The notes under the pieces: generated by a model
The model's input: the letters and a program-made list of their open reading frames with translations, nothing else
What the model was told of the DNA's origin: nothing
The model's database searches: none
Position numbers and translations under genes: made by a program
Assembly: GCA_016290995.1 (NCBI GenBank)
Contig: JAEEVR010000013.1
Location: forward strand, 1 to 64,000
DNA length: 64,000 bases
Origin: Treponema sp.
GTDB lineage: Bacteria > Spirochaetota > Spirochaetia > Treponematales > Treponemataceae
Direction of reading: 5' to 3'
In this document: piece after piece, positions 1 to 64,000 of the stretch
Position numbering within the stretch: the first letter of the stretch is position 1
Layout of the letters: each line of letters begins with the position of its first letter

Positions 1-896
1 GCGAGCAAAATCTTTTTTGGGCCGTCGCCGGTCAAGCGGTGCACGACCATGTCAGGCGGCAATAGCGGAACAATCTTTTTTAAAAGTTCAAAATATTTTT
101 CTTTTGCAAGGCATTCAAATTTGCCCGCCCGCCATTCCTTTTCCAAATCAGTTCCGGCCAAAACGTACAAGACCGTAAATTTTATTCCGTCTGAGCCTGC
201 GGCGACAACGCGGCGGACTGACTCAAGCATGTCGTCGTCGTCCTCGCCGGGCAAGCCCAAAATCAATTGCGTCACGATGTGGACTGCGGGACATTCTTTT
301 TTTAGCGCCGCGACCGCGTCAAAGTAAACGCTTGTGGGGTAGCCGCGCCGCATCCAATCCGCCGTTTTTTGGCGAGCGGTCTGAAGGCCCAGCTCCACGG
401 TGACAAAAGTTTTTTGCGACAGTTCCTTTATTACTTCTAGAATTTCGGGGCCAAGGCAGTCGGGCCGCGTCGCAATGTCCACGCCGACGATGTCGGGAAC
501 GGCGAGCGCGTCCAAGTATTTTTGTTTTAGAACGAGCGGGTCGCCGTATGTGTTGGTGAAGTTTTGGAAGTATGCGATGTAAGTGGGAGCGGGAGCCGCG
601 TTTTGGGCTTGCGAACTTTTTTCTTCTGCGGAAACTTTTTCAACGACCGGAACGCGCGGGCCGCCGCGGCCATGCGCTTTTTTTTGCACCAACAATTTGG
701 CGCGCTCAAGCTGTTCCGCGATAGGAAGATTTTTTGGCGGAATGAAGTCGCCGCTACCGTTGGCCGAGCAAAAGATGCAGCCGCGCGTGTCCAGCCTTCC
801 GTCGCGGGTGGGACAGGTACAGCCCGCGTCAACGGCAAGCTTGTAAACTTTGCGGCCAAACTTGTTTTTGTAAAAGTCAGATAGGCTTATGGGCAT
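1..896 (-). CDS. Radical SAM protein, TIGR01212/YhcC-like (3' end outside window)
   Basis: The reading frame opens at an ATG at 896 and stays open to the window edge, so the C-terminus is missing (about 298 residues seen). Near the N-terminus, Cys28, Cys40 and Cys43 form the C-x11-C-x2-C cluster motif of the TIGR01212 (YhcC) radical SAM family, in the context CTCPTRDGRLDTRGCIFC. Later segments (VELGLQTARQKT, QLILGLPGEDDDDM) are also typical of that family. Such proteins bind a 4Fe-4S cluster and cleave S-adenosylmethionine in the cytoplasm; the substrate of this family is not established. An alanine-rich insert after residue 75 (SSQAQNAAPAP) is unusual. It follows the HD protein on the same strand with a 4 nt gap and is probably co-transcribed with it. 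Confidence 0.85.
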   Translation of the reverse strand, partial: MPISLSDFYKNKFGRKVYKLAVDAGCTCPTRDGRLDTRGCIFCSANGSGDFIPPKNLPIAEQLERAKLLVQKKAHGRGGPRVPVVEKVSAEEKSSQAQNAAPAPTYIAYFQNFTNTYGDPLVLKQKYLDALAVPDIVGVDIATRPDCLGPEILEVIKELSQKTFVTVELGLQTARQKTADWMRRGYPTSVYFDAVAALKKECPAVHIVTQLILGLPGEDDDDMLESVRRVVAAGSDGIKFTVLYVLAGTDLEKEWRAGKFECLAKEKYFELLKKIVPLLPPDMVVHRLTGDGPKKILL

Positions 897-900
897 AAGC

Positions 901-1536
901 TCATTCTTTTATAAAGCCTTTTTGGATTCCGACCGCGATGTTCTTTTGAACCCATTCCCAAACGCGCGGCATGTTTTCTTTTAAAGGGCCGATGCGTTTT
1001 TCAATCATCGCGACTGTCGCGCCTGCCTCGGCCCAGGTTCCGCCGGTCAAAGAAAGCGAGTTGTTCAAAAAAGGCTCCAAGCGGTCCATGCAATTCGCGT
1101 AGCGCGATTCGGGCGTTTTAAATTGCTCAAACTCGTCCCAAAGCGCGCGGAGCTTTCGCGCGATGTCGTCAGGAAGTTGGCCGAACAGTTTTTGCGCGGC
1201 GGCCTGCTCCCGTTCCTCTTTGCCGACATTCGCCGCGGCGTCGTAGGCAAAAGTGTCGCCCGCGTATATTTCTACCAAGTCGTGCGCAAGGCAAAGAAGC
1301 GCCGCCTTTCGCTCGTCAACATCTTGCGCAAAATATTCTTTGAACAAAAGCGCCATCAGCGCGATTCGCCAAGAGTGCTCCGCGTCGTTTTGCGCGCGCG
1401 AGCCGTCCGCGATTTTTGTGCGGCGGGCAATCGAGTCCATCTCTTCCGCCAGCGCGGTAAACTTTAAAAGGCTGTCCAAGCGTCCGTCGTCAGAGGGGGT
1501 AAAAGTTTTTATGATTTCTTCAAATGGTTTTTGCAT
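901..1536 (-). CDS. HD-domain phosphohydrolase, YfbR/HDDC2-like
   Basis: A 211-residue cytoplasmic protein with the metal-binding HD signature. His54 (DAEHSW), His85-Asp86 (LAHDLVEI) and a distal Asp in CMDRLEPFL fit the YfbR/HDDC2 branch, whose characterised members are 5'-deoxynucleotidases. The length is usual for this family. The ATG at 1536 is the only sensible start. No Shine-Dalgarno sequence precedes it; instead a TACAAT box ends six bases upstream, suggesting a leaderless message. It is the first gene of a two-gene unit with the radical SAM protein. The exact nucleotide substrate cannot be read from the sequence. Confidence 0.8.
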   Translation of the reverse strand: MQKPFEEIIKTFTPSDDGRLDSLLKFTALAEEMDSIARRTKIADGSRAQNDAEHSWRIALMALLFKEYFAQDVDERKAALLCLAHDLVEIYAGDTFAYDAAANVGKEEREQAAAQKLFGQLPDDIARKLRALWDEFEQFKTPESRYANCMDRLEPFLNNSLSLTGGTWAEAGATVAMIEKRIGPLKENMPRVWEWVQKNIAVGIQKGFIKE

Positions 1537-1542
1537 GGAAAC

Positions 1543-1571
1543 ATTGTAACGCGCTTCGCGCGATTTTTCTA
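1543..1571 (-). promoter_or_regulatory. Predicted leaderless promoter of the HD phosphohydrolase gene
   Basis: On the minus strand TAGAAA (1571-1566) and TACAAT (1548-1543) are separated by 17 bp. Only six bases lie between the -10 box and the ATG. The spacer carries TCGCGCGAAGCGCG, which recurs almost unchanged upstream of the acetyltransferase gene at 47311. Confidence 0.6.
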
Positions 1572-1583
1572 TAGGAAATTTTC

Positions 1584-1612
1584 TTGACAGGCGTTCCCTT
1601 TGCCCTTATCCT
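1584..1612 (+). promoter_or_regulatory. Promoter of the alanine symporter gene
   Basis: A perfect TTGACA (1584-1589) is followed after 17 bp by TATCCT (1607-1612). The ATG at 1629 follows a GAGAG ribosome-binding sequence. Confidence 0.65.
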
Positions 1613-1628
1613 ATAAACGAGAGAACTT

Positions 1629-3047
1629 ATGAACGCATCGACAATAATTGAACAATTGGACAAGATTTTGTGGGGCTGGCCGCAGATCATTCTTTTGCTG
1701 GGCACTCATCTTTTTATGACTTTTAAAACCGGCTTTGTGCAAAAGGACATCTTTAAGGCCATAAAGCTTTCGGTCACCAAAGACCCCGACGCGCCGGGCG
1801 ACGTGTCGCAGTTTGGAGCGCTTACAACCGCTCTCGCCTCGACTGTAGGAACGGCGAACATCATCGGAGTTGGAACGGCCATCGCGCTTGGCGGGCCTGG
1901 AGCGGTGTTGTGGATTTGGTTCACCGGCGTTTTTGGAATCGCCACCAAGTACGCCGAAACCGTAATCGCTCTAAAGTACCGCGTTAAAAGCCAGGACGGC
2001 ACGATGCTCGGCGGCGCGATGTACGCGCTGGAACGCGGGCTAAAGCTAAAATGGCTTGGAGTTGTCTTCGCATTTTTGGCGGCGCTTTGCGGCCTTGGAA
2101 TAGGCTGTTCCGTTCCGGCGAACGCGGTTGTGGCTACAGTAAAGGAAAACCTCAACGCGACAGGAACTTACGGCCAAGTCCTCACTTATGCCATCGCGGT
2201 TATTCTTTGCGTATTGGTCGGAGTGGCGATCATCGGCGGCGTAAAGTCGATCACAAAAGTGTCCGAAAAGCTGGTTCCCTTTATGGCGATTTTTTACGTG
2301 CTGGGTTGCCTTATTATATTGATAATGAACGCCGACGTTATGGCGCAGACAATCTCAACGATAGCTTCAGCGGCATTCACTCCCCGCGCGGCTGGAGGCG
2401 GCTTTATCGGAAGCACGATAGCCTCCGCCTGCAGGTTTGGAATCGCTCGCGGACTTTTTTCAAACGAATCGGGAATGGGGTCCGCTCCGCTTGTCGCCGC
2501 CGCAGCCCAATCGCGCAACCCCAAACGGCAGGCGCTTGTTTCTATGACCGGAACTTTTTGGGACACGGTTGTCGTTTGCCTTATGACAGGCCTTGTTCTT
2601 GTTTCCTGCATCATAAAGCATCCCTTTATCGACGCCATGAGCGGCAACGGCTCCGAGCTTACGTCGCTGGCTTTTTCAACAATTCCAATTGTCGGAAAGC
2701 CCGTGCTTGTTGTCGGCCTCATCACGTTCACATTTTCCACGATGCTGGGCTGGTACTATTACGGCGAGCGCTGCACAGTCTATTTGTTCGGCGAGAAGGC
2801 CATTTTAGTTTACAAAATAATTTGGGTGGCCGGAATTTTCGCAGGCTCATTGGCGGAACTAAAGTTCATCTGGAACATCGCTGACATCCTTAACGGCCTG
2901 ATGTCAATTCCCAACATCGTTGCGGTTCTGCTCCTTTCCGGAGTCATCGCAAGCGAAACAAAAAAATACGCCGGAAAGCGCATCGACGATTTGGACGACA
3001 CTGAAATTCCGGTCGTAAAGAATTCTCGCAGGGGCGTCATTGGGTAA
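1629..3047 (+). CDS. Alanine/glycine:cation symporter (AGCS family)
   Basis: A 472-residue, very hydrophobic inner-membrane protein with about ten transmembrane segments. The segment TALASTVGTANIIGVGTAIA followed by LGGPGAVLWIWFTG is the family signature of sodium:alanine symporters, and a second hallmark stretch (SNESGMGSAPLVAAAAQ) lies near the middle. The family imports small neutral amino acids together with Na+ or H+. The ATG at 1629 is preceded by a GAGAG ribosome-binding site and a TTGACA/TATCCT promoter. The hydrophilic C-terminus (KRIDDLDDTEIPVV) is cytoplasmic by family topology. The gene stands alone and converges on the XRE regulator. Substrate preference between alanine, glycine and glutamine cannot be settled from sequence. 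Confidence 0.92.
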   Translation: MNASTIIEQLDKILWGWPQIILLLGTHLFMTFKTGFVQKDIFKAIKLSVTKDPDAPGDVSQFGALTTALASTVGTANIIGVGTAIALGGPGAVLWIWFTGVFGIATKYAETVIALKYRVKSQDGTMLGGAMYALERGLKLKWLGVVFAFLAALCGLGIGCSVPANAVVATVKENLNATGTYGQVLTYAIAVILCVLVGVAIIGGVKSITKVSEKLVPFMAIFYVLGCLIILIMNADVMAQTISTIASAAFTPRAAGGGFIGSTIASACRFGIARGLFSNESGMGSAPLVAAAAQSRNPKRQALVSMTGTFWDTVVVCLMTGLVLVSCIIKHPFIDAMSGNGSELTSLAFSTIPIVGKPVLVVGLITFTFSTMLGWYYYGERCTVYLFGEKAILVYKIIWVAGIFAGSLAELKFIWNIADILNGLMSIPNIVAVLLLSGVIASETKKYAGKRIDDLDDTEIPVVKNSRRGVIG

Positions 3048-3064
3048 GGGATGCGACTCGCGTT

Positions 3065-3391
3065 CTAGCCTAGCTCCAGAGAGTTTAATTTTTCGTCAAC
3101 AAATTTGCGCAAAGACTTTACAACCTCGTCTTGAACTGAAAGTTTTATTTCGCTTGCTTTTTCAAAGTCAATGGCGAGCGGAAGGAAAAACTTGTAAACG
3201 TCAACGTCCAGCGCCTTTGTGATTTGCGACAAAGTTTTTTCGCTAGGCCAAGAACGGCAAAGCTCAATATTTTTTATCATCGCCTCGGACAAGTCGCATT
3301 TTACGGCAAGGTCAAGTTGCGTCATCTTTTTGCCTTTGCGTAATTTTCGAAGGTTTTCCGCAACTCTTTTTTGAATCTCTTTGCTTTTCAT
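3065..3391 (-). CDS. XRE-family helix-turn-helix regulator
   Basis: A 108-residue protein. Residues 7-60 (KRVAENLRKLRKGKKMTQ, then CDLSEAMIKNIELCRSWPS) form a Cro/C1-type helix-turn-helix domain. The remaining 45 residues are helical with no known domain and could provide dimer contacts. The start at 3391 gives a full HTH domain. It lies head-to-head with the AT-rich lipoprotein gene, and the shared 160 bp gap holds several CTTTAA/TTAAAG half-sites, so it may control itself and that neighbour. The ligand or signal is unknown. Confidence 0.8.
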   Translation of the reverse strand: MKSKEIQKRVAENLRKLRKGKKMTQLDLAVKCDLSEAMIKNIELCRSWPSEKTLSQITKALDVDVYKFFLPLAIDFEKASEIKLSVQDEVVKSLRKFVDEKLNSLELG

Positions 3392-3442
3392 TCTTCAAGT
3401 TTATGGGGAATTTGGCTTTAATATGTGTATTTATAGTATCTA

Positions 3443-3456
3443 CTTTAATGTTAAAG
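3443..3456. promoter_or_regulatory. Candidate XRE operator palindrome
   Basis: CTTTAA-TG-TTAAAG is a perfect palindrome in the gap between the divergent XRE and lipoprotein genes. It sits 4 bp upstream of the lipoprotein -35 box. Further half-sites occur nearby (CTTTAAT near 3415, ATTAAAG near 3505). Confidence 0.4.
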
Positions 3457-3460
3457 AAGA

Positions 3461-3489
3461 TTGACAGTATGCAAACAAGGGAGTATGAT
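3461..3489 (+). promoter_or_regulatory. Promoter of the AT-rich lipoprotein gene
   Basis: TTGACA (3461-3466), 17 bp spacer, TATGAT (3484-3489). A strong GGAGG ribosome-binding site follows at 3544-3548. Confidence 0.65.
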
Positions 3490-3554
3490 TATATTTATTA
3501 TCATTAAAGTGTATTAAAAGTAGAGGTTTTTGATGCTTTTTTTGGAGGCGAGAG

Positions 3555-5111
3555 ATGAAAAATTTTTTTAGAGGATTTCTTTGCGCGGTTTTTGTGGGGC
3601 TGGTTGCGAGTGTAATGACTGGTTGTAGCAATGCGTCTGGCGGAGATTCTACAAAAGAAAGTCCCTCCAATCAAAATGAGCAAAACGGTATTACCACGGG
3701 AACGGGTGGAGAGAATGAGATTTATCCGACAGAAGTTCATGGAAAAATGTTTAGTGCTGTTGCAACAGAAAATGGTATTATTTTTACTCTAAATAAAATT
3801 GATAATCAATATGAAGAATGGAGTGGGAATGCATATATAACAAATTTGACTGTTTGTAATGGTTATCGAGATGATTCAAGGGGTTATCCAGAAAATTGGC
3901 AGAATAGGTTGCAAAACTCATGGACGGGCCTTTATGCTCTTGTCGAGGCAAATAAAAATTATGAATTTGGCTTCTATCTAGATCGAGGTATTGGTGGTAG
4001 TGATAATATTTGTGAGAAGATAAAGATAAGATCTATTGGTGGACTTGGAGGTTTATATTATCCTGATCCCGCTTATAAACCTAAACTTTTACTTGATGGA
4101 AATAAAATTAGTATTGATTCTACAGGTATAGTTCTTCCCTTGTCCATTCATAATCCTGAAATAGTCCATCAATTTTTTATAGGAACTGGTTGGAATGAAG
4201 ACACGCAAACTTGGGATGGTCGCTTTGTTTCTGGTTTAACTAGTGATTTATATAAAATGGAATTTGCTAAAGGATCTAAAGTGTGGAATGATATTGGGCG
4301 TGGTCTTCGACATTATAATCGTAATGCATTTTCTTATCAAACTGTTGTTAATTTTGACATTCCAACTGATCAATTTACATACTGTACGCATTCATATATT
4401 GCAGATCCTGTTACTGCCAGTTTTGAAAATTTTGACATAGATGATTATGTAACTGCCAAAGCTGAAAATGATGGAATTCATTTTACGGTAAAAAAACCGG
4501 AGGGTTTTACAAATGGAATTAGTCATATAGATTTTTGGGAGTCAAACGGAACGGGAATGGAGCTTGGAGAAAGTGATGATATGCAAGTTTCATGTGTTTA
4601 TCCACTTGTTCGGGCGGGAAAAACTTATACGTTCGATGTGTATGTTTACGAAAAATTAACTGGAAATTGTGTCCACGAAACCATTTCTATTGATGCTGTA
4701 GGTGGCTTGGGGGAACCTTCTTATATTTTGTCATCATCGGCGGCAATAAAACTTTCTTGTGAGAATAAAGTGCCTAGCGTAATTCTTTCAGGGATAAATC
4801 CGCCCACATTGCAAAATGGACCGATTTCAAATTCTTGGATTTGGTATGGTTTTGAGGCAACTAATGATGATTCAGGAACCTCTTATAGTAACGAACGTTG
4901 GATGACATATGATTCACCGCAGATAGAAGGATTCGAAAATATGCCTTCAGAATTATTTGAATGGTTTAAAGCTTCATTTGAGGCGACAGGAAAAAAGAAT
5001 TTTTATGTAAGAACAGAGATAAGATTTTTCTTGGATGAGGCAACATCTAGTGCTTCTTATTGCTTTTTTAAGAAAGAGATCATGTGTTCCAATGTTGTTG
5101 AATATAAATAA
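3555..5111 (+). CDS. Putative surface lipoprotein with two related domains
   Basis: A 518-residue protein whose function I do not recognise. The N-terminus is a lipoprotein signal peptide with Cys24 after MTG, followed by a polar linker rich in S, N and G. Two homologous halves are visible. Residues about 60-180 and about 295-400 share the order 'AENG(I/D)IF/HFT', then a tryptophan-containing segment, then 'I(R/D)(S/A)(I/V)GGLG', each followed by a short beta-rich tail. This suggests two tandem beta-sandwich modules exposed at the cell surface or in the periplasm. Base composition is strikingly AT-rich compared with all neighbours and codon use shifts to A/T endings, which points to recent acquisition or lineage-specific surface evolution. 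It is transcribed away from an XRE regulator that may control it. Confidence 0.75.
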   Translation: MKNFFRGFLCAVFVGLVASVMTGCSNASGGDSTKESPSNQNEQNGITTGTGGENEIYPTEVHGKMFSAVATENGIIFTLNKIDNQYEEWSGNAYITNLTVCNGYRDDSRGYPENWQNRLQNSWTGLYALVEANKNYEFGFYLDRGIGGSDNICEKIKIRSIGGLGGLYYPDPAYKPKLLLDGNKISIDSTGIVLPLSIHNPEIVHQFFIGTGWNEDTQTWDGRFVSGLTSDLYKMEFAKGSKVWNDIGRGLRHYNRNAFSYQTVVNFDIPTDQFTYCTHSYIADPVTASFENFDIDDYVTAKAENDGIHFTVKKPEGFTNGISHIDFWESNGTGMELGESDDMQVSCVYPLVRAGKTYTFDVYVYEKLTGNCVHETISIDAVGGLGEPSYILSSSAAIKLSCENKVPSVILSGINPPTLQNGPISNSWIWYGFEATNDDSGTSYSNERWMTYDSPQIEGFENMPSELFEWFKASFEATGKKNFYVRTEIRFFLDEATSSASYCFFKKEIMCSNVVEYK

Positions 5112-5182
5112 TTTATAAATAAAGTTCAGACGTCATTTTGCCTAAGGTGTTGCCGCTGTTAAAGTAATTAGTCTTCATACCC

Positions 5183-5218
5183 AAACAAAAAAAACGGCGG
5201 CCCACATTCGGGCCGCCG
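5183..5218 (-). terminator. Rho-independent terminator after ilvC
   Basis: GGCGGCCC (5196-5203) pairs with GGGCCGCC (5210-5217) around a 6 nt loop. On the minus strand the stem is followed by a run of T. Confidence 0.8.
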
Positions 5219-5272
5219 CCTCTTGGGCAGCGAACAGTTTTCGCAACTGCCGCCGTTCCTAGTCAGTATCCA

Positions 5273-6751
5273 TTACAATACCGGCTTCATTGCTGTCATA
5301 TACGCTCTCAAGCGGCGGCCGACAACCTCGATCGGGTGGTTGCGGATTTCGGCGTTGACGTTGACAAGCTCGGTGTTGTTGACGCTGTTGTCCTTTACGT
5401 CAAGGCCTTTGCCGATAACGTCCGTGTGGATGTTGGGCATAAAGTCTTTGGCCATCATCGGAGCGGCGACGCGGCTGAACAAGTAGCAGCCGTATTCGGC
5501 GGTGTCGCTGATTACGCGGTTCATCTCGTACAAGCGCTTGCGGTCGATGAGGTTGGCGATGAGCGGAACTTCGTGGAGCGACTCGTAGTAGGCCGACTCT
5601 TCCTTGATTCCCGCGTCAACCATTGTTTCAAAGGCCAATTCGCAGCCGGCCTTTACCATCGCGACAAGCAAGATTCCCTTGTCAAAGTATTCCTGCTCAG
5701 TGATTTCTTCCTTTGACTCCTCGTTCTTTTCAAACGGAAGAGCGCCGGTCTCTTCGCGCCAAGTCAAAAGGTCGTGGTCCTTGTTGGCCCAGTCCTTCAT
5801 CATTGTGCTTGAGAACTTTCCGCTGATGATGTCGTCCATGTGCTTTTGGTAAAGGGGAGCCAAGAGCTTTTTGATTTCCTTGCTAAGCGCGTTGGCCTTG
5901 ATTTTGGCGGGGTTGGAAAGGCGGTCCATCATGTTGGTGATTCCGCCCCACTTAAGGGCCTCGCTTACTACGTTCCATCCGTGCATCAAAAGCTTTGTCG
6001 CGTACTCAGGCGCGATTCCTTCCGACACCATCTTGTCGTAGCAAACGATCGTTCCGGCCTGCAACATTCCGCACAAAATAGTCTGCTCGCCCATAAGGTC
6101 AGACTTAACCTCGGCGATGAATGAGCTTTCCAAAACGCCGGCCTTGCTTCCGCCCATTCCGACGGCAAGCGCCTTGGCGTAGGCCCAGCCCTTTCCTTCG
6201 GGGTCGTTGGCCGGGTGAACGGCGATCAAGTCCGGAACGCCAAAGCCGCGCTGGAACTCGTGCCAAACTTCCGTTCCCGGTCCCTTGGGGGCGCACATAA
6301 CGACTGTGATGTCCGGGCGGATGATCATTCCCTCTTCAATCATGTTGAATCCGTGGCTGTACCAAAGAGCCGAGCCCTTCTTCATCTTTGACATGACTTC
6401 TGTGATTACGGGAGTGTGCTGCTTGTCGGGAGTCAAGTTTCCAACCAAATCGGCTGTCGGAATCATCTCGTCGTATGTTCCGACTTTAAATCCGTTCTCC
6501 GTCGCGTTCTTCCAAGACTGGCGCTTTTCGGTGATGGCAGACTCGCGCAAGGCGTAAGAAACGTCCAAGCCGCTGTCGCGCAAACAAAGTCCCTGGTTCA
6601 AGCCCTGGGCGCCGCATCCGACGATTACGATTTTCTTTCCTTTAAGAGCGTTCACTCCGTCGGCAAATTCTTCCTTGGCCATAGAGCGGCAATGTCCCAA
6701 CTGCAAGCGCGCCTCGCGCCACGGAATTTTGTTAAAATAATTTTCACCCAT
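5273..6751 (-). CDS. ilvC: Ketol-acid reductoisomerase, class II (E. coli-type)
   Basis: A 492-residue enzyme that converts acetolactate or acetohydroxybutyrate, with NADPH and Mg2+, to the dihydroxy acid in valine/isoleucine synthesis. The Rossmann motif [10 protein letters not shown] lies near residue 47. VEIKSD-like metal-binding sequence ([20 protein letters not shown]) and a second C-terminal knotted domain ([20 protein letters not shown]) mark the long class II form, close to enterobacterial IlvC in length and sequence. The start at 6751 follows an AAGGAGA ribosome-binding site. It is monocistronic, with its own promoter and terminator, and divergent from pflB. No other branched-chain genes are adjacent, which is unusual for ilvC. 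Confidence 0.97.
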
Positions 6752-6813
6752 TTTTTGTCTCCTTGGGAATGATATTTTTGCGGAACACTAACTCCCGCGT
6801 TTTTTTCGACCCA

Positions 6814-6842
6814 ATTATAGCGCGCAGAGATTGTTGCGTCTA
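6814..6842 (-). promoter_or_regulatory. Promoter of ilvC
   Basis: On the minus strand TAGACG (6842-6837), 17 bp, TATAAT (6819-6814). The first copy of a 16 bp direct repeat (6830-6845) overlaps the -35 box. Confidence 0.6.
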
Positions 6843-6876
6843 GTGAAATAATTACAAGTAATTGTTGCATTTAGCG
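6830..6876. repeat. Direct repeat pair upstream of ilvC
   Basis: ATTGTTGCGTCTAGTG (6830-6845) and ATTGTTGCATTTAGCG (6861-6876) match at 13 of 16 positions and start 31 bp apart, about three helical turns. This arrangement suggests a regulator site on the ilvC promoter. Confidence 0.45.
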
Positions 6877-6909
6877 CAAGGGTAAAGATTATGCTCGCGC
6901 GGATTTGTT

Positions 6910-7016
6910 TTGACGGAATTCCCTATGTTTGTATAGTTAAATAGATTGAATTCAATTTAATTTTATGCAATTTTTATTAAAACGCTATTGCTTTTTTTCA
7001 CAATACGCTTTATACT
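6910..7016 (+). promoter_or_regulatory. Two predicted promoters for the pfl operon
   Basis: P1 is TTGACG (6910-6915), 16 bp, TATAGT (6932-6937). P2 is TTGCTT (6988-6993), 17 bp, TATACT (7011-7016). A 12 bp palindrome, ATTGAATTCAAT (6945-6956), lies between them. P2 would give a leader of about 85 nt before the GGAGG site at pflB. The 356 bp ilvC-pflB gap contains these elements and no gene. Confidence 0.5.
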
Positions 7017-7107
7017 TAAAATCAAGAGAATTGAAGAAGGACTGCATGGCGAGTTCAAGACAAACCTTGCAAGGCGTTTCTTTCAAATATTTTATGGAGG
7101 CATTTCT

Positions 7108-9444
7108 ATGAGAGAAGAGTGGAACGGTTTTAAAGCCGGCCGTCTTTGGCAGGACGAAGTAAACGTCCGCGAGTTCATTCAACTTAACTACACTCCGTAC
7201 GACGGAGACAGCAAATTCCTTGCTGCGCCTACAAAGGCCACTAAGGAACTTTTTGACGAGCTTCAGCGCTTGCAAAAGGCCGAGTACAACAAAAAGTCAG
7301 TCGGCCTTGACGGAAAAGAGAGAAGCGGCGTTCTTGACCTTGACACCGACATCGTCACAGGAATCACAGCCCACAAGCCCGGCTACATTTTCGCCGACGG
7401 TTCCAAGAAAGACTTGGAGCAAGTTGTGGGACTCCAGACAGACAAGCCGCTCAAGCGCGCTTTCATGCCTTTTGGCGGAATCCGCATGGCCGAGCAGTCT
7501 TGCGAAATGTACGGCTACAAGCCCAACGCAGAGCTCCACAAGATTTTCACTGAGTACCACAAGACCCACTCTGACGCGGTCTTCCAAGTATACAATCCCG
7601 AAATCCGCAAGGCCCGCTCAGCCCACATCTTGACTGGTTTGCCGGACACATACGGACGCGGACGCATCGTAGGCGACTACCGCCGCATCGCCCTTTACGG
7701 AATTGACTTCCTCATCGAACAAAAGCAAAAGGACTTTGCCAACATCGGCGACGGAACAATGACCGACGACGTAATCCGCTTGCGCGAAGAAGTTGCCGAG
7801 CAGATCAAGTGCTTGGGCCAGATGAAAGAGATGGCCAAGATGTACGGCTTTGACATTTCTAAGCCCGCCAAGACAGCCAAGGAAGCCTTCCAGTGGCTCT
7901 ACTTCGGCTACCTTGCCGCCATCAAGACACAGAACGGCGCCGCCATGTCAGTTGGCCGCATCGCCACGTTCCTTGACATCTACATCGAGCGCGACCTCAA
8001 GAACGGAGTCATCACAGAAGAGCAGGCCCAGGAGCTTGTCGACCACATCGTAATGAAGTTCCGCATGGTCCGCTTTGCCCGCATCGAATCTTACAACCAG
8101 CTTTTCTCTGGCGACCCGATTTGGGCCACATTGGAAGTTGCCGGCCTTGGACAGGACGGCCGCTCAATGGTAACAAAGAACGACTACCGCTTCCTCCACA
8201 CATTGGAGAACATGGGACCGTCGCCCGAGCCTAACATCACAGTTCTTTACTCAAAGCGCTTGCAGGAAAACTTCCGCAAGTACGCGGCCAAGATTTCAAT
8301 CGACACTTCTTCAATCCAGTACGAGAACGACGACATCATGCGCCCGATTTGGGGAGACGACTACTCAATCTGCTGCTGCGTTTCAGCCACTCAGACTGGA
8401 AAAGAAATGCAGTTCTTCGGAGCCCGCGCCAACTTGGCCAAGGCTTTGCTTTACGCCATCAACGGCGGAAAGGACGAAGAAGCCGGCCTTACTCCCGGCG
8501 CGCAGGTTGGACCTGAATTGGCCCCGATCACAAGCGAGTACTTGGATTACGACGAAGTTATGAAGAAGTACGACCAGATGCTTGAATGGCTCGCCGGCTT
8601 GTACGTCAACACGCTCAACGCGATCCACTATATGCACGACAAATACTACTACGAAGCCGCCGAGTTGGCCCTTATCGACACCAACGTTCGCCGCACATTC
8701 GCCACAGGCATCGCGGGCTTCAGCCACGTAGTCGACTCGCTCAGCGCCATCAAGTACGCCAAGGTTAAGGTTCTCCGCCGCGACATCAACATCACGGACA
8801 AGAAAGGCAACAAGATCTTCGCTCCCAACATGGCTTACGACTTCAAGGTTGAAGGCGACTTCCCCCGCTACGGACAGGACGACGACCGCGCCGACGAAAT
8901 CGCCAAGTGGCTCCTCAAGACTTTCATCGGAAAGATCAAGAAGCACCACACATACCGCAACGCCGAGCCGACAACTTCTATCCTTACAATCACTTCAAAC
9001 GTTGTATACGGAAAGGCCACAGGCGCTTTGCCCAACGGCCGCCCGGCTCACGCTCCGTTCAGCCCTGGAGCCAACCCCTCTTACGGCGCGGAAACAAAGG
9101 GTCTTATCAAGTCCCTCAACTCTGTCGCCAAGGTTCCTTACGAGTACTCTTTGGACGGAATCTCGAACACACAGACAATCAACCCCGACGCTTTGGGACA
9201 CAACGAAGAAGAGCGGGTTGAAAACTTGGTTAACGTTATGGACGGATACTTCGAGAAGGGAGCCCACCACCTTAACGTCAACGTCTTCGGCGTTGAAAAG
9301 CTTAAGGACTGCCAGGCTCACCCCGAAAAGCCCGAGTACGCCAACTTCACAGTTCGCGTTTCTGGCTACGCCGTTCGCTTCATCAACCTTACAAAGGAAC
9401 AGCAGGACGACGTTATCGCTCGTACATGCCATGCTTCTATGTAA
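7108..9444 (+). CDS. pflB: Pyruvate formate-lyase (formate C-acetyltransferase)
   Basis: A 778-residue glycyl-radical enzyme that converts pyruvate and CoA to acetyl-CoA and formate during anaerobic fermentation. The catalytic cysteine pair lies in [20 protein letters not shown] (residues 422-424) and the radical glycine is Gly753 in [10 protein letters not shown] near the C-terminus. A triple cysteine replaces the usual pair. The ATG at 7108 is chosen because TGGAGG lies 7 nt upstream and the protein then aligns with known PflB; an in-frame upstream extension to 6988 has no homology and runs over promoter P2. The gene is very rich in preferred codons, consistent with high expression. It is followed by a terminator, then a membrane protein gene and pflA. 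Confidence 0.97.
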
Positions 9445-9477
9445 GCAAATAGTTCCCGCTTAGGCGGGCGCTACACA

Positions 9478-9510
9478 AGCCGGCGGCGGTTTTCGTCGTC
9501 GGCTTTTTTT
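9478..9510 (+). terminator. Intrinsic terminator after pflB
   Basis: AGCCGGCGGCG (9478-9488) pairs with CGTCGTCGGCT (9493-9503) using G-U pairs, followed by seven T. It probably lowers expression of the downstream genes relative to pflB rather than ending the operon completely. Confidence 0.7.
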
Positions 9511-9534
9511 AGCAAAAAATTATTAGGAGAAACT

Positions 9535-10308
9535 ATGTTATTCCCCGGAGTAAAAAAAGTCAGGGACAAGTTCAATTTGTCTGACGACGGAAAGTTTGTA
9601 AAAGGAACGGTAAGAAACAGCCGCGTCCGCTTGTGCGACGGCCGCAACTGCAAGATTCTTACTGTAAGCGCGCCGGCTGAAATCTCGGACCAAACGCGCG
9701 AGGCCTTGCAAAAATTTTCGCAAAAGCCGTACAAGGCCAAGGTTCAAGTTGACACAAAATCGGTGACGTTCACTTTTGTAGAAATCCTTTGGCCCTATTC
9801 GTGGGAAAAAATCTGCCAAGTTTTGGACGGAGCCGCGCAAATATTTTTTGACGCCAATCCTAATTTGCCCGCTCCCGAGGCCGAGCCGGAAGAAGCGGCA
9901 AGCGAAGGCCGCGCGGTCAACGTAAACTTTTATTTGCGCTTGGCTGGAATAGCCATCGTCGCCGCCTTCCTTCCGCTTATGCTAAAGGAATGGAAGTCTA
10001 TAAAAACCGCCGAGGATTGCGCTAGGTCAATCGCGGCGGAGTGTCCGGTTCAACTTGACGAATGGACAAGTCTGGATTCCGCCTCGTCTTCTTGGCACAA
10101 GGTAATTTTGAACTACACGATTACAGGCCACGAAAACTTGCTTGACGACGCTCAGCAAATCATCAAGGAAAATTTCATCCAGTCCCTAAAGAGCGACGGT
10201 TCCAACGAATATCTTTACGAAAGAACCGTTTGGTTTATCTTGAACTATAATGACGTTGACGGAAGCCAACTCTTTCAAATAAAAATTGTTCCGGTGGATT
10301 ACAAATGA
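9535..10308 (+). CDS. Unknown membrane-anchored protein between pflB and pflA
   Basis: A 257-residue protein that I do not recognise. Residues 1-100 form a soluble, charged domain (RVRLCDGRNCKILTV). An acidic linker rich in P, A and E follows (about 110-125), then one transmembrane helix (LRLAGIAIVAAFLPLML, about 138-154), and a C-terminal domain of about 100 residues. The gene starts 24 nt after the pflB terminator with an AGGAG site. Its stop overlaps the pflA start as ATGA, so translation of the two is probably coupled. Its place inside the pfl unit suggests a role near PFL activation or formate handling, but nothing in the sequence proves it. Confidence 0.75.
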   Translation: MLFPGVKKVRDKFNLSDDGKFVKGTVRNSRVRLCDGRNCKILTVSAPAEISDQTREALQKFSQKPYKAKVQVDTKSVTFTFVEILWPYSWEKICQVLDGAAQIFFDANPNLPAPEAEPEEAASEGRAVNVNFYLRLAGIAIVAAFLPLMLKEWKSIKTAEDCARSIAAECPVQLDEWTSLDSASSSWHKVILNYTITGHENLLDDAQQIIKENFIQSLKSDGSNEYLYERTVWFILNYNDVDGSQLFQIKIVPVDYK

Positions 10309-11054
10309 CAGACGGCTACATCCATTCAATAGAATCATTCGGAGCGGTTGACGGACCGGGAACGCGCTACATCGTGTTCACCGCGGGCTGTCCCTTGCGC
10401 TGCAAATTTTGCCACAACCCCGACACGTGGAATATGGCCGACGGAAAGAAAATGTCTCCGGCCGACTTGCTGGCTGACGCGGTAAAGGACCGCGCCTACT
10501 GGGGAAAGAAGGGCGGCATAACAGTCAGCGGAGGCGAGCCACTCGCGCAGCTGGATTTTTTGCTGGACTTCTTCACCCTTGCAAAAAAAGAAAACGTCAA
10601 CACTTGCATAGACACTTCGGGCGGCCCCTTTAGCGACCAAGGCGAATGGTTTGAAAAATTCCAAAAGTTGATGGAAGTGACCGACCTCTTGCTGATGGAC
10701 ATAAAGCACATCGACCCGACGGAGCACAAGGAGCTTACGGGGCTGGACAACGACAACATCATAAAGATGTTCCGCTATTTGGACAAAATAAAAAAGCCCA
10801 TTTGGATCCGCCACGTTTTGGTTCCCGGAGTGAGCGACAAGGACGAGTACTTGGAAAGAACGCGCGACTTTATCCGTTCGCTTGGAAACGTGCAGCGCGT
10901 CGAAGTTCTTCCGTACCACACGCTTGGCGTCGCAAAGTACAAGGAGCTTGGCATCCCCTACCGCTTGGAAGGAGTTCCCTCTCCTACGGCGGAACGCGTC
11001 CAAAACGCCCGCGCCATTCTTGAGTGCGACAAATACGACGCTTGGAAAAAGTAA
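10305..11054 (+). CDS. pflA: Pyruvate formate-lyase activating enzyme
   Basis: A 249-residue radical SAM enzyme that generates the glycyl radical on PflB. The cluster cysteines are Cys29, Cys33 and Cys36 in AGCPLRCKFCHNPDTW, the C-x3-C-x2-C motif with the HNPDTW continuation characteristic of PflA. The glycine-rich SAM-binding stretch TVSGGEPL and the distal RHVLVPGVSD motif are present. Length matches E. coli PflA. The start overlaps the preceding stop codon by 4 nt. No other glycyl-radical enzyme is in the window, so PflB is the expected partner. Confidence 0.96.
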   Translation: MTDGYIHSIESFGAVDGPGTRYIVFTAGCPLRCKFCHNPDTWNMADGKKMSPADLLADAVKDRAYWGKKGGITVSGGEPLAQLDFLLDFFTLAKKENVNTCIDTSGGPFSDQGEWFEKFQKLMEVTDLLLMDIKHIDPTEHKELTGLDNDNIIKMFRYLDKIKKPIWIRHVLVPGVSDKDEYLERTRDFIRSLGNVQRVEVLPYHTLGVAKYKELGIPYRLEGVPSPTAERVQNARAILECDKYDAWKK

Positions 11055-11116
11055 AAAAAATAAAATTTTTTCCAAAAATTTCGTAAAATATTGATAAAAA
11101 TGTCTATCTTATAGGC

Positions 11117-12676
11117 ATGGGAAAAAGAATTTTTACAACGCTCCTTTTGGGAGCGTTTTTTTTATCGCTTGCGGCAGCCGCCGAGCCGGTGGTGAACCTT
11201 TATTGGTCGGGTTCTTACTACGCGCCAAAAAATATGGAAGGGGACGTTCCGGCGGATTCTTCCTACGCCTTTAGTTACGGCCTAAAGTTAAATTGGGACG
11301 CGTTGGACTTTCGCCTTTTTAATTCCTGCAAAAAGACAGGCGGCGGGGATTTTTGGTCAGTAAAAAGTTTTGGCGATTATGAAAAGATTTTTGACCGGCG
11401 GCGGGCGAGCGTAGCGCTGGATTTTTCCAAGCGGCAAAAAGTTTTAAAGACAAAAGTCGCGGCCGGCTCGATAAGGCTTTACACGCAAAAACGGATCGCG
11501 CCGTTTTCGTCGGTCGCAAGCCCCCTTGCCTTTGGCGTGGCGGATTCAGGCGCCTTGGTCGCTTCGCTCCCAACAAAAAGTTCCAGCCCGCAAGACGATT
11601 CGATTTACGCCGCCGCCGCGCTTTCCGTTCCCAAAGAATGGGGCGGCGAGAGCGTTCGCATTATGCCGATTAAGGCGGAATTTGCCGTTACAAAAAACGC
11701 GGCCGAACCAGACAAGGCGCCCTTTTTGGCAAGCGCGAGAGGCGGCTTTTTTTACCAAAACTGGCTTAAGGCTACTGGCGGGCTTCTTTGGGGCCGCCGT
11801 TACAGCGAGGAAAAGTCGGAAGCCGCCGAAATCGACTGGTTTGACTCCGTTCCGATTTGGCGGAGCGAATTGTCGAGCTTTTCCGCCGTCGATTTTTGCG
11901 TGGAGATTCCGTTCCTAAAAAGCAGGACGACTTTTGGAATCGCCGAGGGTAGGGACAGCCTTGGCAAAAAAAGCTTGGGCCGTTCCACCTTTGCGCAAGA
12001 ATTGCTTTTTACAATGGGGAACTTTTCTTTGTCCGCGGCGGCTTTTGCAAGCGACAATCTTTTTTGCGGCCAAAAAACTCCTTATGTGGCGGCGAACGGA
12101 AAGGAATATAAAAAAGTTTGGCAAGCCAAGGCCAGCCCCCAGCTTTCTTTTGTCTTGCGGAACGGCAGCCGCCTCAAAATCGGCTTGGGCGGTTTTTTGG
12201 AGGAACAAATCAAGGACTATTCAAAAAAGACCGAGCGGACCTCTATAGAAGCCAAGGCTGCCGCCGGCGTTCAGCTTTGCCATAAACGGGATTCCGCAAA
12301 ATTTACCGCAAGCGTAGGCCCGATTGTCCTGGAACAAAATCCAAGCCAAGAAAAGGCGCCGCCGCTTCCAAAAATATCAGCCGCTTTTTATTACTCCCAT
12401 ATATTTGACGGGCCTTTTGCAGGCCGCCTTGTCCTAAGCGGCGGCGCCTCCTTCCAGCCGGAGCTGGACTGGCAAAAACGGGAATGGACCGAACGCTTTA
12501 AGGCTGCTTTTTACCCAAAGCGCGGGTTTCTTTCTTGCGTGTCGGCGGGCTTTTCGGCAAGCCAAAAGGACGGCAGGCATAAATTTGAGCCGTCCGCGGC
12601 CGCCAATTTTTTGGTCCGCCTAAGGGCTGTCCGGATCAACGCCTCCGTCTCGGCCGCCTTTCCGCTCACTTGGTAA
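11117..12676 (+). CDS. Putative outer-membrane beta-barrel protein
   Basis: A 519-residue protein with a cleavable signal peptide (residues 1-22, ending AAAAEP). The rest alternates polar and hydrophobic residues with many aromatic residues, such as VVNLYWSGSYYAP and KLNWDALDFRLF, and ends in repeated strand-like segments. This pattern fits a beta-barrel, though the last residues (AAFPLTW) only loosely match the usual aromatic terminal strand. I cannot assign it to a named family; spirochaete genomes carry many such lineage-specific proteins. It is probably expressed alone. The start at 11117 lacks a clear Shine-Dalgarno sequence and follows a TATCTT box by six bases, but no good -35 box is seen. 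Confidence 0.65.
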   Translation: MGKRIFTTLLLGAFFLSLAAAAEPVVNLYWSGSYYAPKNMEGDVPADSSYAFSYGLKLNWDALDFRLFNSCKKTGGGDFWSVKSFGDYEKIFDRRRASVALDFSKRQKVLKTKVAAGSIRLYTQKRIAPFSSVASPLAFGVADSGALVASLPTKSSSPQDDSIYAAAALSVPKEWGGESVRIMPIKAEFAVTKNAAEPDKAPFLASARGGFFYQNWLKATGGLLWGRRYSEEKSEAAEIDWFDSVPIWRSELSSFSAVDFCVEIPFLKSRTTFGIAEGRDSLGKKSLGRSTFAQELLFTMGNFSLSAAAFASDNLFCGQKTPYVAANGKEYKKVWQAKASPQLSFVLRNGSRLKIGLGGFLEEQIKDYSKKTERTSIEAKAAAGVQLCHKRDSAKFTASVGPIVLEQNPSQEKAPPLPKISAAFYYSHIFDGPFAGRLVLSGGASFQPELDWQKREWTERFKAAFYPKRGFLSCVSAGFSASQKDGRHKFEPSAAANFLVRLRAVRINASVSAAFPLTW

Positions 12677-12709
12677 AAAAAAGGCAATCAAGCCGCGCTT
12701 GCGCGAAAT

Positions 12710-12754
12710 CCGCTCGAAAAAACGATTATGGTCGGTTTTTTAAAAAACGAGCGG
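12710..12754 (+). terminator. Probable terminator before the EF-G gene
   Basis: Nested inverted repeats: CCGCTCG (12710-12716) with CGAGCGG (12748-12754), enclosing an AAAAAACGA / TCGGTTTTTT hairpin. The inner hairpin ends in six T and could terminate transcription of the 11117-12676 gene. Confidence 0.45.
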
Positions 12755-12761
12755 AAAACCC

Positions 12762-12790
12762 TTGAACAAAGGGCTTGAATTCATTATAAT
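12762..12790 (+). promoter_or_regulatory. Promoter of the EF-G gene
   Basis: TTGAAC (12762-12767), 17 bp, TATAAT (12785-12790). A GAGAGG ribosome-binding site follows at 12822-12827. Confidence 0.65.
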
Positions 12791-12834
12791 TTTAAAACTA
12801 TTGTCAAAAGAATTTTTTTTTGAGAGGTAATATT

Positions 12835-14916
12835 ATGGATATTTCTAAAATGAGAAATATCGGTATCAGCGCCCACATTGACTCTGGAAAAACCACAACA
12901 ACGGAACGCATCTTGTTCTACTGCAACAAGATTCACCAGATTCACGAAGTCCGCGGAAAGGACGGCGTCGGCGCTGTTATGGATTCAATGGAATTGGAGC
13001 GCGAGCGCGGAATCACAATCCAGTCTGCGGCCACTCAGGTTCAGTGGAAAGATTACACAATCAACGTAATCGACACCCCCGGCCACGTAGACTTTACGGT
13101 AGAAGTAGAGCGCTCATTGCGCGTTCTTGACGGCGCCATCATGATTTTGTGCGCTGTCGCCGGCGTTCAGTCTCAGTCAATCACTGTAGACCGCCAGCTC
13201 AAGCGCTATCACGTTCCCCGCGTAGCCTTTGTTAACAAGTGCGACCGCCAGGGAGCCAACCCTCTTCGCGTGCGCATGCAGATTCGCGAAAAGTTGGGAC
13301 TCAACGCTTACATGATGGAATTGCCCATCGGCTTGGAAGACAAGTTGGAAGGCGTTGTAGACTTGATCAGCCGCAAGGCCATTTACTTTGAAGGCCACGA
13401 CGGAAACGAGCTCCGCTATGCCGAAGTTCCCGCCCACATGAAGGACGACGTTGAGAAGTACCGCCAGGAATTGGTCGAAGCCGCTTCAATGTTCGACGAC
13501 ACTTTGATGGAGCACGTTCTCGAAGGAACAGAGACAGAAGAAGAAATCATCGCCGCCATCCGCAAAGGCACTTTGGCCGAGCAGTTTGTAGGCGTGTTCT
13601 GCGGTTCAGCCCACATGAACAAGGGTATCCAGCCCTTGCTTGACGGCGTTATCCGCTACCTCCCCGATCCGACAGAAGTTAAGAACGTTGCCCTTGACTT
13701 GGACAACAACGAAGCCGAAATCGAATTGGTTTCCGACGACAACAAGCCGACAGTCGCCTTGGCGTTCAAATTGGACGACGGCCAGTACGGTCAGCTTACA
13801 TACACCCGCATCTACCAGGGCCGCATCGTAAAGGGCGACGAGCTTTACAACACTCGCAGCCGCAAGCGCTTTAAGGTAGGCCGCCTTGTCCGCATGAACG
13901 CCGCCCAGATGGAAGACATCAACGAAGCCGGCTCAGGCGACATCGTTGCCTTGTTCGGCGTTGACTGCGCTTCTGGCGACACATTCACCTCAGGCGGATT
14001 GAACGTTTCAATGGCTTCTATGTACGTTCCCAACCCGGTTATTTCTTTGTCAATCAAACCGAAAGACAAGAACGCCGCGGCCCAGATGTCAAAGGCCTTG
14101 AACCGCTTTACAAAAGAAGACCCGACATTCCAGACATACATGGATCCGGAATCAAACGAAACAATCATCAAGGGTATGGGCGAGTTGCACCTTGCCGTTT
14201 ACGTAGAACGCATGAAGCGCGAATACAAGTGCGAAGTTGAGACGGGAGCGCCGCAGGTAGCTTACCGCGAGACAATCACAAAGCGCGCCGACTTCAACTA
14301 TACTCACAAAAAGCAGACTGGCGGTTCGGGACAGTACGGACGCGTTGCCGGCTTTATGGAACCGTGCGAAGATAAAGAGTACGAGTTTGTTGACTCAATC
14401 AAGGGCGGCGCGATTCCCAACGAATACATTCCGTCTTGCGACAAGGGCTTTAAGCGCGCGATGCAGCAGGGTTCTTTGATCGGAGCTCCTGTAGTTAACG
14501 TTCGCTGCACAATCAACGACGGTCAGTACCACCCGGTAGACTCAAGCGACATCGCCTTCCAGACAGCCGCCATCGGCGCCTTCCGCGAAGGTTACGAAAA
14601 GGCCGGCCCCTGCATTTTGGAACCGATCATGAAGGTTTCAATTTCTGGACCGACTGAGTTCCAGGGAAATATGTTCGGCCTTATCAACCAGCGCCGCGGC
14701 GTAATCATCGACACAACCGACGAGAACAACACTTCAACTGTAAACGCTGAAGTTCCTCTTTCGGAAATGTTCGGCTTCTCTACAATCCTTCGCTCTTCAA
14801 CACAGGGCAAGGCTGAGTTCACGATGGAATTCCTCAAGTACGGAAAGGTTCCTAACGCCGTTTCCGACGAATTGAAGAAGAAGTATCAGGAAGAGCGCAA
14901 GGCCGCTCAGAAGTAA
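12835..14916 (+). CDS. fusA: Translation elongation factor G, spirochaetal EFG1 type
   Basis: A 693-residue GTPase that drives ribosomal translocation. Residues 14-21 (AHIDSGKT) are the P-loop; DTPGHVDF and NKCDRQGA are the G3 and G4 motifs. Domains II-V follow in order with the expected overall length. The Ser after Asp in AHIDSGKT, where ordinary bacterial EF-G has Ala, is typical of mitochondrial EFG1 and its spirochaete relatives (spdEFG1), so this is probably that paralogue rather than a canonical FusA. The ATG at 12835 is chosen over an in-frame TTG at 12820 because the GAGAGG site overlaps the TTG and is correctly spaced for the ATG. The next gene begins 11 nt downstream and is likely co-transcribed. 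Confidence 0.95.
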
Positions 14917-14927
14917 GGAGATTAGAC

Positions 14928-15602
14928 ATGGATAAGAACGATTTGTATAAATCAAGCCCCATCCGCTTTTTTGACTCGGCCTCCAACGGCGGCCTCAAGG
15001 AAGGCGAGATTGGATTGGTGACAGCCAAGAAGGGTTTGGGAAAGACTTCCGTTTTGGTTCAGTTTGGAATGGACGCTCTCTTGGCCGGAAATCCGTTGGT
15101 TCACGTTTCTTTTGACCAGCACTCTTCAAACGTAATTTCTTGGTACTCAAGCGTATTCAGCGAAATTGCCAAAAAGAAGAACATTTCCAACGCCTCTGAG
15201 TTGAAGGACGAAATCATGCGCGACCGCACAATTTTGAACTTTAACCAAGAGTCGTTCACTTTGCCCAAAGTAATCAACACAATCGGCGCTTTGAAGAGCG
15301 GCGGAATCAACGTTAAGGCTTTGGTAATCGACGGTTTGGACTTGGACAAGATTTCCAAGAACGACATCGCCGCCGTTGCCGACTTTGCCAAGGAAGAAAA
15401 GATCACCGTATGGTTCAGCGACACAAAGGAAAGCAACAAGTTGCTTGACAGCGTCCGCTCAGAAATCGTTTCTTACTTTGCCGTTGTAGCCCACATCGAA
15501 GCCGCCGGCGGAAACCTCAGCTTGAACGTTCTTAAGGAACACTCAAACGAGAACGTTGGCAGCGTCAACTTGGATTCCAAGACGATGTTGATGACAAAGT
15601 AA
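14928..15602 (+). CDS. RecA/KaiC-like P-loop ATPase
   Basis: A 224-residue protein with a RecA-superfamily nucleotide-binding core. The Walker A segment is TAKKGLGKTSVL (about residues 32-43) and a Walker B-like strand is ALVIDGLDLD (about 127-136). The architecture resembles a single DnaB/KaiC-type ATPase domain without extra modules. It follows the EF-G gene by 11 nt with an AAGGAG site and ends in a strong terminator, forming a two-gene operon. A link to translation or the ribosome is suggested only by this context. I do not know a characterised homologue. Confidence 0.75.
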   Translation: MDKNDLYKSSPIRFFDSASNGGLKEGEIGLVTAKKGLGKTSVLVQFGMDALLAGNPLVHVSFDQHSSNVISWYSSVFSEIAKKKNISNASELKDEIMRDRTILNFNQESFTLPKVINTIGALKSGGINVKALVIDGLDLDKISKNDIAAVADFAKEEKITVWFSDTKESNKLLDSVRSEIVSYFAVVAHIEAAGGNLSLNVLKEHSNENVGSVNLDSKTMLMTK

Positions 15603-15631
15603 AACGGACTGAAAAGTTCGTGGAACAAAAA

Positions 15632-15657
15632 ACCGCTCCTGTGGAGCGGTTTTTTTT
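15632..15657 (+). terminator. Terminator of the EF-G/ATPase operon
   Basis: CCGCTCC (15633-15639), loop TGT, GGAGCGG (15643-15649), followed by eight T. Confidence 0.85.
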
Positions 15658-15689
15658 ATGTTAGTTGTCCATTGCGGCGTGCCTTCTAT

Positions 15690-15766
15690 TTCGGCGCGAT
15701 AATACTAATCGCGCCGAAAAAGGAACGAGTCAAGGCCTTGAGCGAAGCGTGCCTTGACTCGTTCCT
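15690..15766. terminator. Two long perfect inverted repeats between convergent genes
   Basis: Hairpin 1 has 11 bp arms (15690-15700 and 15708-15718, TTCGGCGCGAT and its complement) with a 7 nt loop. Hairpin 2 has 16 bp arms (15721-15736 and 15751-15766) with a 14 nt loop and overlaps the stop codon of the minus-strand gene. On the minus strand hairpin 2 is followed by TTTTT and acts as a plausible terminator; hairpin 1 follows immediately. Confidence 0.6.
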
Positions 15767-16571
15767 AATTATCAATCTTCCACGGCATAAAGAAGGACTT
15801 AAAGCCGCGGGGACCCAGGTTTTCTTCGTCCTCTTTGATGAGGGCGGCCCAGGGGATTTTTTTGCGGAGTTTTGGCGTTTTGTTTTCGGGGTGGGCGTCA
15901 AGCCAGTCGTACTTGTAAAGGCGAAGACGAAGGGCGTTCACTCCGCTCAATACGACTCCTGCCGTTCCCGGAACCAAGAAAAAAATCATGAACGAAAGCG
16001 CGAGCAAAAACAAGTTAAAGAAAAAGATAAAGACGCTAAAGCCCGCATTGTCAAAGAAAAGCACAAAGCTTTTTTTTATCGTTTGGACAAAGCCGCGTCC
16101 CAAAAGCGCCCTTAGCGGAATGAACCACTGCAACGCCAGCGCGAAAATCGCCTCAAAGAAAATCAGCGTCGCGCACAAGGCAAAGCCCAACACGCCGCCG
16201 GCCGAAAAATAAACTGGGATTCCTATAAAGGCAACGACAATCAAAGCGCCCAAAAGCGCGCCGTAGCGAACGGCGTCAAAAAAAACTTTTGGGATTTGCC
16301 TAAAATACGCGGCGAGCGAAGGCATTTGAAAATTGGCAATCGCGGCGGCGTTTTCGCTGTTGGCCATTGCCAAAACCATTCCAAGCGCCATAAGAATCAC
16401 AAATGCAAGGCACGACAATGGCAGGGCAAAGGGCGTGTTAAGGTTGAACACGACGCTCAGCAAAAAGAACGAGAGCGCCGCGTAAAGCGTCACGATGATG
16501 TTTGGGACAATCAAAAAGAAAATGTTGTCCCAGCCGTCGCAAAAATTTTTCTTTAGAAAAAATCCAATCAT
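15765..16571 (-). CDS. Unknown polytopic membrane protein downstream of lysS
   Basis: A 268-residue protein with about six predicted transmembrane helices (for example NIIVTLYAALSFFLLSVVF, LAFVILMALGMVLAMA, GALLGALIVVAFIGIPVYF, FFFNLFLLALSFMIFFLV). A hydrophilic C-terminus follows (KTPKLRKKIPWAALIKEDEE). The start is placed at the ATG at 16571, which overlaps the lysS stop as ATGA; the longer open frame upstream lies inside lysS and is not protein-like. The N-terminal FLKKNFCDGWDNIF and overall plan resemble DUF624-like inner-membrane proteins, but I would not assign it. It is translationally coupled to lysS. Confidence 0.7.
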   Translation of the reverse strand: MIGFFLKKNFCDGWDNIFFLIVPNIIVTLYAALSFFLLSVVFNLNTPFALPLSCLAFVILMALGMVLAMANSENAAAIANFQMPSLAAYFRQIPKVFFDAVRYGALLGALIVVAFIGIPVYFSAGGVLGFALCATLIFFEAIFALALQWFIPLRALLGRGFVQTIKKSFVLFFDNAGFSVFIFFFNLFLLALSFMIFFLVPGTAGVVLSGVNALRLRLYKYDWLDAHPENKTPKLRKKIPWAALIKEDEENLGPRGFKSFFMPWKIDN

Positions 16572-18178
16572 AGCGCGCCCAAAATCTTTTGCAGTTTTTC
16601 TTTGCCGATGATGCGCAAGAAGGAGCCTAGGCGCGGGCCTTGGTCTTTTGCGATAAGCGTTTGGTACAAGGCGGTAAAGAGCGCCTTTGATTCCATACCC
16701 ATGCTGGTGGCCACGTCGTAAATCGCCTGCTGGCATTCTTTGTCAAGCGTAAAGCTGTCCAGCTTGGGAACGACTTCGTCGCGCACTCGGCGGACGGCAG
16801 TCGCAAGCTCGTCGGAAAGTTGGGGCTTTGATCCGTCGTCGCGGAGGGCGAAGCAAAAGTCCGGGGCGCAGTCTGGAGCCGAGTGCTGGATCCAGAACCA
16901 GGCGCAAGCGGCGCGGCGGCGAAGTCGTTCTTCTTGGTCAGGCTTTACGTCTCCAAGGGACTTTATCACAGCGTCGATGTCGCCGGAGTATGTTTGCAAA
17001 AGGGTTGTGAGCATTCTGAAAGTGATTTGATACGGCATCGTCTCGGGAATCTTTCCGTCGATTTGGCTAAGGATGTAAATGCGCTTTTCTTTGTTGAACT
17101 GGTCGTCGCTCTTGGCCTTGTCGATTCCGTAAACAATGCGCTCTGTCTTGTCGTAGTCTTCGTAAACTTTAAGAACGTCAAGGTCAAAGCTGATCGCGAA
17201 TTCTGTGTTGGGGCGGGTTCCCGCAAAGATGTAGCGGAGAACTTCGGCCTGGTAAACGTCAAGCGCGTCGGGAAGCGCGATTACTTTTCCCTTTGAAGAG
17301 GACATTTTTCCGGGAACGCCTTTAAGGTTGACAAAGTCGTAGCGCATTGTGATCGGCGCGTCCCAGCCGTAAACTTTTTTGGAAACAAGCTTGGCTGTGT
17401 CGTAGCTTCCGCCCGGGCTGATGTGGTCTTTTCCGCCCGGCTCAAAGACTACCTTTTCTTCGTTCCAGCGCATCGGCCAGTCAACTCGCCAGCCAAGCTT
17501 GGCGCCTTGGAATTTGCGGATGTCGACTGTTTCTTCGCAGCCGCATTCGCACTTGTATGTGAGGCCGTACTCTCCGTCGTAGCCTGTGATTGTTGTCGTG
17601 TCCTTGTTGCATTTTCCGCAGAAAATGCTGACCGGCCAGTAAACGTCCTCCGCCTTCATCTTGTGCTGCTCGTCGCGGTATTCGTTGAGACATTCCTTGA
17701 TAAGGTCGCGGTTTTGCAGCGCCTTTTTCATTCCCTCGGCGTAGCGGTTTGCGCGGTAGCGGCTGGCTTGGTACAAAAATTCCGGAGCGATGCCGACGCG
17801 GGGAAGCTGGGTTTCGATGTCAACTTCGTGGTGGCGCGCGTAGTTTTCGTCGCGGCCGGTCGTGTCGGGAACCATCGTGATCGGGAAGCGCAAGTATTTT
17901 TCCAGCGTGTCGGGATCGGGCATGTTGGCCGGAACTTTGCGGAACACGTCGTAGTCGTCCCAAGAGTAAATGAAGCGGACGTTCTTGCCGCGGTCGCGAA
18001 GGGCGCGGACAACCAAGTCAACGGTGATGATTTCGCGGAAGTTTCCAAGGTGAACGGTTCCGCTGGGCGTGATGCCGGACGCGCATGTGTAGGAGTCGCG
18101 GTCGCCTTTTTCGGCGATGATTTTGTCAGCCATCTGGTCGGCCCAGTGGCAGAGCAGGGGATTCTTTTCTTGGCTCAT
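16568..18178 (-). CDS. lysS: Lysyl-tRNA synthetase, class I
   Basis: A 536-residue enzyme that charges tRNA-Lys. It is the class I form (LysRS1) found in archaea, spirochaetes and some alphaproteobacteria, not the class II form of most bacteria. The HIGH-type motif is TPSGTVHLGN (residues 37-46) and the KMSKS-type motif is KMSSSKG near residue 293. A zinc-ribbon-like insert (FCGKCNKDTTT, YKCECGCEE) lies between them at about 185-215. Length is normal for the class. The start at 18178 follows TTGAGGTATAAATT. The downstream membrane protein gene overlaps its stop codon by 4 nt. Confidence 0.96.
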   Translation of the reverse strand: MSQEKNPLLCHWADQMADKIIAEKGDRDSYTCASGITPSGTVHLGNFREIITVDLVVRALRDRGKNVRFIYSWDDYDVFRKVPANMPDPDTLEKYLRFPITMVPDTTGRDENYARHHEVDIETQLPRVGIAPEFLYQASRYRANRYAEGMKKALQNRDLIKECLNEYRDEQHKMKAEDVYWPVSIFCGKCNKDTTTITGYDGEYGLTYKCECGCEETVDIRKFQGAKLGWRVDWPMRWNEEKVVFEPGGKDHISPGGSYDTAKLVSKKVYGWDAPITMRYDFVNLKGVPGKMSSSKGKVIALPDALDVYQAEVLRYIFAGTRPNTEFAISFDLDVLKVYEDYDKTERIVYGIDKAKSDDQFNKEKRIYILSQIDGKIPETMPYQITFRMLTTLLQTYSGDIDAVIKSLGDVKPDQEERLRRRAACAWFWIQHSAPDCAPDFCFALRDDGSKPQLSDELATAVRRVRDEVVPKLDSFTLDKECQQAIYDVATSMGMESKALFTALYQTLIAKDQGPRLGSFLRIIGKEKLQKILGAL

Positions 18179-18201
18179 AATTTATACCTCAATAAAAAAT
18201 T

Positions 18202-19221
18202 TTAGAAAATTGGATAGCATTCAAAGCCGGCGCTTCTAAGTTGGTCGCCGATGTTGCCCTTTGCGTTTTCGTCAACGACAACGATAAAGTATGTCGTGCC
18301 GCTGGGCCTGGTTTCTTCCGTGATGTATGGCTTAAAGCCTTTTTCCTTTAGCCTGTCGCAAAGGCCTTGAGCGTTGTCGCGGCTTTTGAACAAGCCCAGC
18401 TGTTGCTTCTTTATTTTTTCGGAAGCGCCGTCGCTTGTGTCGCCGCTAGCGTTGGCCGAACTCGCGCTGTCGTCTGATTTTTCCATCGGAATTGTTTGCG
18501 ACTCGGCGGCGTTTTCGGCGGCGGCTTCAAGGGCCTTTCCTTTTTTGGGCATAAAGTACCAAAATGGCGCGGGCATCATTTGCACGTTGCCGGCCACAAT
18601 CGCCGCCTCCGGGCTTTTTGGAAAAGCGGCGCGCAATTTTTTGCCCCAGCTTTCCTGGCCGGTAATGTACCAAAGGGTAAGCAACACGCTGGGCGCCACG
18701 GCCTTCATCGAAGGAAAGTCCGAGTAAGCCTTTAAAAGCGTTACGCTTTCGTCCAGCTGGGAATTGGATTCGATTTGGCAAAGGCGGCTCCAAACTTCGT
18801 AAAGTTTTATGTAAGCCTGAATCGTTTCGTCCTGGGAATTGCGGACGGCGGAATTAAGGTAGTTGTCGGCAGTCGCGCTGTCGCCGGAACAAAGGGAGCA
18901 TCTAACCGCGTCCAAAACCAATTGCGGGTTCGTCTTTTTTGCAAAGCCTTCGACGTTGGGAGCGGAAATGCCGGCCGCCTGCGCGTATGAAGCCGAGGCG
19001 TCCTTGTAGGCGCCCAACTGTTCCTGCAGGCCGCCCAAAAAGGCAAGAAGCGCGCGCTTGTCCGCCGCGTTTTTTGCTTGGGGAATTTGTTTTTTTAAGC
19101 TTTCCACCGTTTCTCCAGCCGACGAAGCCTCCAAGGCCTTTTGGCATATTTCCTTTGCGGTTTGCCCAAAGGCAAGGCTTGCGAAAATTATGAGGCATGA
19201 GAATAAGGCAAGGTGCTTCAT
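18202..19221 (-). CDS. Secreted SPOR-domain protein
   Basis: A 339-residue exported protein. Residues 1-19 are a signal peptide (LIIFASLAFGQ). The middle, to about residue 235, is helical with TPR-like spacing (ALLAFLGGLQEQLGAYKDAS). A low-complexity linker rich in S, A and D (DDSASSANASGDTSDGAS) follows, and the last 70 residues form a SPOR domain (QLGLFKSRDNAQGLCDRLKE, then PSGTTYFIVVV). SPOR domains bind denuded peptidoglycan at division sites, so the protein is probably periplasmic and septum-linked. Its start overlaps the stop of the small membrane protein gene upstream (ATGA), and lysS follows, so these genes form one operon. Confidence 0.8.
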   Translation of the reverse strand: MKHLALFSCLIIFASLAFGQTAKEICQKALEASSAGETVESLKKQIPQAKNAADKRALLAFLGGLQEQLGAYKDASASYAQAAGISAPNVEGFAKKTNPQLVLDAVRCSLCSGDSATADNYLNSAVRNSQDETIQAYIKLYEVWSRLCQIESNSQLDESVTLLKAYSDFPSMKAVAPSVLLTLWYITGQESWGKKLRAAFPKSPEAAIVAGNVQMMPAPFWYFMPKKGKALEAAAENAAESQTIPMEKSDDSASSANASGDTSDGASEKIKKQQLGLFKSRDNAQGLCDRLKEKGFKPYITEETRPSGTTYFIVVVDENAKGNIGDQLRSAGFECYPIF

Positions 19222-19625
19222 TTATTTTCCTGCGGAGCGGAATTTTGCGCCGGGGCCGACTCTTGGGCGCTTTTTTTGGCGGCGCGCGGTTTTTTTTCAA
19301 AGGCGGCCTGAGCCTTTTGCTTGGCTTCCTCCAATTTCTTTTGGCGGTTCAACTGCTTTTCCAAGCTCTTTTTTTCGGCTTGCTCAAGGCGTTCCGCCAT
19401 GGCGCGGGCCTGTTCAGGAGTCATTTTCTTTTCGCCGCGCAAAAACACGGCCGGAAGGGCGGCCAATATGCCGGCCGCGAATGAAATTGCGATTGTTATA
19501 AAGACAGGCACTTGGTTGAACTGTTTTCCAAAAAGCCAAATGTCGCATTTGTTTCCCAAGTTAAAACCGGTAAAAACCGCCACTGCAACCAGCAAGGCGA
19601 TAGTAAAAATCAATTTAAAGACCAT
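19218..19625 (-). CDS. Small two-helix membrane protein with charged tail
   Basis: A 135-residue protein with two N-terminal transmembrane helices (KLIFTIALLVAVAVFTGF and VFITIAISFAAGILAALPAV) and a long Lys/Glu/Ala-rich tail predicted to be coiled coil (RLEQAEKKSLEKQLNRQKKL). This plan resembles LapA/DUF1049 proteins, including the short WLFGKQFNQVPV loop between helices. The start is set at the ATG at 19625 rather than a TTG at 19661, because the TTG is part of the predicted -35 box and the -10 box lies seven bases before the ATG. The stop overlaps the start of the SPOR gene. Confidence 0.7.
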   Translation of the reverse strand: MVFKLIFTIALLVAVAVFTGFNLGNKCDIWLFGKQFNQVPVFITIAISFAAGILAALPAVFLRGEKKMTPEQARAMAERLEQAEKKSLEKQLNRQKKLEEAKQKAQAAFEKKPRAAKKSAQESAPAQNSAPQENK

Positions 19626-19632
19626 AACGAAA

Positions 19633-19661
19633 ATTATAGCGAAATATAGGAAGAAATTCAA
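19633..19661 (-). promoter_or_regulatory. Predicted leaderless promoter
   Basis: On the minus strand TTGAAT (19661-19656), 17 bp, TATAAT (19638-19633). The ATG at 19625 lies seven bases downstream, where transcription would start, and there is no Shine-Dalgarno sequence. Confidence 0.65.
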
Positions 19662-19744
19662 GGCGCTGTTTTGGGACTCAACTCCCTTGAATTTTATTAT
19701 ATTTTATGATAATATAATCGGATAAAAAGTATTCGGAGCGTATT

Positions 19745-21253
19745 ATGCCGGCACCTCAGGCCAAGCGAGTAGAAGTTGACAGAAATAAAGTAAGAACCGC
19801 CATCAACGCGGGAATCCCTCTTTCTCTCACCACATACACCCTTCCTCACGAGATGGAAGTGTATATGGACGACATTCTGCGCGCCTTTTTGGAAGAGCTC
19901 GACCAGACTCAAATGATTGAGTACCTTTCGTACTGCTTGAGCGAATTGATCACCAACGCAAAAAAGGCCAACACCAAGCGCGTGTACTTTAAATTCAAAA
20001 AGCTGGACATAACGAACCAGGCCGACTATGAGCTTGGAATGAAGACCTTTAAGGACGACACGCTCAACGACATCAACTACTTTTTGGGCTTGCAAAAAAA
20101 GGCCGGCCTTTACGTCCGCTTGATTTTGCAGTTCCGCAACAACAAGATAAAAATCGAAGTCCGCAACAATTCGGACTTGACTATTTTTGAATACAAGCGC
20201 ATTCACGACAAGCTTAGCCGCGCCCAGCAATACACTTCGGTAGAGCAGGCGATGGAGCAAATTTTGGACAACTCCGAAGGCGCCGGCCTTGGCCTTGTAA
20301 TCATGATTTTGATGCTTGAAAAGATCGGCCTTACCGAAGAAAACTTCCAGGTTATTTGCGAAAACGGCGAGACAATCACCCGCATCATTCTTCCGCTTAA
20401 TTCAAAAACCTTGGAAGAGATCAATTTTATTTCCGAGGAATTTGTAAAGGTCATAGACGAGCTTCCCCAGTTCCCGGAGAACATTTCGGCGATCAACCGC
20501 CTTTTGAGCAACCCGGATTCAAAGATGAGCGATATCGCCATGCAGATTTCAAACGACGTTTCGCTCAGCGCCGAATTGCTCAAGTTGGTAAACTCCGCCG
20601 CCTTTGCTTTGGCCAGCCCTTGCTCCAGCATTTACGACGCAGTAAAGCTTGTAGGCTTGCGCGGAATCAAGAACCTTCTTTTCTCAATCGGAGCGGTTCA
20701 GTCATTCGCCAAGGTTACCGGCGGCAAGGAAGACTTGTGGTCTCACGCCTATCAAGTCGCTTTCTATTCATACAATTTGGCGCGAAACTTTTTCTCAGGC
20801 AACCGCAACGTCGTTGAGGACGCTTATGTTTGCGGCCTCCTTCACGACATGGGAAAAATCATTTTTGAAACCAGCCATCCGGACTTTATCAACGGCGTTC
20901 GCAAGATGAGCGTGGAAAAGAACCTTTCGGTCGAGATTTTTGAAAAGCTTGTGGCCGGCGTAAACCACGCCGAAATCGGAGCGCGCGTAGCCGAAAACTG
21001 GAACTTCCCGGACGTAATTGTAAGCGCGATCCGCTACCACCACGCTCCCGACTCCGCTCCCGAAGAAGTGAAGAAATTGGTTCACGTAGTTTACTTGGCC
21101 GACCTTATGACCCACTACCAGAGACAAGAAGTGGCTTTCTACCAAATCGACGTGGACGTGCTTAAGGAATTTAAGCTTACAAACGAAAGCCAGTTCCAAA
21201 AGATTTCAAAGCAGTTGCGCGACGCTTTTAACAAACAAGAAGACCAAAACTAA
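19745..21253 (+). CDS. HATPase-HDOD fusion signalling protein
   Basis: A 502-residue cytoplasmic protein. The first half has features of a GHKL/histidine-kinase ATPase domain: an N-box-like SELITNAKKAN (about residues 66-76) and a G-box DNSEGAGLGLVIMI (about 176-189). No dimerisation-phosphoacceptor domain is seen. Residues about 235-430 form an HDOD domain (DISLSAELLKLVNSA-like segment, then CGLLHDMGKIIFE and HAEIGARVAENW), which keeps an HD pair. HDOD domains are usually regulatory, in chemotaxis or second-messenger signalling. The fusion suggests ATP-dependent control of the HDOD module. Its stop interleaves with that of the convergent methyltransferase gene. Confidence 0.8.
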   Translation: MPAPQAKRVEVDRNKVRTAINAGIPLSLTTYTLPHEMEVYMDDILRAFLEELDQTQMIEYLSYCLSELITNAKKANTKRVYFKFKKLDITNQADYELGMKTFKDDTLNDINYFLGLQKKAGLYVRLILQFRNNKIKIEVRNNSDLTIFEYKRIHDKLSRAQQYTSVEQAMEQILDNSEGAGLGLVIMILMLEKIGLTEENFQVICENGETITRIILPLNSKTLEEINFISEEFVKVIDELPQFPENISAINRLLSNPDSKMSDIAMQISNDVSLSAELLKLVNSAAFALASPCSSIYDAVKLVGLRGIKNLLFSIGAVQSFAKVTGGKEDLWSHAYQVAFYSYNLARNFFSGNRNVVEDAYVCGLLHDMGKIIFETSHPDFINGVRKMSVEKNLSVEIFEKLVAGVNHAEIGARVAENWNFPDVIVSAIRYHHAPDSAPEEVKKLVHVVYLADLMTHYQRQEVAFYQIDVDVLKEFKLTNESQFQKISKQLRDAFNKQEDQN

Positions 21254-22074
21254 TCAGACAAGGCGGACACCCAAGCTTGCATTAAAATTCCAAAGGCCAC
21301 GCCGACGTTAAGCGAGGCTTTTAATCCTTTCATCGGAATCGTGACGCGGCCGTATTTGGCTTTTGCAAGCGCTTGCGGGCTGGCTCCCAATTCCTCCGAG
21401 CCGATAATGCAAACTCCCTCTTTAGGAAATTCAAAATCGTCGATCGGGGTTCCGCCCGTTTCCAGGACAAAAATGTTTTCTTCTTTTAAATCGTCAAGCG
21501 AGGCGCGTTCCCAAGGCAATGTTTCTATGCAGCCCATGGCGCTTCTTTGCGAGCGGGGATGGGCGGGGTCGCAGCAGCCAGGGCTAAGGTAAAGCTTTTC
21601 CGCTCCCATTCCTTCGGCCGTTCTAAAAATCGAGCCCAAGTTAAAGGGCGAGCGGATGTCCTCGGCGTAAACTTTGAGGCCCGGAAAAAAATCGCGTTTT
21701 GCAACCGTTCCCTCCGGCCCGGCGTTTGGGTGGGGCGCGATGATCAAGTCCCATTCAGCGGGAAAGGTTCCGATTATGGCCAAAAGCTCGTTGCGGGCCA
21801 AATTGCAGGCAAGGCGTTCGTCAAAAGGCTCTTCTTGGAGAATGGCGGAAAGTTTTTGGGCCGCGTCCGCCGAAATCTTTGGGTCTTGCAAAAATACGCG
21901 GCACAAGGCCTTTATGTAGTCCGCCCTGGGCATGGTGGAAAACTTGTATTCCGAGCCTTTTTCGGCTATTCCCAAAATGTCGCGTTCCAAGGCTCCAAAA
22001 CAAAGGGCTAACTTTCGCCTTTGCTGGCCGCCGCTCAACTGGAAAAGTTTGTTAGGATTAATCATTGCAAGCAT
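21250..22074 (-). CDS. TrmH/SpoU-family RNA methyltransferase
   Basis: A 274-residue protein. The C-terminal 155 residues hold the three SPOUT motifs: RSPFNLGSIFRTAEG (motif 1), IIGSEELGASPQAL (motif 2) and VTIPMKGLKASLNVGVAFGI (motif 3). These form the knotted SAM-binding site of 2'-O-ribose methyltransferases acting on tRNA or rRNA. The N-terminal 115 residues are helical and not the usual L30e-like substrate domain, so the RNA target is unclear. It is monocistronic, opposite the chemoreceptor gene, and shares bases of its stop codon with the HDOD gene. Confidence 0.88.
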   Translation of the reverse strand: MLAMINPNKLFQLSGGQQRRKLALCFGALERDILGIAEKGSEYKFSTMPRADYIKALCRVFLQDPKISADAAQKLSAILQEEPFDERLACNLARNELLAIIGTFPAEWDLIIAPHPNAGPEGTVAKRDFFPGLKVYAEDIRSPFNLGSIFRTAEGMGAEKLYLSPGCCDPAHPRSQRSAMGCIETLPWERASLDDLKEENIFVLETGGTPIDDFEFPKEGVCIIGSEELGASPQALAKAKYGRVTIPMKGLKASLNVGVAFGILMQAWVSALSD

Positions 22075-22090
22075 ATTATTAAAAAAAAAC

Positions 22091-22119
22091 TTGAAAAAGT
22101 CAATTTTCGGATATATAAT
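22091..22119 (+). promoter_or_regulatory. Predicted leaderless promoter of the chemoreceptor gene
   Basis: TTGAAA (22091-22096), 17 bp, TATAAT (22114-22119). The ATG at 22128 begins nine positions after the -10 box and has no Shine-Dalgarno sequence. Confidence 0.65.
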
Positions 22120-22127
22120 GTTTAGTT

Positions 22128-23948
22128 ATGAAGACACTTTCTTTACGGGTAAAATACACCCTTTTCATTTCCGCTTTTTTCGCGGCGGCCATCGTTTTGT
22201 TCTCGGTTCTTGCAATAAAAAAGGCCGCTCAGATTTGCGTCAACACTTTTGTCGCTGACGGAACGCCTCTTGTTGAAAGCGGCGCAAAATACATTAACGG
22301 AAACATAGCGAACTTTCGCAAGGTTTTGGAAGAGCAAAATCCTGATTCTTTGCGCTTTAGAAACCTTCACGAAGGCTTGCTTTCAATGAAGGAAACGTCT
22401 TCCGCGAAATATTTTTACACAATGGTTCCCGCAAACGACAAAGAATATATGTATGTCGTTGACGGCTCTTGCGATCCCGATGACGAGGAAAATTTTTCTC
22501 CGCTTGGAACTTTGGAAACAAAGGACAACTATGGAAAGCCCGCTTTGCTTGCCATGTCAACCGGAAAAATTCAGGCCAGCAAAATGGAAAAGCAAGAAGG
22601 ATGGGGTTGGCTTATAACCGTTTTCGCGCCCATTATGGACGGAAGCCAGGCAATCGGCTTTATCGCCGCCGACTATGACGCTGGCCCCGTCCGCGCGCAA
22701 ATCAAATGGCTTATCATCCACATAATCGCGCTTTCCGTCCTTTTGCTTTTGGCGACAGTCTTTATCGTTAACGTTGCCTTAAAGGGTTTGTTTGCCAGAA
22801 TTAAAAAAGTTACGGAGGAAATAAACGACATCGCCATTGGCAAAGCGGACTTGTCGCAGAAGATTCCCGTTAAGAGAAAGGATGAAATCGGCGAGCTGGT
22901 CGAAAGCTGCAACAATCTTACAGAAAGCCTTGCCAACATGTTCAAGAAAATCAAGGAAGCCGTCGCCTCTCTTGTATACTCAGGAACGGAAATCGAGGGC
23001 CACTCGCAATCGACAATCGGCGACGTTCAAAAAACAACGGAGCGCGTTCAGGAAATCAGCGTCCGCGCCAAAACCCAAAACGAAACGATGGACATGGTCG
23101 CCGACAGCAGCTCTAACGTAAGCAAGTCCATCCAGCTTTTTGCCTCAAGAATAGCAATGCAATCAGAAGCGATCAGCGAGATTTCTGACCATGCGAACGA
23201 AATCTCCGCAAACATTCAAAGCATCGACGAGAACATTTCTAAGATTTCGCAAAAGTACGAGCTTTTGGTCAACGACTCAAAGACTGGCCAAAAAGACCAA
23301 ATGACGGTTGTGGACAAGGTTGGCGAAATCCAAGCGCAAGCCGGCCGTCTAAAGGAAGCCAACGCCGTTATCCGCAACATCGCAAGCCAGACAAACTTGT
23401 TGGCGATGAACGCTTCGATCGAGGCCGCCCATGCCGGCGTCGCTGGAAAGGGTTTTGCTGTTGTTGCCGGCGAGATTCGCAATTTGGCCGAAAGTTCCGC
23501 CAAGCAGTCAAAGAGCATCGGCGATTTGATCAAGTCGATTACAGAGGCCATTACGGGAATCGTTGACGCGTCAAAGCTTTCGCTTTCTTCTTTCCAAAGT
23601 TTGGACACAAGAATCAGCGAAATTCAAGCCATGCTTTCCGAAGTTTTGGCCAGCGTCAACGAGCAGCAGGCGGGAACAAAGAGTTTGCTTGAGTCGATGT
23701 TCGTTGTCGAAACTTCTTCGGAGTCCATCAAAAGCGCCAGCAAAGAAATGCAAGAGCAGAGCGAAAAGGTATTCTCAAAAATGGACGAGCTTAGAACTTC
23801 GGCCAGCGAAATTACCATTCTTACTGCCAGCATCAAGAATTCAATCGGCGAGATTTTGGGGCAGGCTCAAAAGTCGTCTACGGAATCGGAAAACAACACA
23901 AAGTTGAACAACCAAGTGTTGGAGCTTATCAAGAGCTACAAGATCTAA
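22128..23948 (+). CDS. Methyl-accepting chemotaxis protein with Cache sensor
   Basis: A 606-residue transmembrane receptor. The first membrane helix is at about 10-28. A periplasmic sensor of about 160 residues follows, resembling a single Cache domain ([20 protein letters not shown]). The second helix is at about 198-222, then a HAMP domain ([20 protein letters not shown]) and the signalling domain with the conserved hairpin tip [20 protein letters not shown]. It should pass ligand information to CheA/CheW and flagellar motors; the ligand is unknown. No che genes are adjacent. The last 20 bp overlap the convergent pseudouridine synthase gene. Confidence 0.95.
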
Positions 23949-24645
23949 GCCATTCCGGAGGCTCGGGGATTTCAAAGCGCTGTTGCTCTTTGGTCCACGG
24001 GTTTACATATTCCAAAACGCGCGCGTGCAGGGCCAGGCGGCCAAAGGGGTTCGTCTTGGCCCTGTAATTTTTGTCGCCGCACAATGGAAATCCCAGGCTT
24101 GACAAGTGGGCGCGGATTTGGTTTTTGCGGCCGGTGTCCAACGAAAGCTCGAACATTGTGAATTGTTTTCCGCGCGCGATGATTTTGTAGTTTGTTCGCG
24201 CCGAAACCGTTTTTAATTTTCCGTCCTTTCCGCCGCCTTTTCCGTCCGTTCCTCCTTTGGGAACGTAGGCGATGTTGTAAGCGTTGTAGGCAAGCGGGCT
24301 GTCAATCGTTCCTTCGTCTGGAAGCTTTTGTGCGGCGCCGCGGGTGTTTTCGGAGACGGCGCGGTAAAGGCGTTGGGTGACCATCGTTTGCCAAGAATCC
24401 ATAATCGTTTTTTGCGCGCGTTCGTTAAGCGCGAACATCATAACGCCGCTTGTGTCTTTGTCCAAACGGTGGACGGCGAATGGCCTATGCTTGGATGAAA
24501 AAGTTCCGCGCTTTCTCATCGCTTCCTCCAAAAGGCTAAGGGCGGTCTTCGCGCGGCAGCCTGGATAGGGAACGCTCAAAAGGCCGGAGCTTTTGCAAAT
24601 GACCGCGATGTTTTGGTCTTGGAAAAGAATCTGAAATTTTTGCAA
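23929..24645 (-). CDS. RluA-family RNA pseudouridine synthase
   Basis: A 238-residue enzyme that isomerises uridine in rRNA or tRNA. The catalytic motif [15 protein letters not shown] carries the active Asp, and the downstream stretches [20 protein letters not shown] and GRLALHAR are family hallmarks. There is no N-terminal S4 domain, so it matches the short RluA type rather than RluC/RluD. The first possible start in frame is a TTG at 24645, preceded by a G-rich GGGGGCGG stretch. The RNA site modified cannot be inferred. The gene is convergent with, and overlaps, the chemoreceptor gene. Confidence 0.9.
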
Positions 24646-24773
24646 AGCCGCCGCCCCCTTTTTTTTGTTTATAGCAAAACTTTATCGCTGATTATAGCGA
24701 AAAAGTATAAAAAAAGGTATATGCATAACGCTCTTTTTTCGTTAAAATATCTCTAAAAAAAAGGAGGCATTTT

Positions 24774-25616
24774 ATGTCACAAGATCACAGACTTCTTACT
24801 ATTCAGGATATTTCATGCGTGGGACAGTGCTCGCTTACTGTCGCCCTTCCAATTATCAGCGCTTGCGGAATTGAGGCCGGCATTTTGCCAAGTTCCGTTC
24901 TTTCTAACCATACAGGAAAGGGCTTTAGCGCCTGGACTTTCCGCGACCTTACCGACGAAATGCCAAAAATTCTTGACCAGTGGATTAAGGAAAAAATCGA
25001 CTTTGACGCCTTTTACACAGGCTACGTTTCTAAAGCCCAGATTCCGCACATTTTGGACATCTTTAAAAAGGCCGCCCGTTCAAGCGGAGCGGTAAAAATC
25101 GTTGACCCCGCCATGGCCGACAACGGAAAGCTTTACGCTGGCTTTGACGCGGACTTCCCAAAAGAAATGGCCAAACTTGTGGCGGAGGCGGATTACGTTC
25201 TTCCCAACTTGACCGAAGCCAGCTTCCTTCTTGGCCAGGAATACATCGAAAGCGGCTACGACCAGGCCTACATCGAAAAAACGATCGCCGGCTTGCATAA
25301 ATTGGGCGCCAAGAATGTCGTCATTACAGGCGTAAGCTACGAACCTTCAAAATTGGGAGCCGCCGTTTCTGACGGAAAAAAGATCGAGTATTACTTTCAC
25401 GAGCGTTTGCCCGCCGCCATGCACGGAACTGGAGACGTTTACGCTTCGGCCTTTGCCGGCTCGCTTTTGAGGGGCAAGAGCGCCTTGGAGGCGGCCTCAA
25501 TCGCCGCGGATTTTGTCGTTGAGTCCATGAAAAAGACTCTTGGAGACGATTCGCACTTTTACGGCGTAAAGTTTGAAAAGGCGATTCCCTATTTGGTCAA
25601 CAGACTAGAAAAATAA
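24774..25616 (+). CDS. pdxY: Pyridoxal/pyridoxamine kinase
   Basis: A 280-residue ribokinase-superfamily enzyme that phosphorylates pyridoxal, pyridoxine or pyridoxamine in the vitamin B6 salvage pathway. The N-terminal ISCVGQCSLTVALPIISACG and the LSNHTG segment are typical of PdxK/PdxY. The ATP/anion-hole motif GTGDVYASAFAGSL carries the catalytic Asp. The start at 24774 has a strong AAGGAGG site. cysE starts 24 nt downstream but has its own predicted promoter. The symbol is by family; PdxY and PdxK cannot be told apart with certainty. Confidence 0.88.
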   Translation: MSQDHRLLTIQDISCVGQCSLTVALPIISACGIEAGILPSSVLSNHTGKGFSAWTFRDLTDEMPKILDQWIKEKIDFDAFYTGYVSKAQIPHILDIFKKAARSSGAVKIVDPAMADNGKLYAGFDADFPKEMAKLVAEADYVLPNLTEASFLLGQEYIESGYDQAYIEKTIAGLHKLGAKNVVITGVSYEPSKLGAAVSDGKKIEYYFHERLPAAMHGTGDVYASAFAGSLLRGKSALEAASIAADFVVESMKKTLGDDSHFYGVKFEKAIPYLVNRLEK

Positions 25617-25634
25617 TTAAAAAGGCGCTATTCT
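25606..25634 (+). promoter_or_regulatory. Predicted leaderless promoter of cysE
   Basis: TAGAAA (25606-25611), 17 bp, TATTCT (25629-25634). The ATG at 25641 is six bases downstream. There is no Shine-Dalgarno sequence. Confidence 0.55.
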
Positions 25635-25640
25635 AGAATA

Positions 25641-26597
25641 ATGCCGGAAAAATATGAAATGCTTGAGACAAGTTCCATTCGCGGAATCCTTGAGCATTAC
25701 AAAAAAGAGGATTTTTTCATCAATAAGACCGACGATGAAGTCGAAATTGACGTTGTGTTGGTCCAGGGATTGATAGAAAAATTCTTTAGGATCCTTTTTC
25801 CGGGATACTTTCGCGAGCGCGAATATAAAGTTAGCGACTTTGAAAATTACATTTCAGTCTTGTGCCGCGAGGTCATGCTTGTCTTGAACAAGCAGATTTT
25901 CTTGGCGCTAAAAAAGCTTCCGGAAAACGCGGAGGCGGCGGAAGAAAAGCTTCGCGAGCGGGCGCGGTTGGTTACCCACGAGTTTTTTGATCGGATACCC
26001 CGCGTCCGCGAATATTTGGAAAGCGATTTGCAGGCGGCCTACGACGGCGACCCTGCGGCTTTTGACAAGACTGAAATAATTTTGTCTTATCCGGGTTTTT
26101 TTGCGATCGCGGTCAACCGCTTGGCGCACGAGCTTTTTGTTTTGGGCGTTCCTTTGATTCCAAGAATCATGACGGAATACGCCCACAACCGCACGGGAAT
26201 TGACATCCATCCCGGCGCGACGTTGGGCAAGTATTTTTTTATTGACCACGGAACGGGAATTGTAATCGGCGAGACCACCGTTATCGGCGAACACGTAAAA
26301 GTGTACCAAGGCGTCACTTTGGGCGCTTTGAGCACAAACGGCGGCCAGCAATTAAAGGGCGTAAAGCGCCATCCTACGATTGAGGACAACGTTACGATTT
26401 ATTCGGGCGCCTCGATTTTGGGCGGCGATACGGTTATTGGAAAAAATTCTGTGATTGGCGGCAACACTTTTGTCACCAAGTCTGTCGCCAGCGAAACTGT
26501 CGTCAGCATTAAGAACCAGGAATTGAAGTTTAAAACGGCTTCCGACAACTTGTCTCCGCAAGAGGCGGCGTTGTTGCAGCAAGCCATGTGGATATAA
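25641..26597 (+). CDS. cysE: Serine O-acetyltransferase
   Basis: A 318-residue enzyme that makes O-acetylserine from serine and acetyl-CoA, the first step of cysteine synthesis. The C-terminal third is a left-handed beta-helix of hexapeptide repeats with the conserved HPGATLGKYFFIDHGTGIVI and VIGEHVKVYQGVTLGAL segments, including the catalytic His/Asp pairs. The N-terminal helical domain is long (about 180 residues), matching the larger serine acetyltransferases of anaerobes rather than short CysE. It is followed after 12 nt by a solute-binding lipoprotein and then a permease, forming an apparent operon linked to sulfur amino acids. The start follows a leaderless-type promoter. Confidence 0.92.
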   Translation: MPEKYEMLETSSIRGILEHYKKEDFFINKTDDEVEIDVVLVQGLIEKFFRILFPGYFREREYKVSDFENYISVLCREVMLVLNKQIFLALKKLPENAEAAEEKLRERARLVTHEFFDRIPRVREYLESDLQAAYDGDPAAFDKTEIILSYPGFFAIAVNRLAHELFVLGVPLIPRIMTEYAHNRTGIDIHPGATLGKYFFIDHGTGIVIGETTVIGEHVKVYQGVTLGALSTNGGQQLKGVKRHPTIEDNVTIYSGASILGGDTVIGKNSVIGGNTFVTKSVASETVVSIKNQELKFKTASDNLSPQEAALLQQAMWI

Positions 26598-26609
26598 AAA
26601 GAGGGTGTT

Positions 26610-27392
26610 ATGAAAAAACTGTTGATTGCGTTTGCCGGCCTTTTTTGTTTTTCACTTTTGGCTTGCCATCGGTCGCCGCAAAAAACTTTGCTTGACCAAA
26701 TAAAGGCTAAAGGCGAGCTTGTCATTGCCACAGAAGGCGTATGGGAGCCTTGGAATTTTCATGACGAAAGCGGCGAGCTGGTTGGATACGATATAGAAAT
26801 CGCGAAAGAAATGTGCGCCCGCATGGGGCTTCGCGCTAAGTTTTTGGAAATTGAATGGGAAAGATTGTTGAACAGTTTGGAAAAGCGCGAGTGCGACATC
26901 GTGATGAATGGCGTCGCCGTCACTCCGGAAAGACAGGCGCGCTTTTATTACACAGATCCGTACGCTTTTGGAAGGTCTGTGCTGATCGTGCGCAAGGACA
27001 ACAACACAATCGAATCCTTTGAAGATTTGGCGGGAAAAACTGCGGCCAATTCGCAAGGAAGCACTTATGAAGAAATCGCGACAAAATACGGCGCCATTCC
27101 GATTGTCATTGACACTTTTGAGGAAACGGTTAATTTGCTTTTGGAAAATCGCGTTGACACAACGATTAACTCATTTTTCACTTTTTCTTATTACATGAAA
27201 AAAAATCCCAATGCCGCGATAAAAGTAGTCGCGGTGTATGACCAAGTTCATCAAATTGCGATTCCATGCAGAAGGAATCCGCAAAACTTGACTTTGTTGC
27301 TGGAAATGAACAAAGCGCTTGAGTCAATGCGTTCCGACGGAACCTTGGAAAGAATATCGTTGAAATACTTCGATCAGGATGTCACTAAGTGA
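26610..27392 (+). CDS. Amino-acid-type solute-binding lipoprotein (SBP family 3)
   Basis: A 260-residue periplasmic protein. The signal peptide ends in the lipobox LLAC with Cys19, so it is membrane-anchored. The mature part matches family 3 solute-binding proteins (VGYDIEIAKEMCARMG, then DIVMNGVAVTPERQARFYYT), which bind polar amino acids or cystine. No ABC permease or ATPase gene is nearby. Instead its stop overlaps the start of an ArsB/NhaD-type permease (GTGA). With cysE immediately upstream, a cysteine, cystine or serine-related ligand is a reasonable guess. It may alternatively serve an ABC transporter encoded elsewhere. Confidence 0.85.
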   Translation: MKKLLIAFAGLFCFSLLACHRSPQKTLLDQIKAKGELVIATEGVWEPWNFHDESGELVGYDIEIAKEMCARMGLRAKFLEIEWERLLNSLEKRECDIVMNGVAVTPERQARFYYTDPYAFGRSVLIVRKDNNTIESFEDLAGKTAANSQGSTYEEIATKYGAIPIVIDTFEETVNLLLENRVDTTINSFFTFSYYMKKNPNAAIKVVAVYDQVHQIAIPCRRNPQNLTLLLEMNKALESMRSDGTLERISLKYFDQDVTK

Positions 27393-28702
27393 AATTTTTC
27401 ATTTTGGCTTTAGCGCTGGTAATGTACGCGCTTGTCATTGTTTTTCAGGAAAAAAAAGTTTTTTGGTCTTTGGGAGCCGCCGCAATCGCGATAGTTCTTG
27501 GAACGGTTTTTCCGGCAGGCGTTTTTGAAGGAAGCGGCCGGCTTTTTGCCTTGCGGCATTCGCTGACGCAATTAATCAATTGGAATGTTTTGATGATTTA
27601 TGTCGGCTCGATGATAATCGCCGCGCTTTTCATTTATTCAAAGGCGCCGTCGCGAGTCGCGGATTCCATCATCAAATTTTCGCCCAGCACCGGAATCGCC
27701 ATTGTATTGATTTTGGCCATGACGGGAATCATTTCCATTTTTGTGGAGAACGTCGCGACCGTTTTGGTTATGGCGCCGATCGCGCTGGCTCTTTGCAAAA
27801 AGCTAAAGCTTAATCCAACAAATTTTATGATGGGCTTGGCTGTTATGTCAAACCTTGAAGGAACAGCGACTTTGGTAGGCGATCCGCCGTCAATGATTTT
27901 CGCTTCTTTTGCCGGATACACTTTTAACGACTTCTTTTTGCATGACGGCCGCATTTCGATATTTTTCTTTATCCAGATGGGCTTGCTTGTGGGCTGCGTG
28001 TTTTTCTATTTTATTTTTAAGAACGCAAAAGAAAAAATTGAAGTCGAAGAAACAAAAGTCATTTCTCTTTTTCCGACGGCGCTCTTGCTTTTGATGATTG
28101 TAGGCTTGGCCGCTATTTCGTTCCTTAAAATTGAATGCGCCTTTGCCAGCGGCGGCTTTGTACTTGCCCTTGGGTTAATTGGCCTTGCTTGGCATTTTTT
28201 GTCGCAAAAAAAGAGCGCCGGCGAAATTTGGGAATTGGTCAAAGGCCTGGATTGGGAAACGATATTTTTCTTGATTGGAATTTTTGTCGTTGTCGGCGCG
28301 TTGAGCGAATCCGGCTTGCTTTTGGATTTTGCCAATTTCTTGTCTAGGATTACTGGCGGAAGCAAGCTGGGCGCCTTTGTTTTGATACTTATTGTTTCGA
28401 TAATCCTTTCGGGCTTTATCGATAACGTTCCCTATATAATCGTAATGCTTCCCGTGGCCGCAAGCCTGGCAAAATCTGTCGGCAGCGCGCCGGAATTGTA
28501 TATGTTCGCGCTTTTGATCGGCTCTTGCTTGGGTGGAAATTTGACCCCCTATGGCGCCAGCGCGAATGTTGTTGCTATGGGCATCGTAAAAAAAGAGGGC
28601 CAGCCGATGAATTTTGCCTCTTGGCTAAAGTTGGGCTTGCCTTTTACCCTTTTGACCACAGGCGCCGCCGCCTTGCTTTTGTGGTTCGTTTGGGCAACTT
28701 GA
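27389..28702 (+). CDS. ArsB/NhaD/SLC13-superfamily permease
   Basis: A 437-residue inner-membrane protein with about eleven hydrophobic segments. The stretch GTATLVGDPPSMIFAS and the second-half sequence GGNLTPYGASANVVAMGI are the paired hairpin motifs of the ion transporter superfamily that includes ArsB, NhaD and the SLC13 carriers. These are secondary transporters driven by ion gradients. It starts at a GTG that overlaps the stop of the solute-binding protein gene, so the two are translationally coupled. The substrate is not readable from the sequence; cysE and the binding protein upstream hint at an organic anion or amino acid. Confidence 0.85.
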   Translation: MKFFILALALVMYALVIVFQEKKVFWSLGAAAIAIVLGTVFPAGVFEGSGRLFALRHSLTQLINWNVLMIYVGSMIIAALFIYSKAPSRVADSIIKFSPSTGIAIVLILAMTGIISIFVENVATVLVMAPIALALCKKLKLNPTNFMMGLAVMSNLEGTATLVGDPPSMIFASFAGYTFNDFFLHDGRISIFFFIQMGLLVGCVFFYFIFKNAKEKIEVEETKVISLFPTALLLLMIVGLAAISFLKIECAFASGGFVLALGLIGLAWHFLSQKKSAGEIWELVKGLDWETIFFLIGIFVVVGALSESGLLLDFANFLSRITGGSKLGAFVLILIVSIILSGFIDNVPYIIVMLPVAASLAKSVGSAPELYMFALLIGSCLGGNLTPYGASANVVAMGIVKKEGQPMNFASWLKLGLPFTLLTTGAAALLLWFVWAT

Positions 28703-28727
28703 AAAAAACGCCGCAATTTACTATAAT
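28699..28727 (+). promoter_or_regulatory. Predicted leaderless promoter of the FtsX/LolA cluster
   Basis: TTGAAA (28699-28704), 17 bp, TATAAT (28722-28727). The ATG at 28737 is nine bases downstream and no Shine-Dalgarno sequence is seen. The -35 box overlaps the stop codon of the upstream permease gene. Confidence 0.65.
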
Positions 28728-28736
28728 AAATGTCTT

Positions 28737-30203
28737 ATGTTTACGCTGAATTTCGCGTTTAAAAATATCATTTCGCGCAAAAGTTCCTTGGTGATTATCC
28801 TTTTTATCGCCTTTTCCATCGCCGTTTTGGTTATGGCCAACGCGGTTTTTGACGGAACAAAGTCCGGAATCGAAAAAACATTCAGCCAAAATTTTACGGG
28901 AGACATCGTAATCCGTCCAAAGGCGCAGTTTCCGATGAGCTTGTTCGGCGACGAAACGCCTGTCACCGGCAATTTGAGCGAACTTCCGCAATTGATTCCA
29001 TACACCGACATTTACGAATATGTCTCCAGCTTGGATTATGTAAAGCAAGCGCTTCCGCAAATTACTGGACAGGCGGTTTTGCGTTTTGGAGACAGAAATT
29101 TCGGCGCATATTTTTTTGGAGTTGACGGCCAGGAATACGCTCAGCTTATGCCGGGAATAAAAATCCTTAGCGGCCAGCCTTATTCCAGCGACCAAGACGC
29201 GATGATGCTTTCTAAGGAAATGCTCCAAAAAATCAACGAGGAATACAATGTATCGCTCCAAGTTGGAGACCAGATCCAACTTGCGGGCTTTACCGGTTCC
29301 TCCTACACTTTAAGGGCGGCTGTTTTGAGCGCGGTTTACGAGTACGCCGTTCACAACGACTTGCAGGATAAAATCGTTTTGATAAATCCTTCTGTTCTTC
29401 GTCCCTTGATCGGCTTGAACTCAACCGAAATCGACGCAAGCCTTTTTACCCAAGACAATTCCGGTTTGTTGGAAAACCTTGACGAAGGCGGAATCGACGA
29501 CCTTTTTGGCGACTGCGAAGACTTTGAAGCGGACGGTTTTTTTGAAGAAGAAGCCGTTCCAGCCAAAGAAGCGGCGGCGCAAACGGTTGAAGAGCCTGAA
29601 CAGGTTAGCGAAGAGACAATTTGGAATTACATCGTTTGTTCCGTCCAGGCAGGCGTTCCCGCCCGCATTGCCATACGAAAAATGAACCGGGAGTTTGCCA
29701 AGCGCGAATGGCCCGTCCAGGCTGTTGACTGGCGCGCCGCCGCCGGCATGGCCGCGCAATACATTTATTGGATGCGCCTGATTTTTAACATTGGCCTTAT
29801 AATCATAATCGGAACCGGCTTTATCATCGTAAACAACACGCTTGTAATCGCGGCGTTGGACCGTTCCAAAGAAACAGGCGCGCTTAGGGCAATCGGCGCC
29901 GGCCGCCGCTTTATCGCGCTGGAGTACTTGGCCGAAACTTTGATGCTTACAATCACCGCGGGAATTTTGGGCTGCCTTTTGGGCGTGGTCGGAAACTCGT
30001 TTTTGTCAAACGGATCGATCCACTTTAGCAACACTTACTTGGTTCAGCTTTTTGGCGGCGACACTTTGCGCGCCGTTGTCCGCATGCCCAATATCCTTAG
30101 CGGAATGGCCTTGTCCCTTATTTTGGCGGTAGTTGCCTGGATTTATCCGGTTAGAATCGCGCTAAACACAAGCCCAGTCGCCGCGATGGAGGCCGTTCGA
30201 TAA
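28737..30203 (+). CDS. FtsX/LolCE-type ABC transporter permease 1
   Basis: A 488-residue inner-membrane protein with the MacB/LolCE layout: one N-terminal transmembrane helix (SLVIILFIAFSIAVLVMANA), a large periplasmic domain, then three C-terminal helices (IGLIIIIGTGFIIVNNTL and two more). The FtsX core motif ALDRSKETGALRAIGAGRRF precedes helix 3. Unusually, the periplasmic domain contains a strongly acidic insert at about residues 250-290 (GGIDDLFGDCEDFEADGFF), whose IDxLFGD core recurs in the outer-membrane protein of the same cluster. The stop overlaps the start of permease 2 by 1 nt (TAATG). Together with the LolD-like ATPase it should form a mechanotransmission-type ABC complex. Confidence 0.88.
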   Translation: MFTLNFAFKNIISRKSSLVIILFIAFSIAVLVMANAVFDGTKSGIEKTFSQNFTGDIVIRPKAQFPMSLFGDETPVTGNLSELPQLIPYTDIYEYVSSLDYVKQALPQITGQAVLRFGDRNFGAYFFGVDGQEYAQLMPGIKILSGQPYSSDQDAMMLSKEMLQKINEEYNVSLQVGDQIQLAGFTGSSYTLRAAVLSAVYEYAVHNDLQDKIVLINPSVLRPLIGLNSTEIDASLFTQDNSGLLENLDEGGIDDLFGDCEDFEADGFFEEEAVPAKEAAAQTVEEPEQVSEETIWNYIVCSVQAGVPARIAIRKMNREFAKREWPVQAVDWRAAAGMAAQYIYWMRLIFNIGLIIIIGTGFIIVNNTLVIAALDRSKETGALRAIGAGRRFIALEYLAETLMLTITAGILGCLLGVVGNSFLSNGSIHFSNTYLVQLFGGDTLRAVVRMPNILSGMALSLILAVVAWIYPVRIALNTSPVAAMEAVR

Positions 30204-31519
30204 TGAAAAGCCTTTACTTTAATTTTGCGATAAAGTCTTTGATAAGCCGAGCCAAGCAGTACCAATCGCTTTTTGCGGTTTGCGCGGTTGGCGTTTGCGT
30301 AATGCTTTCCGTCTTGATGATAACGGACGGAATGATCGATTCAATGACTGAAAAAATGCGCCAATATTACGGCGGCGATTTTATGGTTTTGGGCGACGAC
30401 AGCGGTTCAGATTATTCTTTGGATTCTTTGGCAAGTTATCAGAAACTGATTGACGCGCTTAAAGAAGTTTTGCCCACAAGCGCTCAAATTTCATATCGAT
30501 ACAAAAAAAGTTCAGGCGACAAAAGCCTTTTCTTTGAAGGCGTCAGCGTCAAGCAGCGTTCGATTCAGGGCGTTGTTTTTTCTGACGAGAAAGAACTGTT
30601 TAAGAAATTCAATTTTATTGAGGGCGGAATTGAGGACAGGCCTAGTCATGACGGCATTTTGCTTTCGCAGCCGGCCGCCGAAAAACTTGGCGTTCATATA
30701 GGGGACAATATTGTTTTATTAATTGAAACTATTTATGGGAATCAAAATACTGTAAACCTTGTCGTTACGGGCATTTTCCAAGATTCAAGCGTTTTTGGAA
30801 TGTACACATCGTATGTGGATTATTTGGCTCTTATGGAAGGTTTAGGTTTTTCTGGCATTGATAAAATGTCATACCCGATTGATGAAATTTGTGTCTATTA
30901 TTCTAATGGCGTGCCAAATAAAAAAGAATTGCAACGCGTTCATAATGAATTGGAAAAGCGTTTTGACATGTTTCCTCTTAGTTACGACAAGTCGGCTTGG
31001 CAAGATTACGCAATTCCAGAAGGAAAAAGAATTTACGCCTTGATTCCCCTAAACGCCAATGTTTCCGACTTGCAAAAGCTTTCTACGGCTTTGCGCGCCA
31101 TTGTGGCCTTGATTGTCGTTATGCTGGTTGTGATTATTTCTGTGGGAATATCAAGCACCTTTAGGGTAATCGTTCTAAAGCGCGCGGTGGAGAGCGGAAC
31201 TTTCCGCGCCTTGGGAATGAAGCCCAGCGGCCTTATGGCCCTTTACTTTACCGAGATTTTGCTTTTGCTTATTTCGGGCTCTTTGGTGGGCTTTGTCGCT
31301 TCCATTATTATTGTGAATGTCGTCTCAATCTACAACCTTTCCTTTGTGTCTGGCTTTGACTTGTTCTTGACCGGCGGACACTTGGCTCCGGTTTTGTACG
31401 CGGCCGAGGCGGGCTTTTTGCTGGCTATTATTTTCGTAACCACATTAGGCGCCGTGTTGTTTACTTTGCGTAAGTTAGTTCACATCAGTCCGGTGGGAGC
31501 GTTGGCCACGGTGGCTTAA
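30203..31519 (+). CDS. FtsX/LolCE-type ABC transporter permease 2
   Basis: A 438-residue partner of permease 1 with the same plan: an N-terminal helix (QSLFAVCAVGVCVMLSVLMI), a periplasmic domain of about 240 residues and three C-terminal helices. The motif VLKRAVESGTFRALGMKPSG corresponds to the FtsX core. It lacks the acidic insert. The central part of the gene (about 30690-30960) is noticeably more AT-rich than the rest, corresponding to the periplasmic domain, which suggests faster divergence or recombination there. It is coupled to permease 1 by a TAATG overlap, and two different permeases suggest a LolC/LolE-like heterodimer. Confidence 0.87.
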   Translation: MKSLYFNFAIKSLISRAKQYQSLFAVCAVGVCVMLSVLMITDGMIDSMTEKMRQYYGGDFMVLGDDSGSDYSLDSLASYQKLIDALKEVLPTSAQISYRYKKSSGDKSLFFEGVSVKQRSIQGVVFSDEKELFKKFNFIEGGIEDRPSHDGILLSQPAAEKLGVHIGDNIVLLIETIYGNQNTVNLVVTGIFQDSSVFGMYTSYVDYLALMEGLGFSGIDKMSYPIDEICVYYSNGVPNKKELQRVHNELEKRFDMFPLSYDKSAWQDYAIPEGKRIYALIPLNANVSDLQKLSTALRAIVALIVVMLVVIISVGISSTFRVIVLKRAVESGTFRALGMKPSGLMALYFTEILLLLISGSLVGFVASIIIVNVVSIYNLSFVSGFDLFLTGGHLAPVLYAAEAGFLLAIIFVTTLGAVLFTLRKLVHISPVGALATVA

Positions 31520-31543
31520 CCTGTCGGATGTATAGGAGTGATT

Positions 31544-32335
31544 ATGAAGAAGATTATTTTTGCTTTTATTGGTCTTTTGGCTTTTGCGGCGCCTTTCTTT
31601 GCCCAGAGCGTTCCTATGGATCAGGCCAAAGAAATTTTGAAGAAAATTGACCAGAACACAGGCTATTTTGGAACGGATTTTACAGGCGAGTACGTTCTTG
31701 TCCAGGAAACGCCCGGCCAAGGAAACAGCATAACAAGCGCGATTATGTACCGTCGCGACTCAAAGGCTATGTGCACCATTCGCATTACTGGTCCTGAATC
31801 GGACAAGGGCAAGGGCTACGTTCAGTTTGACAAGAACATTTGGTTTTACGATCCGTCAAACAAGCAGTTTACTTTTACCGCTCCAAAAGACAAATTCCAG
31901 AACACAAACGTAAACAACAGCGACTTGCGCCCCCAGCATTATTCGGACTTTTACGACATTGAAAGCGCTGAGTACGTCGTTCTTGGAAAGCTTGACTGCG
32001 TTTGCTTTACTTTGACGGTAAACAAAAAGTCGGCCAACGACGTTGACTATCCCAAAATCAAGATTTGGGCCACAAAAGACGACTGCCTTACCCGCAAGCG
32101 CGAGGATTACAGCCTTTCGGGCCAGCTTTTGCGCGTCAGCGCCATTCCCAGCTACCAAAAGGTTGACGGCCGCTCGGTTCCGTCAAAAATGGTAATCCAG
32201 GACCGTTTGCGCGGCCAAAAAATCAACGGAAAAGTCAAGTACGAAAGCACCCAGATAACAGTGTCGAATGTGTCTTTTCAAAAGTTGGGAGATGTTGTAT
32301 ACTCTAAGCAGTATCTTGAAAACATGAGCCTTTAG
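31544..32335 (+). CDS. LolA-like outer-membrane lipoprotein-sorting protein
   Basis: A 263-residue periplasmic protein with a signal peptide (IFAFIGLLAFAAPFFAQ). The mature part resembles the COG2834/LolA-like fold: TDFTGEYVLVQETPGQ, then RITGPESDKGKGYVQFDKNI and a tryptophan-containing beta-rich region ending in SNVSFQKLGDVVYSKQYLEN. Such proteins shield a lipid or lipoprotein between membranes. The ATG at 31544 is preferred over a GTG at 31538 because the AGGAG site overlaps the GTG and is spaced correctly for the ATG. The next gene starts directly after its stop codon. In this context it is the likely periplasmic carrier for the FtsX-type pump. Confidence 0.85.
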   Translation: MKKIIFAFIGLLAFAAPFFAQSVPMDQAKEILKKIDQNTGYFGTDFTGEYVLVQETPGQGNSITSAIMYRRDSKAMCTIRITGPESDKGKGYVQFDKNIWFYDPSNKQFTFTAPKDKFQNTNVNNSDLRPQHYSDFYDIESAEYVVLGKLDCVCFTLTVNKKSANDVDYPKIKIWATKDDCLTRKREDYSLSGQLLRVSAIPSYQKVDGRSVPSKMVIQDRLRGQKINGKVKYESTQITVSNVSFQKLGDVVYSKQYLENMSL

Positions 32336-33793
32336 ATGTACAAAAGTTTTGAACTATTAAACATTAGGCGAGTTTTTAGGCTCGCCTTTTTTTTCTCTAT
32401 TTTCTTTGTTTTTGCGGGGCAAGTTTTTTTTGCGCAGACTTCCGTTTCGCAAACCGGCATTATTATGGAAAAAGTTGCCGATGAGGACGTTAAGGAAGTT
32501 GAGCGTCTGAACGACGAGGCCGAGGCTGAAGACGAGGCTGAGAGGCAAAGACGCTTGTCCCAGCAGAATGAAACAGAGGACCTTGAAGAAGACGATTCCA
32601 TTGACGAGCTTTTTGGCGACGACGCTGAAGGCGACACTGAGCATGCCGTTTCCACGCCGACGACCGAAATCGTAAAAATCGACGCAAAGAACAAGCCGAT
32701 TGAATTTAGCGGAAATTTAAAGGCGGAATTGGGCGCCTATATTTACGCCTATCCTTATGATGAATCAAAGCCTGTCGCGACTTTTAGAAACATCTTAAAA
32801 TTTATCGGCCGTCCTACTACGGACTTTTTTGTATACGGCTCGCTTTTGACAGCCTTTCCAAAAATGGATTTTGGCATTTACGAGCTTTACTTTAACTACA
32901 CGATGTTTGGCCGCGCCGACTTAAGCGCCGGAAAGCGCGACATTTCTTGGAGCCTTTCAAGAATGTTGAACACAAACATAATCGACGAAAAAACTTCGGT
33001 CATTGTGAACAACGATCCTGAAAAGAAAAAGGAAAGAGAGCAGCGAACAACCAACGACTCAAAGTTTACTGTTTCGCTAACCGTTCCTTTCCTTTCGTAC
33101 TTTTCACTGCAGGCGGTGGCCCAGTACGAAACCGATACAATCACCGGCATTTCAATCGGCGAATACATTTCTTGCGCCGCGAAAATTGAAGGCACTATAA
33201 AAAACGTTTCGGTGGCTTTTTTGGCAAAGCGTTGGGCCACCGCCGATGAATACCAATACGATCCTTGCTTTGGAATGGAAGTCGTTTCAACCGCTCTTGG
33301 AAAAAACTCCAATATGTTCGCGCAGGGCTTGGTTCACTTTTCGGACATAAACAATGTCGTAAGCCGCGTAAAGTGGACTACAGGTATTTACAAGTATTTT
33401 GAGGCCCCGATAATGCTTGGCCTTGCCTTTGAGTACCAAGGCGTTTGGGGCAGCAAAAGAATCAGTTCCGTTGACTTGCATTCGCAATTGGACGCGACGC
33501 AAAAAGAAACCGAAAAGACCGCTTCTGTTTCTGAAGAAATCAGCCAATACAAGGGCTTCCAGCACTTGTTCGCGGCGCAAATCGGATGGGGCCATTGGAT
33601 TGGCGGAAAGAAATGGACTTTTGGCATTGATTGGTTCCACGACCTTCGCGGCGAATACGGAAGCATTACTCCTGGAGTTCAAATCAACAGCATAATCAAA
33701 TACACAGACTTAAAGCTTGCCGTTCCGATCTATTATGGAACGCAGAGAAAGTATGGCGTTGTGTTTGAGGTGATTCTTAACCTTGATTACTAA
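32336..33793 (+). CDS. Putative outer-membrane beta-barrel protein of the LolA cluster
   Basis: A 485-residue protein with a signal peptide (FFFSIFFVFAGQVFFAQ). An acidic, helical N-terminal segment (residues about 40-105) includes RLNDEAEAEDEAERQRRLSQ and DDSIDELFGDDAEGD. A beta-rich C-terminal domain follows (FSGNLKAELGAYIYAYPY, and at the end VFEVILNLDY with a terminal tyrosine), typical of an outer-membrane barrel. The LFGD motif echoes permease 1. The ATG abuts the stop of the LolA-like gene with no spacing, implying coupled translation. It may receive the cargo at the outer membrane, or be the cargo itself. No named family recognised. Confidence 0.7.
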   Translation: MYKSFELLNIRRVFRLAFFFSIFFVFAGQVFFAQTSVSQTGIIMEKVADEDVKEVERLNDEAEAEDEAERQRRLSQQNETEDLEEDDSIDELFGDDAEGDTEHAVSTPTTEIVKIDAKNKPIEFSGNLKAELGAYIYAYPYDESKPVATFRNILKFIGRPTTDFFVYGSLLTAFPKMDFGIYELYFNYTMFGRADLSAGKRDISWSLSRMLNTNIIDEKTSVIVNNDPEKKKEREQRTTNDSKFTVSLTVPFLSYFSLQAVAQYETDTITGISIGEYISCAAKIEGTIKNVSVAFLAKRWATADEYQYDPCFGMEVVSTALGKNSNMFAQGLVHFSDINNVVSRVKWTTGIYKYFEAPIMLGLAFEYQGVWGSKRISSVDLHSQLDATQKETEKTASVSEEISQYKGFQHLFAAQIGWGHWIGGKKWTFGIDWFHDLRGEYGSITPGVQINSIIKYTDLKLAVPIYYGTQRKYGVVFEVILNLDY

Positions 33794-34533
33794 GCGTTGG
33801 CGTAATCCTGGCCGGTCACAACGCCGTCCTTGATGTGGATTACGTGGTCGCTCATGCTTACGATTTTTTGGTCGTGGGTTGAGAAGACAAAAGTTGTGTT
33901 CAATTCTTTGTTGAGCTTTTTCATCAATTGCAAGATTTGGTCGCCGTTCTTTGAGTCAAGGTTGGCGGTGGGTTCGTCGGCCATGATTACGGGAGCTTTT
34001 GCGCTAAGGGCGCGAGCGATGGCTACGCGCTGGCGTTGGCCGCCGGAAAGTTCCGTGGGCTTGTGGTTTTTCCAATCGGTGAGGCCGACAGTTTCAATCA
34101 AGTAGTCAACCCATTCGGCGGCCTCTTTGGCTCCCATTGCGCGGCTCTGCGGAAGGTGGCCCAATTTTAAGGGCAGTTCCACGTTTTCGCGGACGTTGAG
34201 GACTTGAATCAAGTTGAAGTTTTGGAAAATAAAACCAAGGTTAAGGCGGCGCAATTCCGTCATGTGGCGGTCAAGGCTGGATGGAATTGATTTAAGGCCG
34301 GCAAGATTTCGGTCGCCGTAGACGTCGGTTCCGTCAACGATGATTTTTCCGCTTGTGGGCAAGTCGATAAGACCCATCAAGTTAAGAAGTGTTGACTTTC
34401 CGCTTCCGGAAGGGCCTGAAACGGACGCAAATTCGCCAGCGTTTATAGAAAAGGTCGCGTCTTGAACGGCATTGACCGTAATTTTTCCCATTTGATAAAT
34501 TTTGCTGACGTTTTGCAATTCCAATATAGCCAT
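33790..34533 (-). CDS. LolD/MacB-type ABC transporter ATPase
   Basis: A 247-residue cytoplasmic ATPase. Walker A is GPSGSGKSTLLN, the signature is LSGGQRQRVAIARAL, Walker B is VIMADEPTANLD, and the H-loop is FSTHDQKI. The overall sequence is that of LolD/MacB/FtsE-type ATPases that work with FtsX-fold permeases, and the two permeases of that type just upstream are obvious partners. Unusually it lies on the opposite strand and is transcribed towards them; its stop codon interleaves with that of the outer-membrane protein. The start at 34533 has no Shine-Dalgarno sequence, but a -10 box lies six bases upstream. Confidence 0.92.
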   Translation of the reverse strand: MAILELQNVSKIYQMGKITVNAVQDATFSINAGEFASVSGPSGSGKSTLLNLMGLIDLPTSGKIIVDGTDVYGDRNLAGLKSIPSSLDRHMTELRRLNLGFIFQNFNLIQVLNVRENVELPLKLGHLPQSRAMGAKEAAEWVDYLIETVGLTDWKNHKPTELSGGQRQRVAIARALSAKAPVIMADEPTANLDSKNGDQILQLMKKLNKELNTTFVFSTHDQKIVSMSDHVIHIKDGVVTGQDYANA

Positions 34534-34539
34534 AAAACT

Positions 34540-34568
34540 AGTATATAGAATTTGTTCAATATAATCAA
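34540..34568 (-). promoter_or_regulatory. Predicted leaderless promoter of the LolD-like gene
   Basis: On the minus strand TTGATT (34568-34563), 17 bp, TATACT (34545-34540). The ATG is six bases further on. Confidence 0.6.
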
Positions 34569-34637
34569 TACTTGAAACAATCCCCCGATTTTGATAAAAT
34601 GGATTAATTATAACTTAATGAATTTGGAGTAATTTAT

Positions 34638-36092
34638 ATGGCTAACCAAACAGGACACGAATGCACTTTGGACAAAATCATTTCTTTGTGCAAGCGCAGG
34701 GGATTTGTATATCAGGCTTCAGAAATTTACGGCGGCCAGGCCGGCGCGTGGGATTACGGTCCGTTGGGCGTAAATTTTAAGCGCAACATTCAAAACGAAT
34801 GGTGGCATTACATGACCCAGCTTCGCGACGACGTGGTTGGCCTTGACAGCGCGATTTTCCAGCACCACAAGACTTGGGTAGCCAGCGGCCATGTGGCGCA
34901 CTTTAGCGACCCGATGATCGACTGCACCGAATGCAACGCCCGCTTCCGCGCCGACCAGTTGATCGAGGACTACTGCCATTCCCACAACGAAACGACAGAT
35001 AAGCCCGTTGACACGATGAGCCATGAAGAAATGAAGGCTTTTATCGACGCCAAAATCAACTGCCCCACTTGCGGAAGCAAAAACCGCAAGTACACGGACG
35101 TCCGCGAATTCAACCTTATGTTCAAGACATACCAGGGCCCCGTCGCCGATGACTCGCACTTGATTTACTTGCGCCCAGAGACTTGCCAGGGCATTTTCAC
35201 AGACTTTAAGAACATCGTTCAGTCTTCAAGAATGAAGCTTCCCTTTGGCGTGGCCCAGGTTGGAAAATCGTTCCGCAACGAGATTATTTTTAAGAACTTT
35301 ATTTTCCGCACTTGCGAATTTGAGCAGATGGAAATGGAGTACTTCTGCAAGCCCGGAACCGACGACGGAATCTTTGAAGACTGGCGCAAGTACCGCTGGG
35401 CCTTCTACCTCAAGTATGGCATCGCCGAAAAGAACTTGCAGTGGCACCACCACGACAAGTTGGCCCACTACGCCAAGGACGCTTACGACATTCAGTACAA
35501 CTTCCCGATCGGCTTTGAGGAAATCGAAGGCATCCACAACCGCACCGACTTTGACCTTTCTCAGCACACAAAGACAAGCGGAAAGGACATGGGCTACATC
35601 GACCAGGAAGACGGAAACAAGAACTACACTCCGTATGTCATCGAAACTTCGGCCGGCTTGAACAGAAACTTCTTGGCCTTTATGTGCGAGGCTTACGAGG
35701 AGCAGAATGTTGGAAAGGACGGAGCGGAAGACTACCGCACTGTCTTGCACTTGCATCCGAAGCTGGCTCCGATAACAGTCGCGGTTCTTCCGTTGATGAA
35801 AAAGGACGGACTCGCCGAGCGCGCCAAGGAAATTCAGCACACTCTCAAAGAAGAGTTCGCCACAGACTTTGACGTTTCTGGAACGGTTGGCAAGCGCTAT
35901 CGCCGCCAGGACGAAGTCGGAACTCCTTTCTGCGTTACAATCGACTACGACACAATCACAAAAGATTCGCCCAACTACGACACTGTCACTGTTCGCGACC
36001 GCGACAGCATGGACCAGGAGCGCGTAAAGGTAAGCGAATTGACAGCCTACATCCAAAACGCAATCCGCAACTACAAGCCGGTTCAGCGCTAA
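34638..36092 (+). CDS. glyQS: Glycyl-tRNA synthetase, dimeric eukaryote/archaeal type
   Basis: A 484-residue class II synthetase that charges tRNA-Gly. It is the single-chain alpha2 type used by eukaryotes, archaea and some bacteria, not the alpha2beta2 GlyQ/GlyS enzyme. QASEIYGGQAGAWDYGPLG starts the catalytic domain (motif 1 region), a zinc-ribbon-like insert follows (INCPTCGSKNRKY), and motif 2 is FRNEIIFKNFIFRTCEFEQM. The C-terminal anticodon-binding domain begins near residue 375 (LAPITVAVLPLMKKDG). The start at 34638 has a GGAG site. An aldo/keto reductase gene follows after 18 nt. Confidence 0.95.
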   Translation: MANQTGHECTLDKIISLCKRRGFVYQASEIYGGQAGAWDYGPLGVNFKRNIQNEWWHYMTQLRDDVVGLDSAIFQHHKTWVASGHVAHFSDPMIDCTECNARFRADQLIEDYCHSHNETTDKPVDTMSHEEMKAFIDAKINCPTCGSKNRKYTDVREFNLMFKTYQGPVADDSHLIYLRPETCQGIFTDFKNIVQSSRMKLPFGVAQVGKSFRNEIIFKNFIFRTCEFEQMEMEYFCKPGTDDGIFEDWRKYRWAFYLKYGIAEKNLQWHHHDKLAHYAKDAYDIQYNFPIGFEEIEGIHNRTDFDLSQHTKTSGKDMGYIDQEDGNKNYTPYVIETSAGLNRNFLAFMCEAYEEQNVGKDGAEDYRTVLHLHPKLAPITVAVLPLMKKDGLAERAKEIQHTLKEEFATDFDVSGTVGKRYRRQDEVGTPFCVTIDYDTITKDSPNYDTVTVRDRDSMDQERVKVSELTAYIQNAIRNYKPVQR

Positions 36093-36110
36093 TTTTGGCC
36101 GGACGCTAAG

Positions 36111-36866
36111 ATGGATTACGTAGGGTTGGGAAAATCTAACTTAATGGCAAGCCGCGTTGGCTTTGGCGCGATGTCCTTAAAGGACATCGACGGCGAAGAA
36201 AACGCGGCGATTCTCATTCACAAGGCTTACGACGCGGGCGTGAATTTTTTTGACATTTCCCATACCGTTCCCGAAAGCGAAAAACGCCTTGGCGCCTGCT
36301 TGCACGGAATCCGCCAAAACGTAATTCTTAGCACAAAGGCCTGCGTCCTTGACGCGCGCTCGCTTGCCGAAGATTTGGAAGCCAGCCTTGACGCCTTGCA
36401 AACCGACTACGTGGACTTGTTCCAATACGAAGTTGACGAAAAAGGCTTGGCTGACTTTGACCAAGTCGTGGCGCAAATGAAGCGCTTGCAGGAACGGAAT
36501 AAAATCCGCCACTTTGGCCTTGCGACGGAAAATTTAGACATCGCCCAAAAAGCGATTGACTTTGGACTTTTTGAAACGGTTCAAGCTCCCTTTAATATGT
36601 TGATTGACGGAGAAGGCGAGCGGCTTGCAAAAGAAGCGGCGCAAAAAGACATTGGCTTTATCGCGATGAAACCCCTTTACGGCGGCTTGGTCCAAAACAC
36701 GCCGCTCGCTTTGGGTTACCTTTACCAATTCGAAAACGTCGTTCCCCTTTGGGGCGTTAGAAACCTTGAAGAGTTGGAACAGATTCTTTACTTTAACGAC
36801 CATCCGCCTGTAATCGACGAACAGTTTAAGGCTGAGGTTGAAAAAGTAAGGGATTTCTTTAATTAG
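36111..36866 (+). CDS. Aldo/keto reductase homologue with altered active site
   Basis: A 251-residue protein with the aldo/keto reductase TIM-barrel pattern (SRVGFGAMSLKDIDG, NFFDISHTVPESEKRLG, RHFGLATENLDIAQKAI). Compared with related reductases, the catalytic Tyr position (normally in FDTARGYTDSE-like sequence) is Val, and the His of YxDxYQxH is replaced by Glu in YVDLFQYE. The Asp and Lys (ILSTKA) remain. It is also shorter than the usual 280-320 residues. It may therefore have lost reductase activity or use a different chemistry. It follows glyQS by 18 nt and its stop interleaves with that of the convergent HD-GYP gene. Confidence 0.8.
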   Translation: MDYVGLGKSNLMASRVGFGAMSLKDIDGEENAAILIHKAYDAGVNFFDISHTVPESEKRLGACLHGIRQNVILSTKACVLDARSLAEDLEASLDALQTDYVDLFQYEVDEKGLADFDQVVAQMKRLQERNKIRHFGLATENLDIAQKAIDFGLFETVQAPFNMLIDGEGERLAKEAAQKDIGFIAMKPLYGGLVQNTPLALGYLYQFENVVPLWGVRNLEELEQILYFNDHPPVIDEQFKAEVEKVRDFFN

Positions 36867-38122
36867 TCTTCAGAAATTCCCAACGATTTTAATACGTCAG
36901 AAACTTCTTGTTGGTTCAAAACGCGGACAACTTTGTTTGAGGCTTCGTCCGTTTCTACCGTGCGGGGATCGCCGTCGGCGGCTGTTTCGCCAAGGATTTG
37001 AGCGATCGGATGTTTTGGATCGTCTGGATTTGTGTCTGTGATTTGCGCGATTTTTCCGTTGGCCAAGTAAACGTAAACGCCGATTGGGAAAACCGAGAAA
37101 GAGTAAAGCAAGGCCTTGATTACGTTCTCGTCGTATTGCTTGGTTGAGTTGCGCAAGATTTCCAACATAGCCTCATATTTGGGGCGGGCGCTTCTGTAGT
37201 GGCGCGGAGCGGTAATCGCTTCAAAGGCGCAGGCTACGGCGATGATTTTTGCGTAAGTTGAAATGTTGTCTGTGGCGATATGGCGCGGATAGCCTGAGCC
37301 GTTTTCTTTTTCGTGGTGCTCCAAAACCGCGCGCTGGATTGGAAGGCCAAAACCGACTTCCTTAAGCAATTCGTAGCCAAGGATCGGATGGCTGGCAAGC
37401 TTGGCCTTTTCTTGCGGCTGCAATTTTTTGTCTGTGATGTAAAGTTGGGGCGGCAAGCGCAACATTCCTATTTCGTGCAAAATGCAAGCCTCGCCCAATT
37501 CCACCATTTGATTGAATTGCAAGCGCAACCTTGTGCCGATTGTCAAAGCGATTACGGTTGAACGCATCGCGTGGTTTACCAAGAATTTTTTGTCAGTTTG
37601 CTCGGCGCGCGGATTGATGCGGAGAACAAAGCGGCGGTTTTCGCGTACAAAAATTATAAGCTCTTGAACAACCTTTGCCAGTTGTTCTTTGTCGATTTCT
37701 TTGTGCGTTGAGTAATGGGTGTAGAGGCTTTCGATGTAGTCGGAATAATCCTTGTAAACCTTGTGGGTCATTTCCATTCGCGACGCTTCTGTGTTGAGCG
37801 TTTGGATCAATCTAGACGCGTCTTGAAGGCTGTTCTTTAACTCATTGTTTTTTTGCATGCGCTCTCTGGCGCGTTCGGCATCCTCTTGCTGGGTTTCCAA
37901 AATTAGGTCTTCGGCGGAACGGTTGATAATCTCTTTGTCTTTTGTTCCGTCGTCTATCGTTCCATCGCAAGAAACAGAGGTAAAGCCCCAAGTTATAAGC
38001 TCTTTGATGAGTTCTTGAGTTACAGGAAAGCCTTTTCCCAAAACGAGAAATTCTTTGTCGAGAATCAAGTGGTCTGTAAAAATCAACGCGGGTTTTAGGG
38101 CGTTAACTTCAAAGGCATTCAT
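36863..38122 (-). CDS. HD-GYP-related protein with HE in place of HD
   Basis: A 419-residue cytoplasmic protein. Residues 1-60 match a small N-terminal domain often found before HD-GYP modules (DUF3391-like, ALIFTDHLILDKEFLVLGKG). Residues about 160-340 form the HD-GYP domain. The HHExxNGSGYP motif (EHHEKENGSGYP) is intact, but the HD metal pair reads His-Glu (ILHEIGML) and the following Lys of HDIGK is Met. HD-GYP enzymes hydrolyse cyclic di-GMP at a di- or tri-iron site, so this substitution may weaken or change activity. A C-terminal tail of about 70 residues follows. The gene is preceded by a structured leader with a terminator. Confidence 0.85.
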   Translation of the reverse strand: MNAFEVNALKPALIFTDHLILDKEFLVLGKGFPVTQELIKELITWGFTSVSCDGTIDDGTKDKEIINRSAEDLILETQQEDAERARERMQKNNELKNSLQDASRLIQTLNTEASRMEMTHKVYKDYSDYIESLYTHYSTHKEIDKEQLAKVVQELIIFVRENRRFVLRINPRAEQTDKKFLVNHAMRSTVIALTIGTRLRLQFNQMVELGEACILHEIGMLRLPPQLYITDKKLQPQEKAKLASHPILGYELLKEVGFGLPIQRAVLEHHEKENGSGYPRHIATDNISTYAKIIAVACAFEAITAPRHYRSARPKYEAMLEILRNSTKQYDENVIKALLYSFSVFPIGVYVYLANGKIAQITDTNPDDPKHPIAQILGETAADGDPRTVETDEASNKVVRVLNQQEVSDVLKSLGISED

Positions 38123-38141
38123 CCGTTTTTTAAACCTCTAT

Positions 38142-38268
38142 AAAAAAAAAGTTGGAAACCTCACACAGCCTCCAACTTTGATGCATTATCAGTTCATACA
38201 GGCGTCTGGATGTCGTTACGTCTGTATTGTTGAACTCGTTACATTTATATTGTCGGAAACCGATTATA
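38142..38268 (-). ncRNA. Structured leader or small RNA ending in an intrinsic terminator
   Basis: Between the DUF115 and HD-GYP genes, the minus strand reads a TATAAT box (38268-38263), an imperfect hairpin (ACAGACGT with ACGCCTGT plus flanking GTTCA/TGAAC pairing), and then a terminator. The terminator is AAAGTTGGA (38179-38171) pairing with TCCAACTTT (38156-38148), followed by nine T. This could be a small RNA of about 115 nt, an attenuator in front of the HD-GYP gene, or only the terminator of the upstream operon. No good -35 box was found. It matches no riboswitch that I know. Confidence 0.4.
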
Positions 38269-38273
38269 AAAGT

Positions 38274-40172
38274 TTAGCAGATTTTTAAAAATTCTTCAAT
38301 TGATTTTGCCAATTCTGTGTATATGATTTTGCTTTTTGCCGCGTTGGCCAAAAATGGGTTTTGCGGGATATTTACGCTCAAAAACAGCTTTTCCAGCTGC
38401 CGCGCGGTGGGAAAAACAAGGGCGGCGATGTTTTTGGCGTCGCTTCCCATAATTTCTTGGTCGATGGCGTCCAGTTCGCCGATGCGTTTTGCGGCCCGGC
38501 TGTCTCCGCAAAGAATGTCGTTGCAGAGAGCGATTCCCTTTTTGGAAAGCGATTCGATTTTTTTAAGGCCGCAAGTCAATTCATTAAGCAGGGCGGCAAA
38601 CTTTTCTTTGTCGTAAAGGCTTGCAGCGGCGGAACGTTCGGCGCGGTCAAAGAAGGCGGCTTTTTGTTCGGTGATTTTTGGCTTTTTTAGGAAGTCGTCG
38701 ATGGAACGGAATTCAACTCCTTTAATCGCAAGTCCTTTCTTTGAAAAAGAATAGGTTTTTGTCGCCGGAGAGGCGGAGATCGCGTTTTCAAACCACCAGG
38801 CAAAAAGCTTCATTCGCTCGTCGGTGATGATTTTATTTCCTTCAAAGTCCAAGGCTTCTTGGTTTTTGGCCGAGAACAAAATGCGGGCTGTTTGGCCTTC
38901 GGCGGGATTTTGGCGCTTTGAGCAATTGTGGGCGGCTTCTTCAAAGGAACTGCCTTTTATGTGCGTCTGCTTGTTTGGGTAGCCCAAATCAAGACCGGCG
39001 GCGTAAATCTCTTTCGCGCCAATCGCGCGGGCAAAATCCCAGGCGCTTGTGGCCACTGACCCGCCCGAAGCAAGCGAGCCTTTTTTGCCAAGCCGTTCCT
39101 CAAAATATTTTCCAAGCGGAAAAAGCGAAGACATCAAGACGATTTTTTTACAGTCAAACCTAAAGGCGCTTGGATAGGCCGCGCTTTCGGCGACTAAAAT
39201 CGATTGGGGCGAAGAAAGGCCGGCCAAGTGCCGCCAAGCCCAATATTGCGGATCTGTCAAAAAAATAAAGTCAGGCTGAACGCCGGCCTTGAGACATGCG
39301 CGCAAGGCTGTGTCCACCGCGATTGTAACGGCGCGCTCTTGGATTTCCTTTAAATGCGGAAGGACAGTTTGAAGCGTAGGACCGGCCGCAAGCAAGACGC
39401 AAGGTAAGGCTTCGTCTTGGCCAAAACGCGCGGCGCCAAAAAAAGACGACACACCGGCAAGCTCTTGCATTTGCCTTAAATTGCGCGCGCCGTTTTTTAG
39501 CCACAAACGGCCGAATTTTTCCAAAGTGTTTGTGTTTACTTGCGCTTTATCTTTGTGCTGTTGGCCGCGCTTAAAGAAAGCGTCAAACCATTCTTGGGCG
39601 TGCGCCGTTTGCGATTTTTGCGCAAAGGTTTGGGACTTTTCAAAGCCGCCCGCGCATTGGACTAAAGTCGCCGCTTGCTCCACGTCGGCGCCGATTACAA
39701 AAAATAGTTTTGGGATCTTAAAAAGTTCCGTAAAGTCTAAAGAGGCCAAGGCGGCAAAAAAATGCGGCGCCGACGGTTCTAGGATTACAAAAGTTTTTTG
39801 TTCCGCTCCGGGAATTTGCGCGGCGGCGATTGGAAGGTAGCCCAGGCCGATTCCAGCAAAAACAATAATTTCTTTTTCCGAATCTTTTATCGTCGCGGCG
39901 GCGCGTTCCGCTTCGGCCTTTGGATTGTAGGCGGAATGAAGCGGCAGGCCGTTTTGGCTTGCGGTCAAGGCGCCGCTTTTGGAAATTGAAAAATTGTAAA
40001 AGGGAAAAGTTGCGTTTAGAAATGCGACCGCATCTTGGCCTTGCAAAGAATCTTGGCCGGCCGCTTTTAGGCCGCGCGATAAGTTTGCCGGGATTAGCGG
40101 TTCCAACATTCGCGCCAAGGCGGCAAAGCGCTCGGTGAACAAAGAAAAGTTTTCATTCCATGTAGATGTCAA
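38274..40172 (-). CDS. DUF115/MptE-like protein (Maf-type flagellin glycosylation candidate)
   Basis: A 632-residue protein. The core (about residues 225-430) carries the DUF115 pattern: PCVLLAAGPTLQTVLPHLKE, AVTIAVDTALRACLKAGVQP, DFIFLTDPQ and AAGLDLGYP. In bacteria this domain marks Maf proteins, implicated in transferring nonulosonic acids to flagellin; in archaea it is in MptE. Flanking helical regions at both ends match the long Maf layout. The first start is a TTG at 40172, inside the end of the PBP gene; a second TTG at 40142 is possible. It shares an operon with ftsI. The role in flagellar glycosylation is inferred from family only, as no flagellin gene is near. Confidence 0.8.
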   Translation of the reverse strand: MTSTWNENFSLFTERFAALARMLEPLIPANLSRGLKAAGQDSLQGQDAVAFLNATFPFYNFSISKSGALTASQNGLPLHSAYNPKAEAERAAATIKDSEKEIIVFAGIGLGYLPIAAAQIPGAEQKTFVILEPSAPHFFAALASLDFTELFKIPKLFFVIGADVEQAATLVQCAGGFEKSQTFAQKSQTAHAQEWFDAFFKRGQQHKDKAQVNTNTLEKFGRLWLKNGARNLRQMQELAGVSSFFGAARFGQDEALPCVLLAAGPTLQTVLPHLKEIQERAVTIAVDTALRACLKAGVQPDFIFLTDPQYWAWRHLAGLSSPQSILVAESAAYPSAFRFDCKKIVLMSSLFPLGKYFEERLGKKGSLASGGSVATSAWDFARAIGAKEIYAAGLDLGYPNKQTHIKGSSFEEAAHNCSKRQNPAEGQTARILFSAKNQEALDFEGNKIITDERMKLFAWWFENAISASPATKTYSFSKKGLAIKGVEFRSIDDFLKKPKITEQKAAFFDRAERSAAASLYDKEKFAALLNELTCGLKKIESLSKKGIALCNDILCGDSRAAKRIGELDAIDQEIMGSDAKNIAALVFPTARQLEKLFLSVNIPQNPFLANAAKSKIIYTELAKSIEEFLKIC

Positions 40173-42036
40173 TTTCCATGTTCTCCGTGACTGGCGTTCC
40201 AGGCGGCGGCGTTTGTTTTGTTACCCAGCCGATTCCGTAAATGTTGATCTTAATGTCTTTGCGGTTAAGGAGCGGAAGCAAATCCTTTTTGGACATTCCA
40301 GTAAAGTCTGGAAGAGTTTTTCCAAGCTTGACGCCTTCTTTTGAAGAAATGGAAATGCGGCCTGAGTGGGCCAAAGAAGCGGCGTCGCCTCGGCTCATTC
40401 CCAAGTGGTCGATGATGGCGTCGGCGGAATCTTTGATTACAGGCGCTACGATGCGGCTTGCAAAGTTGATGCCGCGCGATTTTTGGATGACGATGTACAA
40501 AATGATTTCCGGGTCTTCGACCGGGAACACCGCAAGAACGTCTGACAAAAAGTCAGTGTCGCTGTAACCGCCGTGTTCGTGGTCGGCCATTTGCGCGGTT
40601 CCTGTCTTTACGCCAATAGTTATGTCGCCAAGCGCGGCGCGCCAACCGATGCCTTTTTCGGCGCCGGTTTGCATGCAGCTTAAAATGTAGGCGGCGGTTT
40701 CTTCCGAAATCACTTGCTGCTTGCGTTCGGGCTGATGCTGGAAAACTACGTTTCCTTCGTTGTCGGTTATTTTAGAGATTACCGAAAGCTTTACCGGATG
40801 TCCGCCGTTGGACAAAACCGTCGCCGCCTCGATCACTTGCAAGGCCGTAACAGCGACTTCTTGTCCGATTGAAATAGTCATCTTGGAGCGGGCAGACCAA
40901 AAGCGGCTGTTCTTTCCGGGAAGCATGCCGGCGCTTTCGCCTGGGAGCTGGACGCCGGTTTTTTGTCCAAAGCCAAACTGGCGCAATTTTGCAAGGAAGG
41001 AGTCGGTGTCCATTCTGTCGGTGATTTGCGCCGTTACGTCGTTGCACGATTGCTCCAAGGCGCCGCGGGCGGTAAGGTATCCGTGCTTTGACAAACAGTT
41101 GATGTGGACGCGCTCTCCGTTTGACATGACTTTTTCAAAAACGCGGTCGCAGTAAAATGATTCGTCCTGCCTAAATAGGCCTGCGTCGTAGGCCGCCGCG
41201 ATGCTGAATACTTTGAATACAGAGCCAGGTTCGTAAAAGGTCATCGCGGGCCTGTCAATCGTTTCTTCTATCGTGGCGTTTCCGTAATCGTTAAGGTTGG
41301 CTTCGGGCAAGCTAAGGTAGGCCAAAATTTCGCCGGTCTTTGCGTAGGCGGCCAAGAGCATCAAGTTGGCGCCTTGCGTGTTTTCCAACGCCTCGCGGGC
41401 GATCTTTTCCAACTTGTATTGCAAGTTCGCGTCAATCGTAAGGTAAACGTTCTTTCCTTGCTCGGGTTTTGTTTCGCCCGCTTTTGCCTGGGGCTGCAAG
41501 ATCGGCTGCATTGAGTATTCAATTCCGGCAAGGCCCTTTCCGTCGTCGCCCATGTAGCCGATCAACTGCGATGCCAAAGTGTTTTCGGGATAAATGCGTC
41601 CGGGAATTTTGTCGTAGCTTACGGCGGCCCTGTATTGCTTTTGGTCGGTGATTTTTTTGACGGCCTCGTAAGTGGTAAGGGGCATCTTTTTCTTTATGTA
41701 GGCAAAGCGGGAATTTTTCTTTTCCAGCGCTTTTCTTATGATGCCGATGATTTCGTCCTCTTCCATTTCCAAAATGGGAGCCACGTCGCGCGCAAAGTCT
41801 TCGGGGTTTTTGATTTTGTGGGGATTGATTCCCATATGAAAAAAGTTTGTGTCAACGGCAAGCGGCTTTCCGTTTCTGTCCACGATGGAACCGCGTTCCA
41901 CCGCAGGAGGCTTTTGAGCGATTCTTTCGGGCGTCTTGGCCGACAAGCGCGCGTAGCGAATCAATATCGTCGCCGTCAGCAAGCAGCAAAAAACGGAAAA
42001 GACAATTATGCGCCATTTTGGAAAAAAGCCGTTCAT
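40153..42036 (-). CDS. Class B penicillin-binding protein (FtsI/PBP2b-like) with PASTA domain
   Basis: A 627-residue peptidoglycan transpeptidase. It has one N-terminal membrane anchor (IIVFSVFCCLLTATILIRYA), a dimerisation domain (GSIVDRNGKPLAVDTNF) and a transpeptidase domain. The active-site motifs are SVFK (in YEPGSVFKVFS), SCND, and KTGTAQ. The last 60 residues form a PASTA domain (KLGKTLPDFTGMSKKDLLPL), usual in FtsI/SpoVD of Gram-positives and in spirochaetes. The protein acts in the periplasm in septal or lateral wall synthesis. It overlaps the DUF115 gene by 20 bp on the same strand, with signal peptidase upstream. Confidence 0.93.
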   Translation of the reverse strand: MNGFFPKWRIIVFSVFCCLLTATILIRYARLSAKTPERIAQKPPAVERGSIVDRNGKPLAVDTNFFHMGINPHKIKNPEDFARDVAPILEMEEDEIIGIIRKALEKKNSRFAYIKKKMPLTTYEAVKKITDQKQYRAAVSYDKIPGRIYPENTLASQLIGYMGDDGKGLAGIEYSMQPILQPQAKAGETKPEQGKNVYLTIDANLQYKLEKIAREALENTQGANLMLLAAYAKTGEILAYLSLPEANLNDYGNATIEETIDRPAMTFYEPGSVFKVFSIAAAYDAGLFRQDESFYCDRVFEKVMSNGERVHINCLSKHGYLTARGALEQSCNDVTAQITDRMDTDSFLAKLRQFGFGQKTGVQLPGESAGMLPGKNSRFWSARSKMTISIGQEVAVTALQVIEAATVLSNGGHPVKLSVISKITDNEGNVVFQHQPERKQQVISEETAAYILSCMQTGAEKGIGWRAALGDITIGVKTGTAQMADHEHGGYSDTDFLSDVLAVFPVEDPEIILYIVIQKSRGINFASRIVAPVIKDSADAIIDHLGMSRGDAASLAHSGRISISSKEGVKLGKTLPDFTGMSKKDLLPLLNRKDIKINIYGIGWVTKQTPPPGTPVTENMEIDIYME

Positions 42037-42128
42037 TAGAATATTCCCACCAAGCGATAATTATACACGATTTTTGCAAAAAGTTCTAGAGCGTGACGCT
42101 TCCCGGACAACCGCAAAGCGAGCGGGCG

Positions 42129-42656
42129 TCAGTAAACGCGGGCAAGCACGTTCTTTATGGGGACAAAGCCGTAGTCGCGGGAATCTCGCGAAAGGCTTGC
42201 GTTGTCTCCGATTGCCAGAATGTAGCCGTCGGGAACGGCTTTTGTGGTCCACAGCTTGTGGTATTGGAGCGGGGTTAATGGGAAGCTTTGGCCGTTGACA
42301 AGCAGGCGATAGTTGTCATTTTGTTCAACGCATTCAAGCTTGTCGCCGGCGGTCGCGGCGCAGCGCTTTACGACCCAGTAGTTTTGGTACATGTAAAGGA
42401 CTTTTTGGCCTGTTTTAGGCTTGTTCCAGTTGAACAACAGCTCCGCCTTAAAGGGATTTTGCAGGCCGTAGGCCGTTTTATTGGCCGCTATAAACGTTCC
42501 GTCTTTGATTGCCGGCTCCATCGACTGGCCGCTGACCCTGTAAAAGTCCAAGGCAAAGGCCTTTGCAAGCAGGGCGATCGCGATTCCAACAAAGACGCAG
42601 AGAAAAACGTTGATTTTTGGGCCATTATTTTTGTCGATTTCTTCCACTTTTTCCAA
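42129..42656 (-). CDS. lepB: Signal peptidase I
   Basis: A membrane protease of about 175 residues that removes signal peptides from exported proteins. An N-terminal helix (INVFLCVFVGIAIALLAKAF) is followed by the catalytic serine motif SGQSMEPAIKDG and the catalytic lysine in VVKRCAATAGD. The box E sequence is GDNASLSRDSRDYGFVP. The start is uncertain: no ATG lies in the right place, and a TTG at 42656 or a GTG at 42647 fits best. A longer open frame to 42740 would run into the divergent HD-GYP gene and is rejected. The ftsI-like gene lies 92 nt downstream. Confidence 0.9.
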   Translation of the reverse strand: MEKVEEIDKNNGPKINVFLCVFVGIAIALLAKAFALDFYRVSGQSMEPAIKDGTFIAANKTAYGLQNPFKAELLFNWNKPKTGQKVLYMYQNYWVVKRCAATAGDKLECVEQNDNYRLLVNGQSFPLTPLQYHKLWTTKAVPDGYILAIGDNASLSRDSRDYGFVPIKNVLARVY

Positions 42657-42679
42657 AAATGCGCTATAATGGAAATATA

Positions 42680-43936
42680 ATGAATTTGGTGAATCTTCGC
42701 AACAAAATGAAGCCTCTTTTGGAAACGTCCATGCGGTCAAAAATTTTGGCCGCCTTTGTGGCTTCGTTCGCTTTCATCTACCACTTTTCATTCATGTGGG
42801 TATTTTATTCGCTGGGCGTTCTCCCGATGTTTTATTTTAACATCGGCAGCACCTTGCTTTTTACTGCCATGGGCGGCTTGGTGATTTCTTGGAGGCCGGC
42901 CTTTTGGATGTACGCCGTTTGCTTTTTGGAAGTCGTTGTCCATCAAATTTTGGCGGAATATTACATCGGCTCTCAAACGGATTTCCATTTTTTTATCTTG
43001 CTGATGGGAATGATTCCCTTCATCATTTTCTTTAATCATCCCAAGCTTTCGTTTTTGTTAGGTTCGTTTTCGTGCGCGATTTTTGTCGCGGTCGAAGTTA
43101 TGGCGCATTTGTTTACGCCGATATTCGAGCTTGACGAAAAAATGGTTTTTGTAATCAGGACGATAAACGTTTCTTTGTTCGCGGTCGTGATTTTGGCCCT
43201 TATCACTTTGTTCACGCTTTTCATTTTGTTCGTTGAGAACACTCACGTCTCGGAGATTCACGAACAGGCGCAAAAGATTCAGAGCCAGAACCAAAAGGTA
43301 ATCGAAATGCAGAACAACACGATTATCGGAATGGCCAACCTTGTCGAAAACCGCGACGTTGACACCGGCGAGCACGTAAAGAGAACTTCTTTCTACGTAA
43401 AAGTGCTTGCGATGGAAGCGCGAAAGACTCTTGAATACCAGCAGATATTGACGGACAGGTACATTGAGCTTTTGGTAAAGGCCGCGCCTATGCACGACAT
43501 TGGAAAGATTGTCGTTCCCGACGCGATTCTAAAAAAGCCCGGAAAGCTTACCCTTGACGAGTTCTTGCAAATCCAGCGCCATACGGTGGAAGGCGCCAGA
43601 ATCGTTCACGAAGTTCTTGAAGACAATTCAGATCCTGAGTACGTTCAGATGGCCGCCGACATCGCGCTTTGCCATCACGAAAAGTGGAACGGTTCCGGCT
43701 ACCCGCAGCAGTTGAGCGGATACGACATTCCTGTTTGCGCCCGCTTGATGGCGCTGGCCGACGTCTTTGACGCTTTGGTTTCTTTGCGCTGTTACAAAGA
43801 GCCCTTCTCTTGCGACGAGGCCTTCAAGATTATTGAAGAAGCCTCGGGCAAGCATTTTGATCCTGTCTTGGTTGAATGCTTCTTAAAGATTCGCGACAAG
43901 ATTGAAAACTACATCAAACTGAACCATATACAGTGA
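42680..43936 (+). CDS. Membrane-bound HD-GYP phosphodiesterase
   Basis: A 418-residue protein with about six N-terminal transmembrane helices (residues about 20-195) that may form a membrane sensor, a short coiled coil (HEQAQKIQSQNQKVIEMQ) and a C-terminal HD-GYP domain. All key motifs are intact: HDIGKIVVPDAILKKPG and HHEKWNGSGYPQQLSG. It should hydrolyse cyclic di-GMP. The start at 42680 has a TATAAT box nine bases upstream and only a weak GGA as ribosome site. It is divergent from signal peptidase and converges on the zinc pump gene with a 2 nt gap. Confidence 0.92.
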   Translation: MNLVNLRNKMKPLLETSMRSKILAAFVASFAFIYHFSFMWVFYSLGVLPMFYFNIGSTLLFTAMGGLVISWRPAFWMYAVCFLEVVVHQILAEYYIGSQTDFHFFILLMGMIPFIIFFNHPKLSFLLGSFSCAIFVAVEVMAHLFTPIFELDEKMVFVIRTINVSLFAVVILALITLFTLFILFVENTHVSEIHEQAQKIQSQNQKVIEMQNNTIIGMANLVENRDVDTGEHVKRTSFYVKVLAMEARKTLEYQQILTDRYIELLVKAAPMHDIGKIVVPDAILKKPGKLTLDEFLQIQRHTVEGARIVHEVLEDNSDPEYVQMAADIALCHHEKWNGSGYPQQLSGYDIPVCARLMALADVFDALVSLRCYKEPFSCDEAFKIIEEASGKHFDPVLVECFLKIRDKIENYIKLNHIQ

Positions 43937-43938
43937 CA

Positions 43939-45954
43939 TCAATTTTTTTCGCGCTTAAAAAAGCTTAGCCTAAGCGCGTTCAGCACCGCAAGGAACAAAA
44001 CTCCAACGTCTCCAAAAACCGCAAGCCACAAGTTGGCGATTCCAGGAACGGCAAGCGCCATTATTCCAAACTTGACCAGCAATGAAAGCGCGATGTTTTG
44101 CCAAACGACGCGCATCGTCTTTTTTGCGATTTTTATCGCGGCCGGAATTTTGTTCAAGTCGTCGTTCATTATGACAACGTCGGACGCTTCTATGGCCGCG
44201 TCGCTTCCAAGAGCGCCCATCGCGATTCCAACGTCGGCGCGGGCCAAGACAGGCGCGTCGTTGATTCCGTCTCCGGCAAACAAGGTTGGACCTTGCGCGA
44301 TAAGCTCTTCAACGCGCTTTACTTTGTCTTCGGGCAAAAGCTCCGCGGTGACTTGGTCAACGCCCAAGGCTTTTGCGGTGGCATCGGCCACAAGGCTTGC
44401 GTCTCCGGTAAGCATTACGGTTTTCTTTACGCCAACTTTTTTAAGGGCGGCCAAAGCGTCGCGGCTTGCTTCTTTAATTTTGTCGGAAATGACTATGTGG
44501 CCTTGGTAAACTTTGTCCACCGCAACGTGAACTATCGTTCCAACGTCTTCTTTTTGGCAGGGCGTTATGCCTTGAACGCCAAAGGCGGCCATCAATTTTA
44601 AGTTTCCGGCCAAAACTTCTTGTCCTTCTATTTTTACGCAGATTCCTTGGCCGCGGATTTCTTGTATGTCCTTAAGCGCGAGGCTGTCGCACTTGGGGCA
44701 GTGGTGGGCAAGCTTTAGCGATTTTGAAATCGGGTGCTCGGAATATTTTTCGGCGTGCGTGGCGATCGCGATCAATTCCTCTTGGTTGATTTTAGCGTCG
44801 GGGCTGGGATGAATTTCGTTGACCACAAAAACGCCTTGGGTCAAAGTTCCTGTCTTGTCAAAGGCCGCGATTTTTGCGCGCGACAAAAGCTCGATGTAAT
44901 TGCTGCCTTTAATCAAAATGCCTTTGCTTGACGCCAATCCGATTCCGCCGTAAAAGGAAAGGGGAACGGAAATGACCAAAGCGCAGGGGCAAGAGACGAC
45001 CAAGAACATAATCGCGCGGTAAATCCAGGTTGGCCATTGCGCGTTTGCGAATATCGGCGGAACGATTGCAACCAATACCGCGGCAAGGCAAACAAGCGGC
45101 GTGTAAACTCTTGCAAAGCGGGTGATGAATTTTTCGGCATGCGCTTTTTTGTCGGCCGCGTCTTCGACCAATTCCAAAATGCGGGAAACGCTGGATTCCT
45201 CCGCGCTCTTTGTTACCTTAACGGTTATCAAGCCCTGCTGGTTTACAAAGCCGGCCATTACAATCGATCCGCTTGTGATTTGGCGGGGAACGCTTTCGCC
45301 GGTCAAGGCGCTGGTGTCTACAAAAGAATCACCTTCGATTACCGTTCCGTCAAGCGGGACGCGCTCGCCGGGCTTTACTTGGATTGTGTCGCCGACTTGG
45401 ACTTCTTCAGGGGCTACTTGGACAAAGGCTCCGTCGCGAAGGACAAAGGCCTTGTCCGGCCGCAAACCTACCAGGCTTTGGATTGAGTCGCGCGACTTGT
45501 CAACCGCGTAGTCTTCAAACCATTCGCCAACTTGGTAAAAAAGCATTACGGCAACCGCTTCCGGATATTCGCCGATTGCGATTGCGGCGATCGAGGCGAC
45601 GGCCATCAAAAATTGCTCGTCGAATATTTGTCCGCGCGAAATGTTTTTTATGGACGAAATCAGAACGTCCTTTCCGCAAAGCAAATAGGCGGCGGCAAAC
45701 AAAAGAAGCTTGACTGCGTTAAAAATTTCCGGAGCTTGCGCCACGTCGGAAAGGCGAGAGGTAAAGGCGCGTTCGGCCCCGGGTATGTGTTCCAAAAGGA
45801 GCGCGACGACAAAGAGGCTTGCGGCTACGATTATTTTTTTGAGGCCGCCTTCTTCCTCGCCGTGGCAGCAGCAGTGGCCGCCGTGGTCATGTTCTTCGTG
45901 GTGATGATGCTCGTGATTATGTTCGTGTTCGTGATCGTGGCAGTGACAACTCAT
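43939..45954 (-). CDS. zntA: Zinc/cadmium/lead-type P1B ATPase
   Basis: A 671-residue metal-exporting ATPase. Transmembrane motif SCPCALV, phosphorylation site DKTGTLT, EHPIS and GDGINDAPVLARADVGIAMG are all present. The usual N-terminal CxxC metal-binding domain is replaced by a His/Cys-rich tail (MSCHCHDHEHEHNHEHHHH and GGHCCCHGEEEGG). A further CPKC pair sits in the nucleotide-binding domain (LAHHCPKCDSLAL), an unusual extra metal-site candidate. It lies 11 nt after the ArsR regulator gene under a regulated promoter. The AGGAGG site is strong. Zn2+ or Cd2+ is the likely substrate from the CPC motif and regulator type. Confidence 0.94.
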   Translation of the reverse strand: MSCHCHDHEHEHNHEHHHHEEHDHGGHCCCHGEEEGGLKKIIVAASLFVVALLLEHIPGAERAFTSRLSDVAQAPEIFNAVKLLLFAAAYLLCGKDVLISSIKNISRGQIFDEQFLMAVASIAAIAIGEYPEAVAVMLFYQVGEWFEDYAVDKSRDSIQSLVGLRPDKAFVLRDGAFVQVAPEEVQVGDTIQVKPGERVPLDGTVIEGDSFVDTSALTGESVPRQITSGSIVMAGFVNQQGLITVKVTKSAEESSVSRILELVEDAADKKAHAEKFITRFARVYTPLVCLAAVLVAIVPPIFANAQWPTWIYRAIMFLVVSCPCALVISVPLSFYGGIGLASSKGILIKGSNYIELLSRAKIAAFDKTGTLTQGVFVVNEIHPSPDAKINQEELIAIATHAEKYSEHPISKSLKLAHHCPKCDSLALKDIQEIRGQGICVKIEGQEVLAGNLKLMAAFGVQGITPCQKEDVGTIVHVAVDKVYQGHIVISDKIKEASRDALAALKKVGVKKTVMLTGDASLVADATAKALGVDQVTAELLPEDKVKRVEELIAQGPTLFAGDGINDAPVLARADVGIAMGALGSDAAIEASDVVIMNDDLNKIPAAIKIAKKTMRVVWQNIALSLLVKFGIMALAVPGIANLWLAVFGDVGVLFLAVLNALRLSFFKREKN

Positions 45955-45965
45955 TATTGTTCCTC

Positions 45966-46271
45966 CTATTCGTTTACGTGATCGAGGCCTTGGTTCAAAA
46001 TTGACGCGACATGCGTGTCTGCGAGAGAATATATGCTAAGCTTTCCGTCGCGCTCGGCCTTGATAAGGCGGCTGGTTTTTAGAATGCGCAGCTGGTGGCT
46101 TATCGCCGACTGGGTCATGTTTAGAGCCGCCGCGATTTCGTTGACGGAACGCTCGCCCTCCAAAAGGGTAAAAAGTATTTTTATTCGAGTCGAGTCGCCG
46201 AAAATCTTGAAAAGTTCCGACAAGTCAATCAGCGTGTTTTCGTCCGGCGTTCCAGCCGTTTTTTTTGCCAT
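45966..46271 (-). CDS. ArsR/SmtB-family metal-sensing repressor
   Basis: A 101-residue winged-helix repressor. SELFKIFGDSTRIKILFTLLE is the family N-terminal signature, and the recognition helix lies in LNMTQSAISHQLRILKTSRL. A conserved Cys in the ELCxCD metal motif is absent, but DTHVASILNQGLDHVNE near the C-terminus (Asp, His, His, Glu) is the alpha5 site used by zinc sensors such as SmtB, CzrA and ZntR-type ArsR proteins. It therefore probably senses Zn2+ and releases the promoter of itself and zntA. An inverted repeat operator overlaps the transcription start. Confidence 0.92.
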   Translation of the reverse strand: MAKKTAGTPDENTLIDLSELFKIFGDSTRIKILFTLLEGERSVNEIAAALNMTQSAISHQLRILKTSRLIKAERDGKLSIYSLADTHVASILNQGLDHVNE

Positions 46272-46298
46272 AGCCGCCTCCTTGTAGTTTTAGTATTG

Positions 46299-46324
46299 AA
46301 CATATGAACAAATGCTCATATGTT
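46299..46324. promoter_or_regulatory. ArsR/SmtB-type operator
   Basis: AACATATGA (46299-46307) and TCATATGTT (46316-46324) form a perfect 9 bp inverted repeat with an 8 bp spacer. The inner part ATATGA-n8-TCATAT is the classic SmtB/ArsR operator form. It covers the predicted transcription start of arsR-zntA. Confidence 0.75.
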
Positions 46325-46327
46325 TGT

Positions 46328-46356
46328 AGTATAAGGCGCGGTGGAGAAATTGTCAA
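46328..46356 (-). promoter_or_regulatory. Promoter of the arsR-zntA operon
   Basis: On the minus strand a perfect TTGACA (46356-46351), 17 bp, TATACT (46333-46328), immediately upstream of the operator. Confidence 0.8.
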
Positions 46357-46389
46357 GAGGGACGTTTGCGCTCACGCACAAACTCCGCT

Positions 46390-47154
46390 TTACAGCAGCC
46401 GCTCGATCCAGCGGGCGACGCCGTCTTCTTGGTTGGAGGCGCAGATTTCGTCGGCGATTTGCTTTACTTCGGCGATGGCGTTTTGCATGGCGATTCCCCG
46501 GCCGCAAAATTTAAGCATGCCGATGTCGTTAAAGTCGTCGCCAAAGGCCGCGATTTTTTCTTGGGGAATGTTCAGGCTGGAACGCAGCTCTTGTATCGCG
46601 CGCTCTTTTGTGGCTCCGCTTTTGCTAAGCTTGAACCAAGGAATATCGGAAAAGGGGTGGGTGTCCAAGCCTTGGATTCCAGACCGTTCCACGATGGCGG
46701 AAACTTTTTCTTTGTCCAAAGTCTGGACACAAAGCTTCATGCAGGATTGCGAAAAGTTTTTGAAGTCGTTGTAAGTCCAAAACTTGTCGGAAAATCCTTC
46801 TTTTGAATTTGAGTAAAGACCGCTTTCGTTGTCTATCGTGATGGAACCGCTGTCGCCCATGACGTCCAAGGCGGCGTTGAGCAGCGCTTGCGTTTCTTCT
46901 ATCGAAAATTCGCAGGAATAAATTTTTTGGCCCTTGAGAGTGGCCAAGCCGCCGCCGTTGGTTATCAAAATGTCGGGGCTGATTCCTTCTAAAAAATTAA
47001 GGACGTTTGTTCTTGCCCGCGAGGTGGAAATGCCAAAAAGGATTCCTTTTTTTTGCGCGGCGGCGATAATTTCTTTTGTGTAGTCGGAGATTGTTTTGTC
47101 GTCTCGGAACAGCGTTCCGTCCAAGTCAGAAAGTATTAAAGAGATGTTTTCCAT
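46390..47154 (-). CDS. Cof-type HAD-superfamily phosphatase
   Basis: A 254-residue cytoplasmic hydrolase. Motif I is LSDLDGTLFRDD with the nucleophilic Asp, motif II is GISTSRARTNV, and the C-terminal motif is IAAFGDDFNDIGMLKFCGRG followed by AMQNA. The large C2B-type cap domain in between identifies the Cof/YbiV group, which dephosphorylates sugar phosphates, pyridoxal phosphate or FMN. It is monocistronic. The specific substrate cannot be inferred. Confidence 0.9.
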   Translation of the reverse strand: MENISLILSDLDGTLFRDDKTISDYTKEIIAAAQKKGILFGISTSRARTNVLNFLEGISPDILITNGGGLATLKGQKIYSCEFSIEETQALLNAALDVMGDSGSITIDNESGLYSNSKEGFSDKFWTYNDFKNFSQSCMKLCVQTLDKEKVSAIVERSGIQGLDTHPFSDIPWFKLSKSGATKERAIQELRSSLNIPQEKIAAFGDDFNDIGMLKFCGRGIAMQNAIAEVKQIADEICASNQEDGVARWIERLL

Positions 47155-47274
47155 AATCCATTATGAATGATTTTGTAATTTTGCGCAAGAGCCGCTCGTG
47201 TTTACGAACGAAGGACTGCGATTGTTTGTTCGAGCGGTCTCACCGCGTCCGCTGGACGCTGCATAACATTTCCA

Positions 47275-47304
47275 CTGGCAAAATCGCGCGAAACGCGCTA
47301 CAAT
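47275..47304 (+). promoter_or_regulatory. Predicted leaderless promoter of the GNAT gene
   Basis: CTGGCA (47275-47280), 18 bp, TACAAT (47299-47304), then six bases to the ATG. The spacer contains TCGCGCGAAACGCG, also seen upstream of the HD phosphohydrolase at 1536 and, in a diverged form, upstream of the aminopeptidase at 48136. Confidence 0.5.
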
Positions 47305-47310
47305 TCCCCC

Positions 47311-47787
47311 ATGGACAAAAAAATAGAAATCCGCCTTGCGACAATCGCGGATTATGACGGAATATTGGAATTGTGGAACAGCGAGGAGCAAAGCCGCCGC
47401 GCTATGAACCCCGTTGACGACAGCCGCGAGGGAATCGAGCGCTACATGAAGCGCAACCCCAACACTTGCTTTGTGGCGACGCTAAAGGACGGAACGGGCG
47501 ACGCGGCTCAAATAATCGGGGTTATTCTTACAGGCCACGACGGAAGGCGCGCGATAATCCACCATATGTGCGTTCACCCGGACTTTCGCCGCGGGGGAAT
47601 AGCCGCCCAGCTTGTCGCCAAGGCCGAAGAAGCCTTGCGCGCGGAGGGCATAAATAAAATTTTTGGGCTTGTCTTTAAGGACAATGAGGCCGCCAACGCC
47701 TTTTGGGAAAGGCAAGGCTACACGCTGCGAACAAACCTCAATTACCGCAACAAAAGCTTGAACGCCGCCGTTCCGCAAGGGGAATAA
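47311..47787 (+). CDS. GNAT-family N-acetyltransferase
   Basis: A 158-residue cytoplasmic acetyltransferase. The acetyl-CoA site motif A is HHMCVHPDFRRGGIAAQLVA (R/QxxGxG/A form), and motif B is GLVFKDNEAANAFWERQGYT. It resembles RimI-like and general GNAT enzymes. The N-terminal EIRLATIADYDGILELWN is the usual first strand and helix. The acceptor is unknown. The start at 47311 has no Shine-Dalgarno sequence and follows a -10 box by six bases. Confidence 0.9.
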   Translation: MDKKIEIRLATIADYDGILELWNSEEQSRRAMNPVDDSREGIERYMKRNPNTCFVATLKDGTGDAAQIIGVILTGHDGRRAIIHHMCVHPDFRRGGIAAQLVAKAEEALRAEGINKIFGLVFKDNEAANAFWERQGYTLRTNLNYRNKSLNAAVPQGE

Positions 47788-48135
47788 AATGGCCGCGTTT
47801 CCACCGTTCCTGTGGAAAATTTTGTTGAAATTTGTGGAAAATTTGTTGAAACAAAACTTGTCAATACCTATTCGTTTGTCAATTAAAAATAAAATTAGCG
47901 GAAATCCGTTTTTTGAATTTTTAATTACTTATAATATAAAGAATTAAAACCGTCAATAACGAAAATAACAAAATTTCTCTAAATAGCGGTTTTACAAAGA
48001 AATAAAAATTTATAAAAAATTTTCAACTTTTTTTGTGGGAAAATTGTGGAAAATTCCGCTCCCGCCGTTGAAAACAAGGCGGCAAGCGTTATTTCCACTA
48101 GCAAAATCACGCAAACCGTGATAGAATATTCTATT
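47788..48135. other. AT-rich intergenic region with DnaA-box-like repeats
   Basis: This 348 bp gap holds no gene. Three exact TGTGGAAAA sequences (47811-47819, 47833-47841, 48045-48053) and one TGTGGGAAAA (48034-48043) occur; TTTTCCACA fits the relaxed DnaA-box consensus TTWTNCACA. The first two copies are part of an imperfect 22 bp tandem repeat, each followed by TTTGTTGAAA. Between the two clusters is a run of almost pure A/T. At the right end lies the aminopeptidase promoter with a 14 bp palindrome, ATAGAATATTCTAT (48121-48134). It could be a DnaA-binding locus or only a promoter region. Confidence 0.45.
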
Positions 48136-49545
48136 ATGGAAAAGAAAAACGCTTGGCTAAAGTACGACAATACAAAGCAGGTTATGGACTTTGCGGAGGA
48201 TTACCGCAATTTTATCTCTAAAAACAAGATTGAGCGCGAATGCGCGGCTTTTTTTATCCAGCAGGCCCGCAAAGACGGCTATATTTCGTTGGAAGAGGCC
48301 CGTTCCAAGGGCAAAAAGCTAAAATGCGGCGACAAGGTTTACGCAAGCGCGATGGGCAAAATCGTGGCCCTTTTCCAAATCGGAAAAAAGCCGCTTGAAG
48401 CCGGAATGAACATTTTGGGCGCGCATATCGATTCGCCCCGCCTGGACATAAAGCAAAATCCCCTTTACGAGGACAACGGCCTGGCCCTTTTGGACACCCA
48501 CTATTACGGCGGAATCAAAAAGTACCAGTGGGTCACGCTCCCTTTGGCGCTGCACGGAGTTGTGGCCAAAAAGGACGGAACGGTAGTCAACGTCGTGATC
48601 GGCGAGGACAACAAGGAAGGCGTTTTGGGCGTCAGCGACTTGTTGATCCATCTTAGCGCCGACCAGCTGGAAAAGCGGGGCAACAAGGTTGTCGAAGGCG
48701 AGGCGCTTAACATTTTGGTCGGAAGCATCCCTCTAAAGGCCGCGCCTTCAAAGGCTGCAAAAGACGGCAAGGACGGAGCCAAGAAAAATCCAGTAAAGGA
48801 AAACATCCTGAAAATTCTCAAGAAAAAATACGGCATCGACGAAGAGGACTTTTTGAGCGCCGAGCTTGAAGCGGTTCCTGCCGGCGAGGCCAAAAATTAC
48901 GGTTTGGACAACTCTATGATTATGGCTTACGGCCAGGACGACAAGGTTTGCGCCTACCCGTCGTGGCGCGCGATCCAAGGCTTGCCCAAGACCGACAGAA
49001 CCGCCGTTTGCCTTTTGGTTGACAAAGAGGAAATCGGCTCGGTTGGCGCCACTGGAATGCATTCGCGCTTTTTTGAAAACGCCGTGGCCGAAGTTTACGA
49101 GCTTTGCGGCGGATACAGCGAGCTTGCCTTGCGCCGAGCGTTGGCCAATTCCAACATGCTTTCAAGCGACGTAAGCGCCGCCTTTGACCCCAACTACCCT
49201 GACGTGATGGAAAAAAAGAACGCTTGCTTTTTTTGCCATGGAATCGCGCTCAACAAGTTTACAGGCTCTCGCGGAAAGAGCGGCTCCAACGACGCCAACG
49301 CGGAATTTGTCGCCAAGGTTCGCAAAATCTTTGACGACGCGGACGCTTCGTTCCAAATATGCGAGCTTGGAAAAGTTGACCAAGGCGGCGGCGGAACGAT
49401 CGCCTACATTATGGCCAACTACGGCATGAACGTAATTGACAGCGGCGTCGGCGTCTTGAACATGCACGCGCCCTGGGAAATAACAAGCAAGGTTGACATC
49501 TACGAATCATTCAAGGGCTACCGCGCTTTTTTGCTTAACGCGTAG
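48136..49545 (+). CDS. M18-family aminopeptidase
   Basis: A 469-residue dizinc metallopeptidase of the M18 (aspartyl aminopeptidase/ApeB) family. Metal and catalytic motifs visible are GAHIDSPRLDIK (His, Asp), VDKEEIGSVGATGMHS (catalytic Glu pair) and CHGIALNKFTGS near the C-terminus. It removes N-terminal residues from peptides in the cytoplasm. The ATG at 48136 is chosen: the in-frame extension to 48046 reads through the promoter region and lacks homology. No Shine-Dalgarno sequence is visible, and a TAGAAT box lies eight bases upstream. An HD-GYP gene follows after 22 nt. Confidence 0.92.
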   Translation: MEKKNAWLKYDNTKQVMDFAEDYRNFISKNKIERECAAFFIQQARKDGYISLEEARSKGKKLKCGDKVYASAMGKIVALFQIGKKPLEAGMNILGAHIDSPRLDIKQNPLYEDNGLALLDTHYYGGIKKYQWVTLPLALHGVVAKKDGTVVNVVIGEDNKEGVLGVSDLLIHLSADQLEKRGNKVVEGEALNILVGSIPLKAAPSKAAKDGKDGAKKNPVKENILKILKKKYGIDEEDFLSAELEAVPAGEAKNYGLDNSMIMAYGQDDKVCAYPSWRAIQGLPKTDRTAVCLLVDKEEIGSVGATGMHSRFFENAVAEVYELCGGYSELALRRALANSNMLSSDVSAAFDPNYPDVMEKKNACFFCHGIALNKFTGSRGKSGSNDANAEFVAKVRKIFDDADASFQICELGKVDQGGGGTIAYIMANYGMNVIDSGVGVLNMHAPWEITSKVDIYESFKGYRAFLLNA

Positions 49546-49567
49546 AAGGCGCGCCTAGGAGTAAGTT

Positions 49568-50467
49568 ATGAGGTTTGATTCGCAATCAATAATTTTTATT
49601 ATGATCATCGCCGGCGCGGTTTTGATGCAGTGGAACATCATCCGCTACGCCTTGTTCCTTAGCGGAATGAGCGACGTTATTTCTTTGGGCGACAAAAAGT
49701 CCACGGCCTTGCGCGCGTTGGGCTTGGTTCTTTTGCTTTTCTTTTTGCTGGGTTACGTATTTACAGCGGTCTTTGGTTCGCCCGACTTTATGATGGGCGG
49801 CATTCTTTTTGGCGGAAGCATTTTTGTTTGGATTGTCTTGAACATTATGTTCAACTTGACGGATGTCGTCAAAAATCGAACGCTTGAAATTTCGGAAATG
49901 CTTATCGGCATGATCGAAGCGCGCGACCCCAACCTTAGCGGCCACAGCGTTTACGTCCGCAACCTTACAAAACTTTTGTACAAGCATTTGCCAATGTCGC
50001 TAAAGCATAAAATAAATCCTGTAAGCATCGAGTACGCCGCCCTTATGCACGACGTTGGAAAGCTTGCCGTTCCCGAAGCGATTTTAAACAAGCCCGTCGG
50101 CCTTGACGAAGACGAATGGAAGGTTATGAAAACCCATCCGGACGCCGGCGTAAAAATGCTCGCTCCGATAAAAACTTTTGACATCATCATGCCGTGGATC
50201 AAGTACCACCACGAGCGCATTGACGGAGGCGGCTATTACGGCCTTAAAGGAAAGGAAATTCCCTTGGAAGCCAAAATCATTTGCGTGGCCGACAGCTATT
50301 CCGCCATTACGATGAGGCGCGCCTACAAGGACGCGAAATCTTACGACGAGGCTGTCGCGATTCTGCGAGACAACGCCGGAACGCAGTTTGACACGCAACT
50401 GGTGGACATATTCGTTTCAATACCAAGAAATGAAGTCGAAGCCTGCAAGCCAAGAAACGCTTTCTAA
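49568..50467 (+). CDS. Membrane HD-GYP-related protein with GYY motif
   Basis: A 299-residue protein with three N-terminal transmembrane helices (residues about 8-100) and a cytoplasmic HD-GYP domain. The HD pair is intact (ALMHDVGKLAVPEAILNKP) and the second histidine motif is present (YHHERIDGGGYYGLKG), but the proline of GYP is replaced by tyrosine. The GYP motif contributes to cyclic di-GMP binding, so affinity or specificity could differ. The start at 49568 has an AGGAG site. It follows the aminopeptidase gene by 22 nt, likely in the same transcript. Confidence 0.88.
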   Translation: MRFDSQSIIFIMIIAGAVLMQWNIIRYALFLSGMSDVISLGDKKSTALRALGLVLLLFFLLGYVFTAVFGSPDFMMGGILFGGSIFVWIVLNIMFNLTDVVKNRTLEISEMLIGMIEARDPNLSGHSVYVRNLTKLLYKHLPMSLKHKINPVSIEYAALMHDVGKLAVPEAILNKPVGLDEDEWKVMKTHPDAGVKMLAPIKTFDIIMPWIKYHHERIDGGGYYGLKGKEIPLEAKIICVADSYSAITMRRAYKDAKSYDEAVAILRDNAGTQFDTQLVDIFVSIPRNEVEACKPRNAF

Positions 50468-50485
50468 ATCGATTGATTTTCAGGC

Positions 50486-50517
50486 AAAAAAAACGGCCCG
50501 CGAAACATCGCGGGCCG
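50486..50517 (-). terminator. Intrinsic terminator after pckG
   Basis: CGGCCCGCG (50494-50502), 6 nt loop, CGCGGGCCG (50509-50517), with eight T on the minus strand after the stem. It may also slow transcription arriving from the HD-GYP gene on the plus strand. Confidence 0.8.
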
Positions 50518-50559
50518 TCGTTTTATTGCCGGGTCGCCCCGACAATTTTTTTGACGTTT

Positions 50560-52425
50560 CTACGCTTTGTTCAAGCGGCTCTCAAGGTCGTCCAAAATCT
50601 CAGACAATTCCTTGGGAAGGTGCTTTCCAAACTTGGGATAGTGGTTCTCGCGAACGTCCTTAACTTCTTTCTTCCAACCCTCGACATCAACCTTGAGAAT
50701 CTCAGGCAATGTCTTCTTGTAGTAGTCGGCCAAGCCTTCTGTGTTGATGGCGCCTTCTTTGGGCATAAGTCCGATCGGAGTGTCAACGGCGTTGTCCTTT
50801 CCGTCGCAGCGGTCGAAGATCCAAGCCAATACGCGGCTGTTGTCGCCGTATCCAGGCCACATGAATCCGCCCGGAAGGTCCTTGTTGTTCTCGTCCTTGC
50901 GGAACCAGTTGACGTAGAAGATCTTGGGAAGCTTGTCCTGGTCTTTGGCAGCCTTGCCAACGTCGATCCAGTGCTGGAAGTAGTCGCCCATGTTGTATCC
51001 GCAGAAGGGAAGAATGGCGAACGGGTCGCGGCGAATCTTTCCAACTTCGGCGGCGTTGATTGTAGAGGCGGCTGTGATTTCTGATCCTACGATAGATCCA
51101 AGGAACACGCCGTGGTTCCATGAGCGGCTCTGGTGAACGAGCGGAACAGTTGACGGGCGGCGGCCGCCGAACAAGATGGCGCTGATCGGAACGCCTTTGG
51201 GGTCTTCCCAGTCGCTTGCGATGCAGGGGCACTGCTTGGCGGGAGCCGTGAAGCGGGCGTTGGGGTGGGCGAACTCTTCTCCCTTGGGAGACTTGTCCTT
51301 GGGGAGGGCGTCGCGTGTGTTGCCCTTCCAGTCAACCAACTTGCCCTTGGCCGGATATCCGATTCCTTCCCACCAAACGTCGCCGTCTTCTGTGAGGGCG
51401 CAGTTTGTGAAGATTGTGTTCTTTTCAGCTGAAACAAGAGCGTTCTTGTTTGATTCGGCAGAAGTTCCGGGAGCGACTCCAAAGAAGCCGGCTTCGGGGT
51501 TGATGGCGTACAAGCGTCCGTCGTCGCCAAACTTCATCCAAGCGATGTCGTCGCCGACAGTCTCGACCTTCCAGCCGGGGATTGTCGGAATAAGCATGGC
51601 CAAGTTTGTCTTTCCGCAGGCTGACGGGAAGGCGCCAGTGACGTACTTGACTTTTCCTTCAGGATTTGTGAGCTTAAGGATGAGCATGTGCTCGGCGAGC
51701 CAGCCTTCCTTGCGGGCAAGAACAGTGGCGATGCGGAGAGCGAAGCACTTCTTTCCGAGAAGGGCGTTTCCGCCGTATCCTGAACCGTAAGACCAGATGA
51801 GTCCTTCGTCCGGGAACTGTGAAATGTATTTGTGCTCTACGTCAGCGCAAGGCCAAATGCCGTTGTCGCTTTCTCCGTTGTTGAGCGGTTTTCCTACTGA
51901 GTGCAAGCAGGGAACGAATTCCGCGTTGGGATCCTTGTTGAAGATGTCCAAAACTTTCTTTCCGGCGCGAGTCATGATGTCCATGTTCAAGACAACGTAC
52001 TCAGAGTCTGTTACCTCTACGCCGTTCTTAGAAATCGGAGAGCCGAGGGGTCCCATGCAGAAGCACTGAACGTACATTGTGCGTCCGTGCATACAGCCTG
52101 TGTAAAGTCCCTTCATTGTGGCCTTGAGCTCTTTGGGGTCGATCCAGTGGTTTGTCGGGCCGGCGTCTTCTTCCTTAACTGAAGAAATGAAAGTGCGGCT
52201 TTCTACGCGCGCAACGTCTGAAGGAAGAGAGCGGAAAAGGAAAGAGTGCTCCTTCTTCTTGAGCGGTGTGGCAAGACCTTTGTCAACGCAAAGCTGCATA
52301 AGGCGGTCATATTCTTCGTCAGAGCCGTCAACAACAACCACGTTGTCCGGTTCACACATTTTGATACATTCCTCGACCCAAGCTTTGATTTTTGGGTGTT
52401 TGATGTCATCAAGAGTCAAGCTCAT
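50560..52425 (-). CDS. pckG: Phosphoenolpyruvate carboxykinase (GTP)
   Basis: A 621-residue enzyme interconverting oxaloacetate and PEP with GDP/GTP. In fermenters it often fixes CO2 towards succinate. The P-loop with the reactive cysteine is [12 protein letters not shown], and [33 protein letters not shown] and [15 protein letters not shown] are conserved blocks of the GTP-dependent family. The ATG at 52425 is chosen because an AAAGGAGT site precedes it; the longer frame to 52515 reads into the divergent promoter region. It is monocistronic with its own promoter and terminator. Confidence 0.97.
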
Positions 52426-52458
52426 ATTAAACTCCTTTAAAAGCGAAATTTGAGAGTA

Positions 52459-52529
52459 ATAATAACATTTTTTATAGAATGTTTCAATAGAGAATTTAAT
52501 TGACACGTTCCCCAAAAATATGCTAAAAT
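52459..52529. promoter_or_regulatory. Divergent promoters of pckG and the fab operon
   Basis: Minus strand for pckG: TTGAAA (52487-52482), 17 bp, TATTAT (52464-52459). Plus strand for fabD: TTGACA (52500-52505), 18 bp, TAAAAT (52524-52529). The two -35 boxes are 12 bp apart. Confidence 0.65.
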
Positions 52530-52592
52530 ACGCTTAAATGACATATTCACAAATTTTGTCATTTTATCAAATTCAACAAAAAGAGGACGATT

Positions 52593-53546
52593 ATGGCCGC
52601 TAAGTACGCGTTTTTGTTTCCTGGACAGGGAGCGCAAACTCCCGGAATGATTAAGGATGTTGCGGAAGCTTTTCCCGCAGCCAAAAAGGTTTTGGACGAC
52701 ATTTCCCAGATTGCGGGAACGGACGTTCCCAAGCTTTTGTGGGAGTCTGACGCGGAAACCCTTTCGCGAAGCGACAACAGCCAGCTGGCCATTACAGCCG
52801 CCTCGCTTGCCATTTGCGCCGCCCTTAAGGAAAAGGGAATCGTTCCCAACGCGGCTATGGGCTTTAGCCTTGGAGAGTTCCCCGCCTTGCACATCGCGGG
52901 CGTTTTGAGCTTTGAAGACGTGATAAAGGTCGTCCTTGACCGCGGTAGAATCATGCAGGCCGTTTGCGAAAAAATCGCCGCCGAAAATGAAGGCCACGCT
53001 CCCGGAATGAGCGCGATTCTTGGCTTGCCGCCCGAAAAGGTTTCTGAAATCGCCGCGGGAATCCCCGACGCCTACGCCGCCAACTTGAACTCTTCCGTTC
53101 AGACTGTAATAAGCGGAACTGAAGCCGCGCTCGACAAGGCTGAAGCCGCCGCCAAAGAAGCGGGCGCCAGGAGAGCCGTGCGCCTTAAGGTTGCCGGCCC
53201 CTTCCACAGCCCCTTGATGCAGCGCGCGGCCGACGAGTTTGAAAAAGCTATTGCCGGCGTCACCTTTAACAATCCTACAATTAAATTGTTCAGCAACGTT
53301 ACCGGAAAGGAAGAGACCAGCGGCGAGAACGCCAAAAAGTCCGCCGTCCTTCACTTGACCCATCCGGTTCGCTGGACTGACGAAGAAGACGTTTTGGCCG
53401 CGCTTGTCAAAGCCGACGGCGGCGAATGGAAACTTTACGAGCCGGGTCCCGGACAAGTTTTGAGCGGCTTGTGGGCCAAGACAGCCTACGCCGAAAACCT
53501 CAAGTGCTTGCCGGTTAATTCAGCGGAATCGTTTAACGCATTGTAA
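52593..53546 (+). CDS. fabD: Malonyl-CoA:ACP transacylase
   Basis: A 317-residue enzyme that loads malonate onto acyl carrier protein in type II fatty acid synthesis. FLFPGQGAQTPGM begins the protein. The nucleophile elbow is GFSLGEFPAL with the catalytic Ser; the usual His of GHSLGE is Phe here. The catalytic His lies in GPFHSPLMQ, and the malonate-binding Arg lies in VLDRGRIMQAV. The start at 52593 has an AAGAGGA site. It is the first gene of fabD-fabG-fabF-fabZ. Confidence 0.95.
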   Translation: MAAKYAFLFPGQGAQTPGMIKDVAEAFPAAKKVLDDISQIAGTDVPKLLWESDAETLSRSDNSQLAITAASLAICAALKEKGIVPNAAMGFSLGEFPALHIAGVLSFEDVIKVVLDRGRIMQAVCEKIAAENEGHAPGMSAILGLPPEKVSEIAAGIPDAYAANLNSSVQTVISGTEAALDKAEAAAKEAGARRAVRLKVAGPFHSPLMQRAADEFEKAIAGVTFNNPTIKLFSNVTGKEETSGENAKKSAVLHLTHPVRWTDEEDVLAALVKADGGEWKLYEPGPGQVLSGLWAKTAYAENLKCLPVNSAESFNAL

Positions 53547-53559
53547 TTAGGAGATAAAT

Positions 53560-54306
53560 ATGAAACTTTTGGAAAATAAAAAAGCTTTGGTAACCGGCTC
53601 AAGCCGCGGCATCGGAAAGAAAATCACGGAAGTCTTTTTGGCAAACGGCGCCGAAGTTTGGGGCCTTTGCACAAAGGAAAGCGCCGGAAAGGCCGAGCTT
53701 GAAAAGCTTGCCGCCGACAACGGCGTCGCCTTCCACGAAATTTACGCCGACGCTTCAAACGCCGAGCAGTTGAAAGAAGTTGTGACAGCCGCTCTCAAAG
53801 AAGCCGGCGCCTTTGACGTTTTGGTCAACAACGCCGGAATCACAAAGGACGGACTTTCGTTCCACATGAAGATGGACGACTGGAAAAAAGTTTTGGACGT
53901 AAACCTTACCGGCGCCTTTGTCGCGACGCAGATTGTTTCCAACGACATGATTCACAAAAAGCATGGCTCAATCGTCAACATGACAAGCATCGTCGGCCTT
54001 CACGGAGGCGCGGGCCAGGTAAACTATTCGGCCAGCAAAGCGGGCTTGATCGGCTACACAAAGAGCTTGGCCAAGGAAGTTGGAAGCCGCGGAGTTCGCG
54101 TTAACGCCGTCGCGCCAGGCTTTATCGACACCGACATGACAAAGGCCGTTGACGAAAAGATTCGTGAAAATTGGATTACCCAGATTCCGCTCCGCCGCGC
54201 GGGACAGGTTGACGACGTTGCCAACGCCGTCTTGTTCTTGGCCAGCGACTTGTCCACATACATTACGGGGCAGGTCCTCGGAGTTGACGGCGGCATGGGC
54301 TGCTAA
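53560..54306 (+). CDS. fabG: 3-oxoacyl-ACP reductase
   Basis: A 248-residue short-chain dehydrogenase that reduces 3-oxoacyl-ACP with NADPH. The cofactor motif is TGSSRGIGKKI, the NNAG motif is VNNAGITKDGL, and the catalytic Ser-Tyr-Lys lies in MTSIVGLHG and NYSASKAGLIGYTK. The C-terminal ITGQVLGVDGGMGC is typical of FabG. Length is standard. It starts 13 nt after fabD with an AGGAG site. No acpP gene sits between it and fabF, unlike many fab operons. Confidence 0.96.
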   Translation: MKLLENKKALVTGSSRGIGKKITEVFLANGAEVWGLCTKESAGKAELEKLAADNGVAFHEIYADASNAEQLKEVVTAALKEAGAFDVLVNNAGITKDGLSFHMKMDDWKKVLDVNLTGAFVATQIVSNDMIHKKHGSIVNMTSIVGLHGGAGQVNYSASKAGLIGYTKSLAKEVGSRGVRVNAVAPGFIDTDMTKAVDEKIRENWITQIPLRRAGQVDDVANAVLFLASDLSTYITGQVLGVDGGMGC

Positions 54307-54326
54307 AAAAAATAGGAGATATAAAA

Positions 54327-55571
54327 ATGAGAAGAGTAGTAATTACTGGTTTGGGAGCGGTTACTCCGCTTGGAAATTCTGTTGAAGAGACTTGGGCCGC
54401 GATCAAGGCCGGAAAGAGCGGAATCGCTTTGATTGACCGCTACGACACAACGCCGAGCAACATTAAGTATGCCGGCCAAGTAAAAAACTTTGAGCCCGAA
54501 AAATACATGGACGCGCAGGCCGCGCGCAAAATGGCTTTGTTCACTCGCTACGCCGTTGCCGCCGCTAAGATGGCGCTTGACGACGCTGGCTTGATTGGCA
54601 ACGCCGACGTTTTGGCCAAGGCCGGCATTTACCTTGGAGTTGGAATCGGCGGCTTTGAAGTCATCGAAAACAACTGTATCAAATGGTATGAGTCTGGCAA
54701 AAAGCGCGTCAATCCTATGACAATTCCTCAGTTGATTCCCAATGAGGCCAGCGGAAACATCGCGATCGCCTTTGGAATCCACGGACCTTGCCACACAATC
54801 GCCACCGCTTGCTCAAGCGGAACCGACGCTCTTGGCGACGCTCTTGACTTGATCAGAAGCGGCCGCCGCGACGTTTGCCTTGCCGGCGGAGCGGAGTCTG
54901 CGATCAACGGCTTTACGATTGATTCGTTCGCGGCCTTGCAGGCTCTTTCAAGAGCGCGCGTTGACGACCCGACAAAAGCTTGCCGCCCCTTTGACAAGGA
55001 CCGCGACGGCTTTGTCATGAGCGAAGGAAGCGGCGTTTTGGTTTTGGAAGAATACGAGCACGCTAAAAAGCGCGGCGCCAAGATTTACGCCGAGCTTGCC
55101 GGATACGGAAGCTCAAACGACGCCTACCACTTGACCGCCCCTAACCCGGACGGACTTCAGGGAGCCGCCGCTATGACAGAGGCGTTGAACGACGCGGGAA
55201 TCAAGCCCGAAGACGTTCAGTACTACAACGCGCACGGAACTTCAACGCACAAGAACGACTCTGGCGAAACACAAATGGTTAAAATCGCTTTTGGCGAAGC
55301 CGCCAAAAAGCTTCACATTTCTTCAACAAAGAGCATGACAGGACATATGCTCGGCGCCACAGGAGCGGTTGAAGCGATCATCACGACAAAGGCTGTCGCT
55401 GAAGGCTTTGTTCCGCCCACAATCAACTTGGACAACCCGGACATCGAAGGCGGCTGCGACTTGGACTACACTCCCAACAAAGGAATCGAAATGAACATCG
55501 ACTGCGCGATGAGCGCCACGCTTGGCTTTGGCGGCCACAACGGCGTTGTGGTTATCAAGAAGGTAAAGTAG
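54327..55571 (+). CDS. fabF: 3-oxoacyl-ACP synthase II
   Basis: A 414-residue condensing enzyme that elongates acyl-ACP with malonyl-ACP. The catalytic Cys lies in ATACSSGTDALGDAL, and the two His residues in NAHGTSTHKND and STKSMTGHMLGATGAVE, the Cys-His-His triad of FabF/FabB. VVITGLGAVTPLGN at the N-terminus and GFGGHNGVVVIKK at the C-terminus are family hallmarks. It starts 20 nt after fabG and is followed by fabZ after 9 nt. Confidence 0.97.
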   Translation: MRRVVITGLGAVTPLGNSVEETWAAIKAGKSGIALIDRYDTTPSNIKYAGQVKNFEPEKYMDAQAARKMALFTRYAVAAAKMALDDAGLIGNADVLAKAGIYLGVGIGGFEVIENNCIKWYESGKKRVNPMTIPQLIPNEASGNIAIAFGIHGPCHTIATACSSGTDALGDALDLIRSGRRDVCLAGGAESAINGFTIDSFAALQALSRARVDDPTKACRPFDKDRDGFVMSEGSGVLVLEEYEHAKKRGAKIYAELAGYGSSNDAYHLTAPNPDGLQGAAAMTEALNDAGIKPEDVQYYNAHGTSTHKNDSGETQMVKIAFGEAAKKLHISSTKSMTGHMLGATGAVEAIITTKAVAEGFVPPTINLDNPDIEGGCDLDYTPNKGIEMNIDCAMSATLGFGGHNGVVVIKKVK

Positions 55572-55580
55572 GAGAATAGC

Positions 55581-56012
55581 ATGAGCGTTACAAATGATAT
55601 CGAAAGTTTGCTGCCCCACAGAAAGCCTTTCTTGTTCGTTGACGAAATCGTAAGCGCCGACGACGAGGGCAGCGTAAGCACCCGCAAGTTCACCGACGAA
55701 GACTTTTTCTTCAAGGGCCACTTTCCGCAGTACCCGGTCGTTCCTGGCGTAATCTTGGTAGAGACGATGGCGCAGGCCGGAGGAGCCGCCTTGAGCTTCC
55801 AAAAAAAGTTCAAGGAAGGCTCGCTCTTTTTCTTGGGAACCGTTGACAAGGTAAAGTTCCGCCGCCAGGTTCGCCCCGGCGACACCGTCCGCATGGAGAT
55901 CAAAAACCTTCGCGTCAGCGACCGCATGATCAAGCAGTCCGGCCAAGCCTTCGTCGGCGACGAGCTCGCCGCGCAGGCCGAGTGGATGTGTCTCGTCGGA
56001 TCAGCTCAATAG
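55581..56012 (+). CDS. fabZ: 3-hydroxyacyl-ACP dehydratase
   Basis: A 143-residue hot-dog-fold enzyme removing water from 3-hydroxyacyl-ACP. SLLPHRKPFLFVDEI starts the domain. The catalytic His is in FKGHFPQYPVVPG and the catalytic Glu is in ILVETMAQAGG. It is the last gene of the fab cluster, with a GGAG site at the end of fabF. An enoyl reductase gene is not in this cluster. A bidirectional terminator follows about 110 nt downstream. Confidence 0.96.
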   Translation: MSVTNDIESLLPHRKPFLFVDEIVSADDEGSVSTRKFTDEDFFFKGHFPQYPVVPGVILVETMAQAGGAALSFQKKFKEGSLFFLGTVDKVKFRRQVRPGDTVRMEIKNLRVSDRMIKQSGQAFVGDELAAQAEWMCLVGSAQ

Positions 56013-56120
56013 AGCGGTCCGACGTGTATGAAAATTTCCTAACACAACGCGGAGCGCGAAGGCGCGACGCATGTGCTTAGTTGGCAACGCCGACCAAGTA
56101 AAATAATTTTCTTGCAAAAA

Positions 56121-56155
56121 AAAAGCGGCTTTCCGCAATGGAAAGCCGCTTTTTA
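56121..56155. terminator. Bidirectional terminator between fabZ and the DUF1508 gene
   Basis: Perfect 15 bp arms, AAAAAGCGGCTTTCC (56121-56135) and GGAAAGCCGCTTTTT (56141-56155), around a 5 nt loop, giving T runs on both strands. The preceding 100 bp after fabZ hold no gene. Confidence 0.85.
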
Positions 56156-56173
56156 ATTTAGGCGCTCGTTATT

Positions 56174-56554
56174 TTACTCCGCCGTTTTGTCCACGATTTC
56201 GGCAGTGGGAGCGTTTGTCTTGATTGACTCAATGCCGTTCTGAACGCTCTGCTTTGTGGTGTAGCCTTCGCCGCTTGCGATAATTTCGCCGTTTGAAGCC
56301 TTGAGGCGATAGCGGAATTCGCCGGCCTTGTCTTTGTAAATTTCAAACTTGGGATTCTTGAGCGTTTCGTAACCGTCCACAGTCTGGTCTTCAATTCCAG
56401 CAACACAGTTTGTTCGCACGCTTTCGATGCCGTTTTGCGCGTTCGTCTTTGACTCATACACTTCTGAAGTCGCGATGATTTCACCGTTGGCGGCAACCAA
56501 ATTAAAGTAAATGCCATCATTCTTCGCTTTGGCGATAACAAATTTTCCAGTCAT
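56174..56554 (-). CDS. DUF1508/YegP-family protein, two repeats
   Basis: A 126-residue protein made of two tandem DUF1508 units. Each has the pattern 'F.(I/Y)..A.(N/G)G.I.A(T/S)(S/G)E.Y..K....NGIES(V/I)+TN' (KFVIAKAKNDGIYFNLVAAN, then AQNGIESVRTN, repeated as KFEIYKDKAGEFRYRLKASN and VQNGIESIKTN). YegP-type proteins are small beta-rich proteins without an established biochemical role. The start has a perfect AAGGAGG site and a TTGACA/TATACT promoter. A 12 bp inverted repeat links this promoter to the divergent membrane-protein promoter. Confidence 0.88.
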   Translation of the reverse strand: MTGKFVIAKAKNDGIYFNLVAANGEIIATSEVYESKTNAQNGIESVRTNCVAGIEDQTVDGYETLKNPKFEIYKDKAGEFRYRLKASNGEIIASGEGYTTKQSVQNGIESIKTNAPTAEIVDKTAE

Positions 56555-56586
56555 AATATAAACCTCCTTGTGGAAATGTGTTTCAC

Positions 56587-56671
56587 AGTATATTGTCGCT
56601 CTAAAGTTCTGTCAAGTTTTAATTTTTTACTAGATATAAAACTTGACAGCAGAAAAAAACAGTTTTATAAT
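56587..56671. promoter_or_regulatory. Divergent promoters sharing a 12 bp inverted repeat
   Basis: Minus strand: TTGACA (56615-56610), 17 bp, TATACT (56592-56587). Plus strand: TTGACA (56643-56648), 17 bp, TATAAT (56666-56671). CTGTCAAGTTTT (56609-56620) and AAAACTTGACAG (56638-56649) are perfect inverted copies containing both -35 boxes. Confidence 0.75.
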
Positions 56672-56699
56672 TAATTATCAAATTTTGCAAGGAGTAATT

Positions 56700-57116
56700 A
56701 TGGCAAAACAACCTAGAACTTGGGGCATCTTTGTGTGCCAGTTGGCTTTGGCGATTTACTTTGTGGTCACCGCAGCCTGCTTGATTTTAAAAATCGGCTC
56801 GTCAATTTCGTCTGCTGAAATTACAGCCGTCGCCGCGCTTTTTGGCAAGGCCGCGCCTGTCATCAGCATTGCCATCGGAATTATTTTGGGCGTTTGCGGA
56901 ATCATGTTCGCGCTCAAAGCTTTTGGCATGGATTTTGAAAAGTTCGACGACTATGTAAAATATGTCACAATCGTTCTTTGGATAATCGTCACAGTCATAA
57001 CATTGATTTTCTACATCAAGGAATGGACGTCAATCTTGGTTTTGCACTGGCTTTTGGTTTTGGCAAAGAACGCGCTCATCATCGGCGCCACTTTAACCGT
57101 CAAGAACGGAAAATAA
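56700..57116 (+). CDS. Unknown four-helix membrane protein
   Basis: A 138-residue inner-membrane protein with four predicted helices (FVCQLALAIYFVVTAACLIL, VISIAIGIILGVCGIMFAL, YVTIVLWIIVTVITLIFYI, LHWLLVLAKNALIIGATL). No family is recognised. The ATG at 56700 is used because an AAGGAG site lies 7 nt upstream; the longer frame from 56643 runs through the promoter. It is the first gene of a group with a 76-residue protein, a CDF transporter and a 195-residue protein. A consensus promoter shared in mirror image with the DUF1508 gene suggests joint control. Confidence 0.7.
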   Translation: MAKQPRTWGIFVCQLALAIYFVVTAACLILKIGSSISSAEITAVAALFGKAAPVISIAIGIILGVCGIMFALKAFGMDFEKFDDYVKYVTIVLWIIVTVITLIFYIKEWTSILVLHWLLVLAKNALIIGATLTVKNGK

Positions 57117-57140
57117 AAATACTAATATAGAGGTTTTATT

Positions 57141-57371
57141 ATGACAGCAATGAACAAAGAAATTAAGCAAATTCTTGCCCGCGTTGACGCGGCCGTAAAG
57201 GATTTGGAAAGTGTTGAAGATTCACAGATTGACATTTTTGAAGATTTGGGCGTTTTGATTTCTGACGTGGCTCAAGTTCTTTTTGCAAAGAGCAAGAAAA
57301 ACAGAGAGGCGGAAAAGAAAGACGCGATTAACACAATTGTTTCTATCCTTTCAAAGGTTGTGAACCTTTAA
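57141..57371 (+). CDS. Small helical protein of unknown function
   Basis: A 76-residue acidic protein, predicted mostly helical (KEIKQILARVDAAVKDLESV), with a lysine-rich stretch (SKKNREAEKKDA) and no signal peptide or membrane helix. An AGAGG site lies before the ATG. It sits 24 nt after the four-helix membrane protein gene and 19 nt before the CDF transporter, so it is probably co-expressed and could be an accessory subunit. I know no homologue. Confidence 0.6.
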   Translation: MTAMNKEIKQILARVDAAVKDLESVEDSQIDIFEDLGVLISDVAQVLFAKSKKNREAEKKDAINTIVSILSKVVNL

Positions 57372-57390
57372 GCGCAAGCTTCTAAGCAAA

Positions 57391-58497
57391 TTGGACAGAA
57401 CTAGCAAAATAATAAAAACAAGCGTTATAGGAATACTGGCCAATGTAGTGTTGGCTGGTTTAAAGTTGGTGGTTGGACTTCGTTCAGTCTCAACTTCTAT
57501 AACGCTTGACGCTGTCAACAACTTGACAGACGCGCTGGCGCCGCTGATAACGATTATCGGCGTGAAGCTATCGGTAAAGGATCCTGACAGAAAGCATCCT
57601 TATGGTTATGGCAGAATTGAATGTCTTTCCACCATGGCCATAGGAATAATTATCAGCTACACCGGTTTGTTTTCGGTAATCGAATCGGTTAAGAAGATCA
57701 TGCATCCGGCGGCGCCAAATTACAGCCCGCTCGCGCTTGAAATAATCGCTCTTACGGTTGTAGCGCGAATGTTGTTTGGCCTTTACACAATAAAATCGGG
57801 AAAAAAACTTGAATCGGAGTCGCTTGTCGCTTCCGGAAAAGACGCGCTCAACGATTCTTTCATTTCAATCTCAACTATTATAGTAGCCCTTGTCTTTATT
57901 TTTACTGGGCTCAATGTGGAAGCCTTTTTGGGCCTCGTGTTTTCGGGTTTGATTATCAAGGCGGGAATGGAAACGCTCTATGGCACTGTTAGCAAAATTC
58001 TTGGCGAGCGCGTTCCAATGGAATTGTCAAAGGCGGTAAAAGAATCCATAAAGTCATTCCCTGAAATTGACGGCGTGTACTGCCTTGTCATACATGATTA
58101 TGGAAAAGACCGCCTTTTGGGTTCCGCTCACATCGAAGTTCCCGAGTCGCTGACGGCTTTGTATCTTGACACGCTTGAACGGAGCGTCGCGAAGAAAGTT
58201 TTGGATGACACGGGCGTTGAGCTTATAGGAATAACTGTGTACGCGACGAATGTGGCCAACCAAGAGACCGCGAACGACAAAAAGAAAGTTAAGGAAATTC
58301 TTTCCGAATATAAAGACGTCTTGCAAATGCACGGCTTTTACAAGGACAAAGTTGACATGGTCGTCAAGTTTGACTTGGTGATTGACTTTGACACAAAAAA
58401 CAAAAAGGCTCTGCGCGACGAGATTGCGCAAAGGGTCCAAAAGCTTTTTGCGGATTATGAAGTTTCCATTGCTGTAGACTATGACTATTCTGAATGA
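57391..58497 (+). CDS. Cation diffusion facilitator (CDF) transporter
   Basis: A 368-residue metal:proton antiporter. Transmembrane helices contain the metal-site pattern SITLDAVNNLTDA (Asp, Asn, Asp in helix 2), and the conserved KDPDRKHPYGYGRIE loop is present. The C-terminal cytoplasmic domain (about 210-300) carries DGVYCLVIHDYGKDRLLGSA and a family-typical tail (FDLVIDFD, VSIAVDYDYSE). The variant NLTDA in place of the classic HxxxD arrangement is found in the manganese/iron-leaning branch, so the metal may not be zinc. The only start in frame is a TTG at 57391 without a clear ribosome site, implying coupling to the upstream gene. Confidence 0.9.
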   Translation: MDRTSKIIKTSVIGILANVVLAGLKLVVGLRSVSTSITLDAVNNLTDALAPLITIIGVKLSVKDPDRKHPYGYGRIECLSTMAIGIIISYTGLFSVIESVKKIMHPAAPNYSPLALEIIALTVVARMLFGLYTIKSGKKLESESLVASGKDALNDSFISISTIIVALVFIFTGLNVEAFLGLVFSGLIIKAGMETLYGTVSKILGERVPMELSKAVKESIKSFPEIDGVYCLVIHDYGKDRLLGSAHIEVPESLTALYLDTLERSVAKKVLDDTGVELIGITVYATNVANQETANDKKKVKEILSEYKDVLQMHGFYKDKVDMVVKFDLVIDFDTKNKKALRDEIAQRVQKLFADYEVSIAVDYDYSE

Positions 58498-58510
58498 TAC
58501 GGGAGAAAAA

Positions 58511-59098
58511 ATGAAATCAGACGTTTTAAAAATTACAAAAGACGAAGCCTCTCTTTTGGCCTTGATTGCAGAAACTAAAAAAGCGGCGGAGTACGCCAAT
58601 CTTGGCGCAAAAGAGGCGTTGCGCCTTTCCCTTCTTGCCGAGGAACTTATTGGAATGTTGCCCGAATTGCTCGGCTATTCCGACGGCAGCTTTTGGATTG
58701 AAAGCGAAGGCAAAAAATTTGACCTTCACGTTTCGCTTTGCCCCAATGAATTTCTTACGGCGGATAAGCGCAAAAAACTTATTTCCGTTTCTTCTGACGG
58801 AAAAAACTCCGCCGCCGTCGGAATTATGGCAAAGATAAAGCTTGCGGCGCAATTTATGCTTGTCGATTATCAGCGCGGAAGGGCGAGAATCCCCGCAATA
58901 TACGTCGATGTTTTTAAAGAAGGAGACGGCGATTCGTCGGTCATATGGTCGTTGAACGATTATCAAGAAAAGGCCCGCAAGGAAAAGGGTGAAATTTGGG
59001 ACGAGCTTGAAAAGTCAATCATTTCCAACCTTGCCGACAATGTGCTTGTCAACTTGCAAGGCGACAAGGTTGAGATTATCGTGAAAAAAGAGTTTTAA
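58511..59098 (+). CDS. Unknown protein, possible GHKL-like fold
   Basis: A 195-residue cytoplasmic protein. KEALRLSLLAEELIGMLPEL resembles the N-box helix of GHKL ATPases (anti-sigma factor kinases), but no convincing G-box is seen, so this is only a suggestion. The remainder is mixed alpha/beta. The start at 58511 is preceded by GGGAG at 58501-58505; a slightly longer frame from 58481 overlaps the CDF gene. It lies 13 nt after the CDF gene in the same operon. A weak hairpin (CCGGCT, loop, AGCCGG) follows near 59112. Confidence 0.6.
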   Translation: MKSDVLKITKDEASLLALIAETKKAAEYANLGAKEALRLSLLAEELIGMLPELLGYSDGSFWIESEGKKFDLHVSLCPNEFLTADKRKKLISVSSDGKNSAAVGIMAKIKLAAQFMLVDYQRGRARIPAIYVDVFKEGDGDSSVIWSLNDYQEKARKEKGEIWDELEKSIISNLADNVLVNLQGDKVEIIVKKEF

Positions 59099-59186
59099 CG
59101 ATTTTAAGCCCCGGCTTCATGACAGCCGGCATAGAATATTTTTTGCTTTTGCGTTCCTAAAAAAAATTAAAAAAACGAGGTTCTTT

Positions 59187-59816
59187 ATGAAGAAAATTTT
59201 TATCGCTTTGTACGCGCTTGCCGCAATGGCTGCGTTCGCCCATGCAAGAGAAATTACATTTTCGGTTGGAGCGGGCGACGGATGGAAGAGCGGACATGAG
59301 CCGCAGCTTGCGGTTTGGTTGGAAGACGAGCAGGGCCGCTACTTAAAGACCCTTTACGTAACCCAAAAAGCCAGCGGCCTTTCTTGGTTTTTTGGCCCTA
59401 AAGAAGGTCGGCCCGAATCCCTTCCGGTTTGGTACCACGCCTCAAAGCATGACTCCAAAAAGTCCGCCGCCAAGAACAGTTCCCCCGCTGAAAAAGAAAT
59501 CGACGCGGTGACTAGCGCCACTCCCAAAGGCGGCCTTGTCTTCAAGCAAAATATCGACGACACTTCTTGCGTAATCAAGGTGGAAGTCAACGCAAGCTTT
59601 GACTACAATTCAACTTGGACAAAAAAGAATTCAGGCGTCAACGGCCAGCCTTCGCTTGTCTACCAGGCCCTGATTCCGGCGGGACAAAAAGAAGAGCTGA
59701 CGTTTGAGTTGATTGGTTCCGGCTCGCCCGACGGTTCCGACGGATCTGTCCGCGAAAACGTCGCTGGCATTGATTCGGCCAAAACGATTGTCAGAATCAT
59801 CAACGTGACTTTTTAA
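59187..59816 (+). CDS. Periplasmic DUF2271-like protein
   Basis: A 209-residue protein with a signal peptide (ALYALAAMAAFAHAR). The mature part resembles DUF2271: PQLAVWLEDEQGRYLKTLYV, then a central loop and DAVTSATPKGGLVF, ending in a beta-rich segment (TIVRIINVTF). These proteins are found next to FMN-linked periplasmic redox proteins in other bacteria; no such gene is adjacent here. The start has a GAGG site. The 3' end overlaps the convergent lipoprotein gene by 17 bp. Confidence 0.7.
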   Translation: MKKIFIALYALAAMAAFAHAREITFSVGAGDGWKSGHEPQLAVWLEDEQGRYLKTLYVTQKASGLSWFFGPKEGRPESLPVWYHASKHDSKKSAAKNSSPAEKEIDAVTSATPKGGLVFKQNIDDTSCVIKVEVNASFDYNSTWTKKNSGVNGQPSLVYQALIPAGQKEELTFELIGSGSPDGSDGSVRENVAGIDSAKTIVRIINVTF

Positions 59817-60306
59817 ATTTATCTACATACTCGCAATTGAGAATTGTAAATCCATCCACAATGCCGTCAACGTAAATCGCGCCGACTTCTATTCTGTGTT
59901 TTTTGTCTGACTTAAAGAAAGTCGCTTTTTCTGACTCGATGTCGTTGTCGCCAAGGGGAAATTCTTTCAACAATTCTTCTTTGGAACTTCCGATGTAAGC
60001 GCCAAGCGGATGCAAGTCGGTTTTTTTAAATATGATAACGCTGGCAAGCGTTTCTCCCTTCCAATTTTTTAAATAAGTGATGGAAATGGGCTCGCTCATC
60101 ACAGTGTAGCGCTTGTTGTATCCGCATTTTTGTTGAATGTTATCCGCAGGGCTTTCCGAAATTTCGTAGCCAGGCTTGCCTTTGTACATTAAGTGGTTTT
60201 TCTTTGCGCTGCCAAAGCCATAATCGTAAATGGACTTGTCTTCTTGGCATGACAGGGCAAGGACCGAAAATAAGATTGCGAATGCGGTTGCAAAAGTTTT
60301 TTTCAT
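59800..60306 (-). CDS. Small lipoprotein of unknown function
   Basis: A 168-residue protein. The signal peptide ends in the lipobox ALSC with Cys20, so the protein is lipid-anchored. The mature domain is beta-rich with ISITYLKNWKGETLASVIIF and GAYIGSSKEELLKEFPLGDN; the latter resembles repeats of periplasmic proteins that judge 'slope-like' loops, but no family is assigned. The AGGAA(C) ribosome site precedes the ATG. It overlaps the convergent DUF2271-like gene by 17 bp. Confidence 0.65.
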   Translation of the reverse strand: MKKTFATAFAILFSVLALSCQEDKSIYDYGFGSAKKNHLMYKGKPGYEISESPADNIQQKCGYNKRYTVMSEPISITYLKNWKGETLASVIIFKKTDLHPLGAYIGSSKEELLKEFPLGDNDIESEKATFFKSDKKHRIEVGAIYVDGIVDGFTILNCEYVDKFKKSR

Positions 60307-60366
60307 GTTGCGTTCCTTTTTTAAATTAATAATACAATGAAAAGATTTGGCGTGTCTAGTTTTGCG

Positions 60367-60813
60367 CTATTCCCAGCGCTCGGCCACAAGGCAGAGGTCT
60401 TCCTGCCCAAAGAGGTTCGCCATTTCCAATACGCCAGTTATGGTGACAAGGCTTCCGTCGGCGGGAAAGTCGGCGGGATATTTTTTGTTTGCAAGCGGAA
60501 GAACGTTGAGGCCGGTCGGGCAGCAGCCGGTGGCGTCCCAAACAAAGACGGCGAACACGCGCTTTCCTTGGTGGACGTCGCTTGCGAATTGCCCTTTGAT
60601 TTTGGCAGTCTTGTCCTTGTACTTTTGCGGGTCAACCATCATGTCAAAGACAAGGCCGCTTGCCATGTTGAAATTCATTTTGGTAAAGTCCCAGTCAATT
60701 TTTTGACCGGGAGACATTTTTGGAGGCCGCGACGCAAAAGGAACTTCTTGCGCTGTCGGAGCGAAAAGGGCCGCAAAGAAAAGCGCCGCGATTGCGAAAA
60801 ATATTTTTTTCAT
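60367..60813 (-). CDS. Exported OB-fold-like protein downstream of the zinc-binding protein gene
   Basis: A 148-residue protein with a signal peptide (FFAIAALFFAALFAPTAQ). The mature part is beta-rich. KTAKIKGQF and SLVTITGVLEM have the look of strands in an OB-like barrel, and between them lies VWDATGCCPTGLNVLPL with a Cys-Cys pair that could bind metal. It follows the ZnuA-like gene by 21 nt, with an AGGAGG site, so it is probably part of zinc acquisition. The function itself is not known to me. Confidence 0.65.
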   Translation of the reverse strand: MKKIFFAIAALFFAALFAPTAQEVPFASRPPKMSPGQKIDWDFTKMNFNMASGLVFDMMVDPQKYKDKTAKIKGQFASDVHQGKRVFAVFVWDATGCCPTGLNVLPLANKKYPADFPADGSLVTITGVLEMANLFGQEDLCLVAERWE

Positions 60814-60834
60814 GCATTGCCTCCTTGCGCTTGA

Positions 60835-61839
60835 TTAGCGAAGCGCCTTTTTAAGAACTTCAAGGTTGTTCTTCATAGCGGAAAGGTAAGAGCGGCCGGC
60901 CTTGATGTCCTTTTGGGTGATGGATTGGAGCGAATCCATTTCCAAGATTTCCGCGCTCTTCTTTTTTGTGTTGGAAACGATTGTCTTGGCGATTTTTTTG
61001 TCGCTCTTTTCTATCGTAAGAACGGCGTTGAGGCCAAGCTCGTCAACCTTTTTGGCAAGGAAAATCACCGTTTCAAAGCTGGCTTCGGTTTCCGCGCTGC
61101 AGCCTACAAAGGCCGCGTAATACTTAAGATTGTAGTCGTCGGCCAAGTAGCGGAAGGGGAAGCGGTCGCCGAACAAAATCGTTTTCTTTGCGGCCGCCGC
61201 AACAGCTTTCTTGCACTGTGCGTCAAGGTCAAGAAGCTCTTTTGCGTAAGAGGCGGCGTTAGCCTTGTAGGCGGCGGCGTTGGCGGAATCAAGCGCGGAA
61301 ATTTTTTGCGCGAGCGTTTGGACAAGCGCTGCGGCGTTCCTTAAAGAAAGCCAAACATGCTCGTCGTACTCAACTTCGTCGTGGTGGTGATGGTGGCCTT
61401 CGTGGTTGTGGTCGTGATCATGTTCATGCTTGTGTTCTTCCTCTTCTTCCTCGGCCTGCATTCCTTCCACGACTTCCTCTTCCTTGACTTTGTCGCCAAG
61501 CGCTTCCATCATGTTCACTACAATCATGTTTTTGTTTTTGGCCTCGGCGACGGCTTTTTCTATCCATTCGTCGCTTTCGCCGCCTACAAACACCAGCATG
61601 TCGCAAACGGAAATTTTCGCGATGTCCTTGATTGAGGCTTGGTAGCTGTGCAAGTCCGTTCCGTTGTTTTGAAGGAGCGTGACGTTAAAGTTTGCGGCCT
61701 TGTCGCCGAGAATGTTCATTACCCAATCGTACTCGGGATAAGACACGCAAACGATGGATTTTTTGGAGGCGGCGAAAGCCGCGGCGCTGAGAGTTAGGGC
61801 CGCGATAATGGCGGCGATTTTTTTGATTTGTTTTTTCAT
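60835..61839 (-). CDS. znuA: Zinc-binding periplasmic lipoprotein-like protein (ZnuA/TroA family)
   Basis: A 334-residue periplasmic metal-binding protein. After a signal peptide (IIAALTLSAAAFAASKK) come the cluster A-I features: a first metal His in NGTDLHSYQASIKD, a long acidic and His-rich loop (EEEEEEHKHEHDHDHNHEG, then HHHHHDEVEYDEHVW), and further ligands in the second lobe. His-rich loops of this type are typical of zinc carriers. No ABC permease or ATPase gene is adjacent in the window. The start is set at the ATG at 61839 rather than 61848, because the latter lies within the -10 box. A palindromic operator overlaps the promoter. Confidence 0.9.
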   Translation of the reverse strand: MKKQIKKIAAIIAALTLSAAAFAASKKSIVCVSYPEYDWVMNILGDKAANFNVTLLQNNGTDLHSYQASIKDIAKISVCDMLVFVGGESDEWIEKAVAEAKNKNMIVVNMMEALGDKVKEEEVVEGMQAEEEEEEHKHEHDHDHNHEGHHHHHDEVEYDEHVWLSLRNAAALVQTLAQKISALDSANAAAYKANAASYAKELLDLDAQCKKAVAAAAKKTILFGDRFPFRYLADDYNLKYYAAFVGCSAETEASFETVIFLAKKVDELGLNAVLTIEKSDKKIAKTIVSNTKKKSAEILEMDSLQSITQKDIKAGRSYLSAMKNNLEVLKKALR

Positions 61840-61846
61840 ATGCCGC

Positions 61847-61893
61847 ATTATGAGGAATTTTCAGCTTTTTGTCAATATGAAAACGGTTTTCAT
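61847..61893 (-). promoter_or_regulatory. Promoter and Fur/Zur-like operator of znuA
   Basis: On the minus strand TTGACA (61875-61870), 17 bp, CATAAT (61852-61847), then seven bases to the ATG. ATGAAAAC (61877-61884) and GTTTTCAT (61886-61893) form a perfect palindrome around one base, directly upstream of the -35 box, with an extra TTTTCAT half-site beside it. This fits a metal repressor site. Confidence 0.6.
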
Positions 61894-61912
61894 TTTCATA
61901 TTTTTTTAGGGC

Positions 61913-61945
61913 AAAAAAAGGCCCGCCCCAGGAGTAAGGCGGACC
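61913..61945 (-). terminator. Intrinsic terminator after the amt-PII gene
   Basis: GGTCCGCC pairs with GGCGGGCC (with one G-U pair) around a 10 nt loop at 61920-61945, followed by seven T on the minus strand. Confidence 0.75.
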
Positions 61946-61970
61946 AAGATATTTTTACTTATATTATGGG

Positions 61971-63674
61971 CTAGTCTTGCAAGGCTTCGTAGCCTTCTTC
62001 GCCGGTGCGAACCTTGATGACGTTCTGAACGTCGTAAACAAAGATCTTTCCGTCGCCGATGTGGCCGGTGTACAAAACTTCCTTTGCGGCGCTGATTACA
62101 AGGTCAACTGGAACTTCGCTTACTACGATGTCAACCTTGATCTTAGGCAGCAAGCTCATTTCCATTTCTACGCCGCGGTACTTTTGCACGTGTCCGTGCT
62201 GAACGCCGCAACCCAAAACGTTTGTAACCGTCATGCCGGTAACGCTGATGTCGTTCATCGCGCTCTTAAGCTCGTCGAACTTGCTGGCGCGAGTGATAAT
62301 CGTAACCATATGGAACTTGGCGCCGGGCTTTTTTGAAGCCTTTGTTACAGGAACGGCCTTCTCAACAGGAACGTCGCCAGTGACTTCGGAAAGGTTGGCG
62401 GCGCTAAGTCCTCCGATTCCGGCCTCTCCGCCTGTCATAACTTGCGGAGCCATGATGAATCCGCCGTAAGCGCTGTCGATTCCGTGCTCCAACTTGTCAA
62501 GGCCGATGACCTCTTCCTCGCGGCTGGCGCGAAGGCCGTGGAACTTTTTAATCAAAGTGAACGTGATTATCATGCACACTGTCGTCCAAGCGACGATTGT
62601 AAATTCGCCCAAGGCCTGAACGCCAAGGTGTCCGAATCCGCCGCCGTAGAAAACGCCGCTCTCTACGTTGAACAAACCGTCAGACAAAGTTCCCCAAATG
62701 CCGTTGGCAAGGTGAACGCCTACGGCTCCAACCGGGTCGTCGATGTGAAGCTTGAGGTCCAAGCCTTCTACAACGATTACTACGATGATGCCGGCAACGA
62801 TGCCGATGATTGTCGCTCCAAGAGCGTCAACCGTGGCGCAAGTCGGAGTGATGGCGACAAGGCCCGCAAGCGAGGCGTTCAATGTCATTGAAACGTCAGG
62901 CTTTCCGTTCTTGAACCAAGTAAAGAACATTGTTGTGATGGCGGCAACAGCCGGAGCGATTGTCGTCGTTGTGAAAACGGCCGCAAGTCCGCCAACGCCT
63001 TCCAACTGGGTGCAAGCGGCGCCGTTGAATCCGTACCAACCGAACCACAAGATGAACGTTCCCAAAGCGCCAAGCGTAAGAGAGTGTCCGGGAATGGCGT
63101 GGGCCTTTGTGACCTTGCCGTTCTTGTCGTAATCGTATTTTCCGATGCGGGGACCAAGGAAGATGGCGCCAATCAAAGCGGCGACACCGCCTACAGAGTG
63201 GATTGCCGCTCCGCCGGCAAAGTCAACGAATCCAAGCTGAACCAACCAGCCTTGGCTGTTCCAAACCCAACCGGCTTCGATCGGGTATACGACCGCGCTG
63301 ATTACCGCGGAATAAATGCAGTATGCGCTGAACTTAGTGCGTTCCGCCATTGAGCCGGAAACGATTGTGGCGGCTGTGGCGCAGAAGACCAAGTTGAACA
63401 CAAAGCTTGACCAGTCAAGGTCGGCAAAGTTTGTGAAAAGCTGCAAGTTGGGCTTTCCGATAACGCCGAACAAATAGTTCTCGCTCATCATAAGGCCAAA
63501 GCCCAAGAGCATGAACATCGGAGTTCCGATACAAAAGTCCATCAAGTTTTTCATGATGATGTTTCCCGCGTTCTTTGCTCGCGTAAAACCTGTTTCGACC
63601 ATGGCAAAACCGCATTGCATAAAGAATACAAGAGCGGCGCCGATTAGGAACCATACGCTCCAAACTTCACTCAT
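61971..63674 (-). CDS. amtB: Ammonium transporter fused to a PII signalling domain
   Basis: A 567-residue protein. Residues about 1-430 are an Amt/Rh channel with eleven hydrophobic segments, including MQCGFAMVETGFTRAKN, the ammonium-transporter signature DFAGGAAIHSVGGVAAL and FILWFGWYGFNGA. After a linker, residues about 453-567 form a complete PII (GlnB/GlnK) domain: VTGMTVTNVLGCG, T-loop HGHVQKYRGVEMEM, and the C-terminal GHIGDGKIFVYDVQN and IKVRTGEEGYEAL. PII normally blocks AmtB in trans; here the regulator is tethered. The uridylylated Tyr51 position is Met, so control must rely on ATP/ADP/2-oxoglutarate binding. The ATG at 63674 has a perfect AGGAGG site. The leader contains two terminators. 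Confidence 0.95.
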   Translation of the reverse strand: MSEVWSVWFLIGAALVFFMQCGFAMVETGFTRAKNAGNIIMKNLMDFCIGTPMFMLLGFGLMMSENYLFGVIGKPNLQLFTNFADLDWSSFVFNLVFCATAATIVSGSMAERTKFSAYCIYSAVISAVVYPIEAGWVWNSQGWLVQLGFVDFAGGAAIHSVGGVAALIGAIFLGPRIGKYDYDKNGKVTKAHAIPGHSLTLGALGTFILWFGWYGFNGAACTQLEGVGGLAAVFTTTTIAPAVAAITTMFFTWFKNGKPDVSMTLNASLAGLVAITPTCATVDALGATIIGIVAGIIVVIVVEGLDLKLHIDDPVGAVGVHLANGIWGTLSDGLFNVESGVFYGGGFGHLGVQALGEFTIVAWTTVCMIITFTLIKKFHGLRASREEEVIGLDKLEHGIDSAYGGFIMAPQVMTGGEAGIGGLSAANLSEVTGDVPVEKAVPVTKASKKPGAKFHMVTIITRASKFDELKSAMNDISVTGMTVTNVLGCGVQHGHVQKYRGVEMEMSLLPKIKVDIVVSEVPVDLVISAAKEVLYTGHIGDGKIFVYDVQNVIKVRTGEEGYEALQD

Positions 63675-63685
63675 AACGTTTCCTC

Positions 63686-63805
63686 CTAGAGTAAAAAAAA
63701 ACGACGGGGCCAGACCTCCGCGCCACGCGTTCGCGCGAAAAGTCCGGCCCCATCGCCGTTTAAAGAAAAAAAGGTCGCGGGAACACCCAGTTCCTGCGAC
63801 CTCAT
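63686..63805 (-). CDS. Candidate 39-codon leader peptide ahead of amt-PII
   Basis: On the minus strand an ATG at 63805 opens a 39-codon frame ending in TAG (63688-63686), just before the amt Shine-Dalgarno sequence. It runs through both terminator hairpins. It has only a weak ribosome site (AAGACG). Its composition (for example MRSQELGVPATFF) shows no obvious run of one regulatory amino acid, so it may be a chance frame; but its position is that of an attenuation leader. Confidence 0.3.
   Translation of the reverse strand: MRSQELGVPATFFSLNGDGAGLFARTRGAEVWPRRFFLL
63692..63760 (-). terminator. Second intrinsic terminator in the amt-PII leader
   Basis: A long imperfect stem: bases 63742-63760 pair with 63700-63715 (core GGGGCCGGAC with GTCTGGCCCC) with a small bulge, followed by nine T. 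It ends 18 bases before the amt start codon. Confidence 0.75.
63766..63801 (-). terminator. First intrinsic terminator in the amt-PII leader
   Basis: GGTCGCAGGAAC pairs with GTTCCCGCGACC (one mismatch) around a 5 nt loop, followed by seven T. It lies only about 15 nt after the predicted transcription start. Confidence 0.75.
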
Positions 63806-63820
63806 CGTCTTATGCTGTGA

Positions 63821-63849
63821 TTTATAGCGCTAATGAAAAAAAGTGTCAA
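63821..63849 (-). promoter_or_regulatory. Promoter of amt-PII
   Basis: On the minus strand a perfect TTGACA (63849-63844), 17 bp, TATAAA (63826-63821). Predicted start of transcription is near 63814, giving a leader of about 140 nt. Confidence 0.75.
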
Positions 63850-63885
63850 TAGGATTTTAAAAAATTTTTTTAGTTTGTCGCGCCG

Positions 63886-64000
63886 CTAGTCTGACATGTC
63901 GGTGTCAAGGTTGATTTTTACGCTGTAGCCGGGAAACTCTCTTGAAACCTCTTGCAAAATCTGGGCGTACTCGGCCTCGCGGTCTTTGGCCTCAAAAGAA
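63886..64000 (-). CDS. C-terminus of a probable CDF transporter (5' part outside window)
   Basis: Only the last 38 codons are inside the window, ending at a TAG at 63888-63886. The visible sequence (AEYAQILQEVSREFPGYSVK followed by INLDTDMSD) matches in pattern the C-terminal tail of the CDF transporter at 57391-58497 (FADYEVSIAVDYDYSE). In this family the last cytoplasmic beta-strand ends in such an acidic tail. The assignment is tentative because of the short length. It is on the same strand as amt-PII and upstream of its promoter. Confidence 0.5.
   Translation of the reverse strand, partial: SFEAKDREAEYAQILQEVSREFPGYSVKINLDTDMSD

Follow-up and report, generated by a model that had tools for sequence, protein, structure and literature searches.

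Why should an ammonium transporter gene be preceded by two complete transcription terminators, both lying between its own promoter and its start codon? The question is raised by the amt-PII gene near the end of the 64,000-nucleotide stretch of Treponema sp. DNA analysed here (the window). An earlier note on this DNA had proposed that amt is under transcription attenuation, perhaps responsive to nitrogen. Our analysis supports attenuation, with nitrogen as the most likely link, and we consider it highly likely that the leader attenuates transcription in the manner of ANTAR systems, through two consecutive modules, and that it belongs to a nitrogen regulon.

Two intrinsic terminators separate the amt promoter from its gene

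The features of the leader are collected in Table 1. Transcription is predicted to start at about 63814-63813 on the minus strand, and both terminators lie upstream of the amt ATG at 63674, which is served by an AGGAGG ribosome-binding site at 63687-63682. The 123-nt leader as a whole has a folding z-score of -7.8, with 0/200 shuffles folding as well. The serial arrangement described in the earlier note, a promoter and then two intrinsic terminators before the amt start, is thus borne out by both the sequence and the folding energies. The promoter was read directly from the sequence, and a promoter scan in which the -10 box must end in T misses its TATAAA. The spacing from promoter to module is kept in dozens of relatives. 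The earlier note goes too far, however, in confining the action of the terminators to the amt transcript: upstream on the same strand lies a cation-efflux gene that ends at 63886, and the stretch from there to the amt leader showed no terminator.

Table 1. Positions in the window of the features of the amt-PII leader and its gene
Feature	Position	Strand	Description
Sigma-70-type promoter	63849-63844 (-35), 63826-63821 (-10)	minus	near-consensus TTGACA, 17-nt spacer, TATAAA; read from sequence
Candidate antiterminator hairpin 1	63809-63798	minus	GAC-GAUGAG-GUC; hexaloop 63806-63801 (G1 A2 U3 G4 A5 G6); kept and covarying in relatives
39-codon open frame	63805-63686	minus	judged not functional
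Intrinsic terminator 1	63803-63766	minus	stem 63803-63771, U tract 63772-63766; -21.8 kcal/mol, z -4.5
Candidate antiterminator hairpin 2	63758-63745	minus	CGGC-GAUGGG-GCCG; hexaloop 63754-63749 (G1 A2 U3 G4 G5 G6)
Intrinsic terminator 2	63757-63693	minus	stem from 63757, U tract 63701-63693; -44.7 kcal/mol, z -5.8
amt (ammonium transporter fused to PII domain)	63674-61971	minus	567 aa; PF00909 E 8.6e-117, PF00543 E 9.6e-24

A hexaloop hairpin overlaps the 5' arm of each terminator

Known ANTAR systems carry the hexaloop on a small hairpin of its own, which shares sequence with the terminator's 5' arm (Ramesh 2012, PMC3369931; Walshe 2022, PMC8934654). The ANTAR protein stabilises this hairpin, in which loop positions 1 and 4 are conserved, against the overlapping terminator (PMC3369931; PMC8934654). 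The earlier note had set ANTAR control aside because the hairpin loops did not fit the hexaloop pattern. That objection falls away, as the hexaloop is to be sought in this separate hairpin and not in the terminator loop, and a fitting small hairpin is found before both terminators. Each closes at least 3 bp around a six-base loop, carries G at loop position 4 and contributes its 3' strand to the 5' arm of an intrinsic terminator.

The loop end and the 3' strand of hairpin 1 also serve in the 5' arm of terminator 1, and the 5' arm of terminator 2 takes in nearly all of hairpin 2, so hairpin and terminator folds are mutually exclusive. Forcing the fold to hairpin 1 gives a structure approximately 10 kcal/mol weaker than the terminator 1 fold, and for hairpin 2 the cost relative to terminator 2 is approximately 20 kcal/mol. 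Unaided, the terminators would win by these amounts and the default state of the leader would be off.

The leader departs from the canonical ANTAR target at two points. The first is loop position 1, where an A is important in EutV and NasR (PMC3369931) and both amt loops of the window have G. Among 104 distinct sites, A occupies this position in 86 and G in 18, the two window sites being among the latter; the hairpin 2 loop of the sister species L002 is AACGGG, with A at position 1. The second is the number of hairpins. The eut leaders need two hexaloops, 5-12 nt apart, for each terminator, and altered spacing impairs induction (PMC3369931). No such P1 hairpin is present 5-12 nt upstream of the hexaloop in the window leader. 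The hexaloop stem starts 11 nt past the -10 box (11-13 nt in most relatives), so that only 4-6 nt of RNA precede it if transcription starts 7 nt past the -10 box, leaving no room for a recruiting P1 hairpin. Neighbouring hexaloops in series are at least 27 nt apart. Given the missing P1 hairpin and the G at position 1 in the window, we place the leader outside the canonical dual-hexaloop ANTAR RNAs and regard it as a variant of the ANTAR target, one that very probably shares the mechanism of those already known.

The module is conserved and its stem covaries

Leaders of amt were gathered from the genus Treponema and from a set of named genomes, which overlaps the first set in Treponema. When these were searched for a six-base loop closed by at least 3 bp and overlapping a terminator, with the loop sequence left unconstrained, the loops recovered were almost exclusively R-A-N-G-R-N. 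Hexaloops of the RANG type with at least 3 bp were present at 123/143 terminators of 89 Treponema amt leaders, 99/143 having the A1/G4 loop, and at 40/49 terminators of the named-genome set; as related sequences are not independent, these counts and the covariation figures below show how strong the pattern is and should not be read as exact probabilities. By comparison, no RANG hexaloop was found at any of the 46 terminators in positions 1-60000 of the window, and two further control sets gave 5/83, a count that may include genuine sites.

Of the sites picked by their loop alone, blind to pairing, 67% formed all three closing pairs; shuffling the 3' strands brought this down to 21% (maximum 35% in 5000 shuffles). 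The stem itself varies widely across sites, with GAC/GTC, GGC/GCC, AGC/GCT, CAC/GTG, TGC/GCA, CGC/GCG, ATC/GAT and TAC/GTA all represented, and in GGCGATGTG-type leaders the hexaloop hairpin is CATC-AAAGGC-GATG. In 27 diverse sites we counted 39 double changes in hexaloop stems; these were hand-picked from detected hairpins and hence biased, the loop-anchored shuffle being the fair test. The earlier note had named conservation of the hairpins and of an alternative pairing in related Treponema as the check on regulation. Both hairpins and the exclusive hexaloop pairing are kept there, and they covary.

Nitrogen genes share the module

In relatives the module is found immediately ahead of genes of glutamine and nitrogen assimilation: purF, dapF-dapL, amt, asnB, gltB, gltD and glnN. 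In the window's genome glnN is also preceded by the module, with a canonical CAUC-AAAGGC-GAUG hairpin, A at position 1, within the terminator. Homologues of gltB, asnB and purF in the same genome were inspected for the module and none was found. Matches to the module pattern beyond amt in this genome had no evident matching terminator in the sequences listed and were treated as background.

One site lies before dapF-dapL, genes for lysine and cell-wall precursors (L249:2970-3035; G015 C11), an unexpected member of a nitrogen regulon.

A single ANTAR regulator is encoded next to glnA

The window's genome encodes one ANTAR protein (PF03861, E 4e-14, above the Pfam cut-off; G000:C35:63422-63580), in which a PF00072 receiver is joined to the PF03861 ANTAR domain. 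Its gene begins 4 nt past the glnA stop, and glnA is directly upstream of the ANTAR gene in 30/30 relatives examined. One locus with this gene order is L123:6791-8599. The residues through which EutV contacts RNA are mostly retained: K143, K147, K149, E160, M172 and N173 are unchanged or conservatively substituted in 31/31 ANTAR proteins compared, and the position of Tyr164 is His in all 31. Among the same 31 proteins R142, R168 and R177 are not conserved.

The receiver is atypical. Its phospho-acceptor Asp is kept in nearly all the regulators compared, the usual N-terminal acidic pair is missing, and no gene resembling a kinase was noticed around the ANTAR gene. The missing acidic pair and the lack of a neighbouring kinase-like gene make a non-kinase signal plausible, for instance one received via glutamine synthetase, and the regulator may not be driven by phosphorylation.

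A model for control of amt and its alternatives

From these features of the DNA we infer ANTAR binding and antitermination at the amt leader. By default, RNA polymerase would halt at terminator 1 or terminator 2. When active, the ANTAR regulator encoded after glnA would bind the small hexaloop hairpin at the foot of each terminator, on its 5' side; with the hairpin's 3' strand thus sequestered from the terminator, transcription would proceed into amt. Read-through is expected under nitrogen limitation, this being the probable direction of the response, and the ANTAR protein would sense nitrogen perhaps via glutamine synthetase and not via a kinase.

Could a metabolite act on the terminators directly? 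A riboswitch, for glutamine for example, with the hexaloop as part of its ligand pocket, would account for the conserved loop bases and for the location before glutamine and nitrogen genes. We consider this improbable. A scan with Rfam riboswitch and leader models gave no match in window 61000-64000, glutamine riboswitches being included at E up to 5, and the leaders of relatives gave no riboswitch match at the gathering threshold. The conserved part is a hairpin of 12-14 nt, small for an aptamer; it co-occurs with an ANTAR gene next to glnA, and its R1/G4 loop identity is that of ANTAR targets.

Less probable again is that the promoter mainly serves to make short terminated transcripts that soak up the ANTAR protein. 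The EutX/Rli55 RNA, which titrates EutV, sets a precedent for such a decoy (PMC8934654), and the terminated RNAs of approximately 50 nt would carry the hexaloop sequence. In a terminated RNA, however, the terminator stem sequesters the hexaloop strand, and a nitrogen gene follows every module.

We give even less weight to attenuation by a leader peptide translated from the 39-codon frame. The frame does span both terminators, as the earlier note had it, and it is open in the window and two sister species, but it has no ribosome-binding site, its ATG falls inside the first hexaloop, that ATG is missing in L005, L006, L008, L010 and L015, and in L002 and L003 a frame shift alters the peptide. 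With no conserved upstream reading frame in relatives this candidate was rejected, and the frame is probably irrelevant. Equally doubtful is that these are plain tandem terminators insulating amt from cation-efflux read-through without regulation, for which the unterminated stretch after the upstream gene would speak, because the amt promoter sits between that gene and the terminators, the leader keeps its layout next to other upstream genes as well (in L002 and L003 the cation-efflux gene is not adjacent to the amt leader), and ordinary terminators of the window lack the hexaloop (0/46).

Relation to known ANTAR systems

The amt switch looks like a nitrogen-gene control system known from other bacteria, here in unusually compact form. 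The closest parallel is EutV/EutW control of eut antitermination in Enterococcus faecalis, with which the Treponema leaders share a G4 hexaloop whose 3' strand overlaps a terminator, an ANTAR response regulator with most RNA-contact residues kept, and several terminators under one regulator. They differ in having a single hexaloop for each terminator, placed right at the RNA's 5' end, where eut has two; in a regulator gene that follows glnA with no adjacent kinase gene; and in a loop position 1 that may be G.

NasR at nasF in Klebsiella and AmiR at amiE in Pseudomonas are likewise ANTAR proteins that override a leader terminator through A1/G4 hexaloops in nitrogen metabolism, but their targets are dual hairpins, unlike the single Treponema hexaloop. 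Their sensor domains also set them apart from the Treponema regulator, NasR responding to nitrate and AmiR to amide. NitR, a clostridial ANTAR regulator, is encoded beside glutamine synthetase and has nitrogen targets; going by this description, the Treponema regulator is similar in both gene position and targets.

A genome search had already predicted ANTAR RNAs before genes for PII, ammonium transporters, and glutamine and glutamate synthases (Ramesh 2012, PMC3369931). Those predictions match the Treponema leaders in target genes, overlapping terminators and many-site nitrogen regulons, but came from a dual-hairpin model, which could have missed single-hexaloop sites; the main text makes no mention of Spirochaetes or Treponema (PMC3369931). 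The EutV-RNA structure has since led to the minimal ANTAR site being redefined as a single hexaloop, and the extent of its natural use was asked (Walshe 2022, PMC8934654). The Treponema leaders look like a natural answer to that question. There are dozens with one hexaloop per terminator and no room for a recruiting hairpin, which makes the single-hexaloop model directly testable. They would also give gut spirochaetes a nitrogen-control circuit of which we found no description in the papers searched: no paper on ANTAR control in spirochaetes was found in the open-licence literature, though earlier genome scans may list a Treponema hit in their supplementary tables.

A wider reading is tentative, falling a little short of an even call: that single-hexaloop, 5'-terminal tandem ANTAR antitermination may run the whole nitrogen-assimilation regulon of spirochaetes, through an orphan regulator co-encoded with glnA and bearing an atypical receiver, with nitrogen perhaps sensed via glutamine synthetase instead of a histidine kinase.

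Distribution of amt, the regulator and the module

Across 146 Treponema genomes, 119 have both amt and an ANTAR gene, 14 have neither and 13 are discordant (Fisher p 2.7e-10). No ANTAR gene was detected in 6 of the 125 amt-bearing genomes, most of these six being incomplete assemblies. The module DNA pattern follows the same division, being present in 94/132 genomes with amt or ANTAR and in 2/14 with neither (p 5e-5). In the wider order ANTAR is patchy (31/149 genomes).

Six matches to the module pattern occur in G066, a genome 82% complete with neither ANTAR nor amt detected; these may reflect assembly gaps or orphan sites.

Proteins 62-70% identical to this Amt-PII are found in gut Clostridia, and several of the amt-PII leaders there carry the same hexaloop-terminator module. 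This is a strong hint that the nitrogen-control circuit is common to gut clostridia and Treponema, and the identity and the shared leader module together suggest exchange between the two, perhaps by gene transfer.

Metal-handling genes around amt

A gene for a ZnuA-type zinc-binding protein has the promoter TTGACA-17-CATAAT, and a 7-1-7 palindrome, TGAAAACGGTTTTCA, at window positions 61878-61892 overlaps this promoter on its -35 side. The palindrome looks like a Zur/Fur-type operator. The exact sequence occurs only there within the window, and its count at 2 mismatches is not significant alone. Cation-diffusion-facilitator genes at 57391-58497 and from 63886 onward (L031:3886-5013) flank the region with the ZnuA-type gene between them, forming a metal-handling neighbourhood around amt.
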